Of a DNA stretch of 64,000 nt, positions 1-64,000 are shown piece by piece. The translations under genes were made by a program, and so were the position numbers. Each line of letters starts with the position of its first letter. Positions within the stretch are counted from its first letter, which is position 1. The stretch spans positions 1 to 64,000 of the forward strand of contig JACZJN010000128.1 in assembly GCA_014860565.1 (NCBI GenBank), written 5' to 3'. This DNA is from Bacteroidota bacterium (GTDB lineage Bacteria; Bacteroidota; Ignavibacteria; SZUA-365). A model generated the notes under the pieces. The model ran no database searches. It worked only from the letters and a program-made list of their open reading frames with translations, and was not told the origin of the DNA.

Positions 1-67
1 CCAGCACTTCTACCTCGCGGAGCTTCTGGATGATCTGTTCGGGGGTGTGGCGTTTTCTCTTAGCCAT
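1..67 (-). mobile_element. IS3-family transposase OrfA, N-terminal fragment cut by window edge
   Basis: Read on the minus strand, an ATG behind an AAGGAG ribosome site starts MAKRKRHTPEQIIQKLREVE and runs off the left edge. A basic start followed by HTPEQII.KLRE is the usual opening of IS3-family OrfA proteins, whose helix-turn-helix binds the element ends; OrfB (the DDE integrase) would follow to the left. Only 22 codons are visible, so activity cannot be judged. The element's right end should lie in 68-260, but I could not fix the terminal inverted repeat without its partner. Confidence 0.75.
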
Positions 68-261
68 GTCAGTCTCCTTCTTCGATGAAAGGTACTCAAA
101 GACTAACATTCATGCTGGACCAAATTGAAGGGGCAACATCAACTGAAAAGCTGCCAGTTATATGCCTGATTATGGTGCTTTTTATCCCGTTTTTGCGGGT
201 TTGGTTTGGGTCTCAAGGCGTTTTTTTGCTGTTTAATATTTCGCCAGGATGGTGCAGCGGT

Positions 262-774
262 ATGATCCAATTCGACGAGACGTACTACCCCGAACTGCAG
301 AAGACTATGAAGGTCAGCGAGAAGCGGGAAGCGGTACGTCATTCAATCGTTCTTGCGTTGGGGGCCAGTTATCCTTGCCCTCTTCCGTTGGGGGACATTG
401 TCAATCTCTATACACGATACTTCACGCATCGGCGGCAGGTCGACCTTTACGACGGGTTGATTGCCTTGCTCGAGAAAATGGCAGACGACAAGCTGATCAT
501 CTTCCAGTATCATCGCGAGAAACTGTCGGCAGTCGGGCTGAAGAAGAGCCAGGAGACGAAGAACATGCTGAATCTCCCCCCATGCCTCGCCCCCTTGAAG
601 GCATGTTATGCCAGCAGTTGTGCGCACCATGTAAGCTGCCACATCTACCTTGAATCATTCCATCGGCTGGAAAAAAGGAAGAAGGATACAGCTGGACACA
701 GATCCAAGAAGGAAGTCTTCGAACAGGCCGGGATGGAGGTCAATCCACGTCATTCCACGGAGGTGACGATGTAG
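262..774 (+). CDS. Hypothetical protein in the integrated element
   Basis: I do not recognise this 170-residue protein. The frame is open from 85, but the first 59 codons look like non-coding IS-end sequence, so the ATG at 262 (MIQFDETYYPELQK) is preferred. The first ~95 residues are a plausible folded, mostly helical domain (VRHSIVLALGA, LYDGLIALLEKMADDKLI) that could be a small winged helix. The C-terminal third is rich in Cys and His and less convincing. A strong terminator follows at 813, supporting a real transcription unit. It sits between an IS fragment and an integrase, so it is likely cargo of the island. Confidence 0.45.
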   Translation: MIQFDETYYPELQKTMKVSEKREAVRHSIVLALGASYPCPLPLGDIVNLYTRYFTHRRQVDLYDGLIALLEKMADDKLIIFQYHREKLSAVGLKKSQETKNMLNLPPCLAPLKACYASSCAHHVSCHIYLESFHRLEKRKKDTAGHRSKKEVFEQAGMEVNPRHSTEVTM

Positions 775-812
775 TCTTCAACGATTGAAATAGTTTACGG
801 TACGAAATGAAG

Positions 813-844
813 GGCTGCTTTGTGCATGAAGCAGCCATTTTTAT
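813..844 (+). terminator. Rho-independent terminator after the hypothetical gene
   Basis: GGCTGCTT (813-820) pairs perfectly with AAGCAGCC (829-836) across an 8-base loop, followed by ATTTTTATT. It lies 38 bases after the stop of the plus-strand ORF at 262-774. Confidence 0.75.
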
Positions 845-947
845 TGCCATTCCTTCGTACCGGACCATGCGGACTCGAATCCCGTGGAGGCAAATTCCCC
901 GTCCAGGTGCAGCTGGCGATCAACCACTCTCAACCCTTGTATCTGTG

Positions 948-979
948 TGACGGGTCTGCATGCCCGTCATTATTTTTTC
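948..979 (+). terminator. Second hairpin with T-run, plus strand
   Basis: TGACGGG (948-954) pairs with CCCGTCA (963-969) and is followed by TTATTTTTTC. It stands just beyond the 3' end of the minus-strand integrase, so it may insulate that gene from plus-strand transcripts. I see no gene between the two hairpins (845-947). Confidence 0.55.
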
Positions 980-997
980 TGGAAGCGGCGGATTATG

Positions 998-2008
998 TCA
1001 CAGGTTCAATCTGTCGACGATGTCGTGCATGGTCTCCGGTTGCAGATGCGCATAGATTTCTGTTGTCTTCGTGTCGGCATGTCCAAGGAGCCTGCCCACT
1101 TGGTACAATGAGACGCCGTCCTGCACCAGCCATGACGCGAAGGTATGCCGCAAGGCATGAAAATGTAATTCGTCTCGCATCCCCAATCGCCGGATGGTTT
1201 TCTTGAATGCGTGGGTAAGCCAGTCCTGTTTGATCCGTAGCCCTGCCTGCGTGAAGACGACCTTTTCGCGCATCTGTCGACGACGATCAAGGACTGCTTT
1301 TGCATCTCCATTGAGTGGGACCACACGGTACTTCCCCGTCTTGGTGCGGAAAGACTCCGTGTTGACGATCTTCACGACGCGGTTGGTGAGGTCGACATGG
1401 GGCCACGTAAGGGCAAGCATTTCGCCCATACGCATTCCCGTCGCTACGGCCACGATGATGATATCCCGAAGCCAATCCGCGGTCGTACCGTCAATGAGGG
1501 TACGCACTTCGTCGCGAGTGAAATAGACTGGCATCTTTTCCGGCACTCGCAGCTTGCGAATTCCGACGAACGGATTTTTTTCGATGTATCCCCAACGCAC
1601 CGCATGGTTGAAGGCCGCCTTGAGAGTCGACAGCTCCTTGTTGACCGTAATCGGCTTGATCCGCTTTACACGCATAGCCACATATCGATCGATATCGCGG
1701 GCGGAAACGAGGTCTACGGGTACATTCCCGACGATTTCAAGGAATGAGGCGAATGCGTCCGTATAAAGCCGGACGGTCGTTGGTGCCAGTGAATAGGACA
1801 TGTGATCGTGGAATTCCTGAATGAATTGCGTCAGGAATGGGGCGCAGGAGGCCTCAGTTGACACGGAGGCGGGGACGTACCGAAGCAGCTGCTGTTCGGC
1901 TTCATGGCGGTCGCGTGTTTTCGTCGAGATTTTTCGTCTTCTCCCGTCATCCAGCTTCTCAATAATGTACCAGATTTCGCTTTCGTGACGAACGAGAAAT
2001 GGCTTCAT
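998..2008 (-). CDS. Tyrosine recombinase / phage-type integrase
   Basis: A 336-residue site-specific recombinase that would cut and join attachment sites through a tyrosine-DNA intermediate. The C-terminal catalytic domain shows the full signature: Arg193 (TGMRMGEM), His284 and Arg287 (HALRHTFASW), His310 (LLGHAD) and the nucleophile Tyr319 (TTEIYAH), with the usual nine-residue His-Tyr gap. Residues ~60-145 form the SAM-like core-binding domain. I start at 2008 (MKPFLVRHESEIW) behind GAGAGGA; the frame is open 50 codons further but that part overlaps the tRNA 3' region and looks non-coding. The gene lies directly downstream of tRNA-Arg, the classic place for an island integrase, and appears intact. 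Confidence 0.93.
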   Translation of the reverse strand: MKPFLVRHESEIWYIIEKLDDGRRRKISTKTRDRHEAEQQLLRYVPASVSTEASCAPFLTQFIQEFHDHMSYSLAPTTVRLYTDAFASFLEIVGNVPVDLVSARDIDRYVAMRVKRIKPITVNKELSTLKAAFNHAVRWGYIEKNPFVGIRKLRVPEKMPVYFTRDEVRTLIDGTTADWLRDIIIVAVATGMRMGEMLALTWPHVDLTNRVVKIVNTESFRTKTGKYRVVPLNGDAKAVLDRRRQMREKVVFTQAGLRIKQDWLTHAFKKTIRRLGMRDELHFHALRHTFASWLVQDGVSLYQVGRLLGHADTKTTEIYAHLQPETMHDIVDRLNL

Positions 2009-2133
2009 AACGGTCCTCTCTTGTCCCAGGTGGGTACCAAACTGGGTACCATGAGTGAGAGTTGTGACCGCTGTCGGTCCCGTCACGAATGCCAAAAAAT
2101 GTCGTTTTTGGTCCGTATTGAGCTGTTTTTCTT

Positions 2134-2160
2134 TGTACCCCCGGGGTGACTCGAACACCC
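2134..2160. other. Probable att junction at the 3' end of tRNA-Arg
   Basis: The integrase gene begins 128 bases beyond the tRNA 3' end, so recombination most likely occurred in the T-arm/acceptor part of the tRNA. The acceptor here ends GGGGGT-A-CA on the tRNA strand, giving a G1:U72 wobble and no encoded CCA. That would fit a 3' end supplied by the element. The second copy of the core would be left of the window; none is visible in 1-1000. Confidence 0.4.
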
Positions 2161-2209
2161 GACCTGCGGTTTAGGAAACCGTCGCTCTATCCACCTGAGC
2201 TACGGGGGC
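2136..2209 (-). tRNA. tRNA-Arg (anticodon CCU)
   Basis: A cloverleaf can be folded by hand on the minus strand: acceptor GCCCCCG with CGGGGGT, D-stem GCTC/GAGC, anticodon arm with loop TTCCTAA (anticodon CCT, codon AGG), and T-arm GGGTG-TTCGAGT-CACCC. Position 27-43 is an A-C mismatch and 1-72 a G-U wobble. CCA is not encoded. Confidence 0.93.
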
Positions 2210-2303
2210 GAAGGGTGCGTAAAGATACGAAAAAGCAGTGAAACGTAAAATCAACGTTTTTCTGACATTACGATGCGCACATATCTCATTTTCACATCCG
2301 ATA

Positions 2304-2332
2304 TTGACTCTTAAGGGAAAAAGTCACAATAT
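2304..2332 (+). promoter_or_regulatory. Possible promoter of the S74 fibre gene
   Basis: TTGACT (2304-2309), a 17-base spacer and CAATAT (2327-2332) resemble a sigma70-type promoter about 55 bases before the start codon. The -10 match is poor, so this is tentative. Confidence 0.3.
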
Positions 2333-2386
2333 GGCGGGAGATTCACCAATCAATATATAAAAAATCACCTCTCAAGGACGGAAGAT

Positions 2387-3865
2387 ATGAAGACATTCAT
2401 GGTCTATGTCGCACTGTTCCTTTTCCCAACTGCTGCCATTCGCGCACAGGATATCGAAGCAGAGCTATCGGGTAACACTGCCGCGAACGGATTCACGGTT
2501 AAAAGCTATGCCGGTACCCCTCTATTCACGATTCGGGGTGATGGAAAAGTCGGAGTCGGCCTCCTCAATCCAGATGTTTCGTTGCATGTTGCGGGACAAG
2601 TTAAGATCACCGGCGGGACGCCCGGCGCGGGTAAGGTACTGACCTCCGATGCCCTTGGCCTGGCGACGTGGACGATGCTTTCATCGCTGCCTCCGAGTGG
2701 GCCAGCCTCCGGTGATCTCACGGGGACGTTTCCGGATCCAAAGATAGCCAACAGCGCTGTCACCTCGGCCAAGATTGCCAGCGGGGCGGTGACACCGACA
2801 AAGATCAGCTCCACAGGAGCGGTGTCCGGCCAGGTGCTCAAGTACGACGGAACGAACGTCGTGTGGGCGACACCCGCCACAGGTGGAAGCACGCTCGACC
2901 AAGCATACGACAATGGCGGTGCAGGCTTGGGAAGGATGATCCATGCAGATGCAGGGGCGGTCGTTGTATCAGGCGTTGATGGTTTCCTCGTGACAGGTGG
3001 AAGCAGCTCACAGGGCGCAATTCCGACAAGCGGAGCCGGAGCACGGATGATGTGGTATCCAAAGAAACGTGCGTTCCGGGCTGGATACGTGAATGGACAA
3101 CACTGGGATGATGTAAACATCGGCGACTACTCTACCGCGATGGGTTGGAGTACGATCGCCAGCGGTACCTGCTCCACCGCCTTGGGAGTCTACACGACAG
3201 CCAGCGGTAATTATTCCACCGCGTTGGGATATTATGCAAGCACCGGAGGTCAATCAGGTTCAATTGCGATGGGAGATGCAAGTACGACCAATGTCCTTAC
3301 GAATACTAATGCGAACCAATGGCGGGTGCGATTCGCAGGAGGTATTGGCTTCTTCACTAATGCGGCCACAACCACGGGCGTCTACATGAATGGGAATACA
3401 AGTGGTTGGTCGAATTACTGCGACCGGAACAAAAAAGAGAATTTCACAGCTCTTGATGGAGAATCCATCCTTGCACGACTTCGCGTCATCCCGGTCCTTG
3501 AATGGAACTACATTGGTGCTGCCCCGACGGTCCGCTACATTGGCCCCATGGCGCAGGACTTCTGGCAGGCTTTCCATCTTGGTGGGACGGACAGCTTGGG
3601 CATTAACAGCATCTCAATTGACGGTGTGAACATGGCGGCGATACAGGCCCTGGAAAAACGAACGGCAACACTGCAAACCATGAGTGAGGAGATTGCCTTG
3701 CTCAGAGAAAGGATCACCACACTTGAAGTCGCGCAGGCACACTACGCGACTCAGGCCGCCGAAATCCAGCAGCTCAGGAACGACGTCACCGCACTCAAAG
3801 CGCTCCTCACACAACAATCCCCTCCAAGAAACGGTATCCATGCATTGCTCGATCCGGGGAAGTGA
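2387..3865 (+). CDS. Secreted fibre-like protein with S74 chaperone-of-endosialidase domain
   Basis: A 492-residue exported protein with a signal peptide (about 1-20, ending AAIRA). The middle carries Gly/Ala/Ser-rich repeats and, at ~250-300, YadA-head-like motifs (YSTAMGW, CSTALGV, YSTALGY) of trimeric surface fibres. The C-terminus is an S74 intramolecular chaperone: CDRNKKENF, GPMAQDF and GVNMAAIQALEKR leading into a coiled coil (~405-480). In the family a Ser-Asp-x-x-x-Lys motif self-cleaves after trimerisation. Here the Ser position is Cys345 with Lys350 kept, so cleavage is uncertain. It is likely a surface trimer, not a phage tail, since no phage genes are nearby. One base separates it from the next gene. 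Confidence 0.85.
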   Translation: MKTFMVYVALFLFPTAAIRAQDIEAELSGNTAANGFTVKSYAGTPLFTIRGDGKVGVGLLNPDVSLHVAGQVKITGGTPGAGKVLTSDALGLATWTMLSSLPPSGPASGDLTGTFPDPKIANSAVTSAKIASGAVTPTKISSTGAVSGQVLKYDGTNVVWATPATGGSTLDQAYDNGGAGLGRMIHADAGAVVVSGVDGFLVTGGSSSQGAIPTSGAGARMMWYPKKRAFRAGYVNGQHWDDVNIGDYSTAMGWSTIASGTCSTALGVYTTASGNYSTALGYYASTGGQSGSIAMGDASTTNVLTNTNANQWRVRFAGGIGFFTNAATTTGVYMNGNTSGWSNYCDRNKKENFTALDGESILARLRVIPVLEWNYIGAAPTVRYIGPMAQDFWQAFHLGGTDSLGINSISIDGVNMAAIQALEKRTATLQTMSEEIALLRERITTLEVAQAHYATQAAEIQQLRNDVTALKALLTQQSPPRNGIHALLDPGK

Positions 3866-3866
3866 T

Positions 3867-4664
3867 ATGAGGCCTGTCGTGAAAACTATTTGCATTCTTT
3901 CAGCATTGATGTTGATCGTGGCGGCCACCGGGTTCGCCCAGCGTGGCGACATCATCATTCCCACTGGTGCGGAAATCGCCTTGCCCCCAGGGACGAAGCT
4001 CTGTGCGGACCGCTACTATGCGAACAATCCCGGCTACGGTGTATTGAACTTCGGGCAGGATGCCACGCGGATCTGCGGCGCTGTTATTCCCGTTGCATTC
4101 GTAAGCCTCTCGGCATACCATCTCAACGGGAAGGTAACCGTCCAGTGGCGGACAGCCACCGAGGACAATTGCGCAGGGTATATCGTGCAACGTTCACTCG
4201 ATCAGGCATTATGGCAAACTGCGGGCTACATCCCCGGCCACGGTACGACGATGCAGGAGTACGCGTACACTTACCTGGACGAGCTTCCACCCAGCCTCGA
4301 GATTGAAACATCACTGTTTTACCGTCTCAGGCAAATCGACTATGATGGAACGATCGCATACTCGCCTGTGGTCGCGGTGAACATCGACGGTGCGCCACCA
4401 ACGGTCGCGCTGCAGGCCGCCTATCCCAATCCCACGTCCAACAGCATCTCAGTGCACTACACACTTCCGGATGCCAGTTCCGCACGAATCTCCGTATACG
4501 CGTTGTCGGGACAGGAAGTACTGTCCTTCGTGGACGGAGACCTTGCGGGTACCGGAGAGCATTTCCTGTCTGTGAACACGTCATCCCTCGCGCCGGGTGG
4601 CTACCTCATCGTGCTCTTCTCGGGCGACACACAACTTTCACAGCGGTTCGTTGTGCGTCGTTGA
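3867..4664 (+). CDS. T9SS-exported protein with C-terminal sorting domain
   Basis: A 265-residue protein with a signal peptide (MRPVVKTICILSALMLI..., cleavage near GFA-QRG) and a C-terminal ~75-residue Por sorting domain (AYPNPTSNSISVHYTL, ISVYALSGQEV, LAPGGYLIVLFSG, final FVVRR). Proteins with this tail cross the outer membrane by type IX secretion and stay on the surface. The centre (~75-180: FVSLSAYHLNGKVTVQWRT, YRLRQIDYDGTIAYS) is the immunoglobulin-like stretch often found just before such tails; I recognise no enzyme domain. The ATG at 3867 is one base after the stop of the S74 gene, so the two are co-transcribed. Confidence 0.88.
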   Translation: MRPVVKTICILSALMLIVAATGFAQRGDIIIPTGAEIALPPGTKLCADRYYANNPGYGVLNFGQDATRICGAVIPVAFVSLSAYHLNGKVTVQWRTATEDNCAGYIVQRSLDQALWQTAGYIPGHGTTMQEYAYTYLDELPPSLEIETSLFYRLRQIDYDGTIAYSPVVAVNIDGAPPTVALQAAYPNPTSNSISVHYTLPDASSARISVYALSGQEVLSFVDGDLAGTGEHFLSVNTSSLAPGGYLIVLFSGDTQLSQRFVVRR

Positions 4665-4907
4665 GGGTTCAGCGACGTGTGTACCCTGCGCACTCGACCA
4701 CAATGTCTGGCGCGGATTTTGTGGCATACCCATTTTTCATAGACATGTCGACCCAACGACGTTTTGTGGTAAGGTTGAAAAACATCGAACTTCCAAATCC
4801 CTGGTGTATCGACGACGCGTCGTACCTGCAACGATGATATTCAGGGGCATCGAGATGATCCAGATTCGTGTTGCGAGATAAAAGGTACTTTGAAATGCTA
4901 GGGAAAA

Positions 4908-6890
4908 ATGACAATATGCCTTGATCCCTGGCCGACAGCAGAAAATACATCACCGTACCCACGTCCTCTCCACATGAAAACTCAGAACAGTTCGTCCGCC
5001 CATCGCGAACAGGAGTTGCAGAATCTGCTGCATCAGACCATCCTCCGCACTGCCATGGACGGTTTCTGGATGGTCGATCTCAAGGGACGTCTTCTGGAGA
5101 TCAACGAGGCGTACTGCCGCATGAGCGGATACACGGAAGAAGAGCTCCTGAACATGCGCGTCAGTGACCTGGATGCGAGCGACTCTCCGGATGATTTCAG
5201 CCAACACATCGAAACAGTCATTCGCCTCGGTTCCCAGCGCTTTGAAACCCGGCACCGGCGCAAGGATGGCACGCTGTATGAAGTCGAAATCAGCGTTCAG
5301 TATCAACCGGAGAGCGATGGACGGCTGGTCGCGTTTCTCCGAGACATCACCGAGCGGAGGCTCGCGGAGGAGCGGTTGCGCGAAAACCAGGAATTGTTCG
5401 CCCAGTTCATGCTCCACTCCCCTGTCTATGCCTATATAAAGAAGGTCACCGCCACGGAAAGCCGTGTCATACAGGCCAGTGAAAACTATATCGACATGGT
5501 GGGAATTCCCGGCAGCGCGATGCGCGACAAATCCATGCACGAACTATTCCCCGCGGAGTTTGCCGATAAAATGACCGCGGATGATTATTCCGTGGTCCAG
5601 AACGGAGTAGTACTGCATTTGCCCGAAGAGTTCAACGGCAGGTATTATACCACCATCAAGTTCCCCATCGGGTTGCGCGGAGACACGCTGCTCGCGGGAT
5701 ACACGATCGATATCACGGATCAGAAACTCGCCGAAATCGCACTGCAGGAAAAAGAGAAATTACTGCTTGAATCCCAGGCCGTCGCCAACCTGGGAACCTA
5801 CGTCTGGGATATCCCGTCAGGCATGTGGGTAGGTTCTCAGGTGCTCGACAGGATTTTCGGCATCGATGAAAGCTACGTCCGCTCGCTCGCTGGCTGGGCA
5901 GCCATCATTCATCCCGACTGGCGAGAGGCGATGAATGAATATCTCGTCGATGAAGTCGTCGGGAAGCGGCAATTCTTCGACAGGGAGTACAAAATCATCC
6001 ATCAGAGCAGCGGTCAGGAGCGGTGGGTACACGGTCTCGGAAGACTTGAATTCGACGACTTCGATCAACCCATTCGCCTGATCGGTACGATTTCCGATAT
6101 CACGGCGCGCAAGCTGGAGGAGCAGGAACTGCTGCATGCCAAGGAACACGCCGAACGCATGGGCAAACTCAAGGATGCGTTCATTGCAAACATCTCGCAC
6201 GAAATCCGGACGCCGCTGAATTCCATACTCGGGTTCAGCACAATCATCGAAGAACGCTGCAAAACCGAGCTCGACGAGACGGAACAGGGGTACTTCGATC
6301 ATGTCCGCTTCGCCGCGCAGCGCCTCATGCGCACGGTCGATCTTATCCTGGTCCTTTCCCGGATTCAGGCAGGCGACATTCAACAGCAGCCCCAGAGGTT
6401 CGACCTGCCGTCGCAGCTGGGGAAACTCGTCGAATCGTTCGGTTTGGCCGCCGGACAGAAAGGGCTCGAGATTTCATTTCTGAACGACATCGGCGATATC
6501 AGCGTCACATCGGATCAGTACTGCCTCACCGAGGCGATCAGTAATCTCCTTCATAATGCCATTAAATTCACCGAACACGGCGCCGTCACGGTCCGCCTCG
6601 AAAAATCACCGGACGCTCGCACCATTCTCAGTATTTCCGATACAGGCATCGGAATATCAGAAGAGTACAGCCCCTATCTCTTCGAGCCGTATTCACAGGA
6701 AGAAATCGGCTACTCGCGCCGCTTCGAGGGCATCGGTCTCGGCATGACACTCGTAAAGAAGTATCTCGATCTGCTGGCGTTGCCGATTTCATTTCAAAGC
6801 AGCAAGGGAGAAGGAACGGTGTTCAGCATCGATCTCTCATCCGTCATCTCGAATGCACCGCAGTGTGAAACCGAAACCCTCCTGCCGTGA
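4908..6890 (+). CDS. Orphan PAS-domain sensor histidine kinase
   Basis: A 660-residue, probably cytosolic kinase with three sensor modules: a PAS/PAC unit (~45-155, ending FLRDITERR), a divergent PAS (~165-275, ending GYTIDITDQ) and a PAS with PAC (~290-405, ending IGTISDITARK). HisKA follows, with phosphoacceptor His431 in ANISHEIRTPLNS, then HATPase_c with N-box NLLHNAIKF and G boxes DTGIGI and EGIGLGM. There is no membrane segment and no receiver domain, and no response regulator lies beside it. The start at 4908 follows AGGG; an in-frame ATG at 4974 is possible and would not cut a domain. The 243 bases before it show no gene. Confidence 0.92.
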   Translation: MTICLDPWPTAENTSPYPRPLHMKTQNSSSAHREQELQNLLHQTILRTAMDGFWMVDLKGRLLEINEAYCRMSGYTEEELLNMRVSDLDASDSPDDFSQHIETVIRLGSQRFETRHRRKDGTLYEVEISVQYQPESDGRLVAFLRDITERRLAEERLRENQELFAQFMLHSPVYAYIKKVTATESRVIQASENYIDMVGIPGSAMRDKSMHELFPAEFADKMTADDYSVVQNGVVLHLPEEFNGRYYTTIKFPIGLRGDTLLAGYTIDITDQKLAEIALQEKEKLLLESQAVANLGTYVWDIPSGMWVGSQVLDRIFGIDESYVRSLAGWAAIIHPDWREAMNEYLVDEVVGKRQFFDREYKIIHQSSGQERWVHGLGRLEFDDFDQPIRLIGTISDITARKLEEQELLHAKEHAERMGKLKDAFIANISHEIRTPLNSILGFSTIIEERCKTELDETEQGYFDHVRFAAQRLMRTVDLILVLSRIQAGDIQQQPQRFDLPSQLGKLVESFGLAAGQKGLEISFLNDIGDISVTSDQYCLTEAISNLLHNAIKFTEHGAVTVRLEKSPDARTILSISDTGIGISEEYSPYLFEPYSQEEIGYSRRFEGIGLGMTLVKKYLDLLALPISFQSSKGEGTVFSIDLSSVISNAPQCETETLLP

Positions 6891-6931
6891 GTGCACGATG
6901 CGAATGAAATTCCACAACTTCTGTACAAACA

Positions 6932-7381
6932 ATGTACTTTGAATCTTTCCAACCGGGACTGAGTACCGTGACACCAAAGCGAACAGTCACGGCTCGAGAA
7001 CTCGACGCATTCCTCGATATCGCCGGGCTTCACCTCCCGATGTTCCTCCATGACGAAGGTGCCCGGGAAGTTGGCCACCCCAGGCGACTGGTTACGGGAC
7101 CGATGATCCTTGCCGTGGCGCTTGGCCTTGTGCGCGCCCACGGCTGGTTCGACCAGGTGGTCGCCGTCGTTGAGTTCAACGAAATGCGATTCCTGAAAGC
7201 CGTCCATCCCGAGGATACATTGCAGGCGCATATCACCGTGGTCGAAACACGTCCGACACGCGATCCTGGCCGTGGACTGGTTTTGCTGGCCTTCGAAATC
7301 AGGAATCAGAATGATATCATCGTCCTCGAGATGAAAGGCAGGTACCTGTTCCGCACGGCACCATCGGAGACGGACGCATGA
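6932..7381 (+). CDS. MaoC/FabZ-like hotdog-fold protein
   Basis: A 149-residue hotdog-fold protein. GPMILAVALGLV followed by VVAVVEFNEMRFLKAVHPEDTL resembles the MaoC-like dehydratase / acyl-thioester family, which acts on acyl-CoA or acyl-ACP. A hydrophobic helix cradled by strands and the phrase KAVHPEDTL are typical. I cannot identify a catalytic Asp-His pair with certainty, so it might be a thioesterase-like or non-catalytic relative. Its TGA overlaps the next ATG (ATGA), so it is translationally coupled to the patatin lipase. The pair suggests handling of acyl groups. Confidence 0.7.
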   Translation: MYFESFQPGLSTVTPKRTVTARELDAFLDIAGLHLPMFLHDEGAREVGHPRRLVTGPMILAVALGLVRAHGWFDQVVAVVEFNEMRFLKAVHPEDTLQAHITVVETRPTRDPGRGLVLLAFEIRNQNDIIVLEMKGRYLFRTAPSETDA

Positions 7382-8250
7382 AAACCGTGTCTCTGGTTCT
7401 CGGTAGCGGCGGCGCGAGAGGACTCGCCCACATCGGCGTTATCCGCTGGCTGGAGGAAAACGGCTACGCCATCCGCTGCATCGCTGGCTCTTCGATCGGT
7501 GCGGTCGTGGGTGGAATCCACGCCGCCGGCAAGCTCGACGAATTCGAGGCCTGGGTACGCGCGATATCCCGTGTCGATATCGTCACCTTCCTCGATGTCG
7601 CCTGGGGGAAAGGCGGACTCGTCAAGGGAGACCGCATCATCAACGCTCTCATCGATCTTGTGGGGGATGTTTCGATCGAGGACCTCCCGCTCCGCTTCAC
7701 CGCCGTCGCGACCGATCTCAACAATCAGAAGGAAGTGTGGTTCAGTACCGGGAAGCTCTTCGACGCCATTCGCGCTTCGATGTCGGTACCGCTGATTTTC
7801 ACTCCCTTCTCGATGGGTGGCATCGATTTCGTCGACGGCGGCGTACTCAACCCGGTACCCGTCGCCGCCACCATTGGCGCGGATGCGGATCTTACCGTGG
7901 CGGTGTATTGCGGCGGAATTTCACTTAAAGCGAACAAGCCGATCGCAAGGTCATATATGCCGTCAATGTTCCCTTCCGGTCTGCAGGACAGAATCCGAAG
8001 TTTCATGCAGCGGCTGCAGACTTCGGAAGGAGAAGAGGGCGGGCGCGACTGGGGCACGTACGAAGTCGCAATCCAGTCCTTCGAAACGATGCAGAACACC
8101 ATCGCCCAGCAGAAGCTTGCCGCCTACCCGCCGGATGCGCTCATCGAGATTCCCCGCAACGCCTGCCGTACGCTCGACTATGACCGCGCTGCGGAACTGA
8201 TCGAGATCGGATATGAGCGAGCAGCTGCCTGTTTCGAGGCGATCGCGTAG
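7378..8250 (+). CDS. Patatin-like phospholipase (RssA/NTE type)
   Basis: A 290-residue serine lipid hydrolase with the Ser-Asp dyad of patatins. The oxyanion loop GSGGARG is at 9-15, the nucleophile elbow AGSSIGAV carries Ser39, and DGG carries Asp153. Length and order match the single-domain RssA group. There is no signal peptide, so it is likely cytosolic or peripheral on the inner membrane and would deacylate phospholipids. The C-terminus (~200-290) is helical and variable. Start codon overlaps the stop of the hotdog gene. Confidence 0.92.
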   Translation: MKTVSLVLGSGGARGLAHIGVIRWLEENGYAIRCIAGSSIGAVVGGIHAAGKLDEFEAWVRAISRVDIVTFLDVAWGKGGLVKGDRIINALIDLVGDVSIEDLPLRFTAVATDLNNQKEVWFSTGKLFDAIRASMSVPLIFTPFSMGGIDFVDGGVLNPVPVAATIGADADLTVAVYCGGISLKANKPIARSYMPSMFPSGLQDRIRSFMQRLQTSEGEEGGRDWGTYEVAIQSFETMQNTIAQQKLAAYPPDALIEIPRNACRTLDYDRAAELIEIGYERAAACFEAIA

Positions 8251-8255
8251 TTCCG

Positions 8256-8675
8256 ATGCTGATCGTCACGGCAGAAATACGAATTCCGGATACAGAAATC
8301 GAGGAGCGTTTCGTCCGTTCGTCGGGACCCGGTGGACAGAACGTGAACAAGGTCGCCACTGCAGTGCAGCTGCGCTTCGATGTCTTCCGCTCCCCTTCCC
8401 TTCCGGATGAAGTCCGTAGCCGTCTTCTCAGGCAGGCCGCGGCGCGTATCACCGACGACGGCATCCTCCTTATCGAAGCCCGGCGTTACCGCACACAGGA
8501 GCGCAACCGACAGGACGCCCGCGAACGTCTTTTGAAACTCGTACAGAAAGCGGCCCTGCCCCCGCGCCCCCGCAAACCCACGCGTCCCACTCGCGCCTCC
8601 AACCTCAAGCGCCTCGAATCCAAACGCCGCCGCGGGGAGATTAAAAAATCCAGGCAGGAGCGCGGCGCTCTATAA
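8256..8675 (+). CDS. arfB: Peptidyl-tRNA hydrolase ArfB (ribosome rescue)
   Basis: A 139-residue release-factor-like protein. The catalytic GGQ (residues 26-28, in SSGPGGQNVNKVAT) hydrolyses peptidyl-tRNA on stalled ribosomes. The basic C-terminal tail (~105-139, rich in Lys and Arg, ending KKSRQERGAL) enters the empty mRNA channel, as in E. coli ArfB/YaeJ (140 residues). It follows the patatin gene by five bases with no clear ribosome site of its own. Confidence 0.95.
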   Translation: MLIVTAEIRIPDTEIEERFVRSSGPGGQNVNKVATAVQLRFDVFRSPSLPDEVRSRLLRQAAARITDDGILLIEARRYRTQERNRQDARERLLKLVQKAALPPRPRKPTRPTRASNLKRLESKRRRGEIKKSRQERGAL

Positions 8676-8687
8676 CCAGCCATCCGT

Positions 8688-8740
8688 GAAAATCCGCTGC
8701 ATCCGTGTGCATCCGCGTTCCTGTCTTCATCCGCGTTCCA
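8688..8740. repeat. Short imperfect repeats between convergent genes
   Basis: The gap between arfB and the methyltransferase holds three copies of a CATCCG(C/T)GT-like word (GCATCCGTGT, GCATCCGCGTTCC, TCATCCGCGTTCC). It looks like a decayed dispersed intergenic repeat. It has no clear hairpin and no gene. Confidence 0.4.
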
Positions 8741-9277
8741 TCAGACGAGGAGCGCGCCTTCGAGCTGCAGCAGCTTCTTCTTACGGTCGATACCGCCGGC
8801 GTAGCCCGTGAGAGAGCCGCGTTCGCCGATCACGCGGTGACAGGGAATGATGATGGATATGGGATTTTTCCCCACCGCGCCACCTACGGCGCGTGACGCA
8901 TCGGGATTGCCGATGGCCTCGGCGACGTGGCGGTACGACACGGTTCCACCATAGGGAATCACACGCAGCGCGGTCCACACTTGCAGCTGGAAATCCGTAC
9001 CGAAGAGATGGGTCTTTATCCGGAATTTCTTCAGCTTCCCCTGGAAATACTTCTCCAGTTGCGATTGGATGGAAGCGTGCTCGCCGTGCTCGGGTTTGAT
9101 TTCGAATATCTTCAGATAGCGTGCCAGCCACTCGTACATTTCCTCACGATAGCCCTTGAATTCGAAGCCCAGATAACAGAGCGCCCCGTCGCAGGTTGCC
9201 AGATGCAGGTTTCCCAAAGGCGAGGGCATATGAGACATGATTATTACGGCGGGTTTGCGTGCGGAAGTGGCTGCCAT
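8741..9277 (-). CDS. ogt: Methylated-DNA--protein-cysteine methyltransferase
   Basis: A 178-residue suicide DNA-repair protein that moves alkyl groups from O6-alkylguanine to its own Cys146 in IIIPCHRVIGERG. The DNA-binding helix-turn-helix is in the preceding part (VWTALRVIPYGGTVSYRHVA), and the glycine-rich LTGYAGG loop and a Lys-rich end follow. The N-terminal ~75 residues are the short regulatory-like domain. The start at 9277 follows GGGACG; an internal ATG at 9238 (MSHMPSPLG) is also possible. A terminator upstream isolates it from the peptidase gene, so it has its own promoter. Confidence 0.93.
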   Translation of the reverse strand: MAATSARKPAVIIMSHMPSPLGNLHLATCDGALCYLGFEFKGYREEMYEWLARYLKIFEIKPEHGEHASIQSQLEKYFQGKLKKFRIKTHLFGTDFQLQVWTALRVIPYGGTVSYRHVAEAIGNPDASRAVGGAVGKNPISIIIPCHRVIGERGSLTGYAGGIDRKKKLLQLEGALLV

Positions 9278-9340
9278 GAAGCGTCCCGGCCTGGTGTAGA
9301 AGAATGGAATGCCGGAAATTACGTTTAATACGTCAAAAAA

Positions 9341-9374
9341 GAAACGCCGGCCACAACAAGGGGGCCGGCGTTTC
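9341..9374 (-). terminator. Strong rho-independent terminator of the M16 peptidase gene
   Basis: A perfect 12-base stem, GAAACGCCGGCC (9341-9352) with GGCCGGCGTTTC (9363-9374), around a 10-base loop. On the minus strand it is followed by TTTTTT, 21 bases after the peptidase stop. Confidence 0.92.
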
Positions 9375-9394
9375 TATTGCAGCAAATGGACAAG

Positions 9395-12247
9395 CTATTC
9401 TGCTTTTTCGCTCTCGGGCTTGGCCTCGGGATACAGAACGACCTGTATGTAGTTTTCGAGGTCAAGATACTTCTGAGCAGTTTTCTGCAGATCCTGCAGG
9501 CTCAACGCATCGATCTTCGAATCGTAGTCGAGCCATTCGTTGAGCGGATCGTTATTCATAAGCGATGATTGCAGACGGCCGAGCCAGAAACCGTTTTCCT
9601 TCATGTTGGTTTCCCGCTCGCGGCGCTGCAGTTCCTTGATCTTGTTCAGGTTCTCCTCGGTCGTGAGGTTGTCACGCGTATCCTTGAGCACATCGAACAG
9701 TGTGCCGAGCAGCTCGTCGACGCGTGCGGGATCGGTACCGAAATTCACCATCACCGTAAAGTCTTCCTCAGGGTAGCGGTCGGCACTGGCGCGTACGCCC
9801 ACACCGTAGGTTCCGCCCTTGTCCTCACGGATGGCTTCACGCAGCTTGATCGTGAGAAGCTCCTTGAGTGATGTAAGATCGTAGCGATTCTGATAGGTCC
9901 ATTCGAAAGGTCCATTGAAAATGACCGCGACCATGGACTTCTGATCGACGCCTTTATAGACCGACTTCTTGATGATGCCTTTCGGGGGACGCACGCCCGG
10001 ATCCTTCCACGTTTCCTTCCGACCTGTCACGGGGAGGGCGCCGATGTACTTTTCAAGCAAGGGACGCAATTCCTCTGCCTTCACATTCCCGACGAAAATG
10101 AATGTGAAATCGCCGGCGTCGGCGAAACGATCACGATAGAAATCGAAGGCCTTTTCTAGATCGATGGACTCGAGCCATTCCTTCGTAACAGGACGAACAC
10201 GAGGATGATAATTGGCAAGCGTCACCTGCATGGTGTCGGAAAACACGCGCTCGGGCATGTTTCCGAAATTCTCGAACATGGCGGACATTCTGGTCTTGAA
10301 GGATTCAAAGGCCGTGGTATCCTTGCGTGGCTGAGTGAAATACAAATACACCAGCTGTAGTGCGGTTTCAAGATCCTTCGGCGCGGCCTCTCCCGAGAAG
10401 CCTTCGTACTCGCCGCTGATGAAGGGGTTGACGCTCACTACCTTTCCGGCCAGAAGCTTCTTGAGCTGAATCGCATCGAATTCGCCGACGCCGCCGAGAT
10501 CGACCACTGTGGCCGCCATGGCACCCGAGGCGATGTCCTCGTCGCTGATGTAACCGTTGCCACCCGGACTGATCGCCGCGAAATCCACTTCATCCGCTTT
10601 GAAGTCCGTGGTTTTCAACAGCACGCGAATACCATTCGAAAGCATGAATTCGGTCACGCCAAGATCATCGAGATTTTTCTCGCTCGTAATTTTCACCTTC
10701 GAGGCAGGCACTTCGGCAAGCGGCTTATTGGCCACTTCGTCAACATACGCCTCGACCTGCATCTTGTCCACTTTTGCGAAAACCGCGCGGAGCTGATCTT
10801 CCGTGGGAACGGCGACGCCTTCTTTCTCAGGCATGCTCAGCGCTACAACACGGTTTTTCTCCGGCATCAGATCACCGGTCAGGCGATTGATATCACGAAT
10901 GGAAATCGTGGGCAGGTATTTCTTGTAGAGTTCATACTCGATTTCGATGCCGGGGATCGGTTCCTCGGTCAGGAAGTTCCGCACGAACTCCGACGCATGG
11001 GATTCAGACCGCGTCTTGTCTCGTTCGTTGTACGACTGCTCCATATTGCGCAGGACATTGGTCTTTGCGCGCTCGAGTTCGGAGGCAGTGAAACCGTGGT
11101 CCTTCACGCGCTTGGCTTCGATGAGCATTGCCTCGAAGCCGCGAAGCAAGCCGTCATCCTTCGTCGAAAGGCCGAGGACATACACATCCTTGGCACGGAC
11201 AAAGCCGCCCTTGCCGGAATACGCATTGATGAACGGGGGATCCTTTTTCTGCACGAGTTCGCTGAAGCGGTCATTGAGCATGCGGCTGTAGAGCTGCTCC
11301 ATCATGGATTTTCTGTAGTCAGAAACCTTGCGATCGACACTGGGCTGCATCTTGTGATACAACGAAAGCGATGTCCCCGTGGCTTCCTTGTCAGTGGCGA
11401 TGGCGAACATCAGCTCGTCGTGATCAGGCACCTCAAAAGTGGCGCGCGGTTTCGGATTCTCGCGAGCCGGAATACTGCCGAACATCTGCTTGATCTTATC
11501 TTCCATCTTGCTGACGTCGAAATCGCCGACGGCGACGACGCTCATGAGATCAGGACGATACCAGTCATGGTAAAAATTCTTGATGGTCTCGTATTTGAAG
11601 GTGCGGAGAATATCAGGCTTGCCGATGGGGAGACGGTCCGCGTACATCGATCCCTTCAGAAGGATCGGGAACTGCTTGTCGCGGATGCGGGCGCCGGCGC
11701 CGTTGCGCGAACGCCATTCCTCGATGATCACACCTCGTTCCTTATCGATTTCTTCGTCATCGAAGCTGACATTGCTCGCCCAGTCGACCAGCACCTGCAT
11801 GCCTTTTGTGACTGTTGCCTCATCGTCCATCGGCAGTTCGAGCATATACACCGTCTCGTCAAAGCTCGTATAGGCGTTGAGATCGGCACCGAAACGCATG
11901 CCGATCGACTCGAGATACTTCACCAATTCGTTCTTGTGAAAATTCTTGGTGCCGTTGAAGCACATGTGCTCGCAAAAATGCGCGAGCCCCTGTTGTTCGT
12001 CGGTTTCCAGAACGGAACCGGCATTGACCGCCAGGCGCAAGGCCACCCGGTTTTCAGGCCGGTGATTCTGCATGATGTAGTAAGTCATGCCGTTTCCCAA
12101 CTTGCCCATGCGGATTTTGGGATTGATAGGCAGCGTACTGCCGAGGCCGAGTGAGGAGGCGTTGATTTCCTTTTCCTGCGCATGCATCAGCGCGGGCACC
12201 GCGCAGACCAGCAACAGGAGGATTCCCAGGCGAGACAACGATCGCAT
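9395..12247 (-). CDS. M16 family zinc metallopeptidase, two-lobed, exported
   Basis: A 950-residue inverzincin. The first catalytic repeat has the reversed zinc motif HFCEH with His90, Glu93 and His94, and the downstream acidic run DLNAYTSFDETVY. A substrate-binding repeat follows (~200-400), then a second M16 pair (~520-950) without HxxEH, which forms the other half of the clam shell. The whole resembles PqqL-type periplasmic zinc proteases. The N-terminus is a signal peptide (ILLLLVCAVPALMHA). I start at 12247 because GGAG lies six bases before that ATG; the open frame goes 12 codons further. It likely degrades peptides in the periplasm. Confidence 0.92.
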   Translation of the reverse strand: MRSLSRLGILLLLVCAVPALMHAQEKEINASSLGLGSTLPINPKIRMGKLGNGMTYYIMQNHRPENRVALRLAVNAGSVLETDEQQGLAHFCEHMCFNGTKNFHKNELVKYLESIGMRFGADLNAYTSFDETVYMLELPMDDEATVTKGMQVLVDWASNVSFDDEEIDKERGVIIEEWRSRNGAGARIRDKQFPILLKGSMYADRLPIGKPDILRTFKYETIKNFYHDWYRPDLMSVVAVGDFDVSKMEDKIKQMFGSIPARENPKPRATFEVPDHDELMFAIATDKEATGTSLSLYHKMQPSVDRKVSDYRKSMMEQLYSRMLNDRFSELVQKKDPPFINAYSGKGGFVRAKDVYVLGLSTKDDGLLRGFEAMLIEAKRVKDHGFTASELERAKTNVLRNMEQSYNERDKTRSESHASEFVRNFLTEEPIPGIEIEYELYKKYLPTISIRDINRLTGDLMPEKNRVVALSMPEKEGVAVPTEDQLRAVFAKVDKMQVEAYVDEVANKPLAEVPASKVKITSEKNLDDLGVTEFMLSNGIRVLLKTTDFKADEVDFAAISPGGNGYISDEDIASGAMAATVVDLGGVGEFDAIQLKKLLAGKVVSVNPFISGEYEGFSGEAAPKDLETALQLVYLYFTQPRKDTTAFESFKTRMSAMFENFGNMPERVFSDTMQVTLANYHPRVRPVTKEWLESIDLEKAFDFYRDRFADAGDFTFIFVGNVKAEELRPLLEKYIGALPVTGRKETWKDPGVRPPKGIIKKSVYKGVDQKSMVAVIFNGPFEWTYQNRYDLTSLKELLTIKLREAIREDKGGTYGVGVRASADRYPEEDFTVMVNFGTDPARVDELLGTLFDVLKDTRDNLTTEENLNKIKELQRRERETNMKENGFWLGRLQSSLMNNDPLNEWLDYDSKIDALSLQDLQKTAQKYLDLENYIQVVLYPEAKPESEKAE

Positions 12248-12334
12248 CAGTAACTCCGTAATATGATCAGAAAAATGCATCATTGGTTATACGATACAAT
12301 ATTGTAAAAGATACGAGAAAATCGTCAGAAATAC

Positions 12335-12379
12335 GTAGGGCGGATTCATGAATCCCCGGGATTCACGCATCCGCCCTAC
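12335..12379. repeat. Imperfect palindromic repeat (GTAGGGCGGATTCATGAATC family)
   Basis: GTAGGGCGGATTCATGAATC and, inverted, GATTCACGCATCCGCCCTAC face each other across CCGG, forming a ~20-base stem with two mismatches. The same family occurs as a cluster at 24307-24469. It lies 25 bases past the stop of the cytochrome gene, with no T-run, so it is a dispersed palindrome more than a terminator. Confidence 0.85.
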
Positions 12380-12403
12380 AACTTTTCAACGAATGTTATC
12401 GTG

Positions 12404-14320
12404 TCACTCGAGAGGATTCATCGAATACGCATCGACCTCATCGTCTTCGTAGCCGAGTTTCTTCCAGTCGAGAACACCCGTTTTGGAATGACAATTGTTG
12501 CAGGTCAACGCACCGTTGCGGCGGACGGCGTGACTGATTTCCATCGACGCATCGTTCGGGATCCACCGCGCCTCGACCTTCCCCTTTTTCATCTCCTGCA
12601 CGTCATCGTAGGGATCGGTGTTCCAACCGGTGATGTACTTCCCGGATCCATCATCCATATACCGCATGAACTGGTCCATCAAGTATATCTTGAACATGGT
12701 TCCGTACATCATTTTCATCATGCTTTTATTCATTTCGACCGACGCCGCCTTCGACGGGTTACCGGAGAGATAATACGTCGGGAGGTTGTACGGCACGAAC
12801 ATGCCGCCGAAAGGCCCCATATTCTGCAAATCGATATGCTGCCGTCCGTTGAAGATCTTCATCGCATACAGCTTGGACGGTTTCTTTTTCGCGATCGGAC
12901 GCATGACCTTCTCGTACCATTTCGCGTAGTCGTAGTTCTTGAATTCGGGCCATACATGCGTCGGGTTGTAGAAGCGGTACAGGTTCTTTCCGTTCGGATT
13001 GTCGCCGATCGGATTGCCGAGGAACGTGGCGTCGCCATTCCACCAGACGTAGGTGATCGCTTTTGTCGGCTGCGTTTCCTTGACAATATCCGTGTACACA
13101 TGCACACCCGGATGCTCTTCATACGTCGTCTTGTTGAAATCGCGCATCGTCGCATTGTCTGCCTGCAGCGAAGGGATGTGACAGGTCACGCACGCGACCT
13201 TCTCGGTGTGGGCGTTGAGGAAATCGGCGATTTCTGCATTCTCGGAATGCGGTTCCGCGGTATGGCAGTTCTCGCAGGCAACCTCCACACCCGGCAGATC
13301 GTTGGTCATCATGGTCGTCGTATGATTGCCCTTGGCGATGTAATGCCCCTCTGTCACGTGGCAGTCGGTGCAATTGAGCCCCGCGGCCGCGTGGACGTCC
13401 CATGAAGGCGAGTATGGCGTGCCGCGTTTCGAACCGGGGTGCAGGACGCGCGGACGCTCGTGTCCGGTATTGAGGATGCTCTGGAAATAGCTGTGGTCAG
13501 TGGAATCGATATAGATATCCCCGCCGAAGTTATGCTGATGGCAGCGCAGGCAGGTCTGCGATGTGGTCTTGGTCACGGAGAGCGCCGCCCGCATGCCGCG
13601 GTCCTGTTCCCAGCGCTTCAATCCGTTCTTGTCCACGGTGACCTGCTTCCTGTTCATATCATAGGCAGCGGAATGGCAGATGAGACAGTCAACCGCCTCC
13701 TTTTCATTATCCTTTGTGACGTAGCCGGGCATGATCTCCCCAAGGGGCGCCTGGTACTGACCCCCGATATGGCACTGGCCGCAGCCTTCAGACATCGTGT
13801 CGCCTTTCGCGGTTACGACGATTTCGGCCCACGCGGTCATCGCGAACGACCCGGGTTTGGGGCAAGGACGATCAATTTTTCCCATCGGGAAATTGTCTGC
13901 CAATTCGCCGTTGAAGCCGTACACGTTGTCGTGTTTTTCAGTAAAAAAGCGGTAGTGGGTAGACGTGAGAAGGTTTTCCATGAGGTTGACCTTCTTTTCC
14001 TTGCCCGAATGCGCATCCTCAACCGTGATGTCTTCGTGACAACCAAGGCAGGTTTTCGGTCCCTCGTATGCCGTGATTCCCGCTTCCTTGAAAATCTTGA
14101 TATGCTTGAAATCGAGTTCGAAGCTGGATTCGAGGTCCTCCGCGATCCGATCGAACTGATCGGTGCTGACGCGTTCGATCGGGAAAACGATGTCCCCCGG
14201 ACGGCTGTCTTCAGGCATCATCCAGTTGATGACGTCGGAACGGAATGTCCACCCCAGTATGGCTATCAAGGGAATGATCGCGAGTATCGCGAAAAGAGAG
14301 GTGCGCGTTTTTTTTGTCAT
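12404..14320 (-). CDS. Octaheme c-type cytochrome, tetrathionate-reductase (OTR) family
   Basis: A 638-residue membrane-anchored cytochrome with exactly eight CxxCH haem sites, at Cys91, 180, 212, 257, 317, 349, 377 and 607. The N-terminal helix (~7-25) is uncleaved-anchor-like, leaving the haem domain in the periplasm. Haem number, spacing with one isolated C-terminal site, and length fit the octaheme tetrathionate reductase family, related to octaheme nitrite and hydroxylamine enzymes. Family members can reduce tetrathionate, nitrite or hydroxylamine; the substrate here cannot be read. All sites are CxxCH, with no NrfA-like CxxCK. GGAG lies six bases before the ATG. No quinol oxidase partner or cytochrome maturation genes are adjacent. 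Confidence 0.88.
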   Translation of the reverse strand: MTKKTRTSLFAILAIIPLIAILGWTFRSDVINWMMPEDSRPGDIVFPIERVSTDQFDRIAEDLESSFELDFKHIKIFKEAGITAYEGPKTCLGCHEDITVEDAHSGKEKKVNLMENLLTSTHYRFFTEKHDNVYGFNGELADNFPMGKIDRPCPKPGSFAMTAWAEIVVTAKGDTMSEGCGQCHIGGQYQAPLGEIMPGYVTKDNEKEAVDCLICHSAAYDMNRKQVTVDKNGLKRWEQDRGMRAALSVTKTTSQTCLRCHQHNFGGDIYIDSTDHSYFQSILNTGHERPRVLHPGSKRGTPYSPSWDVHAAAGLNCTDCHVTEGHYIAKGNHTTTMMTNDLPGVEVACENCHTAEPHSENAEIADFLNAHTEKVACVTCHIPSLQADNATMRDFNKTTYEEHPGVHVYTDIVKETQPTKAITYVWWNGDATFLGNPIGDNPNGKNLYRFYNPTHVWPEFKNYDYAKWYEKVMRPIAKKKPSKLYAMKIFNGRQHIDLQNMGPFGGMFVPYNLPTYYLSGNPSKAASVEMNKSMMKMMYGTMFKIYLMDQFMRYMDDGSGKYITGWNTDPYDDVQEMKKGKVEARWIPNDASMEISHAVRRNGALTCNNCHSKTGVLDWKKLGYEDDEVDAYSMNPLE

Positions 14321-14443
14321 TGCTGCTCCATGAATGCAGGTTGTCGCGGTTTCGGACCGTATGGTTTTCAGATACGTCGGTCCTGTGTATCACGTTGTTG
14401 GATGCGTGAAGCCATGCCGGGGATTCAGCGACCGTGATTTTTT

Positions 14444-16138
14444 TTATGGACGGGATTTGCCCGAAAGGAGGTCCTTCTGCCGTCTTTTTCCTGCCAGTCC
14501 CTTCTCGACATGAAGGGGTTCGCCGGTGAAGGGATCGCGCCCGGTATGGTACATCACGCTCGCCCACGTGCCGGGCGTTGGCGTAAATATCTGTACTTGT
14601 TCAGGTGCGATCTGCAGTTCCGAAGCAGCAAAACGCTGTAGCGTCCGCATGTGCGATTCGTCGGAACCCGGGTAGGCCGCGATGAAATAATAGGTCAGGA
14701 ACTGTTTCTTCCCCACCTCCCGCGAAAGCGCGAAAAAGCGTTCCCGAAAATCGAGCAGATCCTCCGTGCCACCTTTCCCCATCAAATGAAGAATGGCAGG
14801 ATCGCTGTGTTCCGGGGCGAGTTTCAGCTGACCGGACACGTGATGCCGCACGAGTTCTTCCATGAATTCCATGCCGCAGCGCCGGTCACTCATCACCATG
14901 TCGTGCCGAATACCACTTGCGACAAATACTTTACGGATCCCGTCGATACTGCGTAGTTTCTGGAGCAGACGCGTGTAACGGGAATGGTCCACGGGCATTT
15001 GCCGACAGATTTCCGGGAACACACACCGCTTCTCGCTGCACGCCCCTTTCTCGATTTTCTTCGTGCATTCGAAACCGTACATGTTGGCGGTCGGTCCACC
15101 GACATCGGGAATGATGCCGCGGAATCTCGGATGCCGGGTCAGCCCCGCGGCTTCGTCAAGTATCGACTGTTCGCTGCGCCAGCGCACGCGCCGTCCCTCA
15201 TGGACCGCAATGGCGCAGAAGTTGCACTCCCCGTAGCAGCCGCGGTGGGTCTGCAGCGAAAAGCTGATCGTATCCAATGCGGTGATTTTCCCCTGTCCTC
15301 GATAGGAAGGATGCGCGTCGCGTGCGAACGGCAGCGCGGCGATGGCATCGAGTTCTCGCTGCGATTCATACGCGGGAGGCGGATGCTGGATCAGCCAGCG
15401 GTCGCCGTGCTTCTGGGCCAGTCCATGTGCCGTGACAGGATCGGTGTTATCGTAAAACACCCGATACATTGCACTGAAGGCCTCGACATCTGTACGGACC
15501 TGCTCATACGCCGGAAGTTCGATGTAGCCCGGGACAGCCTCGCGCGTAATCTCACAGGTTCCGGGAATGCCGCTTGCGGGTGCGCCGTCTCTCAGGCGCT
15601 CCGCCAACATGCGGATCGTGCGCTCAGCCATGCCGTACACGAGGAGATCGGCCTTGGCATCGAAAAGCAGTGAACGACGCACGTTGTCGTTCCAGTAATC
15701 GTAATGCGCGATGCGCCGGAGACTTGCCTCGAGTCCCCCGAGCACAATCGGCACCGTGCGTTTGAAATGCTGTCGGATGAGCGTGCTGTACACAATGCTC
15801 GCACGGTCGGGTCGTCGCGTATTCTCGCCGCCGGGCGTGTAATCATCTCCCCGCCGCTTCTTTTTCAGCGCGGTGTAGTTTGCGACCATCGAGTCGACGC
15901 TTCCGGCGGAAATCCCCCAGAAAAGGCGTGGCTCCCCGAGCCGGGTAATATCCTTCGCCGACCGGACATCGGGTTGCGCGATCACGCCCACACGGAAGCC
16001 TGCATCGACGAGCACCCGGCCAACGACCGCGACGCCGATCTGCGGGGCGTCGATGTACGCGTCGCCGCTGACCAGAATCACGTCGAGTGCATCCCAGCCC
16101 AGCGCACGCATTTCCTCTTGGCTCATCGGCAGGAACAT
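14444..16138 (-). CDS. YgiQ-family radical SAM protein
   Basis: A 564-residue radical SAM protein. The N-terminal ~200 residues form a B12-binding-like/Rossmann region with the family phrases DAYIDAPQIGVAVVGRVL and VPIVLGGLEASLRRIAHYDYW. The iron-sulfur motif CYGECNFC (Cys301, 305, 308) follows. C-terminal phrases GKGGTEDLLDF and FTPTPGTWASVMYHTG are also typical. It is shorter than E. coli YgiQ (739) because the C-terminal extension is cut back. Its function is unknown; it is related to methylthiotransferase-like enzymes. The start is six bases from the aldolase stop, so the two share an operon. Confidence 0.9.
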   Translation of the reverse strand: MFLPMSQEEMRALGWDALDVILVSGDAYIDAPQIGVAVVGRVLVDAGFRVGVIAQPDVRSAKDITRLGEPRLFWGISAGSVDSMVANYTALKKKRRGDDYTPGGENTRRPDRASIVYSTLIRQHFKRTVPIVLGGLEASLRRIAHYDYWNDNVRRSLLFDAKADLLVYGMAERTIRMLAERLRDGAPASGIPGTCEITREAVPGYIELPAYEQVRTDVEAFSAMYRVFYDNTDPVTAHGLAQKHGDRWLIQHPPPAYESQRELDAIAALPFARDAHPSYRGQGKITALDTISFSLQTHRGCYGECNFCAIAVHEGRRVRWRSEQSILDEAAGLTRHPRFRGIIPDVGGPTANMYGFECTKKIEKGACSEKRCVFPEICRQMPVDHSRYTRLLQKLRSIDGIRKVFVASGIRHDMVMSDRRCGMEFMEELVRHHVSGQLKLAPEHSDPAILHLMGKGGTEDLLDFRERFFALSREVGKKQFLTYYFIAAYPGSDESHMRTLQRFAASELQIAPEQVQIFTPTPGTWASVMYHTGRDPFTGEPLHVEKGLAGKRRQKDLLSGKSRP

Positions 16139-16144
16139 TGTCGG

Positions 16145-16876
16145 CTAGCGCTCGCTTTCTTCGTCGCCGGGGGAATCCGATCCGGCAATCATTGAAGTGG
16201 GGGCTGCCGGTGAGATCTCCTCCCGGGTCGGAATCTGCTGTCCGTAGGTGCGGAATTTCTCGATGATGCGCTGCATCTCTTCGTCCGACAACAGTACCGG
16301 GGTGCCGATGGCACGGGTCTGCCAGTATATTTGCGCGACGAATTCTATTTCCTCCGCCACGGTGAATGCCATGCCCACGTCATGTCCCACCGCGAGCAGA
16401 CCGTGGGTCGCGAGCAGGACGGCGTTGTGGTCCCTTCCGAGCGTCTCCGCTGCCGCGAGTGCGAGTTCCTCACTCCCATAGGTCGCGTACGGAGCCACGG
16501 GCACGTTTCTTCCGGCGAAACCGATCAGATAGTGTACCGGGGGAATTTCTTCGCGGAGACAGGCGAAGGTCGCTGCGAATGCCGAATGCGTATGCACGAT
16601 CGCCCCCACGTCGCTGCGTGCGGCATACACCGCGGCATGCATGCGCCATTCGGAAGACGGTGCCCGCTTCCCCGCCACGACCCTGCCTTCGCCGTCCATG
16701 ACCACGACGTCTTTCGGACGCATGGCGTCATACCCGATGCCGGTCGGGCTCATGCAGAAATGGTCCGTTCCCGAAATACGGATGCTGATATTGCCTCCCG
16801 ATCCGGTGGTCAGTCGCGCCACCAGCATGCGGCGGAGATAATCAACTACTTCGTTACGTTCGTTTTCGTGCTTCAT
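16145..16876 (-). CDS. Class II aldolase/adducin-family protein
   Basis: A 243-residue zinc aldolase of the fuculose-phosphate type. Probable metal ligands are His95 and His97 (IVHTHSAF) and His158 (LATHGL), with Glu76 as the acid/base (SSEWRMH). GSGGNIS near residue 26 is the usual phosphate-binding loop. It would cleave a sugar phosphate to dihydroxyacetone phosphate plus an aldehyde, but FucA, AraD and MtnB (methylthioribulose dehydratase) share these features, so the substrate is open. The start is fixed by AGGAGG seven bases before the ATG at 16876; the longer open frame is not needed. First gene of a two-gene unit with the YgiQ gene. Confidence 0.87.
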   Translation of the reverse strand: MKHENERNEVVDYLRRMLVARLTTGSGGNISIRISGTDHFCMSPTGIGYDAMRPKDVVVMDGEGRVVAGKRAPSSEWRMHAAVYAARSDVGAIVHTHSAFAATFACLREEIPPVHYLIGFAGRNVPVAPYATYGSEELALAAAETLGRDHNAVLLATHGLLAVGHDVGMAFTVAEEIEFVAQIYWQTRAIGTPVLLSDEEMQRIIEKFRTYGQQIPTREEISPAAPTSMIAGSDSPGDEESER

Positions 16877-17014
16877 TGCGCTGCCTCCTGTGCATCGACA
16901 ATGTACAAAAAACCGCGCTGGAGGGCATCTTCCGATTTTGCATATTGAATCGAAGTCGTATATTAGGAATGTTAACCGCACATATGATAGCGATCAGTCA
17001 TAGAAGGAGGAATC

Positions 17015-17197
17015 ATGAGCAAATACCAGGAGTTGCTTGATCTGGTGAAGACCTTCGAGCAGGATTTCGAGAAGTTCTACGTCAAGAGCAACAAATCCGC
17101 CGGCACTCGCCTGCGCAAGCACATGAACGAACTGAAGAAGTTCGCCCAGGATGTGCGCATGGAAGTGCAGACACTCAAGAAGACCGACGGAGAGTAA
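17015..17197 (+). CDS. Histone H1-like nucleoid protein (Hc1 family)
   Basis: A 60-residue basic helical protein. VKSNKSAGTRLRKHMNELKK followed by FAQDVRMEVQTLKK is the signature of the short Hc1-like proteins common in Bacteroidota and Chlorobiota. These bind DNA non-specifically and help compact the nucleoid. Ribosome site AGAAGGAGG lies five bases before the ATG, consistent with high expression. It is divergent from the aldolase gene across 138 bases and only 11 bases ahead of a DNA glycosylase gene, probably co-transcribed. Confidence 0.9.
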   Translation: MSKYQELLDLVKTFEQDFEKFYVKSNKSAGTRLRKHMNELKKFAQDVRMEVQTLKKTDGE

Positions 17198-17208
17198 GCG
17201 GTTGCCGG

Positions 17209-18117
17209 ATGAAGACGGCACTGCATCCCCGCTTTCCATCGGAGTTCCATTTTGAGCACACCGTCTATTCACATGGGTGGTGTGCTCTTTTTCCTTTTCG
17301 CCTCGATCGCGCAACGCAGACACTGAGCCGCGCGATTGAAGACGGCCGGGGGAGTAGCGGTGTCGTCCGTTTCTCCCTCCCCTCACAGAAAAAGCCCGGC
17401 ATTGAACTGGAAACACGCGGTACGCCCTCTGCCGCCAGACTTCAGCATTTCGAAAACAGCGTGCGCGACATGCTGCATCTCCATCTGGACCTTCGACCGT
17501 TCTACACGCGCATGCGCGGGGAAAAGGAATTCGCCTGGATCGCAAGGAACCGCACCGGACGGATGCTGCGCGGCGCCACGTTTTTCGAGGATGTCGTTAA
17601 GATGATCCTCACGACGAACTGCTCGTGGTCTCTGACAGAAATAATGAACGAACGGCTTATCGACCAGTTTGGGTCCGTCGCCATCGATGGCAGCCGGTGC
17701 TTCCCTCGCCCTGAAGCGATCGCCGAAAGTACCGAAACCGTGCTTCGCACCGAGGTGCGGCTCGGCTATCGCGCGCCGTTTGTACTGGAACTGGCGCGCC
17801 GCGTCGCCTCGGGGAATCTGGATATCGAGGCTTTCCGCCGTGCCGACGGTTCGGCTGCCGAACTGCATCGTGCGTTGCGCGATATCAAGGGCGTCGGTGA
17901 ATACGCCGCAAGCAACCTTCTCAAACTCCTCGGACGCTTCGACTACCTCGGTCTCGATTCCTGGTGCCGCGCGAAATATGCCGAATTGCATAACGGAGGC
18001 AACACGGTCCCGGATGCCGATATCGAGGCCTTTTACTCCCGATTTGAAGAATGGAAAGGGCTCGTCATGTGGCTCGACGTTACGCGCCAGTGGTATTCCC
18101 TCAAATTCCCATTTTGA
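17209..18117 (+). CDS. HhH-GPD superfamily DNA glycosylase
   Basis: A 302-residue base-excision repair glycosylase. The N-terminal ~110 residues are an AlkA/OGG1-like beta domain. The helix-hairpin-helix is IKGVGEYAAS and the conserved catalytic aspartate is Asp250 in YLGLDSWCR. The OGG1 lysine nucleophile of the hairpin (G-x-G-x-K) is absent: here it reads GVGEYAA. It should therefore be a monofunctional enzyme like AlkA, probably removing alkylated bases. No iron-sulfur cysteines are seen. The start is weakly supported (no clear ribosome site), but the distance to the Hc1 stop fits coupling. Confidence 0.85.
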   Translation: MKTALHPRFPSEFHFEHTVYSHGWCALFPFRLDRATQTLSRAIEDGRGSSGVVRFSLPSQKKPGIELETRGTPSAARLQHFENSVRDMLHLHLDLRPFYTRMRGEKEFAWIARNRTGRMLRGATFFEDVVKMILTTNCSWSLTEIMNERLIDQFGSVAIDGSRCFPRPEAIAESTETVLRTEVRLGYRAPFVLELARRVASGNLDIEAFRRADGSAAELHRALRDIKGVGEYAASNLLKLLGRFDYLGLDSWCRAKYAELHNGGNTVPDADIEAFYSRFEEWKGLVMWLDVTRQWYSLKFPF

Positions 18118-18220
18118 CCCGGTCTGGCAGCGTGCCCGCCAGTTCCCGCCTCCCCATCCTCGGCCGGCTTTCCAGACCGCATGGCTTTTTCCATCCATTC
18201 ATAATAAAACAATCTGACAC

Positions 18221-19393
18221 ATGTACCGCTCCCTGATCATTCTCATCCTGTGTGTATCGTACGCGCCACTCTCAGCGCAGCAATATCTTCCACTTCATTC
18301 CTCCGCCATCGTGGCGGACGGCCACAACGACATTCTCTGGCGCGTCATGTCGGGCGGAGAAATGGAATCACGGGCAACCACCGGACATTCCGATTTGCCG
18401 CGGTTCCGTGAAGGCGGCATGGATATCCAGCTCTTCTCGATATGGGTTCCTTCCGAAAAAACGGGCGACGACGCGTGGCAGTTCGCTCTCGATGAAATCG
18501 ATTCACTCAAGGCCATTGCCGCGCGCAATCCCGCGGCATTGCAACTCGCCACGAAGCCCGGCGACATGGACCGGATACTATCGGGGGGGAAACTCGCGGG
18601 AGTGATCGCGCTTGAAGGGGGACGCTGCATCGACGGAAGACGTGACCGTATTCTCGAACTGTATCGGCGCGGATTGCGCAGCTTCGGTCTGACATGGAAC
18701 CACAGTTCCGACTGGGCGAGTTGCTCGAAAGATGAGAGCACGGGCAAAGTCAAAGGGGGACTTTCGGAAAAGGGGAAATCCTTCGTCCGTCTCCTCGATT
18801 CGCTCGGTGTCCTGATCGATCTCTCCCATCTGGGAGAACGGGCGTTCTGGGATGTTGCGGCGAATTCTTCGCATCCGCTCTTTGCGTCTCATTCAGCGAG
18901 TAAAGCATTGCGTGACCATCATCGCAATCTGACCGACGCGCAGCTTCGCGCCGTCGCAAAAAGCGGGGGCGTGGTGATGACCAATTTCTTTCCCGGTTTC
19001 ATTGTCTCCAACATGAATGAGAAGCGTGTCAAGCGCCTGCGTGAATTCGAGAAAAAAGCTGCCGCCCTCAAGAAAAAACACCCGAAACGCGGGAAGGACT
19101 ACATGAAGGAGTACGACCGTATGGTTGCCGCGGCGAAAAAAGAAGGCATCTGCACCATCGACGACGTCGTCGCACACATCGATCATGCGGTGCGCATTGC
19201 CGGGGCTGAGCACGTCGGACTCGGTTCGGATTTCGACGGTATCAACCTCACACCCGTCGGACTCAACGACGTCACGGATCTACCGATGCTTACGCGTTCC
19301 CTGATGAAAAAGGGTTATTCTGCTGACCAGATTCGCGGCATTCTCGGAGGCAACTTCCTTCGTGTGTGGCGGGCAGTCGTGGAAAATGGATAG
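18221..19393 (+). CDS. Exported M19 membrane-dipeptidase-type metallopeptidase
   Basis: A 390-residue dipeptidase of the renal dipeptidase family, with a signal peptide (YRSLIILILCVSYAPLSAQ). It is a two-zinc TIM barrel: His35 and Asp37 in DGHND, the bridging Glu in VIALEGGRC, and later histidines in DLSHLGERAF and FASHSASKALRDHHRN. The C-terminal GLGSDFDGI and LGGNFLRVW are also family marks. It would hydrolyse dipeptides in the periplasm. An insert of Lys-rich helix (~265-305, EKRVKRLREFEKKAAALKK) is longer than usual. It stands alone, 103 bases after the glycosylase. Confidence 0.93.
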   Translation: MYRSLIILILCVSYAPLSAQQYLPLHSSAIVADGHNDILWRVMSGGEMESRATTGHSDLPRFREGGMDIQLFSIWVPSEKTGDDAWQFALDEIDSLKAIAARNPAALQLATKPGDMDRILSGGKLAGVIALEGGRCIDGRRDRILELYRRGLRSFGLTWNHSSDWASCSKDESTGKVKGGLSEKGKSFVRLLDSLGVLIDLSHLGERAFWDVAANSSHPLFASHSASKALRDHHRNLTDAQLRAVAKSGGVVMTNFFPGFIVSNMNEKRVKRLREFEKKAAALKKKHPKRGKDYMKEYDRMVAAAKKEGICTIDDVVAHIDHAVRIAGAEHVGLGSDFDGINLTPVGLNDVTDLPMLTRSLMKKGYSADQIRGILGGNFLRVWRAVVENG

Positions 19394-19489
19394 TTGCTGT
19401 TGTCATCGATAATCACGATTTTAGAGAATCCATCTTTTTGAATCATTTCAACTATTCGAAAATAAGATTATCAGCACAAGGAACGGCGC

Positions 19490-20692
19490 ATGAAAATTCA
19501 TGAATTCCAGGGTAAGCAGATCCTGCGGAAATTCAACGTCCCGACGCCTCAGGGAGGCGTGGCGACCACGCCCGAGCAGGCTGTGAAGGTCGCCCAGAAA
19601 CTCGGCGGCAAGGTCTGGGTTGTCAAATCGCAGATTCATGCCGGCGGCCGCGGCAAAGGACAGATCCTCGATCCCCAGACACGCAAACTCGTCCTCGACG
19701 GTGGCGTGAAGGTCGCGAAGTCTCTCAAGGAGGTCGAGAAATACGCGAGCCTCATGCTCAAGAATCTTCTCGTCACCATTCAGACGGGCGAGGAAGGAAA
19801 GATCGTGCGCCGCGTGCTCATCGAACAGGGCGTAAACATCGACAAGGAATTCTACGCCGGCATGCTGCTTGATCGTGCGCAGTCGCGCAACGTCATGATG
19901 GTTTCCACCGAAGGCGGTATGGAAATCGAGAAAGTGGCCGCCGAGACGCCGGAGAAGATTCTGAAGGTGACGGTGGATCCTACGATCGGCTTCCAGGCCT
20001 ATCAGGCGCGCGAACTCGCCTTCGGCCTCGGCCTCAGCGGACTCGCTTTCAAGAACGCCGTGAAATTTCTCATGGCTCTCGCGCATGCCTACGAGGCGAT
20101 CGACGCGAGCATGTTTGAAATCAATCCGCTCGTGCTCACCAAAGAAGGCGACATGCTCGCACTTGATGCGAAAGTCACACTTGATGACAACGGCCTCTTC
20201 CGTCACCCGGATTTCATCGCGCTGCGCGACACCGCCGAGGAAGACCCCCTCGAAGTGAAAGCATCCAAATTCAACCTCAACTATATCAAGCTCGACGGCA
20301 ATGTCGGCTGCATGGTCAACGGTGCAGGACTGGCGATGGCAACGATGGACATCATCAAGCTTGCCGGCGGCGAACCCGCAAACTTCCTTGATGTGGGCGG
20401 CGGCGCCAGTGCGGAGACCACTGAACAGGGCTTCCGCATCATTCTCAGCGACAAGAACGTGAAAGCGATCCTGATCAATATTTTTGGGGGTATTGTCCGC
20501 TGCGACCGCATCGCCAATGGTGTTGTCCAGGCAGCGCGCAACATCAACATCAAGGTCCCGATTGTGGTCCGTCTCGCCGGCACGAACGCCGAAGAGGCAG
20601 CGGTCATACTCGAGAAGAGCGGCATCAACTTCCTCGTCGCGCACAATTTCCAGGAAGCTGCGCAGAAAGTCACGCAGGCTATCGCCGCCTAA
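19490..20692 (+). CDS. sucC: Succinyl-CoA synthetase (ADP/GDP-forming) beta subunit
   Basis: A 400-residue ATP-grasp subunit of the TCA-cycle enzyme that makes ATP or GTP from succinyl-CoA. MKIHEFQGKQILRKFNVPTP, the nucleotide-binding QIHAGGRGKG, FEINPLVLT, the FLDVGGGAS phosphate loop and NIFGGIVRCD are all standard. The length is close to E. coli SucC (388). The alpha subunit gene sucD is not adjacent, so the two are split in this genome. AAGGA precedes the start and a clear terminator follows, making a single-gene unit. Confidence 0.97.
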   Translation: MKIHEFQGKQILRKFNVPTPQGGVATTPEQAVKVAQKLGGKVWVVKSQIHAGGRGKGQILDPQTRKLVLDGGVKVAKSLKEVEKYASLMLKNLLVTIQTGEEGKIVRRVLIEQGVNIDKEFYAGMLLDRAQSRNVMMVSTEGGMEIEKVAAETPEKILKVTVDPTIGFQAYQARELAFGLGLSGLAFKNAVKFLMALAHAYEAIDASMFEINPLVLTKEGDMLALDAKVTLDDNGLFRHPDFIALRDTAEEDPLEVKASKFNLNYIKLDGNVGCMVNGAGLAMATMDIIKLAGGEPANFLDVGGGASAETTEQGFRIILSDKNVKAILINIFGGIVRCDRIANGVVQAARNINIKVPIVVRLAGTNAEEAAVILEKSGINFLVAHNFQEAAQKVTQAIAA

Positions 20693-20711
20693 GGCGCGTC
20701 AGAATTCTCAG

Positions 20712-20751
20712 GCGAGTACGAGAGGACATTCCTTTCGTACTCGCTTTTTTT
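20712..20751 (+). terminator. Rho-independent terminator of sucC
   Basis: GCGAGTACGA (20712-20721) pairs perfectly with TCGTACTCGC (20735-20744), followed by TTTTTTT. Confidence 0.93.
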
Positions 20752-20853
20752 GTTCTCCCCCTCTCCCATTCCTTACACAAAAGTAACTTGCCCTGTACGT
20801 TCCGGTTTTGATAGATTAAAATCGGACTCCACATACAAAAGACCCGAGGTTCC

Positions 20854-22083
20854 ATGCGTACAGCTTTTCAGATTTTCACGCTCATACTCCTGATGACATT
20901 CAATGCCGTTTCCCAACCCGGCTGGTTCCAGGTGCGCAGTGAAGGTGACCCCCTGCTCTTTTCCATCGACTTGTTCGACGCAGATCATATCACGGCGGTA
21001 GGGTCGAATGGACTTATTCTCCAGTCGGACAATGGCGGCGCCAGCTGGCGGACCGTCAGTTCCGCAGCCAGCGAAAATCTTCGACGCGTGCGCTGGTTCA
21101 GTCCGTCGCTCGGCATACTGCTCGGCAACGGGGGCATGGCCCTCAAATCCACGGATGGCGGCGCCACATGGCAACAGCTCACCACCGGTACCAGCGTTGT
21201 CCTGTTCGATGTTCACTTCTTCGACGAAAACAACTGGCTCGTCATCGGGCAGGCTGCGTTCGAGATGACCACGACTGACGGTGGCGCGACATGGGATTAC
21301 CAGGGTTCAGGCACGAACAACTTCAACGAGATTGCCTTCAAGGGAGATCTGGGTATTATCGTCGGAAACAAAGGCACGATCCGCACGACGGAAGACGGTG
21401 GTAGCCACTGGCGAGATCGCAGCGGTGCCACGGACTTCGAGTTGACCAGCATCTCCATCGGTGACGACAGCACGGCGATCGCCGTGGGCGCCAACGGCAC
21501 AATCCTGCGCACGGAGGACAAGGGCCGAAAGTGGACGGTAGTGTTCGCATCGATTCCCCTCTCCACCTTCCGGCTCAGCGGAGTCCGTCACCTCACGCGC
21601 GAACGAGTGGTTCTCGCCGGGTACGGCGGCCTCCTTCTCTGGTCAACCGACGCCGGATTGAGCTGGTATCCTCAGGAGAGCAATACGCAGAAGAACCTTG
21701 AAGCGCTTTCGTTCATCGATAGCAAGAACGGTGTTGCGGCAGGTTGGGACGGAACGATCATGCGCACCACCACTGGAGGCACCCTCGCCGTGACGCGGCT
21801 TGCAGGCAGTCTTCCGGCGAGCGTCCGCGTTCAGGAGTCCTGGCCGAACCCGATTGCGCACAATGGCCTTGCGCACGTACGCATCGAACTGCCCCACAGC
21901 GGTACCGCGCGTCTGCGCGTCTATGACCTGCTGGGGCGCGAACGCAAAACCATTCTCTCAGACGCGATGGATGCGGGCAGCTACACCGTAAGCTGGGACG
22001 CATCGCTGCCGAAGGGTGTCTACCTGTACCGGCTCGAACAGAACGGTTTGTCGCAGGTCCGAAAGTTTACCGTGGTGGATTGA
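20854..22083 (+). CDS. Ycf48-like beta-propeller protein with T9SS sorting domain
   Basis: A 409-residue exported protein. After a signal peptide (ending FNAVS) come about seven repeats of the Asp-box type (SDNGGASWRTV, STDGGATWQQL, TTDGGATWDY, TEDGGSHWRD, TEDKGRKWTV, STDAGLSWY), which build a Ycf48/BNR propeller. The last ~75 residues are a type IX sorting domain (SWPNPIAHNGLAHVRIEL, LRVYDLLGRERK, LPKGVYLYRLEQNG). It should be displayed on the cell surface or released. No catalytic residues are evident. The propeller may bind glycans or other proteins. Confidence 0.9.
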   Translation: MRTAFQIFTLILLMTFNAVSQPGWFQVRSEGDPLLFSIDLFDADHITAVGSNGLILQSDNGGASWRTVSSAASENLRRVRWFSPSLGILLGNGGMALKSTDGGATWQQLTTGTSVVLFDVHFFDENNWLVIGQAAFEMTTTDGGATWDYQGSGTNNFNEIAFKGDLGIIVGNKGTIRTTEDGGSHWRDRSGATDFELTSISIGDDSTAIAVGANGTILRTEDKGRKWTVVFASIPLSTFRLSGVRHLTRERVVLAGYGGLLLWSTDAGLSWYPQESNTQKNLEALSFIDSKNGVAAGWDGTIMRTTTGGTLAVTRLAGSLPASVRVQESWPNPIAHNGLAHVRIELPHSGTARLRVYDLLGRERKTILSDAMDAGSYTVSWDASLPKGVYLYRLEQNGLSQVRKFTVVD

Positions 22084-22110
22084 AAAAGAAATTCTGACAT
22101 TACCCTTATC

Positions 22111-22166
22111 ATCGCCGAACATGTCGGGGCTACCTTTGTACAAAAGGAGGTCCAATGTTCGGCGAT
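22111..22166 (+). promoter_or_regulatory. Nested hairpins over the start of the 36-residue ORF
   Basis: ATCGCCGAACAT (22111-22122) is perfectly complementary to ATGTTCGGCGAT (22155-22166), which holds the start codon and first four codons of the small ORF. Inside the loop CCTTT (22133-22137) can pair with AAAAGG (one bulge), masking part of the AAGGAGG ribosome site. The RNA could switch translation off, for example by temperature or a trans-acting factor. This is structure read by eye only. Confidence 0.55.
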
Positions 22167-22265
22167 AATGTTACTCCTCTGTTGATACTTCTCGTAGCGA
22201 CGCATATCGCGTCCGGTACGATGATCTATTTAGGACTCCGGGCTTTGCGGCGTGCCCGGCGTTAA
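22155..22265 (+). CDS. 36-residue single-pass membrane protein
   Basis: A small ORF behind a near-perfect AAAGGAGG site, four bases from the ATG. The product has one hydrophobic helix (about 7-27, TPLLILLVATHIASGTMIYL) and a basic tail (RALRRARR), so the C-terminus should face the cytoplasm. I know no family for it. It lies 71 bases after the propeller gene on the same strand and its stop overlaps the convergent hydrolase by four bases. The ribosome site and membrane-like composition support it, and the hairpin over its start suggests controlled translation. Confidence 0.55.
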   Translation: MFGDNVTPLLILLVATHIASGTMIYLGLRALRRARR

Positions 22266-23098
22266 TTCAGTGCGTCCCTGAAAGCGCGGACACTCTGTTT
22301 GAGCACCGTCTTGAATGCGGGGGTGGCTCCCTCGAACGGGTGCTTTATCCCGAACGTGTGATCGGTATTCGGAATGGGATAGAATCTGCTGCGCGAATCA
22401 TCCGCTGCCACTGCGATACGACGCCCTTCTTCGATGGAGACTGAAACGTCCTGTTCCCCGTGCAGGATCAGCAGTGGCTGTTTCATGCGGGCAGCCGCGG
22501 CGGGGATGTCGAAGCGCGTGATATGGGACTCGAGATCATCGAGCATACCGGCATCCATCGGCATCATTTGACCTGTGCGCGCATTTTCTATTTCCAGCCT
22601 GCCTGTTTTCCTCCACATCGCGCGCGTTTTCTTGCCCCAGCGCATGAAATCCGCAACTCCGGCCCAGCTTGCCACTGCGCCTATACGCTCGTCTTCACTC
22701 GCGTAAACAATGGCGATGCCCCCTCCGAGCGAATGGCCGACGAGTCCGATTTGCGAAGTATCGCAACTCTCAGACAGAAGGCCGCCTGCGGTGATGGCAT
22801 CGACCAGATCTCCCAGATCGTCCAATTCCCTGCTGATGGTATTATGCGCGAAACGATCCAGCGCAGTGAAATCCATGAAGGAATCCTCGATGCCATTCAG
22901 CGAGAAGTTGAACCGCAGGGCGACGAAGCCCTTCAGCGCAAAATGTTCGGCCGCATACGGGAAGCCTCCCCAGTCCTTGAACCCCTTGAAACCATGGCAT
23001 ATGATCACGACGGGAGCGTTCTCGATCTCTGCCGGGAGATGAATATCGCCACGGATCAGGTCGCGGTGGCGGTTGACGATGTGGAAGGAAGTGCTCAT
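22262..23098 (-). CDS. Alpha/beta-hydrolase, dienelactone-hydrolase/acyl-peptidase-like
   Basis: A 278-residue cytosolic serine hydrolase. The nucleophile elbow GHSLGGG carries Ser123. The acid and histidine are likely in LHGEQDVSVS and PNTDHTFG. The oxyanion region is VVIICHGFKGFKDWGGFPYAA. The order and length match uncharacterised esterase/lipase-like hydrolases (YqiA/Fsh/DLH groups); the substrate is unknown. It is divergent from the glycosyltransferase gene across 73 bases. Confidence 0.85.
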   Translation of the reverse strand: MSTSFHIVNRHRDLIRGDIHLPAEIENAPVVIICHGFKGFKDWGGFPYAAEHFALKGFVALRFNFSLNGIEDSFMDFTALDRFAHNTISRELDDLGDLVDAITAGGLLSESCDTSQIGLVGHSLGGGIAIVYASEDERIGAVASWAGVADFMRWGKKTRAMWRKTGRLEIENARTGQMMPMDAGMLDDLESHITRFDIPAAAARMKQPLLILHGEQDVSVSIEEGRRIAVAADDSRSRFYPIPNTDHTFGIKHPFEGATPAFKTVLKQSVRAFRDALN

Positions 23099-23171
23099 AG
23101 GATTACGAATTCTGTGTCTGCTTGTCTATTTTGATACGTTGAAGTATTGTGAAATCGCTTGAAAGAACAAA

Positions 23172-24323
23172 ATGACGGCAGAACATACTCCCCGCATCGC
23201 GCTGGTGCATGACTGGCTGACAGGAATGCGAGGAGGTGAGAAATGCCTCGAGGTATTTTGCGAACTGTTTCCCGACGCCCCCATCCACACGCTTGTCGCC
23301 TTTCCGGAAAAAGTCAGCGAGGCCATCCGACGACACCCGATTCACAGCAGCTTCCTGCAGAAAATGCCTTCAGTGGAACAACGCTACCGGCATTATCTCC
23401 CTCTGTTCCCGACAGCCATGGAACGCTTTGACCTTCACGGCTACGATCTCATTCTTTCATCGTCCCATGCCGTGGCCAAGGGGGTGCGGGTCCCTCCCGG
23501 CACCATGCACATCAGCTACGTGCATACCCCGATGCGCTACGTGTGGGACATGTTCGACCAGTATTTCAATCGAGCGACCATGGGCAGCGTGCAGTTGGCC
23601 CTGATTCGCCTGGTAGCCGCGCGCATCAGGCGCTGGGATGTCCGTACCGCGGACCGCGTGCATCATTATATCGCGAATTCCCGCTATATCGCAGGACGGA
23701 TACGCCGGATCTACGGTCGGGATGCGACGGTCATCTATCCTCCCGTCGAGACGTCACGATTCAAGGTGTCGACCGAAAACGACGGTTCTTATCTCGTCGT
23801 TTCGGCTCTCGTGCCCTACAAACGCGTCGATCTCGCCGTAGCCGCCGCGAATCGGGAAGGAATCCCCCTCCGTGTCATAGGCGACGGACCGGAGCGTGCG
23901 CGTCTGGAAGCGATGGCCGGACCCACGGTGCAATTCGACGGGTGGCTGCCTGACAGTGACATTGAGCGCGCCTATGCCACATGCCGCGCGCTCCTTTACC
24001 CCGGAGAGGAAGATTTCGGTATCGTTCCCGTGGAAGCGATGGCCTGCGGCAAGCCGGTCATCGCGTTTGGCCGCGGCGGTGCGACAGAGACAGTCATCGA
24101 AGGACTCAGCGGTGTTCATTTCCACGAACAGACGCCGGATTCCCTCGTGCAGGCGATCTCCCATTTCGAGCATGAGCGCTTCGATCCGACCGACATTCGT
24201 ACGCACGCGCAAACCTTCGATCGTGAGATCTTCCGCCGGAATATTTCAGAATTCGTGGATGAGAAATGGGGGGAATGGAGAAACGCGCGTCGTGGCGACT
24301 ATCGCCGTAGGGCGGATTTATGA
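23172..24323 (+). CDS. GT4-family glycosyltransferase
   Basis: A 383-residue GT-B glycosyltransferase. The acceptor half starts IALVHDWLTGMRGGEKCLE. The donor half has the E-x7-E motif in EEDFGIVPVEAMACGKPV and the GGATETV loop typical of group 1 (GT4) enzymes, which use nucleotide-sugars for polysaccharide or lipopolysaccharide. No membrane segment is seen; it should act at the inner face of the membrane. The reading frame ends inside the palindromic repeat cluster, so the last residues (RRRADL) are repeat-encoded and the TGA comes from the repeat. No other polysaccharide genes are adjacent. Confidence 0.92.
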   Translation: MTAEHTPRIALVHDWLTGMRGGEKCLEVFCELFPDAPIHTLVAFPEKVSEAIRRHPIHSSFLQKMPSVEQRYRHYLPLFPTAMERFDLHGYDLILSSSHAVAKGVRVPPGTMHISYVHTPMRYVWDMFDQYFNRATMGSVQLALIRLVAARIRRWDVRTADRVHHYIANSRYIAGRIRRIYGRDATVIYPPVETSRFKVSTENDGSYLVVSALVPYKRVDLAVAAANREGIPLRVIGDGPERARLEAMAGPTVQFDGWLPDSDIERAYATCRALLYPGEEDFGIVPVEAMACGKPVIAFGRGGATETVIEGLSGVHFHEQTPDSLVQAISHFEHERFDPTDIRTHAQTFDREIFRRNISEFVDEKWGEWRNARRGDYRRRADL

Positions 24324-24469
24324 ATCGATTGCCAACGGCATGTCATTCGTTGTAGGGCGGATTCATGGATCGATTGTCGACGGAATATCGTTTGTTGTAG
24401 GGCGGATTCATGAATCGATTGTCGACGGAATGTCGTTCGTTGTAGGGCGGATTCATGAATCCGCCCTAC
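24307..24469. repeat. Three 45-base direct repeats ending in a perfect 28-base palindrome
   Basis: Three units of 45 bases (24307-24351, 24352-24396, 24397-24441) each begin GTAGGGCGGATT(T/C)ATG and differ at a few positions. They end in a perfect 28-base palindrome (24442-24469) made of GTAGGGCGGATTCATG and its complement. Both convergent genes stop inside it. The family is shared with 12335-12379. It looks like a REP/MITE-type palindrome that has been tandemly amplified. Confidence 0.93.
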
Positions 24470-25281
24470 AACGACAATGAGATGGCCTTGAGGGTTAAAT
24501 CCCAGAGGTCCTTCCTTAGACGAACGTCGTAACTCATTGCGGAGGAGGTGGTTGGCTGCTCCTTCACAAAGTATTTTCCGGTGACTCCGGCGAGATCGTC
24601 AGTCATGGCGAGAAAGATGCTCGTACGGGCTCCCTCGTCAAGCGGCGCCCCATCAATACCAAATCCGTCCGTAAGAAGCTTCGTGCCAATGACACCCGGG
24701 TGCAGACAGTTGACGTCCACCCCTTTCCCTTCGAGTTGCTCCGCCAGTTCATAGGTGAATAGAATATTCGCCAGTTTCGACTGCGCATACGCGGCATATC
24801 CATCGAAACTTTTCATGCCGGATAGATCATCGAAGTCGATTCTGCCGCGAGTGTGTGCGATGGAACTCACATTGATGATGCGCGCAGGAGCGTTTTTCTC
24901 CAGGATCGGCAGAAGTTCGAGGGTGAGAAGAACAGGAGCGAGATGATTTACCTGCCACGAAGCTTCGTGACCATCCGAGGTTTCAGTCCTGCTCTTCATG
25001 TAAACGCCGGCATTGTTGATCAGCACATTCAGATCGGGAAAGCGCTCCCGGATCCCTCGTGCCAGTGAGCGTACAGAAGCGAGATTGCTGAAATCTCCCT
25101 CGACGATGCCAGCGACAGAAACACCTGCGGAAATGAATTCATCACGCGTCATGTCCAAGCGTTCCGGACTTCGTCCGTGAAGAATGACATGGGCTCCCTG
25201 CCGGGCAAGCCCAAGCGCAGTTTCCTTCCCGATACCATCAGTCGAACCGGTGACGAGAATGGTGGGACGTAGGTGAGGCAT
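24466..25281 (-). CDS. Short-chain dehydrogenase/reductase (retinol-dehydrogenase-like)
   Basis: A 271-residue classical-type SDR. It has the nucleotide-binding TGSTDGIGKE (11-20), the NNAGVY strand, catalytic Ser in NVSSIAHT, and YxxxK in YAAYAQSKLAN, closest by eye to the WWOX/retinol dehydrogenase group of oxidoreductases. The Arg after the second strand (HGRS) suggests NADP(H). The TAG stop is contributed by the palindromic repeat. It starts 24 bases after the atpG stop on the same strand, so it could be read through from the ATP synthase operon. Confidence 0.9.
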   Translation of the reverse strand: MPHLRPTILVTGSTDGIGKETALGLARQGAHVILHGRSPERLDMTRDEFISAGVSVAGIVEGDFSNLASVRSLARGIRERFPDLNVLINNAGVYMKSRTETSDGHEASWQVNHLAPVLLTLELLPILEKNAPARIINVSSIAHTRGRIDFDDLSGMKSFDGYAAYAQSKLANILFTYELAEQLEGKGVDVNCLHPGVIGTKLLTDGFGIDGAPLDEGARTSIFLAMTDDLAGVTGKYFVKEQPTTSSAMSYDVRLRKDLWDLTLKAISLSL

Positions 25282-25305
25282 AATTGGTCGTTTCGAACGG
25301 ATGCG

Positions 25306-26199
25306 TTATTCGGCTTTCAATGCATTCGCGCCGCTGACGATTTCCAGGATTTCGGTCGTGATACTTGCCTGACGAGCGCTGTTGTAGGCGAGCTTCAGGT
25401 TGTGTATCAGGTCCCGGGCATTCGTCGTCGCTGCATCCATCGCCGTCATGCGGGCACCCTGCTCAGCGGCATTGGACTCCATGAACACGCGATAGAGTTG
25501 GAAATTGAGATGCTTTGGAATGAGGTATTCCATCAATTCGATTTCGGAGGGTTCGTATATATAATCCACGAAATGGTGGTACTTCCCCTCCGATTCCTCT
25601 CCCTGTTCTTCAGGCAGAGGAAGCAGCTGCTCCTCGCGAATGCGCTGCTGAATGACTGACTTGAACTCGTTATAAATAATCTCGACATGGTCGAATTCAC
25701 CATCGAGAAAACGATCCAGCACATCCGCCATGATCGCGGACACATCGGCGTGGGAGGCCGAATTAATCAGCCCGATATGTTTGTCAAGAATGCTGTAGCC
25801 GGGCTTGCCGAAGTGATTGAAACCGCGGCGGCCGATACATAGCAGGGACACATTCCCCTTCTCGTACTGAGAAGCGTAGGTTTCATGAATGCGTTGTGTG
25901 GCGTGACGAATAATGTTCGTATTGAAGGCGCCGCAGAGGCCGCGGTCTGCCGTCACCACCACGAGGAGGACGCGCTCCACTTCATCGCGCCTCGCCATCA
26001 CGGGCAGCGTATTGCGGTCGACACGCGCGAGCAGGTGTCGCACGAGCCCGTCGAGGCTGTACGCATAGGGACGCGCCGACACAATGGCATCCTGTGCACG
26101 ACGAAGCTTGGCCGCGGCGACCATCTTCATTGCCTGTGTGATCTTGCTGGTGCTGCGCACACCGTTGATGCGGTTGCGTATCTCGCGGAGATTGGCCAT
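25306..26199 (-). CDS. atpG: ATP synthase gamma subunit
   Basis: A 297-residue central stalk subunit. The N-terminal coiled coil starts MANLREIRNRINGVRSTSKI (the usual I-x-SV-xx-T-x-KIT-x-AMKMV), and the C-terminal helix ends with LAYNSARQASITTEILEIV. The middle Rossmann-like part includes DRGLCGAFN. Slightly longer than the E. coli protein (287), with a small acidic insert around 185-200 (EEQGEESEGKYHH). Last gene of the operon, three bases after atpA. Confidence 0.97.
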   Translation of the reverse strand: MANLREIRNRINGVRSTSKITQAMKMVAAAKLRRAQDAIVSARPYAYSLDGLVRHLLARVDRNTLPVMARRDEVERVLLVVVTADRGLCGAFNTNIIRHATQRIHETYASQYEKGNVSLLCIGRRGFNHFGKPGYSILDKHIGLINSASHADVSAIMADVLDRFLDGEFDHVEIIYNEFKSVIQQRIREEQLLPLPEEQGEESEGKYHHFVDYIYEPSEIELMEYLIPKHLNFQLYRVFMESNAAEQGARMTAMDAATTNARDLIHNLKLAYNSARQASITTEILEIVSGANALKAE

Positions 26200-26202
26200 G
26201 GA

Positions 26203-27768
26203 TTACGCCTGCTCTTTTTTCAGGGAGAGCACGAACGATGAGACAAAGTCTTTCAGCAAAGCGTGCATTTTGTCGGAAAGTTCGTCGCTGAGTTTTTTCT
26301 CGTCGGCGATTTCATTGAGCACTTCCGGATGACGCGCGCGCAGATGCTCGATGTACTCGGCCTCGAAGCGCGAGACTTCCTCGGCCGGGATTTCATCGAG
26401 ATAGCCCTTGACGCCGGCGAAAATGCTGGCGACCTGTTCCTCGACCACCATCGGCTGATACTGTCCCTGCTTGAGCAGTTCCAGCATACGAGCGCCGCGG
26501 CGCAGAAGCTGCTGCGTGCTCTTGTCGAGATCCGAACCGAATTTTGCAAACGCTTCGAGCTCACGATACTGCGCAAGATCGAGGCGCAGCGGACCGGCGA
26601 TCTGCTTCATGGCCTTGATCTGCGCGTTGCCGCCGACACGGGAGACGGAAATACCGACGTTGACCGCAGGACGCTGACCTGCGTTGAACAGGCTCGACTC
26701 AAGATAGATCTGACCGTCGGTGATCGAGATCACGTTTGTCGGGATGTATGCTGAAACGTCTCCTGCCTGCGTCTCGATAATCGGGAGCGCAGTGAGGCTT
26801 CCACCACCGAGGTCGTCGTTCAGCTTGGATGCGCGCTCGAGCAACCGGGAGTGCAAATAGAACACGTCGCCGGGATACGCTTCGCGGCCCGGGGGACGGC
26901 GCAGAAGCAGCGAGAGTTCGCGATACGCGACGGCCTGTTTCGAGAGATCGTCGTACACCACGAGCGCATGACGTCCGCTGTCGCGGAAATATTCGCCCAG
27001 TGTCGCTCCCGAGTATGGGGCGATGTACTGCATAGGGGCGGGCGTGTTCGCTTCGGCAGTGATGATGGTCGTGTAGGCCATCGCTCCCATTTCCTCGAGT
27101 TTCGCATTCACCTGCGCCACGGTCGAAGCCTTCTGGCCGATCGCGACATAGATGCAATACACGGGCTGAATGCCGCGCCTTTTGGATTCCTCGGTATGGG
27201 TGAATTTCTGATTGATAATGGCATCGAGCGCAATGGCGGTCTTTCCTGTCTGGCGATCACCAATGATAAGTTCACGTTGTCCGCGTCCGATGGGGATCAT
27301 CGAGTCGATCGATTTGAGACCGGTCTGCAGCGGTTCCTTCACCGGCTGCCGCTGCAGCACACCGAGCGCCTTGCGCTCGATCGGCATGGAGGTCTCGCAG
27401 TGGATGACGCCGCGTCCGTCGAGCGGACGGCCCAGCGGATCGATCACGCGTCCGAGCATCGCCTCGCCCACGGGCATGGAGGTCACCTTGCCGGTGCGCC
27501 TGACGGTATCGCCTTCCTTGACGCCGGTGGATTCACCGAACAGCACGCAGCCGACGTTGTCCTCTTCGAGGTTCAGCGCCATGCCGAAAATGTCGTTCGG
27601 GAATTCGATCAGTTCGCCTGCGAGGCAATTCTTCAGGCCGTAGATGCGTGCGACGTTGTCGCCCACCTGCAGCACCGTTCCCACCTCGTAGACATCGATG
27701 TCGCTGTCGAATCCGCTCAGCTGCTTTCTCAGTATCGCCGATACTTCATCGGGTCGAACTTCTGCCAT
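26203..27768 (-). CDS. atpA: ATP synthase alpha subunit
   Basis: A 521-residue F1 subunit with Walker [14 protein letters not shown], the beta-barrel start [18 protein letters not shown], the [20 protein letters not shown] region and the arginine-finger-bearing [11 protein letters not shown]...SVSRVGG stretch. The length is close to E. coli (513). It carries the non-catalytic nucleotide sites. The beta subunit it pairs with is not in this operon. Confidence 0.98.
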
Positions 27769-27830
27769 GTCTCTATCGCCTTATGCTAAACTGTGAGTGT
27801 TCTGATCTGCTGTACTCTACTGGGAGGCCG

Positions 27831-28373
27831 CTACGCACCGCTGACGAATCTGTCGCGCAGCCGCTTGAGTTGCTGACGGACACTGCCGTCGTATACCGTG
27901 TCGCCGAGCCGTACGACAAGACCGCCCATCAGGTCGGTATCCACATCGTACCGGGATTCGACGCGTTTGCCCGACATGCGCTCGAGAGCCGCATTGAGCG
28001 CGGCCTGCTGACTTCCGGTCAGTTCCACGGCGCTGTGAATGCTTGTAAGGAGAATGCCCTCCCTCTCGCGATTCTTCTCGAAAACGGCATCGATGACTTC
28101 GAGCACGTATTCCTCGCGCTCCTTTTCCGCCAGGAACAGAAGAACCTGCAGCGTGTAGGCACCGACGCGCTCCGCAAAAAGTGCGGTAATCGTATCGCGC
28201 TTCAGTCTCGGAGAAAGAACGGGAGACTGGAAAAACTGCAGCAGTTCCCGCGATTGCCGAATCGACGCCTGCACGTCGCGAAGGTCGCTGAGAAACGACG
28301 TGCGCTCGGTACCTTCAGGAATGGCATCAAGAATGGCTTCTGCGAAACGGTTTGCGATGCGTACGATGCTCAT
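27831..28373 (-). CDS. atpH: ATP synthase delta subunit
   Basis: A 180-residue peripheral-stalk cap subunit. MSIVRIANRFAEAILDAI matches the N-terminal helix bundle of OSCP/delta, and the C-terminal part ending GGLVVRLGDTVYDGSVRQQL is the family's most conserved element. It joins the stator to the top of F1. Between atpF and atpA as expected; the 62-base gap before atpA holds no gene. Confidence 0.95.
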   Translation of the reverse strand: MSIVRIANRFAEAILDAIPEGTERTSFLSDLRDVQASIRQSRELLQFFQSPVLSPRLKRDTITALFAERVGAYTLQVLLFLAEKEREEYVLEVIDAVFEKNREREGILLTSIHSAVELTGSQQAALNAALERMSGKRVESRYDVDTDLMGGLVVRLGDTVYDGSVRQQLKRLRDRFVSGA

Positions 28374-28391
28374 GTGCGTCGGTCTGCCGGT

Positions 28392-28886
28392 TTAGTTTTT
28401 GGGAAGGTTGCCGATGAAGTCGTCGACAAGCTTGCGGTGTTTGTCCGCATCGAGTTCTTCGCCGAGGATCTTGCCTGCGGCGCGAATCGCGAGATCGGCC
28501 ACCTCCGTGCGCAGCTGCGCCAGGGCGGTGTCTTTCTCACGCTGGATTTCCGCTTTCGCCTGGGCGGTCATCTGGCGCGCCTGCTCATGAGCGCTGTCCA
28601 CGATGCCCTGCTTGACGGTTTCGGCGACGCCCTTCGCTTCGTCGAGAATTTTCCGGGCTTCCATCTCGGAATTCTGGAGAAGCTTGCGGTGTTCCGCGAG
28701 CAGCCGCTCCGCATCGGTGCGCGCGTCTTCCGCCCGTTGAATATCCTCACGGATTTTCGTTTCGCGGTTTTCAAGCGCGCCCAGCAGGGGCTTCCAGGCC
28801 AGTTTCTTGAGTATCCACAGGAGCAGGGTGAACGTGATGAACGTCCATATCAGCATCCCGGGTTCAAGTGCAAGAAGTTTATCCAT
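28392..28886 (-). CDS. atpF: ATP synthase F0 subunit b
   Basis: A 164-residue stator subunit. One N-terminal membrane helix (PGMLIWTFITFTLLLWILKK) is followed by a long, charged, right-handed coiled coil (~30-150) with REDIQRAEDARTDAERLLAEH. GAGGT precedes the ATG. It holds the stator to F1. Only one b-type gene is present, so a homodimer is expected. Confidence 0.95.
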   Translation of the reverse strand: MDKLLALEPGMLIWTFITFTLLLWILKKLAWKPLLGALENRETKIREDIQRAEDARTDAERLLAEHRKLLQNSEMEARKILDEAKGVAETVKQGIVDSAHEQARQMTAQAKAEIQREKDTALAQLRTEVADLAIRAAGKILGEELDADKHRKLVDDFIGNLPKN

Positions 28887-28936
28887 ACGCTACCTCAGTG
28901 TGTATCCTGCGCCAGGTCGTGGTGAATCGTTTTGTC

Positions 28937-29155
28937 TTATTTCAATGCGAGAAGCAGACAGACCACAACGGCGAACAGGGCGATACCTTCGATAAGCGCG
29001 GCCATGATAATCATCGCACCGCGAAGATCGCCGGCGGCTTCGGGCTGACGGCCGATAGCTTCGAGAGCGGCGGCGGCGAGTTTACCGATACCCATGCCGG
29101 CACCGACGACAACGATAGATGCACCGATTCCAGCTGCTAACCATGCGAGTTCCAT
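28937..29155 (-). CDS. atpE: ATP synthase F0 subunit c (ring)
   Basis: A 72-residue hairpin of two membrane helices, with the polar loop AIGRQPEAAGDL. The ion-binding carboxylate is Glu56 in AALIEGIALF. The Gln and Ser/Thr residues that mark sodium-binding rings are not present around the site, so proton coupling is likely. GGAGG precedes the start. Confidence 0.97.
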   Translation of the reverse strand: MELAWLAAGIGASIVVVGAGMGIGKLAAAALEAIGRQPEAAGDLRGAMIIMAALIEGIALFAVVVCLLLALK

Positions 29156-29229
29156 TGAGTGTCCTCCAGATTGATAAGTTATGTGAACGTTGTTTCGTTT
29201 CGAATGACAAAATGCTCCGCGTCTTCGGC

Positions 29230-30297
29230 CTAGTGTTCCTGATGAACCGACATGCCGATGAAGAATGACGAGAGCATGGTGAAAATGTACGCCTGCAGGA
29301 AGCTGATAAAGATCTTCAGCAGGGACATGAACAGGAGAAACGCTATTGACATCGGGGCCACGACCAGCGTGTCCATGCCAAAGATCAGCGCGTAGAATGC
29401 GCCGATGACCAGTGCACCCGAAAGCATGTTCGCGAAGAGACGAATCGCGAGGGCGAAGGGTTTGATCACCAGGCCGAGAATTTCAATCACGAACATCAGG
29501 ATGCCTATGGCGAAGGGAATGCCATGCGGCACCAGTCCCTTCCAGAATCCGATGATGCCGTTCGCGCGTATGCCCCCGAAAATCATGAAGGCGAAGGTGA
29601 TCAACGCGAGTCCGGCCGTAATGTTGATGTTGCCCGTGGAGGCAGCGCCGAAGGGCACCAGTCCTACAAGGTTCATCACTGTGATAAAGAAGAAAAACGA
29701 CAGCAGCAGCGACATGTAGCGCTTCGCGTCGTGCCCCAGAAACGGTGCCGCGATTTCGTCGCGCACGAACACCACGACAGATTCGATCATATTGCCGTAG
29801 CCGCGGGGCACGATGCCCCTGCGGTTCTGCCGCGCCGCCAGCCAGGTCAGCATGATGGTGATGAGCATGGACAGCCACATATAAACGATGTGGCGATTGG
29901 GCGACATGTTCAGCTGGAAACCGGCAATATTGATAATCCAGTTTTGAGGAAGATTGATCTGCGGAAAGGGATATTCGTGAATATAGGTGGTGTTCTCGAC
30001 CTTGTGTTCGAGAATCCGCATCATCTCCTCTGTGGGCGTCAGGTTGTCGGTACTGTGGCCGTTGCCATGTCCGCCTTCGGCGTGCTCACCTTCGGCGTTC
30101 TCACCCTCGCCATGGCCGCTCCCCGCGGCTTCGACATCGTGCGAGGCGGCGTCGCCGCCATGGGTAGAGCTTCCCTGCTGCACTGCCTGCTGCGAGCCCT
30201 GTTGACCTTGATGCTGCTGCGCGGGAAGCGAAACGCTGAGTACCACGACCGCGATCGCTGCGAAGAGCATCCCCTGGAGACTGCGTAGTATTGTCAT
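29230..30297 (-). CDS. atpB: ATP synthase F0 subunit a with His/Gly/Gln-rich N-terminal extension
   Basis: A 355-residue proton channel subunit, longer than E. coli AtpB (271). The essential arginine is Arg286 in LAIRLFANMLSG, within the last conserved helices, and five to six membrane helices lie at ~135-355. Ahead of them is an export-signal-like helix ending SVSLPAQ, then ~65 residues very rich in Gln, Gly, His and Glu (QHQGQQGSQQAVQQG, EGENAEGEHAEGGHGNGH). Signal-like starts on subunit a are known in Bacteroidota and Chlorobiota. The His-rich part would face the periplasm and might bind metal, which is inference. Confidence 0.95.
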   Translation of the reverse strand: MTILRSLQGMLFAAIAVVVLSVSLPAQQHQGQQGSQQAVQQGSSTHGGDAASHDVEAAGSGHGEGENAEGEHAEGGHGNGHSTDNLTPTEEMMRILEHKVENTTYIHEYPFPQINLPQNWIINIAGFQLNMSPNRHIVYMWLSMLITIMLTWLAARQNRRGIVPRGYGNMIESVVVFVRDEIAAPFLGHDAKRYMSLLLSFFFFITVMNLVGLVPFGAASTGNINITAGLALITFAFMIFGGIRANGIIGFWKGLVPHGIPFAIGILMFVIEILGLVIKPFALAIRLFANMLSGALVIGAFYALIFGMDTLVVAPMSIAFLLFMSLLKIFISFLQAYIFTMLSSFFIGMSVHQEH

Positions 30298-30326
30298 ACT
30301 GCTGGATGTACTGAGACTCGGGTGAA

Positions 30327-30743
30327 TTAGGCCCGCGCGCGGCGAGGCTTGAGCATGTCAGTCTTCCGGTTGATATGATAGACCTCGATAAAGAGGAATA
30401 TCGAGTAGGTCGCCATGAACGAGCCCACAAACTCGAGCACATTACCGGTGACGGTCAGAAGAAATACCGCAACCGCGGCGATCATCAGGAAGAAACGAAC
30501 GGCCATCGCTGCAAGCGAGAAGAGCATGAACAGATTATTGTTGAGACGAAAGGCTCGCTCGATAAAGACATAGCCTAAAAATGCATTCGTCACACTTAAA
30601 ATACAACCCGCGACGAGATCGGGACCGAAAGTATAATCCCCGTTCCTCAGGAGCGAGAAAACGAAGAAGAGCGTCGAGAGCAGGCCCAGGAGGGCGAATT
30701 CGATTTTGATCTTCAGGACCTGTTTGCGCATGTACGTGATCAT
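30327..30743 (-). CDS. ATP synthase I-like assembly/membrane protein
   Basis: A 138-residue protein with about four membrane helices (IEFALLGLLSTLFFVFSLL, LVAGCILSVTNAFLGYVFI, LFMLFSLAAMAVRFFLMIA, AVFLLTVTGNVLEFVGSFM). Position and topology match the ATP_synt_I (AtpI/AtpR-like) proteins that precede atpB in many operons and help ring assembly. The start at 30743 overlaps the stop of the previous gene (ATGA); the longer open frame reads through that gene in another frame and is not real. Confidence 0.75.
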   Translation of the reverse strand: MITYMRKQVLKIKIEFALLGLLSTLFFVFSLLRNGDYTFGPDLVAGCILSVTNAFLGYVFIERAFRLNNNLFMLFSLAAMAVRFFLMIAAVAVFLLTVTGNVLEFVGSFMATYSIFLFIEVYHINRKTDMLKPRRARA

Positions 30744-30988
30744 GACTTTTCTTTTGTATTCCTTTTTTGTAACCGGTTTGCTGTTTTTATCACCGACGTC
30801 AGTCCGTAGACGATGCCGATGACCGAGAGAATGACCGTGAGCCAGGGACGCGATTCGAGCAGAAGATCCGCTCCGTATCCTGCTCCGAAAAACAGGAGCA
30901 TGGTCGCTACCAGCTGCCATCCGAGATTCGTGTACGGGAGCAGTTCGCGCAGGGTCTCGGTGATGGATTCAGCCGTTGTTTTTTTCAT
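30740..30988 (-). CDS. AtpQ/AtpI-like two-helix protein of the atp operon
   Basis: An 82-residue protein with two membrane helices (LGWQLVATMLLFFGAGYGADLLL and LTVILSVIGIVYGLTSVI). The GxGYGAD turn between them is the mark of the small AtpQ/gene-1 family found at the head of atp operons, thought to aid c-ring assembly or carry magnesium. I start at 30988 (MKKTTAESITETL); an ATG at 31024 with a GAGG close before it would add 12 residues. First gene of the operon; the promoter must lie in 31025-31159. Confidence 0.8.
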   Translation of the reverse strand: MKKTTAESITETLRELLPYTNLGWQLVATMLLFFGAGYGADLLLESRPWLTVILSVIGIVYGLTSVIKTANRLQKRNTKEKS

Positions 30989-31159
30989 TTTTTTCGGGCA
31001 GGTGCGATACCTGCATATCCTCAAAAATATACAGCCTTAAAGATAAGATTTTTACGCTAAGAATCAAACGTGTTCGGCTCAGTACCATGGAAGCTCTCTG
31101 AACTTCCTAAGACAAAACGCATTTACTTTGTCCGGAATTCCCTATTCGTGATTTTTTTT

Positions 31160-32674
31160 CTATCCCCCTCCGACCATGCGACGGAAACCGGCGAGCAGTT
31201 TCCAGATGAACGCACGCCAGAGATTGATTTGCATGGATGAGGCGGAGGCAAGCAGGAAATCGAGGTCATGGCGATCGGCATGGGACAGGGACCGAAGAAG
31301 GGAACCGCCCCCCTTCTCCATCTGCTGTTCAATGCAGGAAGTCATGCGCCTTGTGACTTCATCGCGAAGCTGTTCGAAACGCCGGCGCAATTCCGGATCG
31401 TTCGTGTTCTTGATCACGACGCTGAGATGATCGATGAGCAGAACCAGCTTCCGAAGCTGTTCCAGGGAACAATGCAGATCCAGCTCACGGGCGATCTGTT
31501 GGAAGATCTCATGTATTTCGTCGAACTGCTCCTCTCGGAAATCGAAGAGACCGGGGAGGTCCACATCCTCCACCTGAAGATGGAGATGCGAAATGCGTTC
31601 GAGCTCGTGTCCGTAGCCGACGATGATCTCTTCGGTCATGGCGTTCACCTGCCGGTCGATCTCCTGCTGCACCGAACGGAGCGAATCTTCATAGCGTCGT
31701 CGGAGATGGGGACTCTGGGCTGCGTCAAACTGATGCTTCAGCTCGGCCTGCCGTTTCTGCAGCCGCTCGATGACCTTGTGCTGCGCAGTGTCTTCCTCGA
31801 AAATCTTGTCGCGAATGTAGCTTTTGGAGGCGATGAGCTGTGAACGTCCGATCTTGATCGTGTTGATGACAATCCGGTCGCCGAGAAGCCGGCGGATCTC
31901 CGCTTCGTCGAGGGCGCATGCACCGTCGGTGATAATGAGGATTTCTGTGCCGGAGAGTTGCGGCAGCGCATTGATGTCATCGACCGCCTGCCGGATGGCA
32001 CGCGCCATCGCGGTACCATTCCCCAGCGTGTGGAGGCGCATCACGTAGCTGATCAGCGCATGGAAGCTCGCCATGTCGCGCGCCTCGTGCAGTTCCCCGA
32101 TTTTCGTGTCGAAGGTGCGCAGGTTGATATATCCCAGCTCCTTCATGTTGTGCTTGAGGAAGTAGTACACCACGGCCTTGGCGAGGTTGATGCGGTTTTT
32201 CATCGCCATAGAACTCGAAGTATCGAGAAGCACATACAGTTTCTGCTTGCGGCGGTCTGGCAGATAATCGTCAGAATCTGGATCGACGGAGTAATAATGG
32301 GGGTCCCTCGGATATGGCACCCAGAGCTCTTTCTTTGCCAGACGGTTGAAAAAGACGTCCTCGGGCAGGAGCCACTGGTAGTTGTATATCCTCGGGAGAT
32401 GCTGCGGCGTGCGTATCAGCCCCGCTTCGTACTCTTCCTGCTCGTTGATGATAATCTCCAGGTCTTCCCTGTCCTCGGGCGGCGGCTCTTTTCTCCCCGG
32501 TTCGGTCAGCTGCAGCACGGGACGCAGCTGTTGAGTCAGCTGATTGTTTTCATCCTCCAGCACACGAGCGATCTCGAACACGGCGGTAAAATCCTCGGGC
32601 AGATCTTCGTAGATGTGCTCGAAGAAGCCCAGGTCCTCCATGACGTCGAAAAAATGTTCGTATGCGCCGGACAT
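31160..32674 (-). CDS. VWA-domain protein, ViaA/CoxE-like partner of the AAA+ ATPase
   Basis: A 504-residue cytosolic protein. The von Willebrand A domain (~145-320) has an intact metal site: Asp151, Ser153 and Ser155 in LLDTSSSMAM, a threonine in LGNGTAMARA, and ITDGACALDEAE. The flanking N-terminal helical part is acidic, and the C-terminal ~170 residues are helical (QKRQAELKHQF, REEQFDEIHEIFQQIAREL). In the MoxR/RavA families such a protein works with the ATPase encoded beside it. Only one base separates the stop of the ATPase gene from this ATG, so the two are a unit. Cellular role unknown. Confidence 0.85.
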   Translation of the reverse strand: MSGAYEHFFDVMEDLGFFEHIYEDLPEDFTAVFEIARVLEDENNQLTQQLRPVLQLTEPGRKEPPPEDREDLEIIINEQEEYEAGLIRTPQHLPRIYNYQWLLPEDVFFNRLAKKELWVPYPRDPHYYSVDPDSDDYLPDRRKQKLYVLLDTSSSMAMKNRINLAKAVVYYFLKHNMKELGYINLRTFDTKIGELHEARDMASFHALISYVMRLHTLGNGTAMARAIRQAVDDINALPQLSGTEILIITDGACALDEAEIRRLLGDRIVINTIKIGRSQLIASKSYIRDKIFEEDTAQHKVIERLQKRQAELKHQFDAAQSPHLRRRYEDSLRSVQQEIDRQVNAMTEEIIVGYGHELERISHLHLQVEDVDLPGLFDFREEQFDEIHEIFQQIARELDLHCSLEQLRKLVLLIDHLSVVIKNTNDPELRRRFEQLRDEVTRRMTSCIEQQMEKGGGSLLRSLSHADRHDLDFLLASASSMQINLWRAFIWKLLAGFRRMVGGG

Positions 32675-32675
32675 G

Positions 32676-33983
32676 TCAGGTCCAGATATGTTCCGCATCC
32701 TGGAACAGCGCCTGAATGTCGCGCTCTGTATTTCCCAGAAAATCGGCGATTTCTTCTGTGAGCGGTTCGAAGGACTTGAAATAGCCTTCGAGCAGACGTC
32801 GATTCTGTTCCTGCGTCGCGTTGGTAATGCCGAGGGTTTCCTTCGCCCACTCTGCAAGTGTGCGCCGCAAGGGCTGTCCCTCGATTTCGCTGATCGGCCG
32901 CCGCAGCAGCGAAGGATTGTGCTTGACGTGTTCGATGAATTCCTGGAACTCGAGCATGCGCTGAATCTGGTCGAATGCCTTGGCGGAACTGAGCTGTTTG
33001 AATATCGTGCTGTAGGATTTCAGGAACATTTCTTTCTGTTCCCGGATGCCGACGACGGTATAGAGATACCACAGCTTCTGAGCATCTTCGGGAATCACCT
33101 CCATCCTCCCGTGCAGGAAGGCAATCACGCGGAGCATGTCCATGGCCCTCGAATAGGTACGGGGCGAGATATAGAAATCCTTCAGATGCGGATGCTCATG
33201 CGGACGCTCCTTGATCAGACGATTGCGCTGCACTTCATAATAGCGCACCACCGAGTTCGCGAAGAAAATGACGTGCAGCGGAATATGAATGCTGAATTCA
33301 TCGTCGACACCACGGATGACATCCGATGCGCGTTTGAGCACGGAGTACGGAATGCGTTTTTCAGGCAATGTCGGCTGACCATGATGCGTCAGGTATCGCT
33401 GTGCGATCTGGTACTGTGTGTACGGTTCCTTTGCCGGTATAAACAGCGCCTTGAACACGAAGCGATCGAGCAGCGCTTCGGTAATCTCGCTCACCCGGAG
33501 GTAGTTCGTGGCGGCGATGACACTGTGCACCCGTGCGGGCACGTTCTGCACACCAAGGATCAGCGCACGCTCGTTGAGCGTCGTCAGCAGCGCTCGCAGA
33601 GTATAGTCGTTCGCGTCAAATATCTCATCTATGAAACCGAATTCGCTTTCCACGAGCGAATTCGCCGTGTTATGCATTATCCGACCCTTTTTCAGTTCGT
33701 CGATATCGAGTCCGCCGAAATAGGTATCGGGCTGCTGCTCCTTCGACGCCTGCACCTGGAAGACGTTCGCCCCTTCGAACATTCGGAATATCTGCTGGGC
33801 AAGCAGCGATTTCGCCGCACCGGTACGGCTCTGAATCAGTGCGTGTTCGCGCATGAGCATCGCGGAGAAGATCTGGTCGATCACTTCCGTACGATTGATG
33901 ATGCGGCGGTTGACGAGTTCGATCGCCGTGCGAAACTGCTCGATAACCTGGTCGGGATGGAACGGAGTCTTCTGTTCTGGCAT
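32676..33983 (-). CDS. MoxR/RavA-type AAA+ ATPase
   Basis: A 435-residue AAA+ ATPase. The Walker A loop is SRTGAAKS (residues 52-59, Lys58), with Ala before Lys as in MoxR proteins but Ser in place of the first Gly. Walker B FGFIDEIFDANDYTLRALL, sensor-1 SVIAATN and the arginine-bearing ALLDRFVFKAL follow. A helical C-terminal part (~290-435) replaces a simple lid. The start at 33983 (MPEQKTPFHPDQVIEQF) is used; the frame runs 53 codons further upstream through unlikely sequence. With the VWA protein downstream it resembles the RavA-ViaA pair, a remodeller/insertase for other proteins. Confidence 0.87.
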   Translation of the reverse strand: MPEQKTPFHPDQVIEQFRTAIELVNRRIINRTEVIDQIFSAMLMREHALIQSRTGAAKSLLAQQIFRMFEGANVFQVQASKEQQPDTYFGGLDIDELKKGRIMHNTANSLVESEFGFIDEIFDANDYTLRALLTTLNERALILGVQNVPARVHSVIAATNYLRVSEITEALLDRFVFKALFIPAKEPYTQYQIAQRYLTHHGQPTLPEKRIPYSVLKRASDVIRGVDDEFSIHIPLHVIFFANSVVRYYEVQRNRLIKERPHEHPHLKDFYISPRTYSRAMDMLRVIAFLHGRMEVIPEDAQKLWYLYTVVGIREQKEMFLKSYSTIFKQLSSAKAFDQIQRMLEFQEFIEHVKHNPSLLRRPISEIEGQPLRRTLAEWAKETLGITNATQEQNRRLLEGYFKSFEPLTEEIADFLGNTERDIQALFQDAEHIWT

Positions 33984-34183
33984 GTCCTTGCAGAGTATTA
34001 TGGAATTGCGGGAATCAAAAAGTACATGTTTGCGCAGAAAGGTCAAACAACCGTCTCCATGGAACAGACAGGTCTCCCAAACAGTACTCGCTTGAATGGG
34101 CCATTCGTTCAATAATAAAACAGAACGTGTTTCCTCTGGCATTCCTTGACACTCAAGTGCCAGAAGCGTAATTTGTCGAAGTT

Positions 34184-34208
34184 AAGTGATCCATCTAGAG
34201 TATCACTT
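34184..34208. promoter_or_regulatory. Inverted repeat in the divergent promoter region
   Basis: AAGTGAT (34184-34190) and ATCACTT (34202-34208) form a 7-base perfect inverted repeat with an 11-base spacer, 36 bases before the TPR gene. It is placed like an operator. The rest of the 260-base gap (33984-34243) shows no gene. Confidence 0.35.
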
Positions 34209-34243
34209 TAAGTCCCCCGTTTTTCATCACAAAAGAGCATCGC

Positions 34244-37240
34244 ATGGTACGATTTACCGTCCTGCTCCTGCTGCTGGCCTTCCTGACAAGCGCCCAGGGA
34301 AGTGCGCAGGTCAAGAATCTCAAGGAAGAACAGGACTATGCGTTTGCCCTTGGCCTGTTCAAGGACAGAAACTACCAGCTTTCCTTCGAGAAATTCCGGC
34401 AGTTCACCGCATCCTATCCTGAAAGCCTCCTCCTTCCCGACGCCGAGTACTATATCGCTGAATCACAGTTTCAGAATGCGAATCTGACCGATGCGGCCAT
34501 TGCCTTTGCTGCGTTTCAGCAGAAATACCCTGACAATAAGCTCGCGGATGACGCAGGCTTTCGGGAAGGTGAAGTGTACTACCGGCAGGGAGATTACCGT
34601 CGCGCGCACGAACAGCTGGCGTCGGTGGTCCGGAGATGGCCCGAAGGAAATCTCGCGCATGAAGCAGCCTACTGGGCGGGCGAGGCCGCGTTCAAAGACG
34701 GCAATTATCCCCTCGCGATGCGCTATTACCGTATCGCCTACGAACATTATCCCGAAGGACGCATCCGTGACTACGCATATTTCTCCATCGGCTTCGTACT
34801 TGAAAAACAGGAGAAATTTGAAGAGGCGCTGCTCAATTATGAAGAATTTCTGCGGCTCTTTCCTGAGAGCGGACTGATCTCCAGTGTATATACACGCAAG
34901 GGGGCCTGTCTCTATCAGCTCCAGGAGCATGAGAAGGCGCTCGCCTGGCTCGAAGCACTCAGCGATTCTCCCGATCCGGAGAATGCCGCGGAACGCCTGT
35001 TCCTCCGCGCCGAGGCGAATTACAAACTCGGACGCTACGCAGCCGCCGAGGAATTGTACAAGAGTTTTCTGACTGGCTACCCCGACAACAATCGCGCTCC
35101 CCAGGTACAGTATTCCATGGGATGGACGCAGATCGAACAGCAGAAATACTCCGAGGCCATCGCCACCTTCGACGAGCTTTCGAAGCGCCAAGGCGAACTT
35201 GCCGAGGCTGCGCTGTTCCGGAAAGGCATGGCACTGCGCCTCAACGGAACGCTCGAGGCGGCGAGAACGGTGTTCACCGATATGCTCACTGCACACCCCA
35301 CCGGAGCATACGCCGACAACGCGCATTTCGAACTGGGCATGGCAGCGTTCAATGAAAGCGCCTACGACAAGGCGCTCACGCATTTTGCCGCGGTCACAGG
35401 CAGCTTCCCGGACAGTGACGTTCTCGCGGATGCATGGTTCATGCAGGGAGAAACTCTTCTGAAACTCCAGCGCCCTGCAGAAGCTGCGAAAGCATATGGG
35501 GCTGCCGTTTCGGTCGAAAGTGGTTCACAGGAGGTACTCAGCAAAGCATTGTTCCGCCAGGGCTTCAGCCTGTTTGAAGCTGAACAATACAGCGAGGCGG
35601 TCATTGTTCTGAAAAATTTCCTCCAGCGCTACCCCGCCGATACCCGGAAAGCCGAAGCGCTGATATGGCTCGGCGAAGCGTATTTCAAGACTGAGGAATT
35701 CGACGACGCGGTCATCGTCTACAATCAGGCCCTCGCATCGACGCAGAATCCGGAACTCCTTCAGGATGCGCTCTACGGACTGGGGTGGGCTCATTTCCGC
35801 GCGCAGCAATTCGCCGATGCCGAACGCGTATTCACACGTCTTACAACGGAATACCGCGCCGGGAAAAACGATGTCGATGCGAACATTCGCCTCGGCGATG
35901 CCCAGTATTCGCAAAAGAAATTTGCCGATGCCGCGAAAACATACCGCTACACGTCACGAATGTATCCGGCAAATCCGCTGGCCGCATACGCGCTGCTGCA
36001 GCTGGCGTCCTGCGAGCATCGTCAGGGCAATACGCCCGCTTCGATCAGTACGCTCCGCGGCATGCTCTCGCGCTACCCCTCGTCGGAATTCGCCGACAAG
36101 GGACAGTTTTCCCTCGCCTGGATGTATTTCCAGAGCAAGGATTATAACGTTGCAATCGCGGAGTTTCAGAAGCTGATTTCCGGATATCCGGCAAGTCCGC
36201 TCGCGCCGCAGGCGAAATACAGCATCGCCGACTGCTATTACAATCAGGGGAAATATGTCGATGCCGAAGCCGCATACCGGCGTGTGCTCGAGCAGCATCC
36301 GGATTCCCCCAAGGTGAGCGACGCGCTGGATGGGCTCGCGCAGACCCTGCGCATGCAGGGACGCAACGCCGAAGCGGACCGAGTCAAGCAGGACTGGCTC
36401 ACGACCAATCCGAAAAGCAGCGCCGCGGACGAGGTTGTATTCGCAGGCATCCGCGATCTCGCCGCCGAGAATGACCCGTCGCGTTCTATTCCCGCGCTGC
36501 AGCGATTCATCGCCGCGCATCCGCAAAGCGCACTTCTTCAGGAAGCCTATCTCCTGCTGGGCCGCGCGTTCCGCCAAAACGATGATCTCGGCGAGGCCGG
36601 GAAAACCCTGCGGGAAGCGATCAAGATCAATCCCCGAGGAAATCTTGTCGTGGAATGCAAGTTCGAACTTATCGCAACGGCACTGGCCGAGCAGAATCGC
36701 AATATGGCACTGGCACTGTGCCAGGAACTGCTCACCGACCCAATGGCCCGCGGCAACCGCGCGCAGGTGTATTACCAGCGCGGGCTCACGTACAAGGCCG
36801 ACGGGAACAGTACCGCAGCACGGCAGGACTTTGAAGCGGCACAGCAGGCGCAGCCGCAGGATCCCTACGCTGTGCTTTCCGCGATCGAGCATGCAGTGAT
36901 TGTGGCGCAGGATGGAAAGGTCGATGAAGCGATTGTCGCGCTTGGCGAAATCTCAAGCAGCCGCGTCGACGCGATCGGCGCCGAAGCACAGTACCGTATC
37001 GGAGAGGAACTCTGGAACGTACGAAGGTATGCCGAGGCCGAGGAAGCCCTGCTGCGAGTCGGGTACGTGTTTGCCGATGCTTCGATGTGGAACGCACGCG
37101 CCCTTCTGCTGCTCGGCAAAGTGGATGAGACGCTTGGCAAGAATAGCGAGGCACGCGAACATTATAAAAAGGTGATTCAGCAATTCGCCGGGTCGGATGA
37201 GGCACGCGAAGCACAGACTCGCCTGGAGATGATGAAATGA
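34244..37240 (+). CDS. Exported 998-residue tetratricopeptide-repeat protein
   Basis: After a signal peptide (FTVLLLLLAFLTSAQGSAQ) almost the whole protein is TPR/YbgF-type repeats of 34-38 residues, roughly two dozen. Recurring phrases include F.KFRQFTASYPES, LKNFLQRYPADTRKAEALI, YRRVLEQHPDSPKVSDAL and LQRFIAAHPQSALLQEAYL. The spacing resembles BamD and YbgF/CpoB repeats, which scaffold envelope complexes. No catalytic domain is seen. It would fill the periplasm as an adaptor. It opens the operon; its stop overlaps the start of the beta-barrel gene by four bases (ATGA), so the two are made in step and may bind each other. Confidence 0.9.
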   Translation: MVRFTVLLLLLAFLTSAQGSAQVKNLKEEQDYAFALGLFKDRNYQLSFEKFRQFTASYPESLLLPDAEYYIAESQFQNANLTDAAIAFAAFQQKYPDNKLADDAGFREGEVYYRQGDYRRAHEQLASVVRRWPEGNLAHEAAYWAGEAAFKDGNYPLAMRYYRIAYEHYPEGRIRDYAYFSIGFVLEKQEKFEEALLNYEEFLRLFPESGLISSVYTRKGACLYQLQEHEKALAWLEALSDSPDPENAAERLFLRAEANYKLGRYAAAEELYKSFLTGYPDNNRAPQVQYSMGWTQIEQQKYSEAIATFDELSKRQGELAEAALFRKGMALRLNGTLEAARTVFTDMLTAHPTGAYADNAHFELGMAAFNESAYDKALTHFAAVTGSFPDSDVLADAWFMQGETLLKLQRPAEAAKAYGAAVSVESGSQEVLSKALFRQGFSLFEAEQYSEAVIVLKNFLQRYPADTRKAEALIWLGEAYFKTEEFDDAVIVYNQALASTQNPELLQDALYGLGWAHFRAQQFADAERVFTRLTTEYRAGKNDVDANIRLGDAQYSQKKFADAAKTYRYTSRMYPANPLAAYALLQLASCEHRQGNTPASISTLRGMLSRYPSSEFADKGQFSLAWMYFQSKDYNVAIAEFQKLISGYPASPLAPQAKYSIADCYYNQGKYVDAEAAYRRVLEQHPDSPKVSDALDGLAQTLRMQGRNAEADRVKQDWLTTNPKSSAADEVVFAGIRDLAAENDPSRSIPALQRFIAAHPQSALLQEAYLLLGRAFRQNDDLGEAGKTLREAIKINPRGNLVVECKFELIATALAEQNRNMALALCQELLTDPMARGNRAQVYYQRGLTYKADGNSTAARQDFEAAQQAQPQDPYAVLSAIEHAVIVAQDGKVDEAIVALGEISSSRVDAIGAEAQYRIGEELWNVRRYAEAEEALLRVGYVFADASMWNARALLLLGKVDETLGKNSEAREHYKKVIQQFAGSDEAREAQTRLEMMK

Positions 37241-38949
37241 AGCATCGCCTCGCCCTGCTGATTCTCATACTGACCGGTCAGGTGCTCTTGGCGCAGGACA
37301 AACCCATGCCGCCCCCGCGGGACTTCAAACCCGAGACCAAGGAGGCGCGCGACGTGCTTCCCGCCCTCACCCTGCCCGAATATGTGATCACCGGAAGCGA
37401 CATGATCAGCTTTACTGAAGATCGCAAAAGCGGAGCGACCGCCCCTGATAGCAAAGAGTTCACCGCACGGGCGGGACGCGGCAAACGCGAGCAGCGGTTT
37501 TTTGACACTTCACCCACGCACATGCCTCTGCGCCTGGCAGAACTCACCGGAAGCGACGAAGTGTTCCGTCTGCGCGCCGGACTTGGCACGTTTTCCACAC
37601 CCCTGTTCGAAGCCTGGTATGCCGACCGCTACCATCTCGGAGATGCGGCTGCGCACATGGCGTATGAGCGAAGTAATGGTCACGTCGCCCATGCCGATTA
37701 TTCGCGATTCAATTTCGACGTCGCTGGAGGCACATACCTGCCTCGAGACCTGACGCCGTTTCTTGCATCCTCCCGCGTACAGGGTGATGTGGAGATAGAG
37801 GCTGAGGATTTCGGCCTCTATGCCGACAAAATGACGCGCCATGATCCCACACTGGATTTCCGGCGCAATGCCCTTGGCTTTTCCGCGGGGATCGACGTGA
37901 TCTCACGGCGTAATGCCATCGTCGACCACGACCTCCGGCTCTTCTTTTCGCATTACGCAATCGAAGAAGCGCTCGCCGTACGAGATACGCTGCCCCTGGA
38001 AGAGTATCAGCAGATCGAAAACCGCTTCGGTCTCGAAGGGAACGTGAAGACCATGATCGAACGGCAATCCATCCGCTTTGGCCTGCGCCTCCATGTCAAT
38101 GATCTGACGGAAAGTGCTGCAACGGCATCGCGGCCATTCTTCCTCCGGACGGATGGGATGACGGTATTCGCACTGAGCGAACGACTCAAGCTTCATACCT
38201 CCGCGGCACTGTTCCTCTATCGTGGCAGCGATCAGGCGAGCCAGGTGCGCCTCTATCCTTCGCTTGAACTCCGGCATCTGCTCAGCGACGACTGGTCGCT
38301 GTTTGCCGGGTGGATCCCGAATGTGGAAGAGCGCACGCTGCACGGTTTCCTCCGGCAGAATCCTTATCTCATGCTCGCCTCCACCGTTCGGCATACCGAC
38401 ATGCCGCTGCGCTTCGAAGCAGGAGCGTCGTTCGACAACCGCGGACAGAGCAGTGCGCGCGTCTCTCTCGAATACCTCTCGAGCAGGAGTTGGCCACGGT
38501 TTGCACTGCTCCCGGATCCCATTCAGCAGCAGTGGGAAATGCGCTATGATGGCAGCGCGAGTGTTTTCAACATCCGCGCTGATATCGCGCATGCCTTCAG
38601 CGCGGAGACGCGTATTCATGCCGATATTCTGCTCCGTACGTCTGCCATTGGAGAAGACAACAGTCGTATCCCCTATATGCCGGACTACGAGGCACGTGTG
38701 CTGCTCCGTCATGATTTTCCTTTCGCGCTCAGTGTGCAATCCACCGTGCAACTCGTGGGAGAACAGGAAGCCGACGGCGGTGCCTTGCCCGCATGGATGC
38801 TCCTCGGACTCGAGCTCGAATATCGCGTCGTTCGCAACTTTGGGTTGTTCCTCCGTTTCGATAACCTGCTCGATCAGGGCTGGCAGCGTTGGCCCGGTTA
38901 TCGAGAGCGGCCCTTTTTCATGATGGGCGGAATAACCGCGCACTTTTGA
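37237..38949 (+). CDS. Outer-membrane beta-barrel protein, TonB-receptor-like without plug
   Basis: A 570-residue exported protein with a signal peptide (HRLALLILILTGQVLLAQ). A ~65-residue periplasmic stretch with LPALTLPEYVITGSDMISF resembles the start of TonB-dependent receptors, but a full plug domain is missing. The remainder alternates polar and aromatic residues in many strands (FEAWYADRYHLGDAAAHMAYE, LRLFFSHYAIE) and ends in a strand of barrel type (FFMMGGITAHF, terminal Phe). It likely sits in the outer membrane and is served by the TonB made at the end of the same operon. The cargo is unknown. Confidence 0.8.
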   Translation: MKHRLALLILILTGQVLLAQDKPMPPPRDFKPETKEARDVLPALTLPEYVITGSDMISFTEDRKSGATAPDSKEFTARAGRGKREQRFFDTSPTHMPLRLAELTGSDEVFRLRAGLGTFSTPLFEAWYADRYHLGDAAAHMAYERSNGHVAHADYSRFNFDVAGGTYLPRDLTPFLASSRVQGDVEIEAEDFGLYADKMTRHDPTLDFRRNALGFSAGIDVISRRNAIVDHDLRLFFSHYAIEEALAVRDTLPLEEYQQIENRFGLEGNVKTMIERQSIRFGLRLHVNDLTESAATASRPFFLRTDGMTVFALSERLKLHTSAALFLYRGSDQASQVRLYPSLELRHLLSDDWSLFAGWIPNVEERTLHGFLRQNPYLMLASTVRHTDMPLRFEAGASFDNRGQSSARVSLEYLSSRSWPRFALLPDPIQQQWEMRYDGSASVFNIRADIAHAFSAETRIHADILLRTSAIGEDNSRIPYMPDYEARVLLRHDFPFALSVQSTVQLVGEQEADGGALPAWMLLGLELEYRVVRNFGLFLRFDNLLDQGWQRWPGYRERPFFMMGGITAHF

Positions 38950-38951
38950 CC

Positions 38952-39179
38952 ATGGCTACCGCCGCAGACATATTGCACCGTACAGCCGCGCGCCTCGGGC
39001 TCGATCCGCAGGAACTGCAGCCCTATATGGACGCAATGCTGACGATCTGCGCGGATGCTCTTGACAGCGGCGAATGCGTGGAACTGATGACATTCGGCAT
39101 GCTCTGTCCGGCATCGGACAGCGAGGCGTTCCGCCCGCACAGCTCGCTCTTCCCTCCCGGTGCGGAGCAGCGGTCATGA
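38952..39179 (+). CDS. Small HU/IHF-like domain protein
   Basis: A 75-residue protein. The first 50 residues (ADILHRTAARLGLDPQELQP, LTICADALDSGECVELMTFG) match the helical N-half and first strand of HU-family DNA-binding proteins. The DNA-gripping beta arm is essentially absent and the tail is short. It starts two bases after the barrel stop and overlaps the next HU-like gene (ATGA), so it may pair with that protein as a heterodimer. It could be a degenerate HU or a protein-binding variant (HU-CCDC81-like). Confidence 0.65.
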   Translation: MATAADILHRTAARLGLDPQELQPYMDAMLTICADALDSGECVELMTFGMLCPASDSEAFRPHSSLFPPGAEQRS

Positions 39180-40198
39180 CAAGGGATGATCTCATACAGG
39201 CGCTCGCGGACCGCATCGACGTTCCATCGCACAGTGCGCAGGTCTTTTTACACGCCTGTTTCGACATCGTAAAATCCCTGCTCCGCGAGGGGGAGGAAAT
39301 CACACTTCCCGAGCTCGGGCGATGGCTTCCGATGCGCAGTACCGAGGGTATCCTGACTGGCGTTCGATACGCTGCACTGGTACCTGCAGGAACGGACAGC
39401 CCAATCGAAGTGCTGCACGGTTTGGCCAGCAGCATCGACGCACGGCATTTCATTCCTGTTCAGGCCCTCGACATCACGGGCGTGAACCAACGCTCCCCTG
39501 TTGATGTCGCCACGCTCGTAGCCGAGGTGAGCCAGCAGTTTGCTCCCCGTCTTGCAGCAGAAACGACTTCCGGCAATGAGGCGGTCCTCGATCGCGACAC
39601 GACTCCTGATGCGCTTCCTCCCACTCCACCCGTCATCGACACAGCAGCCGATCACACGGGCATGCAACCGATTTCCGAGGCGGACCTGCTTCTCGAAGCG
39701 GAAATGGAGGCTGAAGGGTACGCGGTGGAGGCCGACGCCAGACTGCTTGAAGAGGATTACCCGGAAGATGCCCAAGACGTCGTCGAAGAGGATTACCCGG
39801 AGGATGCCCAAGACGTCGTCGAAGAGGATTACCCGGAGGATGCCCAAGACGCCGTCGAAGAGGATTACCCGGAGGATGCCCAAGACGCCGTCGAAGAGGA
39901 TTACCCGGAGGATGCCCAGCAATTTATTGGAGATGATCCGATTCTTGCGCAGGATGCGATTCCCGACGTTGACCCATTGTCCGATGAAGAAGTATTTCAC
40001 AGGAATCGCGATCAGCTCTATAATCCACCGGATGAACCGAGCAAGCGGCCGCTGCTCATCACGGCAGCAGTATTGACTTTATGTGTGCTGGTGATCATCG
40101 TATACATTCTGCTCGACCACAGCGCCCCGCGCGAACTTCCAGGAAGCGCCCCGGTGGGACTGCGATCGATGCACGCCATGACGATTTCCCACACCTGA
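39176..40198 (+). CDS. Membrane-tethered HU-like protein with acidic tandem repeats
   Basis: A 340-residue protein of unusual layout. Residues 1-~95 are an HU/IHF-like domain (MTRDDLIQALADRIDVPSH, SLLREGEEITLPELGRWLP). A linker (~100-190) follows, then five 12-residue acidic repeats EEDYPEDAQDVV (~192-248), an acidic segment, and one membrane helix (~293-314, LLITAAVLTLCVLVIIVYIL) with a ~26-residue tail. The likely topology is HU domain and repeats in the cytoplasm. Bacteroidota have membrane HU-CCDC81 proteins ending in SPOR domains; no SPOR domain is present here. Its start overlaps the stop of the small HU gene; exbB follows. Confidence 0.75.
   Translation: MTRDDLIQALADRIDVPSHSAQVFLHACFDIVKSLLREGEEITLPELGRWLPMRSTEGILTGVRYAALVPAGTDSPIEVLHGLASSIDARHFIPVQALDITGVNQRSPVDVATLVAEVSQQFAPRLAAETTSGNEAVLDRDTTPDALPPTPPVIDTAADHTGMQPISEADLLLEAEMEAEGYAVEADARLLEEDYPEDAQDVVEEDYPEDAQDVVEEDYPEDAQDAVEEDYPEDAQDAVEEDYPEDAQQFIGDDPILAQDAIPDVDPLSDEEVFHRNRDQLYNPPDEPSKRPLLITAAVLTLCVLVIIVYILLDHSAPRELPGSAPVGLRSMHAMTISHT
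39749..39919 (+). repeat. 36-base coding tandem repeat (4.75 copies)
   Basis: Units start at 39749, 39785, 39821, 39857 and 39893 with GAAGAGGATTACCCGGA and are almost identical, differing by single bases (GTCGTC or GCCGTC ends). Each encodes twelve mostly acidic residues. Identity at silent sites points to recent slippage or unequal exchange. Confidence 0.97.
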
Positions 40199-40236
40199 AA
40201 CGCGAACAGAACTGTATCACTATACCGGAGCATTCG

Positions 40237-40917
40237 ATGACATTGTTCGATCTCTTCCTCAAAGGCGGCGTCGTCATGTGGTTTATCCTCGCCGCCTCCC
40301 TGCTCGCAACGTACATCGTCGTACAGAAGCTGTTCACGCTTTCGCGCGTCAAGGTCGACGGTGGGAAATTCATTCTGCAAATCCGCTCGGTGCTCAGCCG
40401 CGGTGACGTTGCCTCCGCGGTTACGATGTGCTCCGAGGCGGGCACGCCGCTTGGAAGCGTACTCCGTGCGGGATTGCTCAAAATGAAGGGGACACATCAA
40501 GAAGTAAAGGACGCGGTCGAAAGCGCTGCCCGGATGGAAGTCTATAAACTGGAACGGGGCCTGGGACTCCTGGCCTCGGTCGCCGGCATCGCACCGCTGC
40601 TCGGCTTCCTCGGCACGGTAACGGGCATGATCGGCGCATTCCGCGTCATTGAGGTCAATGAGGGCGTTGTCAATCCGCAACTGCTCGCCTCGGGAATCTG
40701 GGAAGCGTTGCTGACGACGGCATTCGGCCTGATCATCGGTATCCCGGCATACTTCCTCTACAACTACCTCGTCACGCGTGTCAGCCATTTCGTCTTTGAA
40801 ACCGAGGCAAGCTGCAACGACTTTCTTGACATCGCGCTCACCGAACAGCGAAAGGCTCAGATCGCCGCGAAAAAAGCGCAGATGGCGCGCGAAGCGGCAC
40901 AGGGGAAGGCGTCATGA
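40237..40917 (+). CDS. exbB: ExbB/TolQ/MotA-family proton channel protein
   Basis: A 226-residue inner-membrane motor subunit with three helices: GGVVMWFILAASLLATYIVV (~10-30), the conserved VAGIAPLLGFLGTVTGMIGAF (~112-135) and LLTTAFGLIIGIPAYFLYNY (~158-180). The middle LLGFLGTVTGM is the family signature. With ExbD it forms a pentamer-dimer motor that uses the proton gradient to drive TonB or Tol proteins. The start at 40237 follows GGAG by seven bases; the open frame upstream overlaps the HU gene and is not used. The C-terminal tail is basic (QIAAKKAQMAREAAQGKAS). Confidence 0.92.
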   Translation: MTLFDLFLKGGVVMWFILAASLLATYIVVQKLFTLSRVKVDGGKFILQIRSVLSRGDVASAVTMCSEAGTPLGSVLRAGLLKMKGTHQEVKDAVESAARMEVYKLERGLGLLASVAGIAPLLGFLGTVTGMIGAFRVIEVNEGVVNPQLLASGIWEALLTTAFGLIIGIPAYFLYNYLVTRVSHFVFETEASCNDFLDIALTEQRKAQIAAKKAQMAREAAQGKAS

Positions 40918-41336
40918 AAATCCAGCTGACACAGGTCAACAAGCCGCTGACGATTTTCAGCTATTCGTCTCTGACGGATATCGTGCTCCTGCTGCTGGTG
41001 TTCTTTCTCCTCACGTCGTCTTTCATCATCACCGAGGGCATCAAGGTGAGTCTGCCAGAAGCGGAGAACACGACAACAACGGAACAGGAACAGCTCGTCG
41101 TTGCCCTTCTCAACGACGGACGGATTTTCCTCAACAACGTCGAGGTTCCCACCGCGACCTTTCCCGCCGCGCTGAAAGAGCTGCTGACGAATCCCGAGAA
41201 GCAGGTGATCGTGCTGTCGAGCGATGCCGACGTGCCGCTCGAACGCGCGGTGTATGTAATGGACGAGGCAAAAGGATTGGGCGCGACACGATTTTTCATT
41301 TCCACTACGCGAAAAGAGAACGATGACACTCCATAG
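40914..41336 (+). CDS. exbD: ExbD/TolR-family protein
   Basis: A 140-residue protein with one membrane helix bearing the essential aspartate Asp22 (SSLTDIVLLLLVFFLLTSSF). A periplasmic domain follows, ending VIVLSSDADVPLERAVYVMD and GATRFFISTT. It overlaps exbB by four bases. The Asp is the proton-carrying residue in this family. Confidence 0.93.
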   Translation: MKIQLTQVNKPLTIFSYSSLTDIVLLLLVFFLLTSSFIITEGIKVSLPEAENTTTTEQEQLVVALLNDGRIFLNNVEVPTATFPAALKELLTNPEKQVIVLSSDADVPLERAVYVMDEAKGLGATRFFISTTRKENDDTP

Positions 41337-42174
41337 CGATGATGCGAAAAGCTGGGGCATTTCCATTGGTCTGCACGCGCTGCTGCTGTTGATCATGATT
41401 TTCTGGGCGGCGTTCCCCCAGATCTCACGCTTGCCGCAGGAAATCCAACTCCAGTTTATCATGCCGGAAAGCAAGATCGATCAACCTCCGATCGTCGAGG
41501 CACGCCCGCGTGTGCAGCAGGCGACCGTGCAGCAGCGTTCCGCGTCGCCGCAGGTGCGCAGCACGACGAGTGTGGCGCAGCCGGCGGCGCGTCCCGCTCC
41601 GTCCCGGCAATCCACATCCCGCGATGCGGGGAAACTGGAATCAGCTCCCTCCACTCCGGTCACTCCGCGTGAAATCCGTGGCGGCACCGACGCCGTCGAT
41701 TTCATGGATCAGGGCGGCGGGAAATCCACCCGCGGCAGCGCCCCGACGACGGGCACTTTCACCCGGCGCGAATCGCGCGAGCAGGGACTGGCGACCTCGT
41801 CGCAGTCTTCTGACAACGTGACCGGTGCGGGCGCCGGTCAGCAGAATGTGTTGACCTCGGACCCCGGCACGTTGAGCGCCACGCCGCATTCCTCCGCGAA
41901 TATCGAATGGGACGGGGGTATATCCCGCAACCGTATCGCGGGTATCCTCCCGGTATTTCCTCCCGGCGCGAATCGTGAAGTTCAGGTCGCAGTGCGATTC
42001 CGCGTACGGCCCGATGGGGGCATGTACGGGATGACGGTCATACAAAAAGGTGACCCGCGCTACGAACGCGCGGCTCTTGATGCGATGCGCACCTGGCGCT
42101 TCAATGCCCTCCCCGCCGACGCGAAGCAGGCCGATCAGGTCGGCACCGCCGTCTTCACCTTCAAACTGAAATAA
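41323..42174 (+). CDS. tonB: TonB-family energy-transducing protein
   Basis: A 283-residue protein with an N-terminal membrane anchor (GISIGLHALLLLIMIFWAAF). A long Gln/Ser/Arg/Pro-rich periplasmic stretch (~50-190) follows, then a C-terminal TonB domain (~200-283; VQVAVRFRVRPDGGMYGMTV, PRYERAALDAMRTWRFNAL). It would carry energy from ExbB-ExbD to an outer-membrane receptor, most simply the barrel encoded five genes upstream. The start overlaps exbD by 14 bases. The linker is less proline-rich than in E. coli TonB. Confidence 0.92.
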   Translation: MTLHSDDAKSWGISIGLHALLLLIMIFWAAFPQISRLPQEIQLQFIMPESKIDQPPIVEARPRVQQATVQQRSASPQVRSTTSVAQPAARPAPSRQSTSRDAGKLESAPSTPVTPREIRGGTDAVDFMDQGGGKSTRGSAPTTGTFTRRESREQGLATSSQSSDNVTGAGAGQQNVLTSDPGTLSATPHSSANIEWDGGISRNRIAGILPVFPPGANREVQVAVRFRVRPDGGMYGMTVIQKGDPRYERAALDAMRTWRFNALPADAKQADQVGTAVFTFKLK

Positions 42175-42353
42175 CCCACCGGATAGCGCGGCTGGGAATC
42201 GCTGCCCAATCCGGTCGAGGTGGAGAAGGATTTCAGGGACGTCGTTTGATATTGTGTTACATAACTTCCTTGGTCTACATTTGGTTCTGTGATGCGTAGG
42301 CCGCGCCCAGGCGTGACGGTACGTGATCATTCCTTCAAATGGAGTCGAAGTCG

Positions 42354-43319
42354 ATGAAACCACGTCCACTATTGCTTGTCCTCTTCCTCGTTTGCGTCGA
42401 TATCGCAATGCTGCATGCACAGTCGTCCCAGGAACTCGCTTCCGCGAAGGAAGCACTGTTGAGAGATGTAAGCGCGATGATGGAAGCCCGCGTGTTTCCG
42501 GTGATGTCACAGTGGAAATCTCAGTTCGAAGCCCGTCTGACAGACCGGGAACGAGCGACCCTCGATGCACTGCGCGAGCGCAATGATATGCTGAACGATA
42601 TCCTCACGCATAATCTTCGTGCGAGACAATCAGCGTGGGATAAGCGAGATTACGCGAGTTTCACATCCATGCGCAATCTGCTGCGCACAAACTTCGATGA
42701 TCGGCAGAAGCTCTACAGCGAGCTTGCGAGTTTCACCGAACGGAACGAGAAGCCCTTTCAGTACCTCTCATCACGGATCGACTCCACCGTCGAGGAATGG
42801 CGGGGCGCGTCTATGCGTATCTTTGTCGACTGGTTCGCCAAATACCGCCACGTGATATCCCTGGCAATGAATACTGCAGCAAGCGACGATCTGGCACGCC
42901 TGATGGCCGCGTGCAAGAATATCCGGCTCGAACAGCTCGACGAATTTGCGAAAGTCACGTTTCTTCTCTGGGACGGAGAAAACTACCTCACCCGCATCCG
43001 CGACCGCGGAATTCCGGAATCTCCTCTGACGAATGACAGTCCGAAGAGGGAGCAGGTCCTTTTTGTGGAACCCGCCACGCCAAACCCGGCGAGAGGAAAC
43101 ACCAACATCCGTTTTCTGCTGCCGACCCCGGGGCTAACACAAGCACGTGTGTACAATGCAAACGGACAATTGATGCGCACGCTTCTGAATGATACGCTTC
43201 CGATCGGCAAGCATATGGTTACGCTTAATGCAGGAGACCTGCCCGCAGGGACGTATTACGTCATCGTCGAAGTGGCTGGACTTTTTGACGGCGTCGCCGT
43301 CCGATTCTCCCCGCAGTAA
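42354..43319 (+). CDS. T9SS-exported helical protein with sorting domain
   Basis: A 321-residue exported protein. After a signal peptide (PLLLVLFLVCVDIAMLHAQ) residues ~25-215 are strongly helical and charged (SQWKSQFEARLTDRERATLD, FTSMRNLLRTNFDDRQKLY), with no motif I recognise. The C-terminal ~80 residues are a type IX sorting domain (ATPNPARGNTNIRFLLPTPG, ARVYNANGQLMRTLL, LPAGTYYVIVEV). The ATG at 42354 is preferred because GGAG sits nine bases upstream; 42339 is an alternative. It stands 179 bases after tonB with its own upstream region and converges on the helicase gene. Confidence 0.87.
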   Translation: MKPRPLLLVLFLVCVDIAMLHAQSSQELASAKEALLRDVSAMMEARVFPVMSQWKSQFEARLTDRERATLDALRERNDMLNDILTHNLRARQSAWDKRDYASFTSMRNLLRTNFDDRQKLYSELASFTERNEKPFQYLSSRIDSTVEEWRGASMRIFVDWFAKYRHVISLAMNTAASDDLARLMAACKNIRLEQLDEFAKVTFLLWDGENYLTRIRDRGIPESPLTNDSPKREQVLFVEPATPNPARGNTNIRFLLPTPGLTQARVYNANGQLMRTLLNDTLPIGKHMVTLNAGDLPAGTYYVIVEVAGLFDGVAVRFSPQ

Positions 43320-43334
43320 TTCCTTTCCGCCTCC

Positions 43335-46300
43335 CTACGTCACATCCTCGGACAGCGCCACTTCCCTCCAACGCTGCAGAAGCGGGAAATACAATGCTGC
43401 TCGGACCGGTCGCGTGTCCCACGCCCGCATCATCCGCGCATAGCGTTCCAGCTGCGGGAGATACAACCGTTCCTGTCCGTCGAGAAACTCCTCGAGCGCG
43501 GCTCCTTCATGCGTGGCGGTTTTATAATCCACGATCCATCGCACGCCGTCTGCATCGACAAACGTCCGATCGATTTTCACGGCGATCACTGCATTCCCTT
43601 CAATCCCGGTGAGCGCGAGCTCGCATTCCGACTCCGCATGCGCGGCGAGGAGCCAGCGTCCTTTTTCATCGGAAAGGATGCGGTCAACCGCCGAGACCGC
43701 ACGTTCGATTATTTCAGAACTGGGATTCGCAAATCCTTCAGCACGGAAGAGTGCACGGAGGAGGACCGTGCGTCCTTCTTTTCCCTCCCCTGTCCAGAAT
43801 GTCGCGCCTTCTTCCGCTATCCTCTGCAACAGGGCATGTACCACAACTCCTGCTGCGCGCGCACCGTGTCCCGCACGCCACTCAAGATCCGTGACCGTGT
43901 ACGCACCGCGATCAAGGACATCCCGGCGCCGAGCTTCCACGCGTATGCTTTCAGCAGGCAGACTCGGTGGTCGCCAATCAGGGGGCACACGACGCAAAGT
44001 GAGGCTGGGTTTTGCCGCTGCATCTTCCGCAACGGATTGTCGATTTCCTGCCGCGCACCATTTCGCATAGCGTTGCTCGATTTCCTCCTGCAACAGCGGC
44101 CAGAGGGAGGCAAAGAATGAACGAGGCCGGGGCGCGTTCAGCACCACTTCTCCTTTTCGCACGCCTTCCTTCATGGTGGCGGAAAGGTACAACATCCGTT
44201 TCGCGCGCGTGGCAGCGACATACAGCATGCGAACGGACTCATGTGACGATTTCATCGCCCGTGTTTTCTTAATGAAGCTGTAGATCGGTTCCGTGTCGCC
44301 GCCGCGTTCACGTACCGGGGCAATGAGAAATTCCAACCCGTTGTCGCCGAGAGACCGGTCCCAGAGCAACAGACGGTCGGCATCCTGACGCGGCACGCCG
44401 TCGAGGCGAGGCAGCACGACGACATCGAACTGCAGGCCTTTGGCCTTGTGCACCGTCATGAGCTGCAGCCGCGGATCCCCTTCCGGGTCAGGTGGAGCGT
44501 AGAGCAGAGACACGCTCTGCTCGAGCAGCGCCACATCATCGATCTCACCGCCTTTGTCGTGTTGCTCCAGGAGCGAAAGGAACGCCAGGGCTGCATCCAG
44601 TTCGGAAGCATCAAGCAGCGCCGGAGCGCCAAGTGAGAGCCAGCAGCCTTCGACAAGACTGCGCAGCGGCAAACGTCCGCGCAGGGATGAAGCCGCCGCG
44701 AGCGCGTCGGTGGTTCTATCCGCTCGTGCGAGCCCGTCTGCACTCAGGCGCTGCCTTCTCTCCGCATCGGCGAGCAGGGCACGCATGGGAGTCGTACCAT
44801 CATTCCGGCAGAGCGCATGGACATCGGAAAGTGTCATGCCGCAGAACGGTGCGCGAAGAACTGCAAGCCAGGCGATGCGATCAGCCGGAAAAAGCAGTGC
44901 GCGCGTGAGAGAAAGGACATCCTGAACCGCACTGCTTCGTGCGAGGGATTCGATTTCCACCGAACGATACCGCAGGCCCGCCGCGCGGAGGACCGGAATG
45001 AGTTCCGCCAGATGCGGGCGTGCACGTACCAGCACGGCGACGGATTCCACCTCGCCGCATTCTTCCCCGTCAAGCACGCGGCGAACAAATGCGGCGATCT
45101 CCCTCGCTTCATCCGCTCTATTCCCCGAGAACTCGACGTTGATCACCACCGCTTCCGCTTCTGCCGGATGAACCGCGACGGATGGTGCATACGCCACGGC
45201 ACCCGCGGCCGCATCACTCGATTCGGGCATCATGTGGGCGAAGGTTTCGTTGACCCAGGATACGATTCCCTCCTGCGAACGGAAATTCCGTGTGATGCGC
45301 ACAACTGTGAGCGGAACATTTCCCAGACGCTTCTGCTGCCATACTTGAAGGAACAGTCCGACCTCCGCTTCACGAAAACGATAGATCGATTGCATCGGAT
45401 CACCGACCAGAAAAAGCGTATGCAGATCAGGGGCGCTCCAGCCGGCAGTCAGCTGCCTGAGCAGGAGGAACTGGCTCGAAGAAGTATCCTGAAATTCATC
45501 GACCAGCAAATGCCGTATCCTGTATTCAAGCAGCAGAGAAAGATCGGTTGGTTCGAGTTCATCACCAAGAGCGCGGCGCGCGGCTGCAGCCACTTCGATA
45601 TGATCGGTCGCATTGCGCCGCGTGAACAACGAGCGCAGTTCCTTGGCGCAGCCATCGAGTATGGCAACCATGCTCCCGACGACGTCCCATTGCGAATCAT
45701 CGAAGCGTGCGGCAGGCAGTGATCGCAGTCCGGCGAGCAGCTGTCGAAATTCCTCATTCTCTGATACCTGTTCGAGCACGGCTATCAGACGGTCTTTCAT
45801 CGGATCGTTTGTCGAAAAACCGAGCCGTATGGTGATACCCCGCGGTTTCCGGAATTCGTCCCCTTCGGTGAGAAGCAGATGCCTCAGACCCAGCCAGAGC
45901 GGCAGGTCGTCTTCCGACGTACCGGGAATCTCCACGCTGCCGAGGCACCCCGCAAGGGCATCCACCGACCGTACGGGATCCGCATCTATCACCGCGGCCG
46001 CATGCGAAGCCAGTGACACCGATTCCTGGAGAACAGGGAGCTTGACGCTTGCGCGAAGTTTCTCGAGATGCGCGGTAATGGTTCGAAGAAGTGAGCGTTC
46101 AAGCATCACACGCGCCGCCTGGCTCTCGATACCGGCGGTGATCAGTTCCATCCACTGATCACGGATGGAAAGCATGTCTACCAGCAAATCCTCGACGCTG
46201 CGAAAGCGGTTATCGAGATGCACGAGCAGCCGACGCACGGCCATACGCATCGGCGCGCCTCCCGACTCGCCGAGCAGCACGGTGCGAACGGCTTCACGAT

Positions 46301-46772
46301 AAAACAACGCACTGTCATCCGTCACGGATGATACAGGACCGAGTCCGGAGAGCCAGGGCATCTGTCGCACGATCCATCCGTTGAGTGCGTCGATAGTAAG
46401 GATGCGCAGACGGCCTGGCTGATCACGCAGCGACCAGCGCTGCTCCGCATCCCTGCGCAGGGCCGCGCGCGCAAGCTGCTGCGTGCGCCGCGCATGTGCG
46501 GAACGGGCATCGGCTTCCCCTGCGGCTCGCAATGCCTGCAGTATCCGTACGCGCATTTCCGTCGCAGCTTTCCGCGTGAAAGTGATGGCGATGATTTCCT
46601 CGGGTGCAGTGACGGTCGACAGCAGTGAAAGGTAGCGTTGGATGAGCAGTTCCGTTTTTCCCGATCCCGCCGGTGCCTGGACAATGAAGGAACGCGTTGT
46701 GTCGAGGGCGGCCTCGCGTGCGTCCATGTCGCGCTGTATGGCTTCCTGGAGCATCAGGCTGGGTTCAGACAT
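43335..46772 (-). CDS. AddA/RecB-like UvrD-type helicase-nuclease
   Basis: A 1145-residue superfamily 1A helicase with a C-terminal nuclease. Walker A is APAGSGKTELL (Lys39) and motif II is LLVDEFQDTSSSQ. Motif IV-VI regions include GDPMQSIYRFREAEVGLF, LQLMTVHKAKGLQFDVVVL and LYVAATRAKRMLYLS. The C-terminal PD-(D/E)xK nuclease has Asp1082 and Lys1084 in WIVDYKTA. It would resect double-strand breaks together with the AddB-like protein upstream. The start at 46772 (MSEPSLMLQE) overlaps the AddB stop by eight bases, so the longer frame is not used. No RecC/RecD or Chi-reader can be pointed to. Confidence 0.92.
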   Translation of the reverse strand: MSEPSLMLQEAIQRDMDAREAALDTTRSFIVQAPAGSGKTELLIQRYLSLLSTVTAPEEIIAITFTRKAATEMRVRILQALRAAGEADARSAHARRTQQLARAALRRDAEQRWSLRDQPGRLRILTIDALNGWIVRQMPWLSGLGPVSSVTDDSALFYREAVRTVLLGESGGAPMRMAVRRLLVHLDNRFRSVEDLLVDMLSIRDQWMELITAGIESQAARVMLERSLLRTITAHLEKLRASVKLPVLQESVSLASHAAAVIDADPVRSVDALAGCLGSVEIPGTSEDDLPLWLGLRHLLLTEGDEFRKPRGITIRLGFSTNDPMKDRLIAVLEQVSENEEFRQLLAGLRSLPAARFDDSQWDVVGSMVAILDGCAKELRSLFTRRNATDHIEVAAAARRALGDELEPTDLSLLLEYRIRHLLVDEFQDTSSSQFLLLRQLTAGWSAPDLHTLFLVGDPMQSIYRFREAEVGLFLQVWQQKRLGNVPLTVVRITRNFRSQEGIVSWVNETFAHMMPESSDAAAGAVAYAPSVAVHPAEAEAVVINVEFSGNRADEAREIAAFVRRVLDGEECGEVESVAVLVRARPHLAELIPVLRAAGLRYRSVEIESLARSSAVQDVLSLTRALLFPADRIAWLAVLRAPFCGMTLSDVHALCRNDGTTPMRALLADAERRQRLSADGLARADRTTDALAAASSLRGRLPLRSLVEGCWLSLGAPALLDASELDAALAFLSLLEQHDKGGEIDDVALLEQSVSLLYAPPDPEGDPRLQLMTVHKAKGLQFDVVVLPRLDGVPRQDADRLLLWDRSLGDNGLEFLIAPVRERGGDTEPIYSFIKKTRAMKSSHESVRMLYVAATRAKRMLYLSATMKEGVRKGEVVLNAPRPRSFFASLWPLLQEEIEQRYAKWCAAGNRQSVAEDAAAKPSLTLRRVPPDWRPPSLPAESIRVEARRRDVLDRGAYTVTDLEWRAGHGARAAGVVVHALLQRIAEEGATFWTGEGKEGRTVLLRALFRAEGFANPSSEIIERAVSAVDRILSDEKGRWLLAAHAESECELALTGIEGNAVIAVKIDRTFVDADGVRWIVDYKTATHEGAALEEFLDGQERLYLPQLERYARMMRAWDTRPVRAALYFPLLQRWREVALSEDVT

Positions 46773-49437
46773 CTTCGTCCTCCGTCTCGGTTGCGTTACC
46801 ACTGCCAATTCGGCAGAAGGCGCGCAGCGTACACCATTCACAGGTTTTTGCACCGTCGCGCGGATCGACGCGCGCATCACCGGACATAAACCCCGCGGCA
46901 AGTTCCGCCAGGATATCCGCCCAACGCGCGCGCAGTTCGGCCCAGTCACCCGCCTCCATCTCCCATTTCTGCAGATATTCGGATGCGGTACTACATTCCT
47001 CCACGGGGGCACCATCGTCGCGAAGACCGGAATAATGGCAATTGCCACGCCGCACAATCGCGAACGCCGCCGCACGCAGCTCTGCTCCCATCGCCTGCAG
47101 ATAGAGGGGAATCTGCGGCTCAGTCGGGCGCGTCGACATCCAATCTGCGACCGATTTATTCCCGCTCTTGTAATCAATCAACATCGCGCTGCCGTCTGCA
47201 AGGCGATCGATGCGGTCGGCCCGCACGTGCAACGTCAATCCTTCCATTCTAATATCATTTCGCACCTCGCACCCCTCCACCCCAAACGGCGTCCGGCTTC
47301 TCTCCACTTCGAGCCATTCACCGAGTAACAACATCAGGCATGCATGCTCAGCCTCGATGAGATGATCGGCGATACGGCGCACACCGAGCGCTGCTTCTTC
47401 CCGCAGCGTCGCATCGACGATTTCATGCAGCAGCCCGCGGAGTTCCTCATCGGACATCGCGCACAGCCGCGTATGGTCCCCCACCCGAAGCCAGAAGCGC
47501 TCCATCGCCGAATGGATCAGGTTGCCGCGGTCAAGCGCGCGCAACCCGTGTTCCACGCGATCGGGCTGTGTCGCGTGAAGCCGCAGTTCCGCGAATGCGC
47601 GGAACGGACAATCCGATTGGCGCGCGATCACGGTTGTGCCGCCTCGGATTCTCTCCTCTTCATCCACCGGCGGAGCCTTGGGATCCTCGAAATTATCGAG
47701 TAACGCACGCGCGCTGCCCATGAGCGCGTGCGGAACATCCGTCCGTTGCGCGTCGCGGTCTTCGAGTGAAAGCGAAGAAAGCAGCGGTGTCGGCAACAGT
47801 TCACGGTCTCCCTCGGCGCGACTACAGGTGAAGGTCACTTTTTCCGCGACGCGGAAGAGCAGTGCTGTCTCCTCCCGCACCTGGGCAAGAAACCGTTCTG
47901 GGATAGCGGCAGGCACACCTGCCCGGTGCTGGAGGTGCAACGGGATGAAGGCGGTGGGACGCGCCACCGGCGGCCATATATCGTCGTTCATTGCGAGGAC
48001 GCGGCAATGCGAAAATCGCAAGCCGACACTCTCCCGCACACCCATGATCTGCACTGGCGCGCCGACGGATCGCGTCTGGAACACACGCTCGGCGGCCAGC
48101 AGTCGAAAACGCCCGAGTGCTTCGGAAAGTGGCACCGCTGCCAGTACCGTGTCGAGAGCGGAGAACTCCTGCAGGAGTTCACGAAACCGTTCGCGTGCCT
48201 GATACTCCCTGCTGCTGAGCTTGCGTTCACCTGGCCAGCCGCATGCATCGAGCAGCTGCAGAAATATCCCTGCCCATTCAGACGCAAGTCGGCGTGCACC
48301 ATCGTACACAAAGCGCTCCAGCGCTTTGAGGAAGTGATCTTCAACTGGACTTGCCTCGATCGAAGCGATATGCAGAATGTCCGACGCGCTTGCTTCACGC
48401 AGGCCCCGGCGGCGTAGTTCCGCATCGAGCAGGGCTCGCCGATTGCCTTGTGCATCCGATCCGCGGAGAAAGGGCGAGTGCAGAATACGCGTCCAGTCCT
48501 CGACAGGCAGATTACCCCGCTGGATCTCGAGCAGAAGAAAGGCAGAATGAATCAATGGTTCATCTATTGCGCGCGGTCCGAGTGAAAGTTCAAAAAGAAT
48601 CTCCGCGTCACCTGAGGGCCGCTGCGTCGAGGCTGGCTGCAGAACGCTGGAAAACACCCGTTCAGTGGGACTCCGCACCAGGTCGAGATGCGGAATGATG
48701 ATTCCGATGTTCTCCTCGTCGCTTTCGAGCAATGTACGGCACCATTGTGCTGCGTCGTGCAGTTCGTCCTCAAAGCAGGGGAAGCGCAGAAGTTCCGCCT
48801 GTGCAGGATCATGCCCGGATGTGTGCACGACGACACGCACACCGGCGGCTTTCAGTACTTTCTGCGTCTCACGAAGCGCGGCATCCGCGGGAAGATCGAA
48901 TCCGACAAACACTATCTCGCGAGGCAGCAGCTGCGGAACAGTGCGTATTGCTTCGATGACGCTCCAGGGCAAGAACGCTGCAGGTGCAACTCCCAGATTA
49001 CGCCAGCGAAGCTCGGCCTGCTCACGCACTTCGAGGAAGGCCGCGGAATCCGCGCCCGATATGACGGCATCCGTATGGAAATGGATATCCCACGCCGCTG
49101 CGAGGGCATGGGCGTCCATCATGGCTGCGGAAAGCTGCAGAGGCTGAAGTACATCACCAAAGATGCCGGCTGCGCTGGCCGCCTGCTCCCATGTCAGGAG
49201 TTCCTGCTGTTCATCCAGTATGATACTCGCAGAAGCATGTGTTTGCAGTCTGTGCGTGTTGTATGCTGCATTGAGACGGCGCTGCCAGGCGCCGAAAGGA
49301 AGGATGTCGGGCGTGCGCCAGACGCTTCGTCCCTCCTCGCGCATCAGTCCGTTCCATGCCTCGACGAGCGCGCGGGAGAGCCTCTGCGTCGCTGCACATA
49401 CCGTCGCGCTGCGGCGGATGGCATCCGCAATCTCCAT
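46765..49437 (-). CDS. AddB-like PD-(D/E)xK nuclease with iron-sulfur cysteines
   Basis: An 890-residue partner of the helicase. The N-terminal part is an inactivated helicase fold. The C-terminal nuclease has Asp755 and Lys757 (MLIDYKSG). Four cysteines in the AddB arrangement, Cys610 (QSDCPFRAF) and Cys866, Cys869, Cys875 (CEWCTLRAFC), would hold a 4Fe-4S cluster that staples the domain. It matches the group annotated as probable DNA repair proteins paired with AddA-like helicases. I start at 49437 (MEIADAIRRSATVC); a GTG at 49500 would overlap the phosphatase gene. Confidence 0.85.
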   Translation of the reverse strand: MEIADAIRRSATVCAATQRLSRALVEAWNGLMREEGRSVWRTPDILPFGAWQRRLNAAYNTHRLQTHASASIILDEQQELLTWEQAASAAGIFGDVLQPLQLSAAMMDAHALAAAWDIHFHTDAVISGADSAAFLEVREQAELRWRNLGVAPAAFLPWSVIEAIRTVPQLLPREIVFVGFDLPADAALRETQKVLKAAGVRVVVHTSGHDPAQAELLRFPCFEDELHDAAQWCRTLLESDEENIGIIIPHLDLVRSPTERVFSSVLQPASTQRPSGDAEILFELSLGPRAIDEPLIHSAFLLLEIQRGNLPVEDWTRILHSPFLRGSDAQGNRRALLDAELRRRGLREASASDILHIASIEASPVEDHFLKALERFVYDGARRLASEWAGIFLQLLDACGWPGERKLSSREYQARERFRELLQEFSALDTVLAAVPLSEALGRFRLLAAERVFQTRSVGAPVQIMGVRESVGLRFSHCRVLAMNDDIWPPVARPTAFIPLHLQHRAGVPAAIPERFLAQVREETALLFRVAEKVTFTCSRAEGDRELLPTPLLSSLSLEDRDAQRTDVPHALMGSARALLDNFEDPKAPPVDEEERIRGGTTVIARQSDCPFRAFAELRLHATQPDRVEHGLRALDRGNLIHSAMERFWLRVGDHTRLCAMSDEELRGLLHEIVDATLREEAALGVRRIADHLIEAEHACLMLLLGEWLEVERSRTPFGVEGCEVRNDIRMEGLTLHVRADRIDRLADGSAMLIDYKSGNKSVADWMSTRPTEPQIPLYLQAMGAELRAAAFAIVRRGNCHYSGLRDDGAPVEECSTASEYLQKWEMEAGDWAELRARWADILAELAAGFMSGDARVDPRDGAKTCEWCTLRAFCRIGSGNATETEDEDV

Positions 49438-49463
49438 CCCGCCCAACTTGGAGAGATGGGATA

Positions 49464-50012
49464 TCACCGCCCCTGTTCCCACTGCCGAACCATATCGCAC
49501 TGCTTACGCGTTTGCGGGGACTGCATGTGTTTCCCTTCTTCGTACTCCCTCAGTGCACTGATCGCGCGCAGGGCCTGTCCACCTGAAGCAATGCCGTGCC
49601 GTGCCAACCAGCACCCTACAACTGTTCCTGTACGACCGACTCCTCCGAGACAATGCACATACACATGGTGTCCGGCTTTCCGTGCCTGGTCGATTGCATC
49701 GAGAATGGCGGTCATTTCCGTTTCGTCGGGTACATCCATATCCTCGATGGGAAAGCGGCGGTAAACGATCGGGGTCCCACGCTGCTCAGCGATCGATGAA
49801 AGAAGACCTTCATACGGCGGAAGCGGACGGCCAAAACGCTGCCCCTCATACACCTCCGTCAGATCGATGAAGCAATCGATTCCCGCATCGAGCAGGGAGA
49901 GAAGGTTCGTTTCGATGTCAGACAACCGGCGGGCTCCGGGATAGGGTCCCGCCATCAGCTGGTCGTCAATATGGTAGCAGCCCTCGAACGGGCCGGCACG
50001 GTCTTGCCCCAT
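49464..50012 (-). CDS. Dual-specificity-type protein phosphatase
   Basis: A 182-residue phosphatase with the signature HCLGGVGRTGT: nucleophile Cys121 and phosphate-binding Arg127. The general acid is probably in PIEDMDVPDETEM. Small size and fold order match bacterial and archaeal dual-specificity/tyrosine phosphatases. GAGGT lies six bases before the ATG. It is the first gene of a unit with the AddAB-like genes (26-base gap), an unusual neighbour whose relation to repair is unknown. Confidence 0.88.
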   Translation of the reverse strand: MGQDRAGPFEGCYHIDDQLMAGPYPGARRLSDIETNLLSLLDAGIDCFIDLTEVYEGQRFGRPLPPYEGLLSSIAEQRGTPIVYRRFPIEDMDVPDETEMTAILDAIDQARKAGHHVYVHCLGGVGRTGTVVGCWLARHGIASGGQALRAISALREYEEGKHMQSPQTRKQCDMVRQWEQGR

Positions 50013-50066
50013 GTCTACCTCAAAAAAGCGAGCGAATCCCTGGTCATTGAAGACAAACTGCCGCGA

Positions 50067-50981
50067 CTATTCTCCTGTCGGAGACGAGATGATGAAAAAC
50101 ACTCCAGTTGTCACCGCCATCATCGCAGGCATATTGCGGGCCTGCGAAATCGAGTACACACCGAGGTTGAGTCCCATTCCGTCGGAGAGCCAGAATGCAA
50201 GTTCCGGGCCGAACATGAGATAACTCTGGTTGTTGCTCGAAAATCCGAAACTCCCACCGTGAAAGTCCGGATCGCCATTGCCCTGAGAGCTGACCGTGCG
50301 CAGGCGCAGCAGCAGCTCAAGCGGGTCCCAAGGCCGGAAACCCACTTCCACTCCGAAATGTATTTCGTCTGAAAACCCGCCGCTCCGGAAATTGTATCCG
50401 CTTTCCACGTGTATGTACAGCGGGTAACCGTCAAAGGAGTGACCGTAGCCAAGTTTGATCAACTGATTGTATTCATTGTCCCCCGCCCAGAGTCCGTCCG
50501 TCTGCGTCGCTTCGCCAAGCGGAATGCCGAAAAGGGCTGTGAACGTGACGACATTATTCGCGCCTGGCCAGATGGCGTAGCGCATCCCCAGTTCGACATC
50601 ACCTGGGGATTGTACGCTGAGAAGCGGAGAATCCGGCGACACCTGGGCAAACAGCTTCCTGAATGCCGGCACGCTGACGATTCCGGAAATATTTTTCGAG
50701 TACCCGTATTCGCTGTAGAGTGTAAGCGTCTGTTCCTCGAGCCGCTGCAAACCGAGCTTCTCGCCCTGTCCACCGTAATACTGCTGGCCGTTGAAGCCGC
50801 GGTAGCCGAGGGAAAGATACGTCGCCTTCCTCTCGAGTGGCCAGGAACCGGCTTCTGTGATTTGCGTGCCCACAAACGTGAGCACCAGGAAAAAGAGAAG
50901 AAAAAGGGAAGGAAAGGACGGGAAGTGAAACGAAGAGAACGGCTTGCAGGCCGGGATGGGGAGATTGTAGCCTTTCTTCAT
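50067..50981 (-). CDS. Predicted outer-membrane beta-barrel protein
   Basis: A 304-residue exported protein with an N-terminal signal (SLFLLFFLVLTFVGTQITEA). Amphipathic strands follow (ATYLSLGYRGFNGQQYYGG, LTLYSEYGYSKNISGIVSV, YIHVESGYNFRSGGFSDEIH), resembling transporter-like or meta-pathway barrel proteins of ~12 strands. No function can be named. The ATG at 50981 is chosen because AGGAC stands before it; 51038 is an alternative. Single gene, ending 54 bases before the phosphatase. Confidence 0.7.
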   Translation of the reverse strand: MKKGYNLPIPACKPFSSFHFPSFPSLFLLFFLVLTFVGTQITEAGSWPLERKATYLSLGYRGFNGQQYYGGQGEKLGLQRLEEQTLTLYSEYGYSKNISGIVSVPAFRKLFAQVSPDSPLLSVQSPGDVELGMRYAIWPGANNVVTFTALFGIPLGEATQTDGLWAGDNEYNQLIKLGYGHSFDGYPLYIHVESGYNFRSGGFSDEIHFGVEVGFRPWDPLELLLRLRTVSSQGNGDPDFHGGSFGFSSNNQSYLMFGPELAFWLSDGMGLNLGVYSISQARNMPAMMAVTTGVFFIISSPTGE

Positions 50982-51080
50982 ATGTAATGTCCTGAATATG
51001 AGATCACTCGCCATTAAAAATACACTTGAAGGATACATTATGCTATAGTTCGGTTGGATTAAATATCCGTAATGCGGGCC

Positions 51081-51198
51081 TCCTGCTTCCTGCTTCCTGC
51101 TTCCTGCCTCCTGCTTCCTGCCTCCTGCCTCCTGCTTCCTGCCTCCTGCCTCCTGCCTCCTGCTTCCTGCTTCCTGCCTCCTGCCTCCTGCCTCCTAC
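51081..51198. repeat. Heptanucleotide tandem repeat, 16 copies
   Basis: Sixteen back-to-back units TCCTGC(T/C), each 7 bases, plus a partial last one. The last base of the unit reads T T T C T C C T C C C T T C C C in order. It lies in the upstream region of the DoxX gene, 93 bases from its start. Seven is not a multiple of three, so every change in copy number shifts any frame crossing it. Confidence 0.97.
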
Positions 51199-51290
51199 AC
51201 GATGAGATGTGGCTGCTGCCGATTCGGCGCGCTTGTGCGTATGCGATCTGGCAAGTACATTTTAGGCATTCAATCCCATTAGGTACCATC

Positions 51291-51737
51291 ATGGCACAGT
51301 TCATCTACACAGAAGCGCATTCTTCCGGCCTGATCGCAAGACTCGTTCTGGGTTTCGTCATACTGCCGCATGGACTGCAGAAGGCGTTTGGCCTTTTCGG
51401 AGGTCAAGGCTTCATTCCCACCCTGGATAGCTTTGACGGGGCGGGGATTTCATACGTCCTTGGCGCGTTGGTCATCGGTGCGGAACTGCTCGGTGCGATC
51501 GGGCTGATTCTCGGCGTATTCGGACGCCTCATGTCTGCCGGCATCATGGCCGTGATGATAGGCGCGATCTTCCTGCGGAATCTGCAGAACGGCTTTTTCA
51601 TGAACTGGAGCGGCATGCAGGAAGGTGAAGGAATCGAATATCACCTGCTCGCGATCGGTCTCGCACTCATCGTGCTCGTCGGTGGCAGCGGTCGTTTTTC
51701 CTTCGATCGCTGGCTGACCAACCGCTACTGGGACTGA
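51291..51737 (+). CDS. DoxX-family membrane protein
   Basis: A 148-residue four-helix membrane protein. The start LIARLVLGFVILPHGLQKAF and the helices LGALVIGAELLGAIGLILG, AGIMAVMIGAIFL and LLAIGLALIVLVGG match DoxX, a broad quinone-or-thiosulfate-related or redox membrane family without a fixed role. The ATG at 51291 is best, although the frame is open through the heptamer tract to an ATG at 51072. AGG is eight bases before 51291. Single gene. Confidence 0.87.
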   Translation: MAQFIYTEAHSSGLIARLVLGFVILPHGLQKAFGLFGGQGFIPTLDSFDGAGISYVLGALVIGAELLGAIGLILGVFGRLMSAGIMAVMIGAIFLRNLQNGFFMNWSGMQEGEGIEYHLLAIGLALIVLVGGSGRFSFDRWLTNRYWD

Positions 51738-51822
51738 CACCTGTCGATCCTTCCCTTCATGAAGACCGGTCAGGCGAACGAGCACACCGTCCAGAATAAA
51801 AGCGAGAGCAGGATTAAACGAC

Positions 51823-53169
51823 ATGCGGCGCAGCATCAAGGAACATCTCCGGGAAACAACATTCCTCGCCATCCCCGTCGCAGTCGGACAGCTGGGACAT
51901 GTCATGCTCGGTGTCACCGACAGTCTCATGGTAGGACGCCTTGGCGAAGTGCCGCTTGCAGCGGCATCACTCGGCCACAGCATTTTTGTCCTCATGCTCG
52001 TATTCGCGGTCGGCGTCTGCAACGCGATAACGCCACTGGTCGCCATTGCCGCAGGCAAAGACAATCATGATGAAGCGGGAATCGTATTTCGTCAGGGACT
52101 GCTCGTCAACGCCGCCTTCGGTGTACTTCTCGTCATTTTCACGTGGCTGATATCCGATTCACTCGTGCTCATGGGACAGTCACCGGATGTCGTCGCGTTG
52201 GCGGCTCCCTATCTCCGCATCATGGGATTCAGCTTCATTCCCATGACGATCTTCTTTTCATTCCGAAATTTTATCGAAGGACTTTCCTTCACCAAGCCGG
52301 CGATGGTAATCATCATACTCGCCAATGGAGTGAATGTCTTCGGCAACTGGGTTCTCATATACGGGAAGCTGGGCTTCCCCGCGCTCGGCCTGAACGGCGC
52401 AGGATTCAGCAGTCTGATGGTCGAGCTTTTCTCTGCATTGCTGCTTGCAGGCTACGTGCTGCGCGAATCGAGCTTTCGACGCTATCACCCGCTGCTGCAT
52501 TTCCGCAGCATCAACCGTCCTGTGATTTCGCGCATTCTACGGCTCGGACTTCCGAGCGGCATTCAGTATGTGTTCGAGGCAGGATCCTTCTCCTTTGCCG
52601 CCATCATGATCGGCTGGCTCGGCGCGACCGCTCTCGCCGCGCATCAGATCGCCCTCAGTCTCGCGTCGGTGAGTTTTATGATCACCCTCGGCATCGCGAA
52701 CGCGGCGACGATCCGCGTTGGAAATGAAGTCGGCCGGGGAGACGGACACGAGGTGCGCCGGGCAGGCTTCTCCGCGGTGTTCATGGGAATGACGATGATG
52801 GGAATGGCAGCGATCAGTTTCATCGTGCTGCGAAATATCCTCCCCACACTTTACATCGACGATCCTGCCGTTATTGCGATCGCCTCCCACCTCCTGATCC
52901 TTGCCGCGCTTTTCCAACTCTCTGATGGAATGCAGGTGGTCGGACACGGTATTCTCCGGGGAATGACCGATGTCACAATCCCGATGTTCATCGCGGTCTT
53001 CGCGTACTGGGGCATCGGTATTCCGACAAGTTATATCCTCGCGTTCATCGTCGGGTGGGGACCCGAAGGTGTATGGATGGGCTTTGTCGCCGGCCTTACC
53101 ACGGCTGCGTTGTCATTCGTCTTTCGCTTTCACCTGTTGAGCCGACGCATGATCGCTTCCGGCGTTTGA
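51823..53169 (+). CDS. MATE-family multidrug/Na+ efflux protein
   Basis: A 448-residue transporter with about twelve membrane helices in two bundles. The start ETTFLAIPVAVGQLGHVMLG and VTDSLMVGRLGEVPLAAASL, then LGLPSGIQYVFEAGSFSFAA and ATALAAHQIALSLASVSFMI, match NorM-like MATE proteins. These export cationic drugs or dyes in exchange for Na+ or H+. Its end overlaps the convergent tcdA gene by 57 bases. Confidence 0.94.
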   Translation: MRRSIKEHLRETTFLAIPVAVGQLGHVMLGVTDSLMVGRLGEVPLAAASLGHSIFVLMLVFAVGVCNAITPLVAIAAGKDNHDEAGIVFRQGLLVNAAFGVLLVIFTWLISDSLVLMGQSPDVVALAAPYLRIMGFSFIPMTIFFSFRNFIEGLSFTKPAMVIIILANGVNVFGNWVLIYGKLGFPALGLNGAGFSSLMVELFSALLLAGYVLRESSFRRYHPLLHFRSINRPVISRILRLGLPSGIQYVFEAGSFSFAAIMIGWLGATALAAHQIALSLASVSFMITLGIANAATIRVGNEVGRGDGHEVRRAGFSAVFMGMTMMGMAAISFIVLRNILPTLYIDDPAVIAIASHLLILAALFQLSDGMQVVGHGILRGMTDVTIPMFIAVFAYWGIGIPTSYILAFIVGWGPEGVWMGFVAGLTTAALSFVFRFHLLSRRMIASGV

Positions 53170-53919
53170 TGAGTCCACTGTCTCCTCTCGCAAGGTTTCT
53201 TCTCCCATCAGGTTGCGCAGCACCACCGAGGCGCAGCAGCATCCGAATATGGGAGGCATGTATGAGATTGTCCCTACCACCGTTTTCTTGTTCTGTTCAT
53301 CCTCCGTCGCAATCATGCTGTCCTTCGCAACTTCCTCGGTTGAGTACACGACTGTCACTCCTTCGCGAATGCCGAGGCGATGCAGACGCTTCCGAAGCAT
53401 CTTCCCGAGACGGCAGTGATGCGAGCGGGATATGTCATCGATGCGCACCTGTGAAGGATCCATCTTTCCTCCCGCACCGAGAGAACTCATGACGGGCATT
53501 CCCAATCGTACCGCGTTGTATATGAGAAACACTTTCGGCGACAGCGTATCGATGCAGTCGACGACGTAGTCGTAGCCGCGGGCGACGATTTCCTCCAGAC
53601 GCTCGTCCTTGATGTACTCGTCGATGATCTCCAACTGCAGGGCGGGATTGATATCGAGCAGTCGTGCCGCCATGACATCGGCCTTCCGGTGTCCCTCTGT
53701 GCTTTTCAGAGCAGGGAGCTGGCGGTTGCGGTTGCCCGGCTGAATTTTATCACCGTCGACAATGGTCATGCGTCCAACTCCCCCGCGGCAAATCATTTCC
53801 GCCGCGTAGGCCCCCACGCCACCAAGTCCTGCGACAAGCACACGCGCATTGCGCAATCGTTCGACGCGTTCCTCGCCGAGGAGGAGGACGGTGCGCTCCA
53901 ACCACGGTGGCGCGTTCAT
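53113..53919 (-). CDS. tcdA: tRNA threonylcarbamoyladenosine dehydratase
   Basis: A 268-residue E1/ThiF-like enzyme that cyclises t6A37 in tRNA. It has the nucleotide loop VAGLGGVGAYAAEM, then VDGDKIQPGNRNRQL, and the C-terminal cysteine cluster FGCCCASVV. Size and order match E. coli TcdA (CsdL). The start at 53919 (MNAPPWLERT) overlaps the tatD stop (ATGA) and has GGAGGAGAG before it; six codons further upstream are also open but less likely. Co-transcribed with the TatD gene. Confidence 0.93.
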   Translation of the reverse strand: MNAPPWLERTVLLLGEERVERLRNARVLVAGLGGVGAYAAEMICRGGVGRMTIVDGDKIQPGNRNRQLPALKSTEGHRKADVMAARLLDINPALQLEIIDEYIKDERLEEIVARGYDYVVDCIDTLSPKVFLIYNAVRLGMPVMSSLGAGGKMDPSQVRIDDISRSHHCRLGKMLRKRLHRLGIREGVTVVYSTEEVAKDSMIATEDEQNKKTVVGTISYMPPIFGCCCASVVLRNLMGEETLREETVDSSNAGSDHASAQQVKAKDE

Positions 53920-54593
53920 CGCTCTCCTCCGAAGCATCGTTGGAAATTGTTGAAAACCGTCCTCCGGAGTTCAGCTTCCGGGAAGCCCAGCACGTCGGCG
54001 GCTCCGCGGTACACTGCGCGAACATCCGCCTCGCTTTCGTCCGTCTCAAAAAACATGCGGTCGAGTGGGACATGAGTGAGCGCTTCGCGCACCTTCGCTC
54101 CGGTGGATAGCAGGGCGGCGCCGAAGGAGAGCGAAAAACCCATGCGCAGTAGTTGCTGTGCCAGTTCGCCGTGTCCGGTAAAGCCGTGCATGATCCAGGG
54201 AGTGGTATCCGCACGCTGCTTTCGCAACTGGAGCAGATCCGCATGGGCACGCACGCAATGCAGTATCACCGGACGACCGCTTGCAACTGCCGCGTCAAGC
54301 TGCTCGACGAGAAGGGTACGCTGCAAACCGATATCTGGTCCTTTTACACGGTCGAGGCCGACTTCCCCAAGGGCGAGACATTCCGGGAGGTCGAGCGCCC
54401 GTTCGAGTTCATGCGCCTGCTCTTCGCTCCAGGGCTCATTCGCATCCCAGGGGTGCCTGCCGATGCTGCAATACCGCGGTAGCGACGGATAGTAACGCAG
54501 TTGCTCGAGTCCGAGATTGAAAATCGACACGACGTCAGCAGCGTGCGACGGACGGTGTGTGTGGATATCGATATACGGGACGGTTTCAGGCAT
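53916..54593 (-). CDS. TatD-family metal-dependent hydrolase
   Basis: A 225-residue TIM-barrel amidohydrolase of the TatD DNase group. Metal ligands are in YIDIHTHRPSH, ALGEVGLD, VILHCVRAH, IMHGFTG and FETDESEAD. It is shorter than E. coli TatD (260), with a compact C-terminus. It probably acts as a 3'-5' exonuclease or another phosphodiesterase. ATG 54593 is used; a GTG at 54599 is the alternative. First gene of a two-gene unit with tcdA. Confidence 0.88.
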   Translation of the reverse strand: MPETVPYIDIHTHRPSHAADVVSIFNLGLEQLRYYPSLPRYCSIGRHPWDANEPWSEEQAHELERALDLPECLALGEVGLDRVKGPDIGLQRTLLVEQLDAAVASGRPVILHCVRAHADLLQLRKQRADTTPWIMHGFTGHGELAQQLLRMGFSLSFGAALLSTGAKVREALTHVPLDRMFFETDESEADVRAVYRGAADVLGFPEAELRRTVFNNFQRCFGGER

Positions 54594-54773
54594 ACTCACC
54601 TGTCAATATAGGCAAGCGCGGATGATAGTGCGTAATCCCCTCCCATTTGCCTGTCTGCTTGCCGTGGAATTATGTAATTTTTCCATATATGTCGGATTCG
54701 GAGCAATTTCGCGGGTTCTTCGGCCCGGGGAACATCCATCCTGTCTGCACGTCTAAAGGGCTGAGTCGAGATA

Positions 54774-55382
54774 ATGTCAGAAGGTATGACCGGAACACTG
54801 ACCGCACAAACATCACTTCCCCGCATCGAAGACATGGGTGACGATATCCTGATCACCCGTTTTCAATCGGGCGACGAGCATGCCTTCCGGCTCTTGATGG
54901 AACGTCATTCTGAACGGATACGGAACCTCATCTTCTCGATATTCCATTCCGCGGAACTGGTTGACGACCTCACGCAAGATGTTTTTCTCAAGGCCTATCG
55001 CGCTCTGGCGCAATTCCGCTTCGATGCCGCGTTTTCCACATGGCTCTACCGCATTGCCGTCAACCATTGCCGCGATGAGATGCGCAAGCGCAAACTGCGC
55101 AGGTCGATCTCGCTCTTCACGCTTTTGGAATCGCGCGACAAGGAAGTAATGATGAAGACATCGGTGGCACCACAGGAAAACGAGACGCGAGAGCTGATCG
55201 ACCGTGGTTTGCAGCACATGCCGGAGAAGTATCGCATTCCGGTGATTCTCAAGGATATGGAAGGATGCTCGTACGAAGAAATGGCTGATATCATGCAATG
55301 TGAATTGGGCACGGTCAAGTCACGCCTCTCGCGGGGTCGGAATATGCTCCGCGTCTACTTGCAGCCGTTGCTGGAGAGATAA
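54774..55382 (+). CDS. ECF-type RNA polymerase sigma factor
   Basis: A 202-residue group 4 sigma factor. Region 2 (~30-100) includes VDDLTQDVFLKAYRALAQF and FSTWLYRIAVNHCRDEMRKR. Region 4 (~145-195) includes LQHMPEKYRIPVILKDMEGCSYEEMADIMQ and GTVKSRLSRGR. No region 1 or 3 is seen. It should direct polymerase to a small set of genes, probably starting with this cluster. The next ORF begins four bases after its stop and has anti-sigma features. ATG 54786 is also possible. Confidence 0.94.
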   Translation: MSEGMTGTLTAQTSLPRIEDMGDDILITRFQSGDEHAFRLLMERHSERIRNLIFSIFHSAELVDDLTQDVFLKAYRALAQFRFDAAFSTWLYRIAVNHCRDEMRKRKLRRSISLFTLLESRDKEVMMKTSVAPQENETRELIDRGLQHMPEKYRIPVILKDMEGCSYEEMADIMQCELGTVKSRLSRGRNMLRVYLQPLLER

Positions 55383-55386
55383 CGTC

Positions 55387-57075
55387 ATGATCGCAAGCAA
55401 GAAAACAAGAACGTCGCTCCTGCTCTCACTCTATATCGACGACCGACTCGACGGCCTGCAGCGCAGGCAAATCGAAGAACGCATCGCTCGCGAGCCCCAC
55501 GTGCGCCGAGAATATGAAGAACTTCTGTCCATGCGCCGGCTTCTCGCGGCACAGGAGCCTCTCGCGAAAAATCCGTTCCTGCCCGAGCGCATCATGAACT
55601 ATATTGCAACAGGATCAGAAGCGCAGGAGGCGTTTCTCCCGGTGCCGCGCCGTTTGATGCCGGCTGCGGTGGGGACCATCACCCTGGTGTTGATCGCACT
55701 TGTTGCGTTTGCATGGATTCAGCGCGAGCAGATTCTGCGTTACATCGGAGATACCGGATCGCAGATGCAACTGGCCTATGAAGATACCATTCTCAAGGGT
55801 TGGATCATGCCGTTGTTCCAACGCACCGATCGGGATCAGGTGCTGCAGTTCGCCATGTTCGGGACCCTGCCTCTCGACGGTACCGATGGTCCCCTCCTCC
55901 GCGTGGATGAGAATGCCGAGCGCGGCTATCGTGTCGAACTGGCCGGGAATATGTCGAAGGGACAGCCCGCCACCACGATCGACGAGCTCTACAGCGAGAT
56001 CAGGCCGACCCCGGTGCAGCGGAAGATCTTCGATACGCTGTTCCTCTACGCGCAAAGGCAGATCGAGTCGGCGGTGCTGATGAACGAAGCGAAGCAGATT
56101 GCCATCGATCCGTCGATCAGCAAATACAACCAGGTCATTCTTTCAGGCATCGCCGCCAGCCTCGAACCCGACCAGCTCGATCGCTTCGAGGAATTCCTCG
56201 AGAAACGCAATACGCCGTATACGTTCGTCACCCATCGGAGTACGTCGCCGCCGACACCGCCGCCTCCTCCTCCGCCGCCGGCGAAGCTCCTCGAGCGTTT
56301 CCGCACGGTGCGCACAGCTGACGAATACGTCGTGTTGAATGACGACAGTTTCACGATTACCCGGCTGCATCTCGATATGGACAGCCTCCGCCGGCTGATG
56401 AAAATCGTCGAACAGCGTATGCCGCGTCTTGAGGTCCGCGTGCAGGATATCGCACGCAGCTACGCCGTCAGCAGGCAGAGCGGCGCTCCCGATCCGCCTG
56501 CCACCCCGCAAGGCATTCGTGTGATGCCGGTGGAAATCAGTGAAGGAGGACACGCCATCTCGATTTCCATCGACTCCGGCGGAGAGATCATGCGCGAGCT
56601 CGAGCAGGAATTCGAGGACCTCAAGCACGAAGTGGTAATATTCCGGCGACAGAATGCGGATCTTCGCGAACAGCTCCCGCAGATCCAGCGAGATCGGCTG
56701 CGGGCAACGGTGAGAACAGGCCGTTCCCAGCACCTCACGGTCACCCTTCGGCAGGATAGCGCCTCTCGGTTCAGCGTCGAGATAGATTCCTCCACCGAGG
56801 ACGGGGGCGCGGTACCTGGTGATATCGACATCGATTTGCAGGACCTTCTCGAAACTGCTCCCAAAGGAGGAGTGCTCGAATGGCGTGAACTGATACCGGA
56901 AGAGGAGCGCATGCGTGTCGACAGCCTCCTCCGCGGCGGCGGCATCGAATATCTCCTTCCGAAAAAAGACGTAGAGAAACTGCGGAAAGCGCCAGTACCA
57001 ATGCAGCCGCGGCACATTCCCCCTGCGAAACCGCCCACTCCGCCGTCGCAGAAAGACACTGTCATCGAGATCTGA
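55387..57075 (+). CDS. Putative anti-sigma factor with large periplasmic part
   Basis: A 562-residue protein. The N-terminus (LLLSLYIDDRLDGLQRRQIE, VRREYEELLSMRRLLAAQEP) looks like an anti-sigma helical domain without the His-Cys-Cys zinc ligands. One membrane helix follows (~92-112). The periplasmic part has no family I know; it contains a polyproline run of 8 (~290-298), a long helix (~405-440) and a second Pro-rich tail (PPAKPPTPPSQKD). It would hold the sigma factor until a signal triggers release. The ATG at 55387 is used because the longer frame overlaps the sigma gene. Confidence 0.75.
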   Translation: MIASKKTRTSLLLSLYIDDRLDGLQRRQIEERIAREPHVRREYEELLSMRRLLAAQEPLAKNPFLPERIMNYIATGSEAQEAFLPVPRRLMPAAVGTITLVLIALVAFAWIQREQILRYIGDTGSQMQLAYEDTILKGWIMPLFQRTDRDQVLQFAMFGTLPLDGTDGPLLRVDENAERGYRVELAGNMSKGQPATTIDELYSEIRPTPVQRKIFDTLFLYAQRQIESAVLMNEAKQIAIDPSISKYNQVILSGIAASLEPDQLDRFEEFLEKRNTPYTFVTHRSTSPPTPPPPPPPPAKLLERFRTVRTADEYVVLNDDSFTITRLHLDMDSLRRLMKIVEQRMPRLEVRVQDIARSYAVSRQSGAPDPPATPQGIRVMPVEISEGGHAISISIDSGGEIMRELEQEFEDLKHEVVIFRRQNADLREQLPQIQRDRLRATVRTGRSQHLTVTLRQDSASRFSVEIDSSTEDGGAVPGDIDIDLQDLLETAPKGGVLEWRELIPEEERMRVDSLLRGGGIEYLLPKKDVEKLRKAPVPMQPRHIPPAKPPTPPSQKDTVIEI

Positions 57076-57081
57076 ATGGAT

Positions 57082-57107
57082 GCGGCCTTCGGGGCCGCTT
57101 CTTTTTT
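57082..57107 (+). terminator. Rho-independent terminator after the anti-sigma gene
   Basis: GCGGCC (57082-57087), loop TTCGG, GGCCGC (57093-57098), then TTCTTTTTT. Confidence 0.85.
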
Positions 57108-57157
57108 CCTGTCGTCTTCCCTTTATTTCCTTGTCGCCACTGAATAGATTAGGAGCC

Positions 57158-58585
57158 ATGAAGCTCTTTATCGCATCGCTGTCGTACCTCCTGTTGCTGC
57201 TGCTCGTCGGCTGCGACACTACGGAACCCACAGCTCCGCCAACGACGCCGCGCGTCATCCGCGGAACGGACAGCGCCCGGGTGGATGAACGCGTCGAGGT
57301 GCTCATCGTCTCCGATGATCCTGAACAGAAATCCCTCACCTATGAGGTCGATTGGGGCGACGGCCGGCCGATGGACAGCTACGCGGAGATTGAAAGCGGC
57401 CTCTGGTATACCATCAGCCACCATTACTTTGAAGCGGGACTGTTCACGATGCGCTGCCGCGCCGTCAATGCCGCAGGACGCCTCTCCGACTGGTCCGCAC
57501 CATTTCGCATCACTGTCGTGGGAGGCGCCATCACGGGCAAGGGAGACTGGTGGATGTTCATGCGGGACGCGCAGCACAGCGGACATAGTCCTTTCGCCGG
57601 ACCCTCCATCCCGGTGCTCGCATGGCGCCTGAAAAGCAGTTCGCCCATCCGCTCAAGCGCCAGTTTCGATGCGGCGGGCACGGCGTATATCGGAGGCGAC
57701 GATTTCCTGCTCCGCGCGGTGTATTTGGACGGCAGCGTGAAATGGACCTACAACACCGGGTCGGCCTGGATCAGGAACGCTCCGGCGCTGTACAGCGACG
57801 GCAGCCTCTCTTTTGGGAGCAGCAGCGCCAACATTTACCGCATCGCACGCAACGGCGTCAAGCAGTGGAACACCTCCGTCAATGCCGCGGTGCTGCGATC
57901 GAATGCGGTGGTGGACGAGGAGGGAAATATCTACATCGGCAGCACGGATAACGGTATCTACGCGCTGCGGCCGGATGGAACGCTCCGCTGGCGCTACCCG
58001 ACGTCAGCGCCGGTCGAGGGGAGTCCGGCGCTCGGGAGGGACGAGGCCACCGTGTATGTTGGCAGCCGCGATCACATCCTGTATGCACTGGGGACAGATG
58101 GGCAGCTCAAATGGAGTTTTCCCACGGAAGCGCCTTTCAGTGGAAGTCCGACCGTGGGCCCGACCGAACAGGTATACATCGGGGATGAAGCAGGTTGGCT
58201 TTTCGCGCTGCGGCCCGATGGAAAGCTCGCATGGCGGTTGAATCTCCATAGTCCGATTATCACGACCCCTGCCGCCACGCGTGAGGGATTTCTGCACGTC
58301 CTCACAACGGAAGGCAAGCTCTATCGCATCGACAATGACGGCACGGTGCAGTGGACCGTCTCCGTGTCTCTGGCGGGTGGCGAGGCCAGCCCCATCGTCG
58401 ACGTCAATGGTGTGATTTACGTCGCTGCTCCCGACGGACAGTTGACCGCGGTATCCTCTGGTGGCTCGATTCTATGGCGATACCAGACAGGCGATGCGAT
58501 CCAGTCCACACCGGCAATCGGTCCCGATGGCTCGATCGCATTCGGCAGCGACGATGGGTATTTCTATGTACTCAAGGAACGCTGA
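57158..58585 (+). CDS. PQQ-type beta-propeller lipoprotein
   Basis: A 475-residue lipoprotein with lipobox LVGC (Cys19). A PKD/Ig-like domain (~35-125) is followed by a propeller of PQQ-like repeats (IYALRPDGTLRWRYPTSAPV, LYALGTDGQLKWSFPTEAPF, LFALRPDGKLAWRLNLHSPI, GGSILWRYQTGD), each with a Trp-docking phrase. No PQQ-binding or catalytic residues can be shown, so it is likely a scaffold or ligand-binding surface, as in BamB. AGGAG stands two bases before the ATG. It comes after a terminator and so may have its own promoter. Confidence 0.88.
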   Translation: MKLFIASLSYLLLLLLVGCDTTEPTAPPTTPRVIRGTDSARVDERVEVLIVSDDPEQKSLTYEVDWGDGRPMDSYAEIESGLWYTISHHYFEAGLFTMRCRAVNAAGRLSDWSAPFRITVVGGAITGKGDWWMFMRDAQHSGHSPFAGPSIPVLAWRLKSSSPIRSSASFDAAGTAYIGGDDFLLRAVYLDGSVKWTYNTGSAWIRNAPALYSDGSLSFGSSSANIYRIARNGVKQWNTSVNAAVLRSNAVVDEEGNIYIGSTDNGIYALRPDGTLRWRYPTSAPVEGSPALGRDEATVYVGSRDHILYALGTDGQLKWSFPTEAPFSGSPTVGPTEQVYIGDEAGWLFALRPDGKLAWRLNLHSPIITTPAATREGFLHVLTTEGKLYRIDNDGTVQWTVSVSLAGGEASPIVDVNGVIYVAAPDGQLTAVSSGGSILWRYQTGDAIQSTPAIGPDGSIAFGSDDGYFYVLKER

Positions 58586-58657
58586 TCCCTTCCCGACATC
58601 CCCATTTCCGTCCTTCCCTTCCAAACACGGCGCACGAATATCTTCGATGCATTCGTG

Positions 58658-58885
58658 TCAGGTAAGAACAATCAGCTTGTAAAAGGTTTTCTCATCTTCG
58701 CGCCGCATGTAATCGAGATGATACTTGAAGCCGGATTCGCGGCGAAGAAAAAATGCGAGACGGTCGACAAGCGCGACAATCGCGTCGTCTTCCGTACTCG
58801 CCCAGGTAGCACACTCGCGGATGGAAGGGATGGATGCATCGATACCGTCGATGCCTTTTTCAACAAGCACGGTAAACTGCAGCAT
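58658..58885 (-). CDS. HicB-like small protein
   Basis: A 75-residue protein. QFTVLVEKGIDGIDASIPSI, followed by REC and WASTEDDAIVALVDRLAFFL, matches the partial RNase-H fold of HicB antitoxins and related UPF0150 proteins. The HicB DNA-binding C-terminus and a HicA toxin (dsRBD with catalytic His) are not seen; the tail instead ends YHLDYMRREDEKTFYKLIV. It begins eight bases after the acyl-CoA dehydrogenase stop and is probably co-transcribed with it. Confidence 0.65.
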   Translation of the reverse strand: MLQFTVLVEKGIDGIDASIPSIRECATWASTEDDAIVALVDRLAFFLRRESGFKYHLDYMRREDEKTFYKLIVLT

Positions 58886-58893
58886 ACGCGTGT

Positions 58894-60033
58894 TTAGCCA
58901 AGCAGATAGCGGGAGATGACAAGACGCTGTATCTCGGACGTGCCTTCGCCGATCTGCAGCAATCGCTGGTCGCGGTAGAAACGCTCGATGTCATACTCTT
59001 TCATCAGTCCATAGCCGCCATGGATTTGCACGGCCTCGTCGGTCACTTCCTTCGCGATTTCGGAGCAATAGAGTTTTGCCATGGCGGAATACATTTCAAA
59101 CGGCTGATGATTCTGCTTGAGCCAGCAAGCCTTGTAGAGGAGATTGCGCCCGAGTTCCAATTTCGTGGCCATGTCCGCGATCTTGAATGCGATGGCCTGG
59201 AATTTTGCGATCGGCTTCCCAAACTGTTTACGCGCCTGTGCGTAGGTGACTGCCAGTTCGTAGGCACCCTGCGCGCATCCGAGTCCCATGGCTGCAATGG
59301 AGAGCCGTCCGTCATCCAGGGTCTTGAGCATGATCTTCGATCCCTCGCCGCGGGAGCCGAGTAAGTGATCTTCCGGTACGGTACAGTCATCGAAATAGAG
59401 TTCCGACGTGTTGGAGGCGCGCCACATCATCTTGTCTTTCATCGTGCGAGCGGTGAAGCCAGGAGTATCCTTATTGACAATGATGGTCGAAAACTCCTTT
59501 TTCCCGTCCACTTCTCCTGACACCGCCTGCACCGTCGCACCGAGGGTGATGTCCGTCGAACCGTTGGTGATGAAAATCTTGGAGCCGTTGATCACCCATT
59601 GACCATCGACGATGCGCGCCGTGGTCTTGCTGCCGCGCGAATCGGATCCGGCTTCCGGTTCCGTCAGGCCGAAAGCCCAGAGGCCGTTGCCTGTGCAGAG
59701 AGGCGGAATGTACTTCTGCTTCTGTGCCTCCGTGCCGAACTTTGCCAGCGGTCCGATGCCGAGAGAGTTGTGGGCCGCAACGGTCGCGGCCTGCGACCCG
59801 TCGACGCGGGCCAGTTCCTCGACTGCGATGATGTACGAGAGGTAATCCATTCCCTGACCGCCGTACTCGGTAGGAGTGACGATGCCGAACAATCCGATTT
59901 CCCCCATTTTCCGTGTCAGTTCGTAGGAAAATTCCTCTTTCCCGTCGAGCTCGCGTACGAGCGGCTGTATTTCCTGTTCGGCGAATTCGCGAACGGTGCT
60001 TCGGATCAAACGGTGTTCTTCTTTCTCATACAT
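58894..60033 (-). CDS. Acyl-CoA dehydrogenase
   Basis: A 379-residue FAD flavoenzyme. It has the FAD-binding WAFGLTEPEAGSD and FITNGSTD, the loop FGKPIAKFQAIAFKIADMAT, and the catalytic Glu363 in IGEGTSEIQRLVISRYLL, as in short- and medium-chain and butyryl-CoA dehydrogenases. It would oxidise acyl-CoA to trans-2-enoyl-CoA, passing electrons to ETF. No ETF or other beta-oxidation genes are adjacent. 151 bases of upstream region separate it from the next minus-strand gene. Confidence 0.96.
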   Translation of the reverse strand: MYEKEEHRLIRSTVREFAEQEIQPLVRELDGKEEFSYELTRKMGEIGLFGIVTPTEYGGQGMDYLSYIIAVEELARVDGSQAATVAAHNSLGIGPLAKFGTEAQKQKYIPPLCTGNGLWAFGLTEPEAGSDSRGSKTTARIVDGQWVINGSKIFITNGSTDITLGATVQAVSGEVDGKKEFSTIIVNKDTPGFTARTMKDKMMWRASNTSELYFDDCTVPEDHLLGSRGEGSKIMLKTLDDGRLSIAAMGLGCAQGAYELAVTYAQARKQFGKPIAKFQAIAFKIADMATKLELGRNLLYKACWLKQNHQPFEMYSAMAKLYCSEIAKEVTDEAVQIHGGYGLMKEYDIERFYRDQRLLQIGEGTSEIQRLVISRYLLG

Positions 60034-60184
60034 GATGCGCTCCTGTGCAAGGCGTGGCTGGGGAGATGACCATCCGTATGCCCGCTTCAGGGTCTCCAGG
60101 GGCAGAGTTCCCGGATCAGGGCATAAGATATGTTGCCAGTGGATAGCTGTTGAAATATAAGAGAAAACGACTGTGGAATCCAGA

Positions 60185-61624
60185 TCAGTCGGATGCGCCT
60201 CTCGTATCGAAAATCACATCGCCGAGAATAGCGTTTCCGCCTCTCTTCTGACGCACTTCCACGGCGACCGCGTTCTCACGCTCGATCCGGTCAAACCGAT
60301 ACAGGACCGTTCCTCCATCGTCAAGATCGGTACGGCCGCCGTAGAGAGGCAGCAGTTCCTCCAGGATACGGTGCAACTCCTTCGCGGTCATCTTTCGGCT
60401 GTCGTCACGGTTCACATCTTCGAGCAAGGCTTCCAGCGACACCGCTCTCCCTTGCCGGGCGAAGACATGCCGAAGCACGCGACGTCTTTCATTGCGCTTC
60501 TTGCGTGCCGATTCACGCCGCCGGACAGGGATAAAACGCGCAACGGGCACGGCAAAAAACAGCAGGGAAAACAGGAGCGGGATCACTCCCAGGGCGGTGT
60601 AGACCACACCGGTGCCGATGCCGAATTCGTATAGAAGGGATTCGAGCTGTATGCGCAGATCCGGTGAAAATAATATCAGCGCGGCGAAGCCGAGGTTGAA
60701 CGCGTTTACCCCGATAATCGCGGCGTTCCTCCCGCTGTCGTTTCCCGTCATTTCGTAAGGTGCCTCGTATTCATCCCAGAACAACTCCACCTTTCCTTCC
60801 TCGAACCGGGCGTCGCCGGCAGCGAGCATGCGCTGGAAATCACCGATCAGAACACCGTCATCTGTGATTTCGGCATCACCCTTGAATCTTGTCAGGTAAT
60901 CGGCCATGCGCTCCGAGGCCTCGTCGTATGTCCATCCGGCGAGTGCCACGAGCTCGGTCATGGTCAGCAAACCGCTGTTTCCACGCAGCCACGCGGCGAC
61001 TTCCTTTTCGTTTGCGAACATGTCGTAGTCGGGCCGTGCCGGACCGAAAACGAAATCGTAAACCGATTGTACCAGGCGTTTCTTATTCTCCACCTCCCCA
61101 CCCCGGCGCTTCTTCTGGCGGTAGGCCTTGTGGCGGTATCCGCCGCTGTCCATCGCATGCACGATCGCCATGTTGCGCGAAGAGATCCAGAACAGATCCG
61201 CGAAGAGATCTCCGAGCCAACCGAGCTTGATGCCTTTTTTATTATCGCGCCCCCCGAACATCAATGCGAGCAGCAGCAGGACGAAGATGACGAAGTACAC
61301 AACCAGCATTACGGTGATCCAGATCTTGAAACCGATGGTAAATGCCTTCCACAGGAATACCCCGGCCTCATGGAGGTAATCCCCGAGCGTTTTTTCGCCC
61401 CGTCGCCGCAGACTCGATCCGAAGTCGAACAGCACTTCCCCGCTTTCGGTTACCTGCAGACGGCAGATAAAACGGTTCATGAGTACCTGGAGTGCATCGT
61501 GTGCTGTCCCCAACGGGAGTCCGGTCATGGCAGCGGCATCGGAGGCCGTAAGCCGCCCGCGTACATTTCCGAGCTTCGCCTCCAAAAGGCGGATTGCTTC
61601 TTCGGGTTTTGGAGTGTTGTCCAT
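60185..61624 (-). CDS. Unrecognised membrane protein with winged-helix-like start
   Basis: I do not recognise this 479-residue protein. Residues 1-65 look like a winged helix (RLTASDAAAMTGLPLGTAHD, ALQVLMNRFICRLQVTESGE), followed by a membrane pair (AFTIGFKIWITVMLVVYFVI). A basic loop and a second winged-helix-like segment follow (~205-260, LLTMTELVALAGWTYDEASE). Two further helices (NAAIIGVNAFNLGFAALIL, GVVYTALGVIPLLFSLLFFA) precede a charged, Arg-rich cytoplasmic tail with a third winged-helix-like part (~395-450). GAGG stands six bases before the ATG at 61624; the longer frame is unlikely. Divergent from the histidine kinase gene. Confidence 0.75.
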   Translation of the reverse strand: MDNTPKPEEAIRLLEAKLGNVRGRLTASDAAAMTGLPLGTAHDALQVLMNRFICRLQVTESGEVLFDFGSSLRRRGEKTLGDYLHEAGVFLWKAFTIGFKIWITVMLVVYFVIFVLLLLALMFGGRDNKKGIKLGWLGDLFADLFWISSRNMAIVHAMDSGGYRHKAYRQKKRRGGEVENKKRLVQSVYDFVFGPARPDYDMFANEKEVAAWLRGNSGLLTMTELVALAGWTYDEASERMADYLTRFKGDAEITDDGVLIGDFQRMLAAGDARFEEGKVELFWDEYEAPYEMTGNDSGRNAAIIGVNAFNLGFAALILFSPDLRIQLESLLYEFGIGTGVVYTALGVIPLLFSLLFFAVPVARFIPVRRRESARKKRNERRRVLRHVFARQGRAVSLEALLEDVNRDDSRKMTAKELHRILEELLPLYGGRTDLDDGGTVLYRFDRIERENAVAVEVRQKRGGNAILGDVIFDTRGASD

Positions 61625-61711
61625 GTCATTCCTCGGTTTCATGCAATGTAGCAATTCTCCGCTTTTTTGTAAGTGTGCCCGTGCGTTCACATATTCACGT
61701 TGAGAATTCAC

Positions 61712-63361
61712 ATGGCAACCATTACCCCAAAACGTCTCTCCGCGCTCCTGTTTGTGCTGCTGGCATTGATTCTTCTGCCTGCATTTCTGTACACCGGGTA
61801 CGAGATTTCGCGCCTCAACGTGAGCGAAGAAGAACTGACATCGGTGTACGGCCGGCAACTCGATGCCGTGCTCTTCTCGGTCAATCAATACGCGTGGGAT
61901 ATAACCGGCGGGTGGGTCAACATCCTCAGCTCCTCCACCGCTCCCTCCGTTGTCTCCGGCTTCGGTTCCGCACCGCGATCAACATCGCCGCGCACTGACA
62001 GGAATCTGCCCGATGTTCTTGCACACCAGCCGTCCATTCGCCTCGCCGCGATCATCGACACGCAGCTGGCCTTCCGCCGCACGATGTATCGCGCGCAGGA
62101 TGATAGTATCCCCATGATTATCGCCCAGTTGCGCGACAGTCTTTCGGTGCATCGGGAAACACTCTCCCGCCTCCTTCGCTACCAGGCGACCGGCTATCGG
62201 AAGAGCGAGCCTCTGCTTCTTCGCCGGAACGGAGCGCCAGCGATTCTTGCCCTGCTCGCCCCGATCGCGGATGCCGACGATGAAAACGTTTTCTCTCTGC
62301 TCTGCATAGATTCCGATGTTTTTGTTGCCACGGTCCTTTCCGAGAAGCTGAAGGAAATCGCGGGAAGCGAGTTCATCCTCACGTGCAGCGAATCCACGAC
62401 CGGTCGCGTGATCACAACCACGGCCCCGGTTGACAAGGTCAGTCATGTTTACCAGCGTCGCAGCTTATGGCTCTTTCCTGATTTCATAATCGGTATTCGC
62501 CTCCGCGGCAAGACAGTACAGGAGCTCGCGCGCGAGCGCTTTGTCTCAACCGGCCTGCTCTTTGCAGCCGTGGACCTTCTCCTGGTACTGGGCGTGTGGT
62601 TCGTATACAGAAACCTGAAGCGCGAACTTCAGCTGGCTGAAATGAAAACGGATTTCGTCTCCAATGTCTCACACGAACTCAAAACGCCCCTCGCCCTTAT
62701 CCGCATGTATGCCGAGACGCTGGAGATGGGACGCATTGCAGACCCGGAAAAACAGCATGAATATCACAGCATCATTGTTCAGGAAACGGAACGTCTGACG
62801 CGATTGATCAACAACATCCTCACGTTCTCACGCATAGAGTCGGGAAAGAAAACATACACGAAAATCCGAACCGACCTCAACGCGGTGGTCTCCGATGTGA
62901 TGGGCGTCTACCGCTACCATCTCGAACAAAAGGGTTTTACGACTGCTGTCGATCTGCGCGAGGGACTGCCTCTCCTGGAGGCAGACGAGGAAGCCGTAGC
63001 AGAAGCCATCTTGAATCTGCTGGACAACGCAATGAAATACAGTCCGGACATCAAGGATATTGCAGTACGGACCTCATGCGATGAGAGGAGCGTATGGATC
63101 GAAGTCGAGGATCACGGCATGGGGATCGCGCTTCCTCAGCAGAAAAAGATTTTTGAAAAGTTTTATCGCGTCTCGGAAGGGCTCGTGCATACGGCAAAAG
63201 GCAGCGGACTCGGACTGGCGCTCGTGGAGCATATCATGCATGCGCATGGCGGACATATCGATTTGCGCAGCGTCCCGGGCGAAGGAAGCCGTTTCCGACT
63301 CGTTTTCCCCCTCTCCTCGAACAACGAAGGACCATCTCATGGCACACATTCTCGTCATTGA
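61712..63361 (+). CDS. Membrane sensor histidine kinase
   Basis: A 549-residue kinase. Two membrane helices (~11-29 and ~285-307) flank a ~255-residue periplasmic sensor with no recognised fold. HisKA has phosphoacceptor His321 in SNVSHELKTPLAL; HATPase_c has NLLDNAMKYS, EDHGMGI and GSGLGLALV. No HAMP is obvious between the second helix and HisKA. The gene overlaps its regulator by 23 bases. The start at 61712 has only GAGAA before it. Confidence 0.94.
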   Translation: MATITPKRLSALLFVLLALILLPAFLYTGYEISRLNVSEEELTSVYGRQLDAVLFSVNQYAWDITGGWVNILSSSTAPSVVSGFGSAPRSTSPRTDRNLPDVLAHQPSIRLAAIIDTQLAFRRTMYRAQDDSIPMIIAQLRDSLSVHRETLSRLLRYQATGYRKSEPLLLRRNGAPAILALLAPIADADDENVFSLLCIDSDVFVATVLSEKLKEIAGSEFILTCSESTTGRVITTTAPVDKVSHVYQRRSLWLFPDFIIGIRLRGKTVQELARERFVSTGLLFAAVDLLLVLGVWFVYRNLKRELQLAEMKTDFVSNVSHELKTPLALIRMYAETLEMGRIADPEKQHEYHSIIVQETERLTRLINNILTFSRIESGKKTYTKIRTDLNAVVSDVMGVYRYHLEQKGFTTAVDLREGLPLLEADEEAVAEAILNLLDNAMKYSPDIKDIAVRTSCDERSVWIEVEDHGMGIALPQQKKIFEKFYRVSEGLVHTAKGSGLGLALVEHIMHAHGGHIDLRSVPGEGSRFRLVFPLSSNNEGPSHGTHSRH

Positions 63362-64000
63362 AGATGAAGCGGACATGCGCCGCGGCCTGGTCGACAATCT
63401 GCATTTCGAGGGACATACCACGGCCGAAGCCGCTGACGGCAAGGAAGGCCTGGCACTCATTCTTTCCGCACCTTCAGACCTGATTCTCCTCGACGTCATG
63501 ATGCCGGGGATCAACGGCTTCGATGTCTGCCGGGCCGTTCGCGCACAGGGCATCGTCACTCCCATCATCATGCTTACAGCGAAAGGCGAGGAAATCGACC
63601 GTGTGCTCGGGCTGGAACTCGGCGCCGACGATTACATGACAAAGCCCTTCAGCCTGAGGGAACTGCTCGCGCGCGTCAAGGCCGTACTGCGGCGTACGCA
63701 GCGCAACGCCGCGCCCGCGGCCTCGTCTGTGTCGATCGGGAATCTCCTTGTCAATTTTCACGCATACTCGGCGACAGCGGCAGGACGGGATGTCGCCCTG
63801 ACGCACAAGGAATACGAGGTGCTGCGCTATCTTTACGAGCACCGGGGACAAACCGTGAGCCGCGACCAGCTTCTGCAGGATGTCTGGGGATACGACGAAT
63901 CCATCTCTTCACGCTCCATCGATAACTTCATTCTGAAACTCCGTCAGAAAATCGAGGACGACCCCGCGCATCCGAGGTGCATTCTCACCGTACACGGCAT
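63339..64000 (+). CDS. OmpR/PhoB-type response regulator, C-terminus cut by window edge
   Basis: 220 codons are visible. The receiver domain has acidic residues in VIEDEAD, phosphoacceptor Asp52 (LILLDVMMPG), LTAKGEE and the DDYMTKPF lysine. The C-terminal winged helix begins with VSIGNLLVNF and includes LTHKEYEVLRYLYEHRGQTV, RDQLLQDVWGYD and RSIDNFILKLRQKIEDDP. The start overlaps the kinase gene by 23 bases, marking a cognate pair. Only the last ~10-20 residues lie beyond the window. Confidence 0.95.
   Translation, partial: MAHILVIEDEADMRRGLVDNLHFEGHTTAEAADGKEGLALILSAPSDLILLDVMMPGINGFDVCRAVRAQGIVTPIIMLTAKGEEIDRVLGLELGADDYMTKPFSLRELLARVKAVLRRTQRNAAPAASSVSIGNLLVNFHAYSATAAGRDVALTHKEYEVLRYLYEHRGQTVSRDQLLQDVWGYDESISSRSIDNFILKLRQKIEDDPAHPRCILTVHG

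What the first reader, a model, noticed from the sequence alone, without database searches (positions are those of the whole stretch)
22111..22265. 36-residue membrane ORF whose start codon and ribosome site are buried in nested hairpins
A perfect 12-base complement of the first codons lies upstream, and the loop contains a second partial pairing over AAGGAGG. A small ORF with an excellent ribosome site and a membrane helix is itself easy to miss. The arrangement fits a translational switch (thermosensor, small RNA target or attenuator).
Basis: partly seen in the sequence, partly recalled or inferred. Interest (0 to 1): 0.55.

Follow-up and report, generated by a model that had tools for sequence, protein, structure and literature searches.

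The report
Small membrane protein with read-through lock
A tiny, previously unnamed membrane protein gene in a little-known group of bacteria has its start signal folded into a strong, evolutionarily kept RNA hairpin, most likely so that the protein is not made by accident from messages that run in from the gene next door.

Summary
The 36-codon ORF (22155-22265) codes for a conserved one-helix membrane protein: it is found, with the same neighbours, in 8 of the 16 held genomes of its order, and its codons are under purifying selection in the 4 same-genus genomes. The 12-bp stem holding the start codon is kept in all 4 of these, and a re-sequenced stem of the same plan is in a second genus (G004). 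In the home genome no other of 222 gene starts has a perfect start-codon stem longer than 7 bp. In 3 more distant genomes the ORF remains but its hairpin is no better than chance. What is kept in all 8 is an ungapped, promoter-like block (22093-22138) containing the left arm. A message started there would lack the left arm, and no terminator was found between the upstream gene and the ORF. Best reading: a read-through lock, as known for phage T4 gene e and B. subtilis sigG. Messages running in from the YCF48-like gene fold and are not translated; the gene's own message is free. Promoter and start site are inferred, not measured. The protein's role is unknown; a toxin-like membrane peptide is possible.

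The parts
22155..22265 (+). small ORF, 36 codons plus stop: acidic N-terminus, one hydrophobic stretch (about residues 8-28), Arg-rich C-terminus
   Evidence: ORF; 64-78% identity in 3 same-genus genomes; dN below dS in all 6 pairs; divergent relatives at the same place in G004, G005, G011, G012
22111..22122 (+). left arm of the outer stem, ATCGCCGAACAT; overlaps the promoter-like block
   Evidence: its CGCCGAACATG is identical in all 4 same-genus genomes
22155..22166 (+). right arm of the outer stem: start codon and codons 2-4, ATGTTCGGCGAT
   Evidence: no synonymous change in codons 2-4 among 4 genomes
22126..22153 (+). inner part of the hairpin: middle stem GGG.CU / AG.UCC and apical stem CCUUU / AAAGG that pairs the front of the Shine-Dalgarno sequence
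22144..22150 (+). Shine-Dalgarno sequence AAGGAGG, 4 bases before the start codon
   Evidence: sequence
22093..22138 (+). ungapped promoter-like block: TCTGAC, CTTAT, GAACA (22117-22121), N9, TACCTTTG (22131-22138)
   Evidence: ungapped in 8 genomes over these columns; shuffles reaching the score 0, 0, 0 and 1 of 2000 for the four genomes outside the genus; the promoter role is inferred
20854..22083 (+). upstream gene, YCF48-like (BNR repeats) with a weak T9SS C-terminal sorting domain; stop 71 bases before the small ORF; no terminator-like site found in between
22262..23098 (-). convergent alpha/beta hydrolase; its end overlaps the end of the small ORF, so a message running past its stop would be antisense to the small ORF

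Best explanation
The locus is an independent small membrane-protein gene with its own promoter, and the hairpin is a read-through lock. The promoter-like block 22093-22138 would start a short message between the two arms (about 22129 or 22143, depending on which boxes are the core promoter). That message lacks the left arm, so the Shine-Dalgarno sequence and start codon are less paired. RNA that runs in from the YCF48-like gene carries both arms, folds the start codon into a 12-bp stem, and is not translated. Shown: the conserved ORF, the stem, its replacement in a second genus, the ungapped upstream block, and the absence of a recognised terminator in between. Inferred: that the block is a promoter, where the message starts, that read-through occurs, and that folding blocks translation.
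For: ORF kept in frame in the 3 other same-genus genomes, with dN 0.14-0.29 against dS 0.85-2.7. Hairpin z -4.6 to -5.9 in the 4 same-genus genomes and -3.9 in G004. G004 keeps the plan with a changed stem: of 12 outer pairs, 3 are changed on both sides and still paired, 2 are unpaired. A perfect start-codon stem of 12 bp against a maximum of 7 in 222 starts. The 50-base block aligns ungapped at the same offset in all 8 ORF-bearing genomes: 0, 0, 0 and 1 of 2000 shuffles for G004, G005, G011, G012. Because the block is kept where the hairpin is not (G005, G011, G012), the hairpin does not explain it. The left arm is inside the block. No terminator-like site between 22083 and 22155, while the gene before the YCF48-like gene has a strong one at 20710-20746. 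Predicted mean openness of -15..+3 rises when the left arm is removed, in 8 of 8 genomes with a 26-base or 20-base leader (0.29 to 0.37 and 0.33 in G000; 0.23 to 0.66 and 0.52 in G002) and in 7 of 8 with a 16-base leader, the exception being G005. In G012, the one ORF-bearing locus where I read terminator-like hairpins between the genes (by eye), no strong hairpin is seen. Precedents read as passages: T4 gene e (PMC3014915), B. subtilis sigG (PMC5942855).
Against: No RNA data. The block matches no consensus well: in this genome TTGACA is enriched upstream of genes (17 against 4-5 in controls) and TTGAC-N17-20-TAnnnT too (8 against 0-1), but TAnnTTTG is not (8 against 3-10); the block has CTGACA-N17-GAACAT or TACCTTTG instead. 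A model of the block finds no other convincing site in the 8 genomes, so no regulon supports it. G005 and G011 have the block and no evident terminator but no hairpin above chance. In G000 itself the predicted gain in openness is small. With the 4 same-genus sequences, covariation is only modest: 3 pairs changed on both sides, reached by 41 of 500 shuffles, and the +1 slide also gives 3.
Confidence: 0.5

Rival explanations
1. Leader switch: the message starts upstream of the left arm, always carries the hairpin, and translation is opened by a signal (temperature, small RNA, protein, processing).
For: Hairpin selected in 5 genomes; nested stem also over the Shine-Dalgarno sequence.
Against: Left arm lies in the promoter-like block. 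No Rfam match in 21950-22350 up to E 5. Hairpin not above chance in 3 of 8 ORF-bearing genomes. Stem very stable (-30.9 kcal/mol).
Confidence: 0.25
2. Type I toxin-like gene: a toxic membrane peptide kept untranslated by mRNA structure and by antisense RNA, for example from the convergent hydrolase message.
For: Under 60 aa in 6 of 8, one helix, positive C-terminus, as described for membrane type I toxins (PMC8309996 passages); structured inactive mRNAs are typical there (PMC11228461 abstract and opening text); convergent overlap. Compatible with the best explanation.
Against: No antitoxin RNA identified. One strong match per genome; kept by descent at one locus. No toxicity data. Many harmless small membrane proteins look alike.
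Confidence: 0.12
3. DNA or 3'-end element: the inverted repeat is an operator, or the 3'-end hairpin of the YCF48-like message, and the overlap with the start codon is incidental.
For: Relatives without the ORF have terminator-like hairpins or a palindrome at this spot (G007, G008, G009, read by eye). The block could bind an activator.
Against: No T-run after the stem. The right arm tracks the start codon exactly in 5 genomes. GAACA is kept in 6 of 8, but its inverted partner TGTTC only in the genus.
Confidence: 0.1

Closest known systems
Phage T4 gene e (lysozyme) translation-initiation hairpin, also soc, 49, I-TevI
   Same: Shine-Dalgarno and/or start codon in a helix whose 5' strand lies in the promoter region; long upstream-started transcripts fold, own transcripts lack the 5' strand (PMC3014915 and PMC2988022, passages)
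   Different: Here a bacterial chromosome and a small membrane protein; promoter, start site and effect are not measured; the promoter type is not a T4 late promoter
Bacillus subtilis sigG read-through hairpin
   Same: Large hairpin proposed to block translation of RNA reading in from the upstream spoIIG operon and unable to form in the gene's own transcript (PMC5942855, passages)
   Different: Unrelated gene, phylum and sequence
Membrane-associated type I toxins (TisB, AapA1 and others)
   Same: Small hydrophobic single-helix peptide with structured translation start; positive C-terminus (PMC8309996 passages, PMC11228461 abstract and opening text)
   Different: No antitoxin RNA or toxicity shown; no accepted Pfam or NCBIfam family match

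Membership tests
Read-through lock (T4 gene e / sigG type) | Start codon or Shine-Dalgarno in a stable stem in the long RNA | tested here: met
Read-through lock (T4 gene e / sigG type) | 5' strand of the stem lies within or upstream of the gene's own promoter, so the own RNA lacks it | tested here: inconclusive
   ungapped promoter-like block contains the left arm, but it fits no promoter consensus of this genome well
Read-through lock (T4 gene e / sigG type) | Upstream transcription runs into the gene | tested here: inconclusive
   no terminator-like site between the genes; no RNA data
Read-through lock (T4 gene e / sigG type) | Folded RNA is translated less than the short RNA | not testable with these tools
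   only predicted openness
Type I toxin-antitoxin | Small hydrophobic peptide with one predicted helix | tested here: met
   (hydropathy only)
Type I toxin-antitoxin | Antisense antitoxin RNA | not tested
   only the convergent gene is seen
Type I toxin-antitoxin | Toxicity on over-production | not testable with these tools
   needs an experiment
Known RNA thermometer / riboswitch families (Rfam 15) | Covariance-model match | tested here: not met
   only a tRNA in 64 kb; none up to E 5 in 21950-22350

The most novel reading that the evidence does not exclude
A new family of toxin-like small membrane proteins, outside the known small-protein families, found so far only in this order of Ignavibacteria-class bacteria, kept at one chromosomal site and protected from accidental translation by a hairpin built into its own promoter. 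The stem has been replaced by a different one in a sister genus while the plan stayed, which would be a phage-T4-like read-through lock evolved in a bacterial chromosome of this phylum.
Probability: 0.25. Interest if true: 0.65.

Novelty: new member of a known kind. Interest (0 to 1): 0.45.

Why it matters
It adds an unnamed, conserved small protein that standard length cut-offs would miss, and a testable case in which translation depends on where a message starts. If the read-through lock is confirmed, it suggests that stray expression of this peptide is harmful, and it gives a sequence signature (start-codon stem whose left arm lies in the promoter) for finding other genes guarded this way.

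Tried and rejected
Other genomic sites: TCGCCGAACATG occurs 19 times in 4 same-genus genomes. I read the context of the sites outside the locus on 13 further loci: none shows the facing arm, and they look like coding sequence, so the element is not a dispersed repeat.

Upstream mini-ORF from the ATG in the left arm: read by eye from the sequences; spacing to the real start is 34, 34, 36 and 34 bases and the frame differs in G002, so not conserved; rejected.

Bacteroidetes-type promoter TAnnTTTG as a genome-wide signal: not enriched (8 forward against 10, 3 and 8 in three controls; 5 against 7 and 2 in the smaller set). GAACAT-N9-AnnTTTG sites: 9 in 7 genomes, 4 of them at this locus; the other 5 lie in or at the ends of large ORFs; no regulon. 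A sequence model of the block finds each of the 8 loci at E 1.1e-5 or better and nothing else below E 0.03.

Hairpins in G005, G011, G012 looked like Shine-Dalgarno locks by eye, but z is 0.0, -1.2 and -1.1, and stems as long (G-U allowed) occur at 40, 20 and 85 of 179 background starts. I dropped them as evidence. In one search the overlap rule (4 bases) excludes the window's own 12-bp stem, so that table is not a fair test for G000 or G004.

Homology search: PetL (Pfam, E 0.024, below its cut-off, 1 of 7 members), Mem_trans (E 0.11, 1 of 7) and SecE (NCBIfam, E 0.027, 1 of 7) taken as chance. In 391 genomes of the class, 7 have a match at E 1.4e-5 or better, all in this order; the next best is 0.006. 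In 395 genomes of the phylum there is one further weak hit (G488, E 5.9e-4, 26 residues), not accepted. G004's member was found by position, not by the profile.

Not used: structure prediction (a 36-residue helix would not decide anything); viral collections.

Full report
What is there. Window 22155-22265 (+) is a 36-codon ORF with AAGGAGG four bases before its ATG. It lies 71 bases after the stop of a YCF48-like (BNR-repeat) gene with a weak T9SS sorting domain (20854-22083 +), and its end overlaps the end of a convergent alpha/beta hydrolase (22262-23098 -). ATCGCCGAACAT (22111-22122) is the exact complement of ATGTTCGGCGAT (22155-22166). Between them, a middle stem and a CCUUU/AAAGG stem reach into the Shine-Dalgarno sequence. 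The fold is -30.9 kcal/mol, z -6.6, 0 of 200 shuffles as good.

Is it more than chance in this genome? I called genes in 695 kb of the genome (window plus 33 stretches) and kept 222 starts with a good Shine-Dalgarno match. The longest perfect Watson-Crick stem containing the whole start codon was 7 bp in that set and 12 bp here. By total folding energy of -50..+18, 1 of 222 is more stable; in the window alone it ranks first of 50. Low start-codon openness by itself is not rare: the six lowest of 97 background starts are at 0.03 or less, the same range as here (0.05).

Is the ORF real? A protein search of 15 genomes of the order found it in all 3 other same-genus genomes (E 6e-12 to 1.5e-8) and gave nothing convincing by itself in the other 12. 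Identity is 78, 64 and 67%. In all 6 pairs of the four genomes dN (0.14-0.29) is below dS (0.85-2.7), and differences fall mostly on third positions. The C-terminus varies: 36, 36, 41 and, in G002, 81 residues, running into the hydrolase gene's opposite strand.

Wider family. The gene before, the ORF and the hydrolase keep the same order in the four same-genus genomes (G003's contig ends inside the hydrolase). Reading the same gap in 12 genomes of the family and one of a sister family gave divergent versions in G005, G011, G004 and G012: one hydrophobic stretch, acidic residues before it, and basic residues after it (in G012 acidic residues follow as well). The profile search over 391 genomes of the class confirmed G005, G011 (both in the query alignment) and G012 (not in it, E 1.4e-5); G004 rests on position and a weak alignment. 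So 8 of 16 held genomes of the order have it. Of the other 8, four have other sequence in the same gap (read by eye: G007 and G009 a terminator-like hairpin, G008 a palindrome, G010 a short gap), G006 has no hydrolase found next to it in the fetched stretch, and three (G013-G015) were tested only by protein and profile search. A named record of one ORF-less relative is PKTF01000413.1, 'Ignavibacteria bacterium isolate BM516'. No accepted Pfam or NCBIfam family match.

Is the hairpin selected? In the genus the left arm is non-coding, yet CGCCGAACATG is identical in 4 of 4 while its surroundings vary. Codons 2-4 show no synonymous change there, while later codons do. Folding z-scores for -60..+18 are -5.1, -5.9, -4.6 and -5.5. 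In G002 the outermost pair changes on both sides (A-U to U-A), with Asp4 becoming Glu. On the MAFFT alignment (which puts G003 one base out of register in the middle stem) 90% of cells pair; 3 pairs change on both sides, which 41 of 500 shuffles reach, and the +1 slide also gives 3. That is modest. The stronger case is G004, of another genus: AGGUCGaACAUG / CAUGUcCGACCU. Of 12 outer pairs in the register anchored on GAACAT and the start codon, 10 form and 3 of these differ on both sides from the genus; beyond CAU/AUG, 7 of 9 form, p about 0.001 at Watson-Crick odds or 0.02 with G-U allowed (z -3.9). In G005, G011 and G012 the hairpins are not above chance (z 0.0, -1.2, -1.1). The lock is therefore a property of two genera, not of the whole family.

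What is kept in all 8. Aligning upstream regions shows an ungapped block: TCTnAC, then CTCAT, then GAACA, then xAnnTTTG (TTGC in G002 and G011) at fixed distances, each with a few departures. Scored with a matrix from the four same-genus genomes, the best ungapped match in each of the four other genomes falls at the same offset; shuffles reaching the score: 0, 0, 0 and 1 of 2000. Fixed spacing without a common structure points to a DNA element, most simply a promoter. Two readings: CTGACA-N17-GAACAT (the TTGACA and TTGAC-N17-20-TAnnnT patterns are enriched in this genome), start about 22129; or the -7 box TAnnTTTG, with TAnnTTGY as a described variant in Flavobacterium (PMC9723704, passages), start about 22143. 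TAnnTTTG is not enriched in this genome, which counts against the second. In both, the left arm (22111-22122) is not transcribed.

Mechanism. The upstream gene has no terminator-like site before the ORF, so RNA running past its end would carry both arms. Full-length RNA is predicted at -34.3 kcal/mol (-70..+40), RNA from -24 at -9.7; mean openness of -15..+3 rises when the left arm is removed in 8 of 8 genomes with 26-base and 20-base leaders and in 7 of 8 with a 16-base leader, slightly in G000 (0.29 to 0.33-0.41) and more in G001, G002 and G004. [quoted passage not shown] subtilis sigG (PMC5942855, passages). In those cases the guarded product is harmful out of time (lysozyme; sigma-G). A harmful membrane peptide would fit, and membrane type I toxins are similar in size and charge (PMC8309996 passages), but toxicity and an antitoxin RNA are untested. 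Literature searches; one search combined Ignavibacteria with small-protein, toxin-antitoxin and RNA-structure terms (3 of 4 needed), and none of the 10 listed of 35 papers describes this locus by its title and abstract start.

Verdict. Observation confirmed; interpretation narrowed from a generic switch to a probable read-through lock at even odds; a new protein family in a known kind of arrangement.

Noticed in passing
L071 (G008), gap after the YCF48-like gene: A long near-perfect palindrome (ATTATGCAGAAAGTGCATATTTCC and its complement around a short loop) sits where relatives have the small ORF or a terminator.
   Followed up: no
window 20710-20746: Strong intrinsic terminator (17 pairs then a T run) after the succinyl-CoA ligase beta-subunit-like gene, so the YCF48-like gene is probably its own unit.
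   Followed up: no
window about 24343-24456: Repeated peptide-like unit (NPPYNERHSVDNR...) on the minus strand near the end of the glycosyltransferase gene, suggesting tandem DNA repeats.
   Followed up: no
L133 upstream of the gene at 3360 (G000 C88): TTGACATGAACTC repeated three times upstream of a gene.
   Followed up: no
G000 sample of 695 kb (window, L122-L134, L167-L186): TTGACA and TTGAC-N17-20-TAnnnT are enriched upstream of genes while the Bacteroidetes TAnnTTTG box is not, hinting that this group's main promoters resemble the E. coli type.
   Followed up: partly
L144 (G000 C139) and L139 (G001 C15): GAACATAAGTGANCGAACTTTG is shared by two species at the end of a regulator-like gene, just before a short lipoprotein-like ORF.
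   Followed up: no

Follow-up and report, generated by a model that had tools for sequence, protein, structure and literature searches.

In bacteria other than the Bacteroidota considered here, the outer membrane is held and constricted by the Tol-Pal system (TolQ-TolR-TolA-TolB-Pal-CpoB). The Bacteroidota are a dominant phylum of gut, soil and sea, and a 2025 survey, which found no identifiable tol-pal loci in Bacteroidetes and named the Chlorobiota as having them, raised the question of how the outer membrane is maintained and constricted without Tol-Pal and considered that other stabilising systems are still to be found (PMC12204202). One Tol-Pal substitute has already been proposed in the same phylum, the PorE-type CpoB-TolB-Pal fusion of Bacteroidetes, which consists of one lipoprotein and is linked to type IX secretion (PMC12204202). 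The operon described below differs from it in having motor genes, a barrel and HU-fold proteins, and its distribution, opposite to that of Tol-Pal, makes it a concrete candidate.

The operon occupies positions 34244-42174 of the window (the whole stretch of 64,000 nucleotides that was analysed) and consists of seven open reading frames, all on the + strand, in the order TPR, barrel, HU1, HU2, ExbB, ExbD and TonB. Its features are:

34244..37240, + strand: TPR protein, 998 aa, carrying a signal peptide and repeats of the CpoB/YbgF type; no lipobox seen
37237..38949, + strand: barrel, 570 aa, predicted outer-membrane, plug-less, about 22 strands, TonB-dependent-transporter type
37372..37395, + strand: TonB-box-like segment LPEYVITG, barrel protein residues 46-53, near the mature N-terminus
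38952..39179, + strand: HU1, 75 aa, armless and acidic HU fold, cytoplasmic
39176..40198, + strand: HU2, 340 aa, N-terminal armless HU domain, one transmembrane helix
39749..39918, + strand: 36-bp tandem repeat, 4.7 copies, coding for the EEDYPEDAQDxV acidic linker of HU2
40237..40917, + strand: ExbB/TolQ-like proton channel subunit, 226 aa
40914..41336, + strand: ExbD/TolR-like subunit, 140 aa, transmembrane Asp at D22
41323..42174, + strand: TonB-family force transducer, 283 aa, N-terminal SxxxH transmembrane motif and TonB C-terminal domain

The junctions measure, in gene order, -4, +2, -4, +38, -4 and -14 bases, and these coordinates confirm the seven same-strand genes with gaps of at most 38 bases and four overlapping junctions described by a previous sequence-only reading of this DNA. 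That reading had also asked whether the genes stay together in relatives; they do, with the same gene order, which is therefore not due to chance, and with the TPR gene directly upstream of the barrel gene at 58 of 67 loci (34 of 38 families). A literature search returned nothing usable on the operon or on its essentiality.

The operon contains all three subunits of an ExbB-ExbD-TonB motor according to Pfam (MotA_ExbB, 1.7e-30; ExbD, 1.7e-25; TonB_C, 8e-7), including the SxxxH motif of TonB and the transmembrane aspartate of ExbD, which is present in all 37 operon ExbDs (31 by pattern and six read by eye). Unlike the usual motor, it is encoded with one dedicated barrel, and its subunits score closer to TolQ/TolR profiles: ExbB reaches 98 bits with NCBIfam TIGR02796 (tolQ) against 67 bits with exbB, both under cut-off, and ExbD scores better with tolR than with exbD, below the equivalog cut-off. 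The C-terminus of the transducer is labelled TonB, not TolA. A second set, ExbB-ExbD-ExbD, is encoded elsewhere in the genome and could serve nutrient transport. The TPR protein matches Pfam TPR families (E down to 4e-77), has YbgF/CpoB as its best NCBIfam profile (TIGR02795 tol_pal_ybgF, 407 bits over 12 stretches) and is predicted to be a periplasmic scaffold.

The barrel protein matches Pfam TonB_dep_Rec_b-barrel weakly (1.4e-3), and its AF2 model (pLDDT 73) forms about 22 strands over residues ~110-569, for which the best 50 PDB folds listed are all TonB-dependent transporters. It shares their C-terminal signature, and the matches of its profile include BtuB and siderophore receptors. No plug domain was found in the protein by Pfam, and in the model residues 14-95 are disordered and the barrel starts at residue 110. 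As modelled, it is thus a plug-less barrel of the TonB-dependent-transporter type with a TonB-box-like N-terminus; the LPEYVITG-like segment is conserved within the class and replaced elsewhere by VEIRG/IEIRS-like segments. It resembles BtuB, FrpB, OprC and others in its fold, its C-terminal signature, the putative TonB box near its N-terminus and the TonB gene of the operon, and differs from them by the missing plug, by its neighbour of about 1000 aa and by the lack of a substrate gene in the operon.

Considering the whole phylum, the TPR protein of about 1000 aa, the barrel, a protein with HU and transmembrane segments (with or without SPOR), ExbB, ExbD and TonB recur across the Bacteroidota. 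The neighbours of the barrel locus, counted over 38 families, include SPOR in 24, ExbB/ExbD in 21, HU in 17 and TonB in 17, and several families have the TPR-barrel pair without ExbBD/TonB or SPOR in cis. The operon is therefore the local form of a membrane-spanning motor that almost the entire phylum shares. This supports what was recognised from the sequence, an operon for a proton-driven trans-envelope motor that also encodes a TPR protein, a barrel and two proteins of HU fold, and contradicts the claim that the whole set is unusual. The only peculiarity of the window's lineage is the missing SPOR domain, usual across the phylum in the slot taken here by HU2 and lost in this lineage; its absence from HU2, also remarked in the sequence-only reading, is borne out, since none was found there by Pfam and the periplasmic tail measures about 27 aa only.

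The distribution of Tol-Pal is the opposite. In the genome of the window, neither TolB (TIGR02800, best 89 bits versus a cut-off of 343) nor Pal (TIGR02802, best 92 versus 125) was found above cut-off, with no Pal in the operon; many OmpA-domain proteins are encoded, below the Pal cut-off. TolB and Pal above cut-off occur in one family only, f30 (TolB in 19 of 21 genomes, the other two just under; Pal in 21 of 21), and in none of the 78 genomes outside it. This family corresponds to the green sulfur bacteria (FMO protein in 11 of the 11 tested), has operons of the form TolQ-TolR-TolA-TolB-Pal-Pal-CpoB and is the sole sampled family with the full set. The plug-less barrel, in turn, is found in none of the 21 green sulfur genomes and in at least 64 of the 78 others, counted at E<=1e-16. 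The barrel profile itself matches 276 of 297 genomes across the phylum, a figure that includes weak matches to ordinary, plug-bearing transporters of the green sulfur family; we rejected the possibility that every match is an operon barrel, the best matches in those genomes of that family that had one bearing a plug and being aligned toward the C-terminus only. About a dozen genomes (e.g. families f25 and f43, and genome G026) have neither system at the thresholds used. The opposite distribution comes from the green sulfur bacteria only, so that it counts as one evolutionary contrast, and it suggests functional replacement.

Like Tol-Pal, the operon has a TonB-family transducer and a YbgF/CpoB-type TPR protein, and its motor resembles TolQ/TolR in its best profiles, at scores below their cut-offs; unlike it, the operon lacks TolB and Pal, its outer-membrane partner is a barrel of about 22 strands, the TPR protein reaches about 1000 aa, an HU-fold pair is added, and the peptidoglycan contact of this operon type is a SPOR domain, lost in the window. 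We infer, at about even chances, a Tol-Pal-like, proton-driven machine for outer-membrane constriction or tethering, which may do the job of the missing Tol-Pal in both holding and constricting the outer membrane. More tentatively, and with slightly less than an even chance, it would be the non-orthologous Tol-Pal counterpart of the Bacteroidota, in which TonB pulls a plug-less barrel that replaces Pal/TolB and an armless HU heterodimer forms the cytoplasmic module. ExbB and ExbD would energise the periplasm-spanning TonB, which would grip the barrel at its LPEYVITG segment and pass the force on, the barrel being scaffolded in the periplasm by the TPR protein in a CpoB-like manner. Pulling would draw the outer membrane inward at the constriction and tether it between divisions, with the single-pass HU2 protein tying the motor to the division site. 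The counterparts of HU2 in most of the phylum have a SPOR domain in the periplasm, and such domains are known to bind denuded septal glycan. HU2 of the window has none, so the argument for a septal role rests on relatives, and positioning of the motor in this lineage would have to come from another protein. Tethering could instead be the work of the OmpA-domain proteins or of PorE-like ones (PMC12204202).

If the Tol-Pal-like reading is true, a transporter barrel was turned into a mechanical handle. The same barrel, structurally a TonB-dependent transporter with a TonB-box-like N-terminus, would also suit a dedicated transport or secretion system, in which barrel and TPR protein form a pore for one cargo (protein, lipoprotein or glycan) opened or driven by ExbBD-TonB. 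Secreted and surface proteins are often escorted by TPR proteins, which favours it as well. We consider it unlikely, at perhaps one chance in four: without a plug the barrel has no gated import of the usual type, the core is conserved phylum-wide and the operon has no cargo gene, a positional role agrees better with SPOR and with a motor of the tolQ/tolR kind, and the distribution opposite to Tol-Pal is left unexplained.

The HU-fold proteins had been read as a possible link between chromosome and envelope. Both, one of them membrane-anchored, are borne out by Pfam and fold, HU1 falling just under the cut-off: against PF00216 (cut-off 22.4 bits), HU2 scores 27.6 bits (3.4e-6) and HU1 21.1 bits (3.7e-4), and both matches span profile positions 1-52 of 90 only. 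The fold matches listed for the HU2 model are all HU/IHF. Unlike the DNA-binding HU/IHF proteins, of which they keep the helical dimerisation half, HU1 and HU2 lack the basic surface (net charge -7 and -4, versus +3 to +12 for the canonical HUs of the genome) and the DNA-binding beta-arm with its NPxTG tip, reduced in the HU2 model to a short hairpin. HU2 is composed of the armless HU domain (N-terminus predicted inside), the acidic linker, a conserved juxtamembrane stretch, the transmembrane helix and the periplasmic tail.

The related HU-CCDC81 membrane proteins cited as precedents are indeed found in relatives, where the HU operon slot matches PF18175 (above cut-off at loci L114, L125 and L120) and where L120 combines bac_1, bac_2, a transmembrane helix and a SPOR match below cut-off. 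No PF18175 match was found in the genome of the window. Like the tandem HU-CCDC81 proteins with SPOR (PF18174/PF18175 and PF05036), the window has two HU domains and a transmembrane helix; unlike them, its HU domains belong to separate genes and match PF00216 only, and the SPOR is lost. HU1 aligns with HU-CCDC81_bac_1 and holds its position; HU1 and HU2 represent the known tandem in split form, HU-CCDC81-like in fold and operon slot.

Burroughs et al. (2017, Cell Cycle) reportedly proposed a role in chromosome partition for HU-CCDC81 proteins. In such a link, HU1 and HU2 would bind DNA and the motor would move or anchor the chromosome; the HU fold is real, HU2 is anchored with its N-terminus predicted inside, and the PF00216 match of HU1 in family f14 still extends from profile position 1 to 85 of 90. 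We nevertheless rejected this as the main reading and hold it improbable, because the domains are armless, acidic and jointly missing in two congeneric species that kept the TPR, barrel, ExbBD and TonB genes; HU is also absent from many families of the class. The sequence-only reading would have called the link coincidental if close relatives carried ExbBD-TonB without HU and TPR: the congeners show the HU loss, and the TPR gene stayed. Since they kept the rest of the operon, the HU proteins are an accessory pair, and they look like protein-binding modules, not DNA binders. Within the Tol-Pal-like machine, HU1 would pair in the cytoplasm with the corresponding domain of HU2, and this pair would cluster the anchor protein or dock a cytosolic partner and be dispensable; a nucleoid-protein fold would thereby have become a protein-binding module. 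Least probable, if only slightly less so than the chromosome link, is a regulatory HU1-HU2 dimer that would respond to a partner in the cytosol by switching or clustering a motor with an ordinary TonB role. The acidic surface, which suits protein binding, speaks for it, as do the co-occurrence of both domains in most families that have HU, whether as one protein or as two, and their joint loss in the congeners; against it stand families f11, f20 and f22, with one recognisable HU only.

A comparison of query A2 with named genomes returned 12 MAG loci, labelled Bacteroidetes or Ignavibacteria.

The operon comprises seven genes, all on the + strand (34244-42174), encoding in order a TPR protein, an outer-membrane barrel, a 75-residue HU-fold protein (HU1), a 340-residue HU-fold protein with one transmembrane helix (HU2), ExbB, ExbD and TonB; the successive junctions measure -4, +2, -4, +38, -4 and -14 bases. 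The sequence-only reading had identified two HU proteins as well as TPR, ExbB, ExbD and TonB, and these calls were borne out by profile searches, in which the barrel was weakly recognised. The source genome is a 4.75 Mb draft, and the nearest named relatives of the window are metagenome-assembled genomes labelled Bacteroidetes or Ignavibacteria bacteria. Upstream, a divergent gene pair (31160-34142) resembles by eye a MoxR-type AAA ATPase and a von Willebrand A-domain protein. After the operon, a 326-residue secreted protein (42339-43319), whose C-terminal stretch resembles a type IX secretion sorting domain, keeps its position across the rest of the genus; one further genus shows weak traces of it. 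A second ExbB-ExbD-ExbD set lies on contig C16 of the same genome (L094:7245-8930), where no adjacent TonB was found.

When the PDB was searched with a profile of 24 barrel homologues, BtuB and siderophore receptors matched over the C-terminal strands (E 1e-9 and weaker). AlphaFold, run on a 12-row alignment, predicts about 22 strands from residue 110 onward, a disordered segment at 14-95 and no plug domain (mean pLDDT 73); TonB-dependent transporters account for all of the best 50 fold matches listed. Near the mature N-terminus, a short hydrophobic segment (LPEYVITG in the window) has LPE(F/Y)VITG counterparts across much of the class and VEIRG- or IEIRS-like ones elsewhere. It looks like a TonB box, to which TonB would bind.

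In both HU1 and HU2, the PF00216 match is restricted to positions 1-52 of 90. The HU2 model (residues 1-103, pLDDT 74) retrieved HU/IHF structures as all matches listed (E from 4e-3, probability mostly near 1). The arm and its NPxTG tip are missing from both proteins in an alignment with three canonical HUs that this genome encodes. Net charge is -7 for HU1 and -4 over residues 1-75 of HU2; the canonical three have +3, +12 and +8, with 75 versus 90-106 residues compared. The HU slot of relatives is occupied by a gene pair (HU1, then HU-TM-SPOR) or by a single tandem protein, which in locus L120 matches Pfam HU-CCDC81_bac_1 and bac_2; HU1 and HU2 are the split form of the tandem HU-CCDC81 arrangement. 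Burroughs et al., in Cell Cycle in 2017, reportedly gave an account of HU-CCDC81 proteins and suggested that they act in chromosome partition. Our literature search, covering few subscription journals and preprints, found no paper on the operon. Within HU2, a 36-bp minisatellite (39749-39918; 4.7 copies, 98% match) encodes an acidic linker, where counterparts in relatives have other acidic repeats. The juxtamembrane stretch FHRNRDQLYNPP (39995-40030), strongly conserved in the family including members without HU domains, is a possible docking site.

Two other species of the genus lack HU1 and encode an HU2 reduced to linker, transmembrane helix and tail:

L137:2138-3142, both HU domains missing
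L138:10650-11341, both HU domains missing

Both retain the remaining operon genes (the L137 TPR gene is cut by the contig end) and constitute a natural deletion experiment. HU1 never occurs without HU2 in the loci sampled, and three families (f11, f20, f22) have one recognisable HU only. Both deep sides of the barrel tree include HU-bearing loci, and HU changes at least three times on well-supported branches; HU is therefore old and was lost or gained repeatedly.

In a sample of 297 genomes spanning the phylum, 276 matched the barrel profile at E<=1e-3, which is an upper figure because generic transporter matches in f30, a family carrying a full Tol-Pal set, are counted. Among 67 loci (38 families) read in detail, some cut by contig ends, 58 from 34 families have TPR next to the barrel. 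Also beside the barrel are SPOR in 37 loci (24 families), HU in 29 (17), ExbB and ExbD in 37 (21) and TonB in 38 (17). The transmembrane aspartate is present in each of the 37 operon ExbDs (31 by pattern, 6 by eye from sequence). The window's family retains all seven genes, HU losses and fusions excepted, and several families have TPR and barrel alone in cis. In several families of the class, the locus reads TPR-barrel-TM-SPOR-TonB, with neither HU nor ExbBD in cis (L051, L052, L053, L097, L099, L102, L103, L106). Most other families carry SPOR on the HU2-equivalent protein; its absence from HU2 is common to the other sampled family of the order (L041). Four other stretches of the genome encode SPOR domains, which might stand in for the missing one.

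SPOR domains bind denuded glycan. We propose that ExbB/ExbD would be the motor, TonB the transducer, the plug-less barrel an outer-membrane handle and TPR a periplasmic scaffold, with SPOR on the inner-membrane anchor reading septal glycan in most relatives and the HU pair as the anchor's cytoplasmic head. Through such contacts, the machine could exert force in division and draw in the outer membrane at the septum, analogous to TolA pulling on TolB-Pal. Gene set, predicted folds, conservation and distribution are observations; the contacts, the pulling force and the part played in division are inferences.

Among 99 genomes from the phylum, all 21 of f30 have TolB (TIGR02800 at E<=1e-60; slightly under cut-off in two) and Pal (above cut-off for TIGR02802), and the 78 others have neither. 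The FMO antenna protein, present in 11 of 11 f30 genomes tested, identifies f30 as green sulfur bacteria. The barrel profile at E<=1e-16, a threshold set after seeing the best f30 match in this set (7e-14), matched 64 of the 78; reading of locus L175 confirmed a further genome, G046. In f30, the best matches were transporters in 18 genomes, most with visible plug sequence and aligned only toward the C-terminus, and three genomes gave none. About a dozen non-f30 genomes had neither system at these thresholds; G110 (f43), a genome without TolB/Pal or plug-less barrel at the thresholds used, has a green sulfur-type FMO antenna protein. As the split sets one lineage against the rest, it counts as one evolutionary contrast. 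An independent 2025 survey reported Bacteroidetes without identifiable tol-pal loci and Chlorobiota with tol-pal (PMC12204202). The f30 order is TolQ-TolR-TolA-TolB-Pal-Pal-CpoB, TolA being named from position and topology and TolB and Pal from profiles; in L197-L201, TolB is followed by two Pal genes in a row and a TPR gene resembling CpoB.
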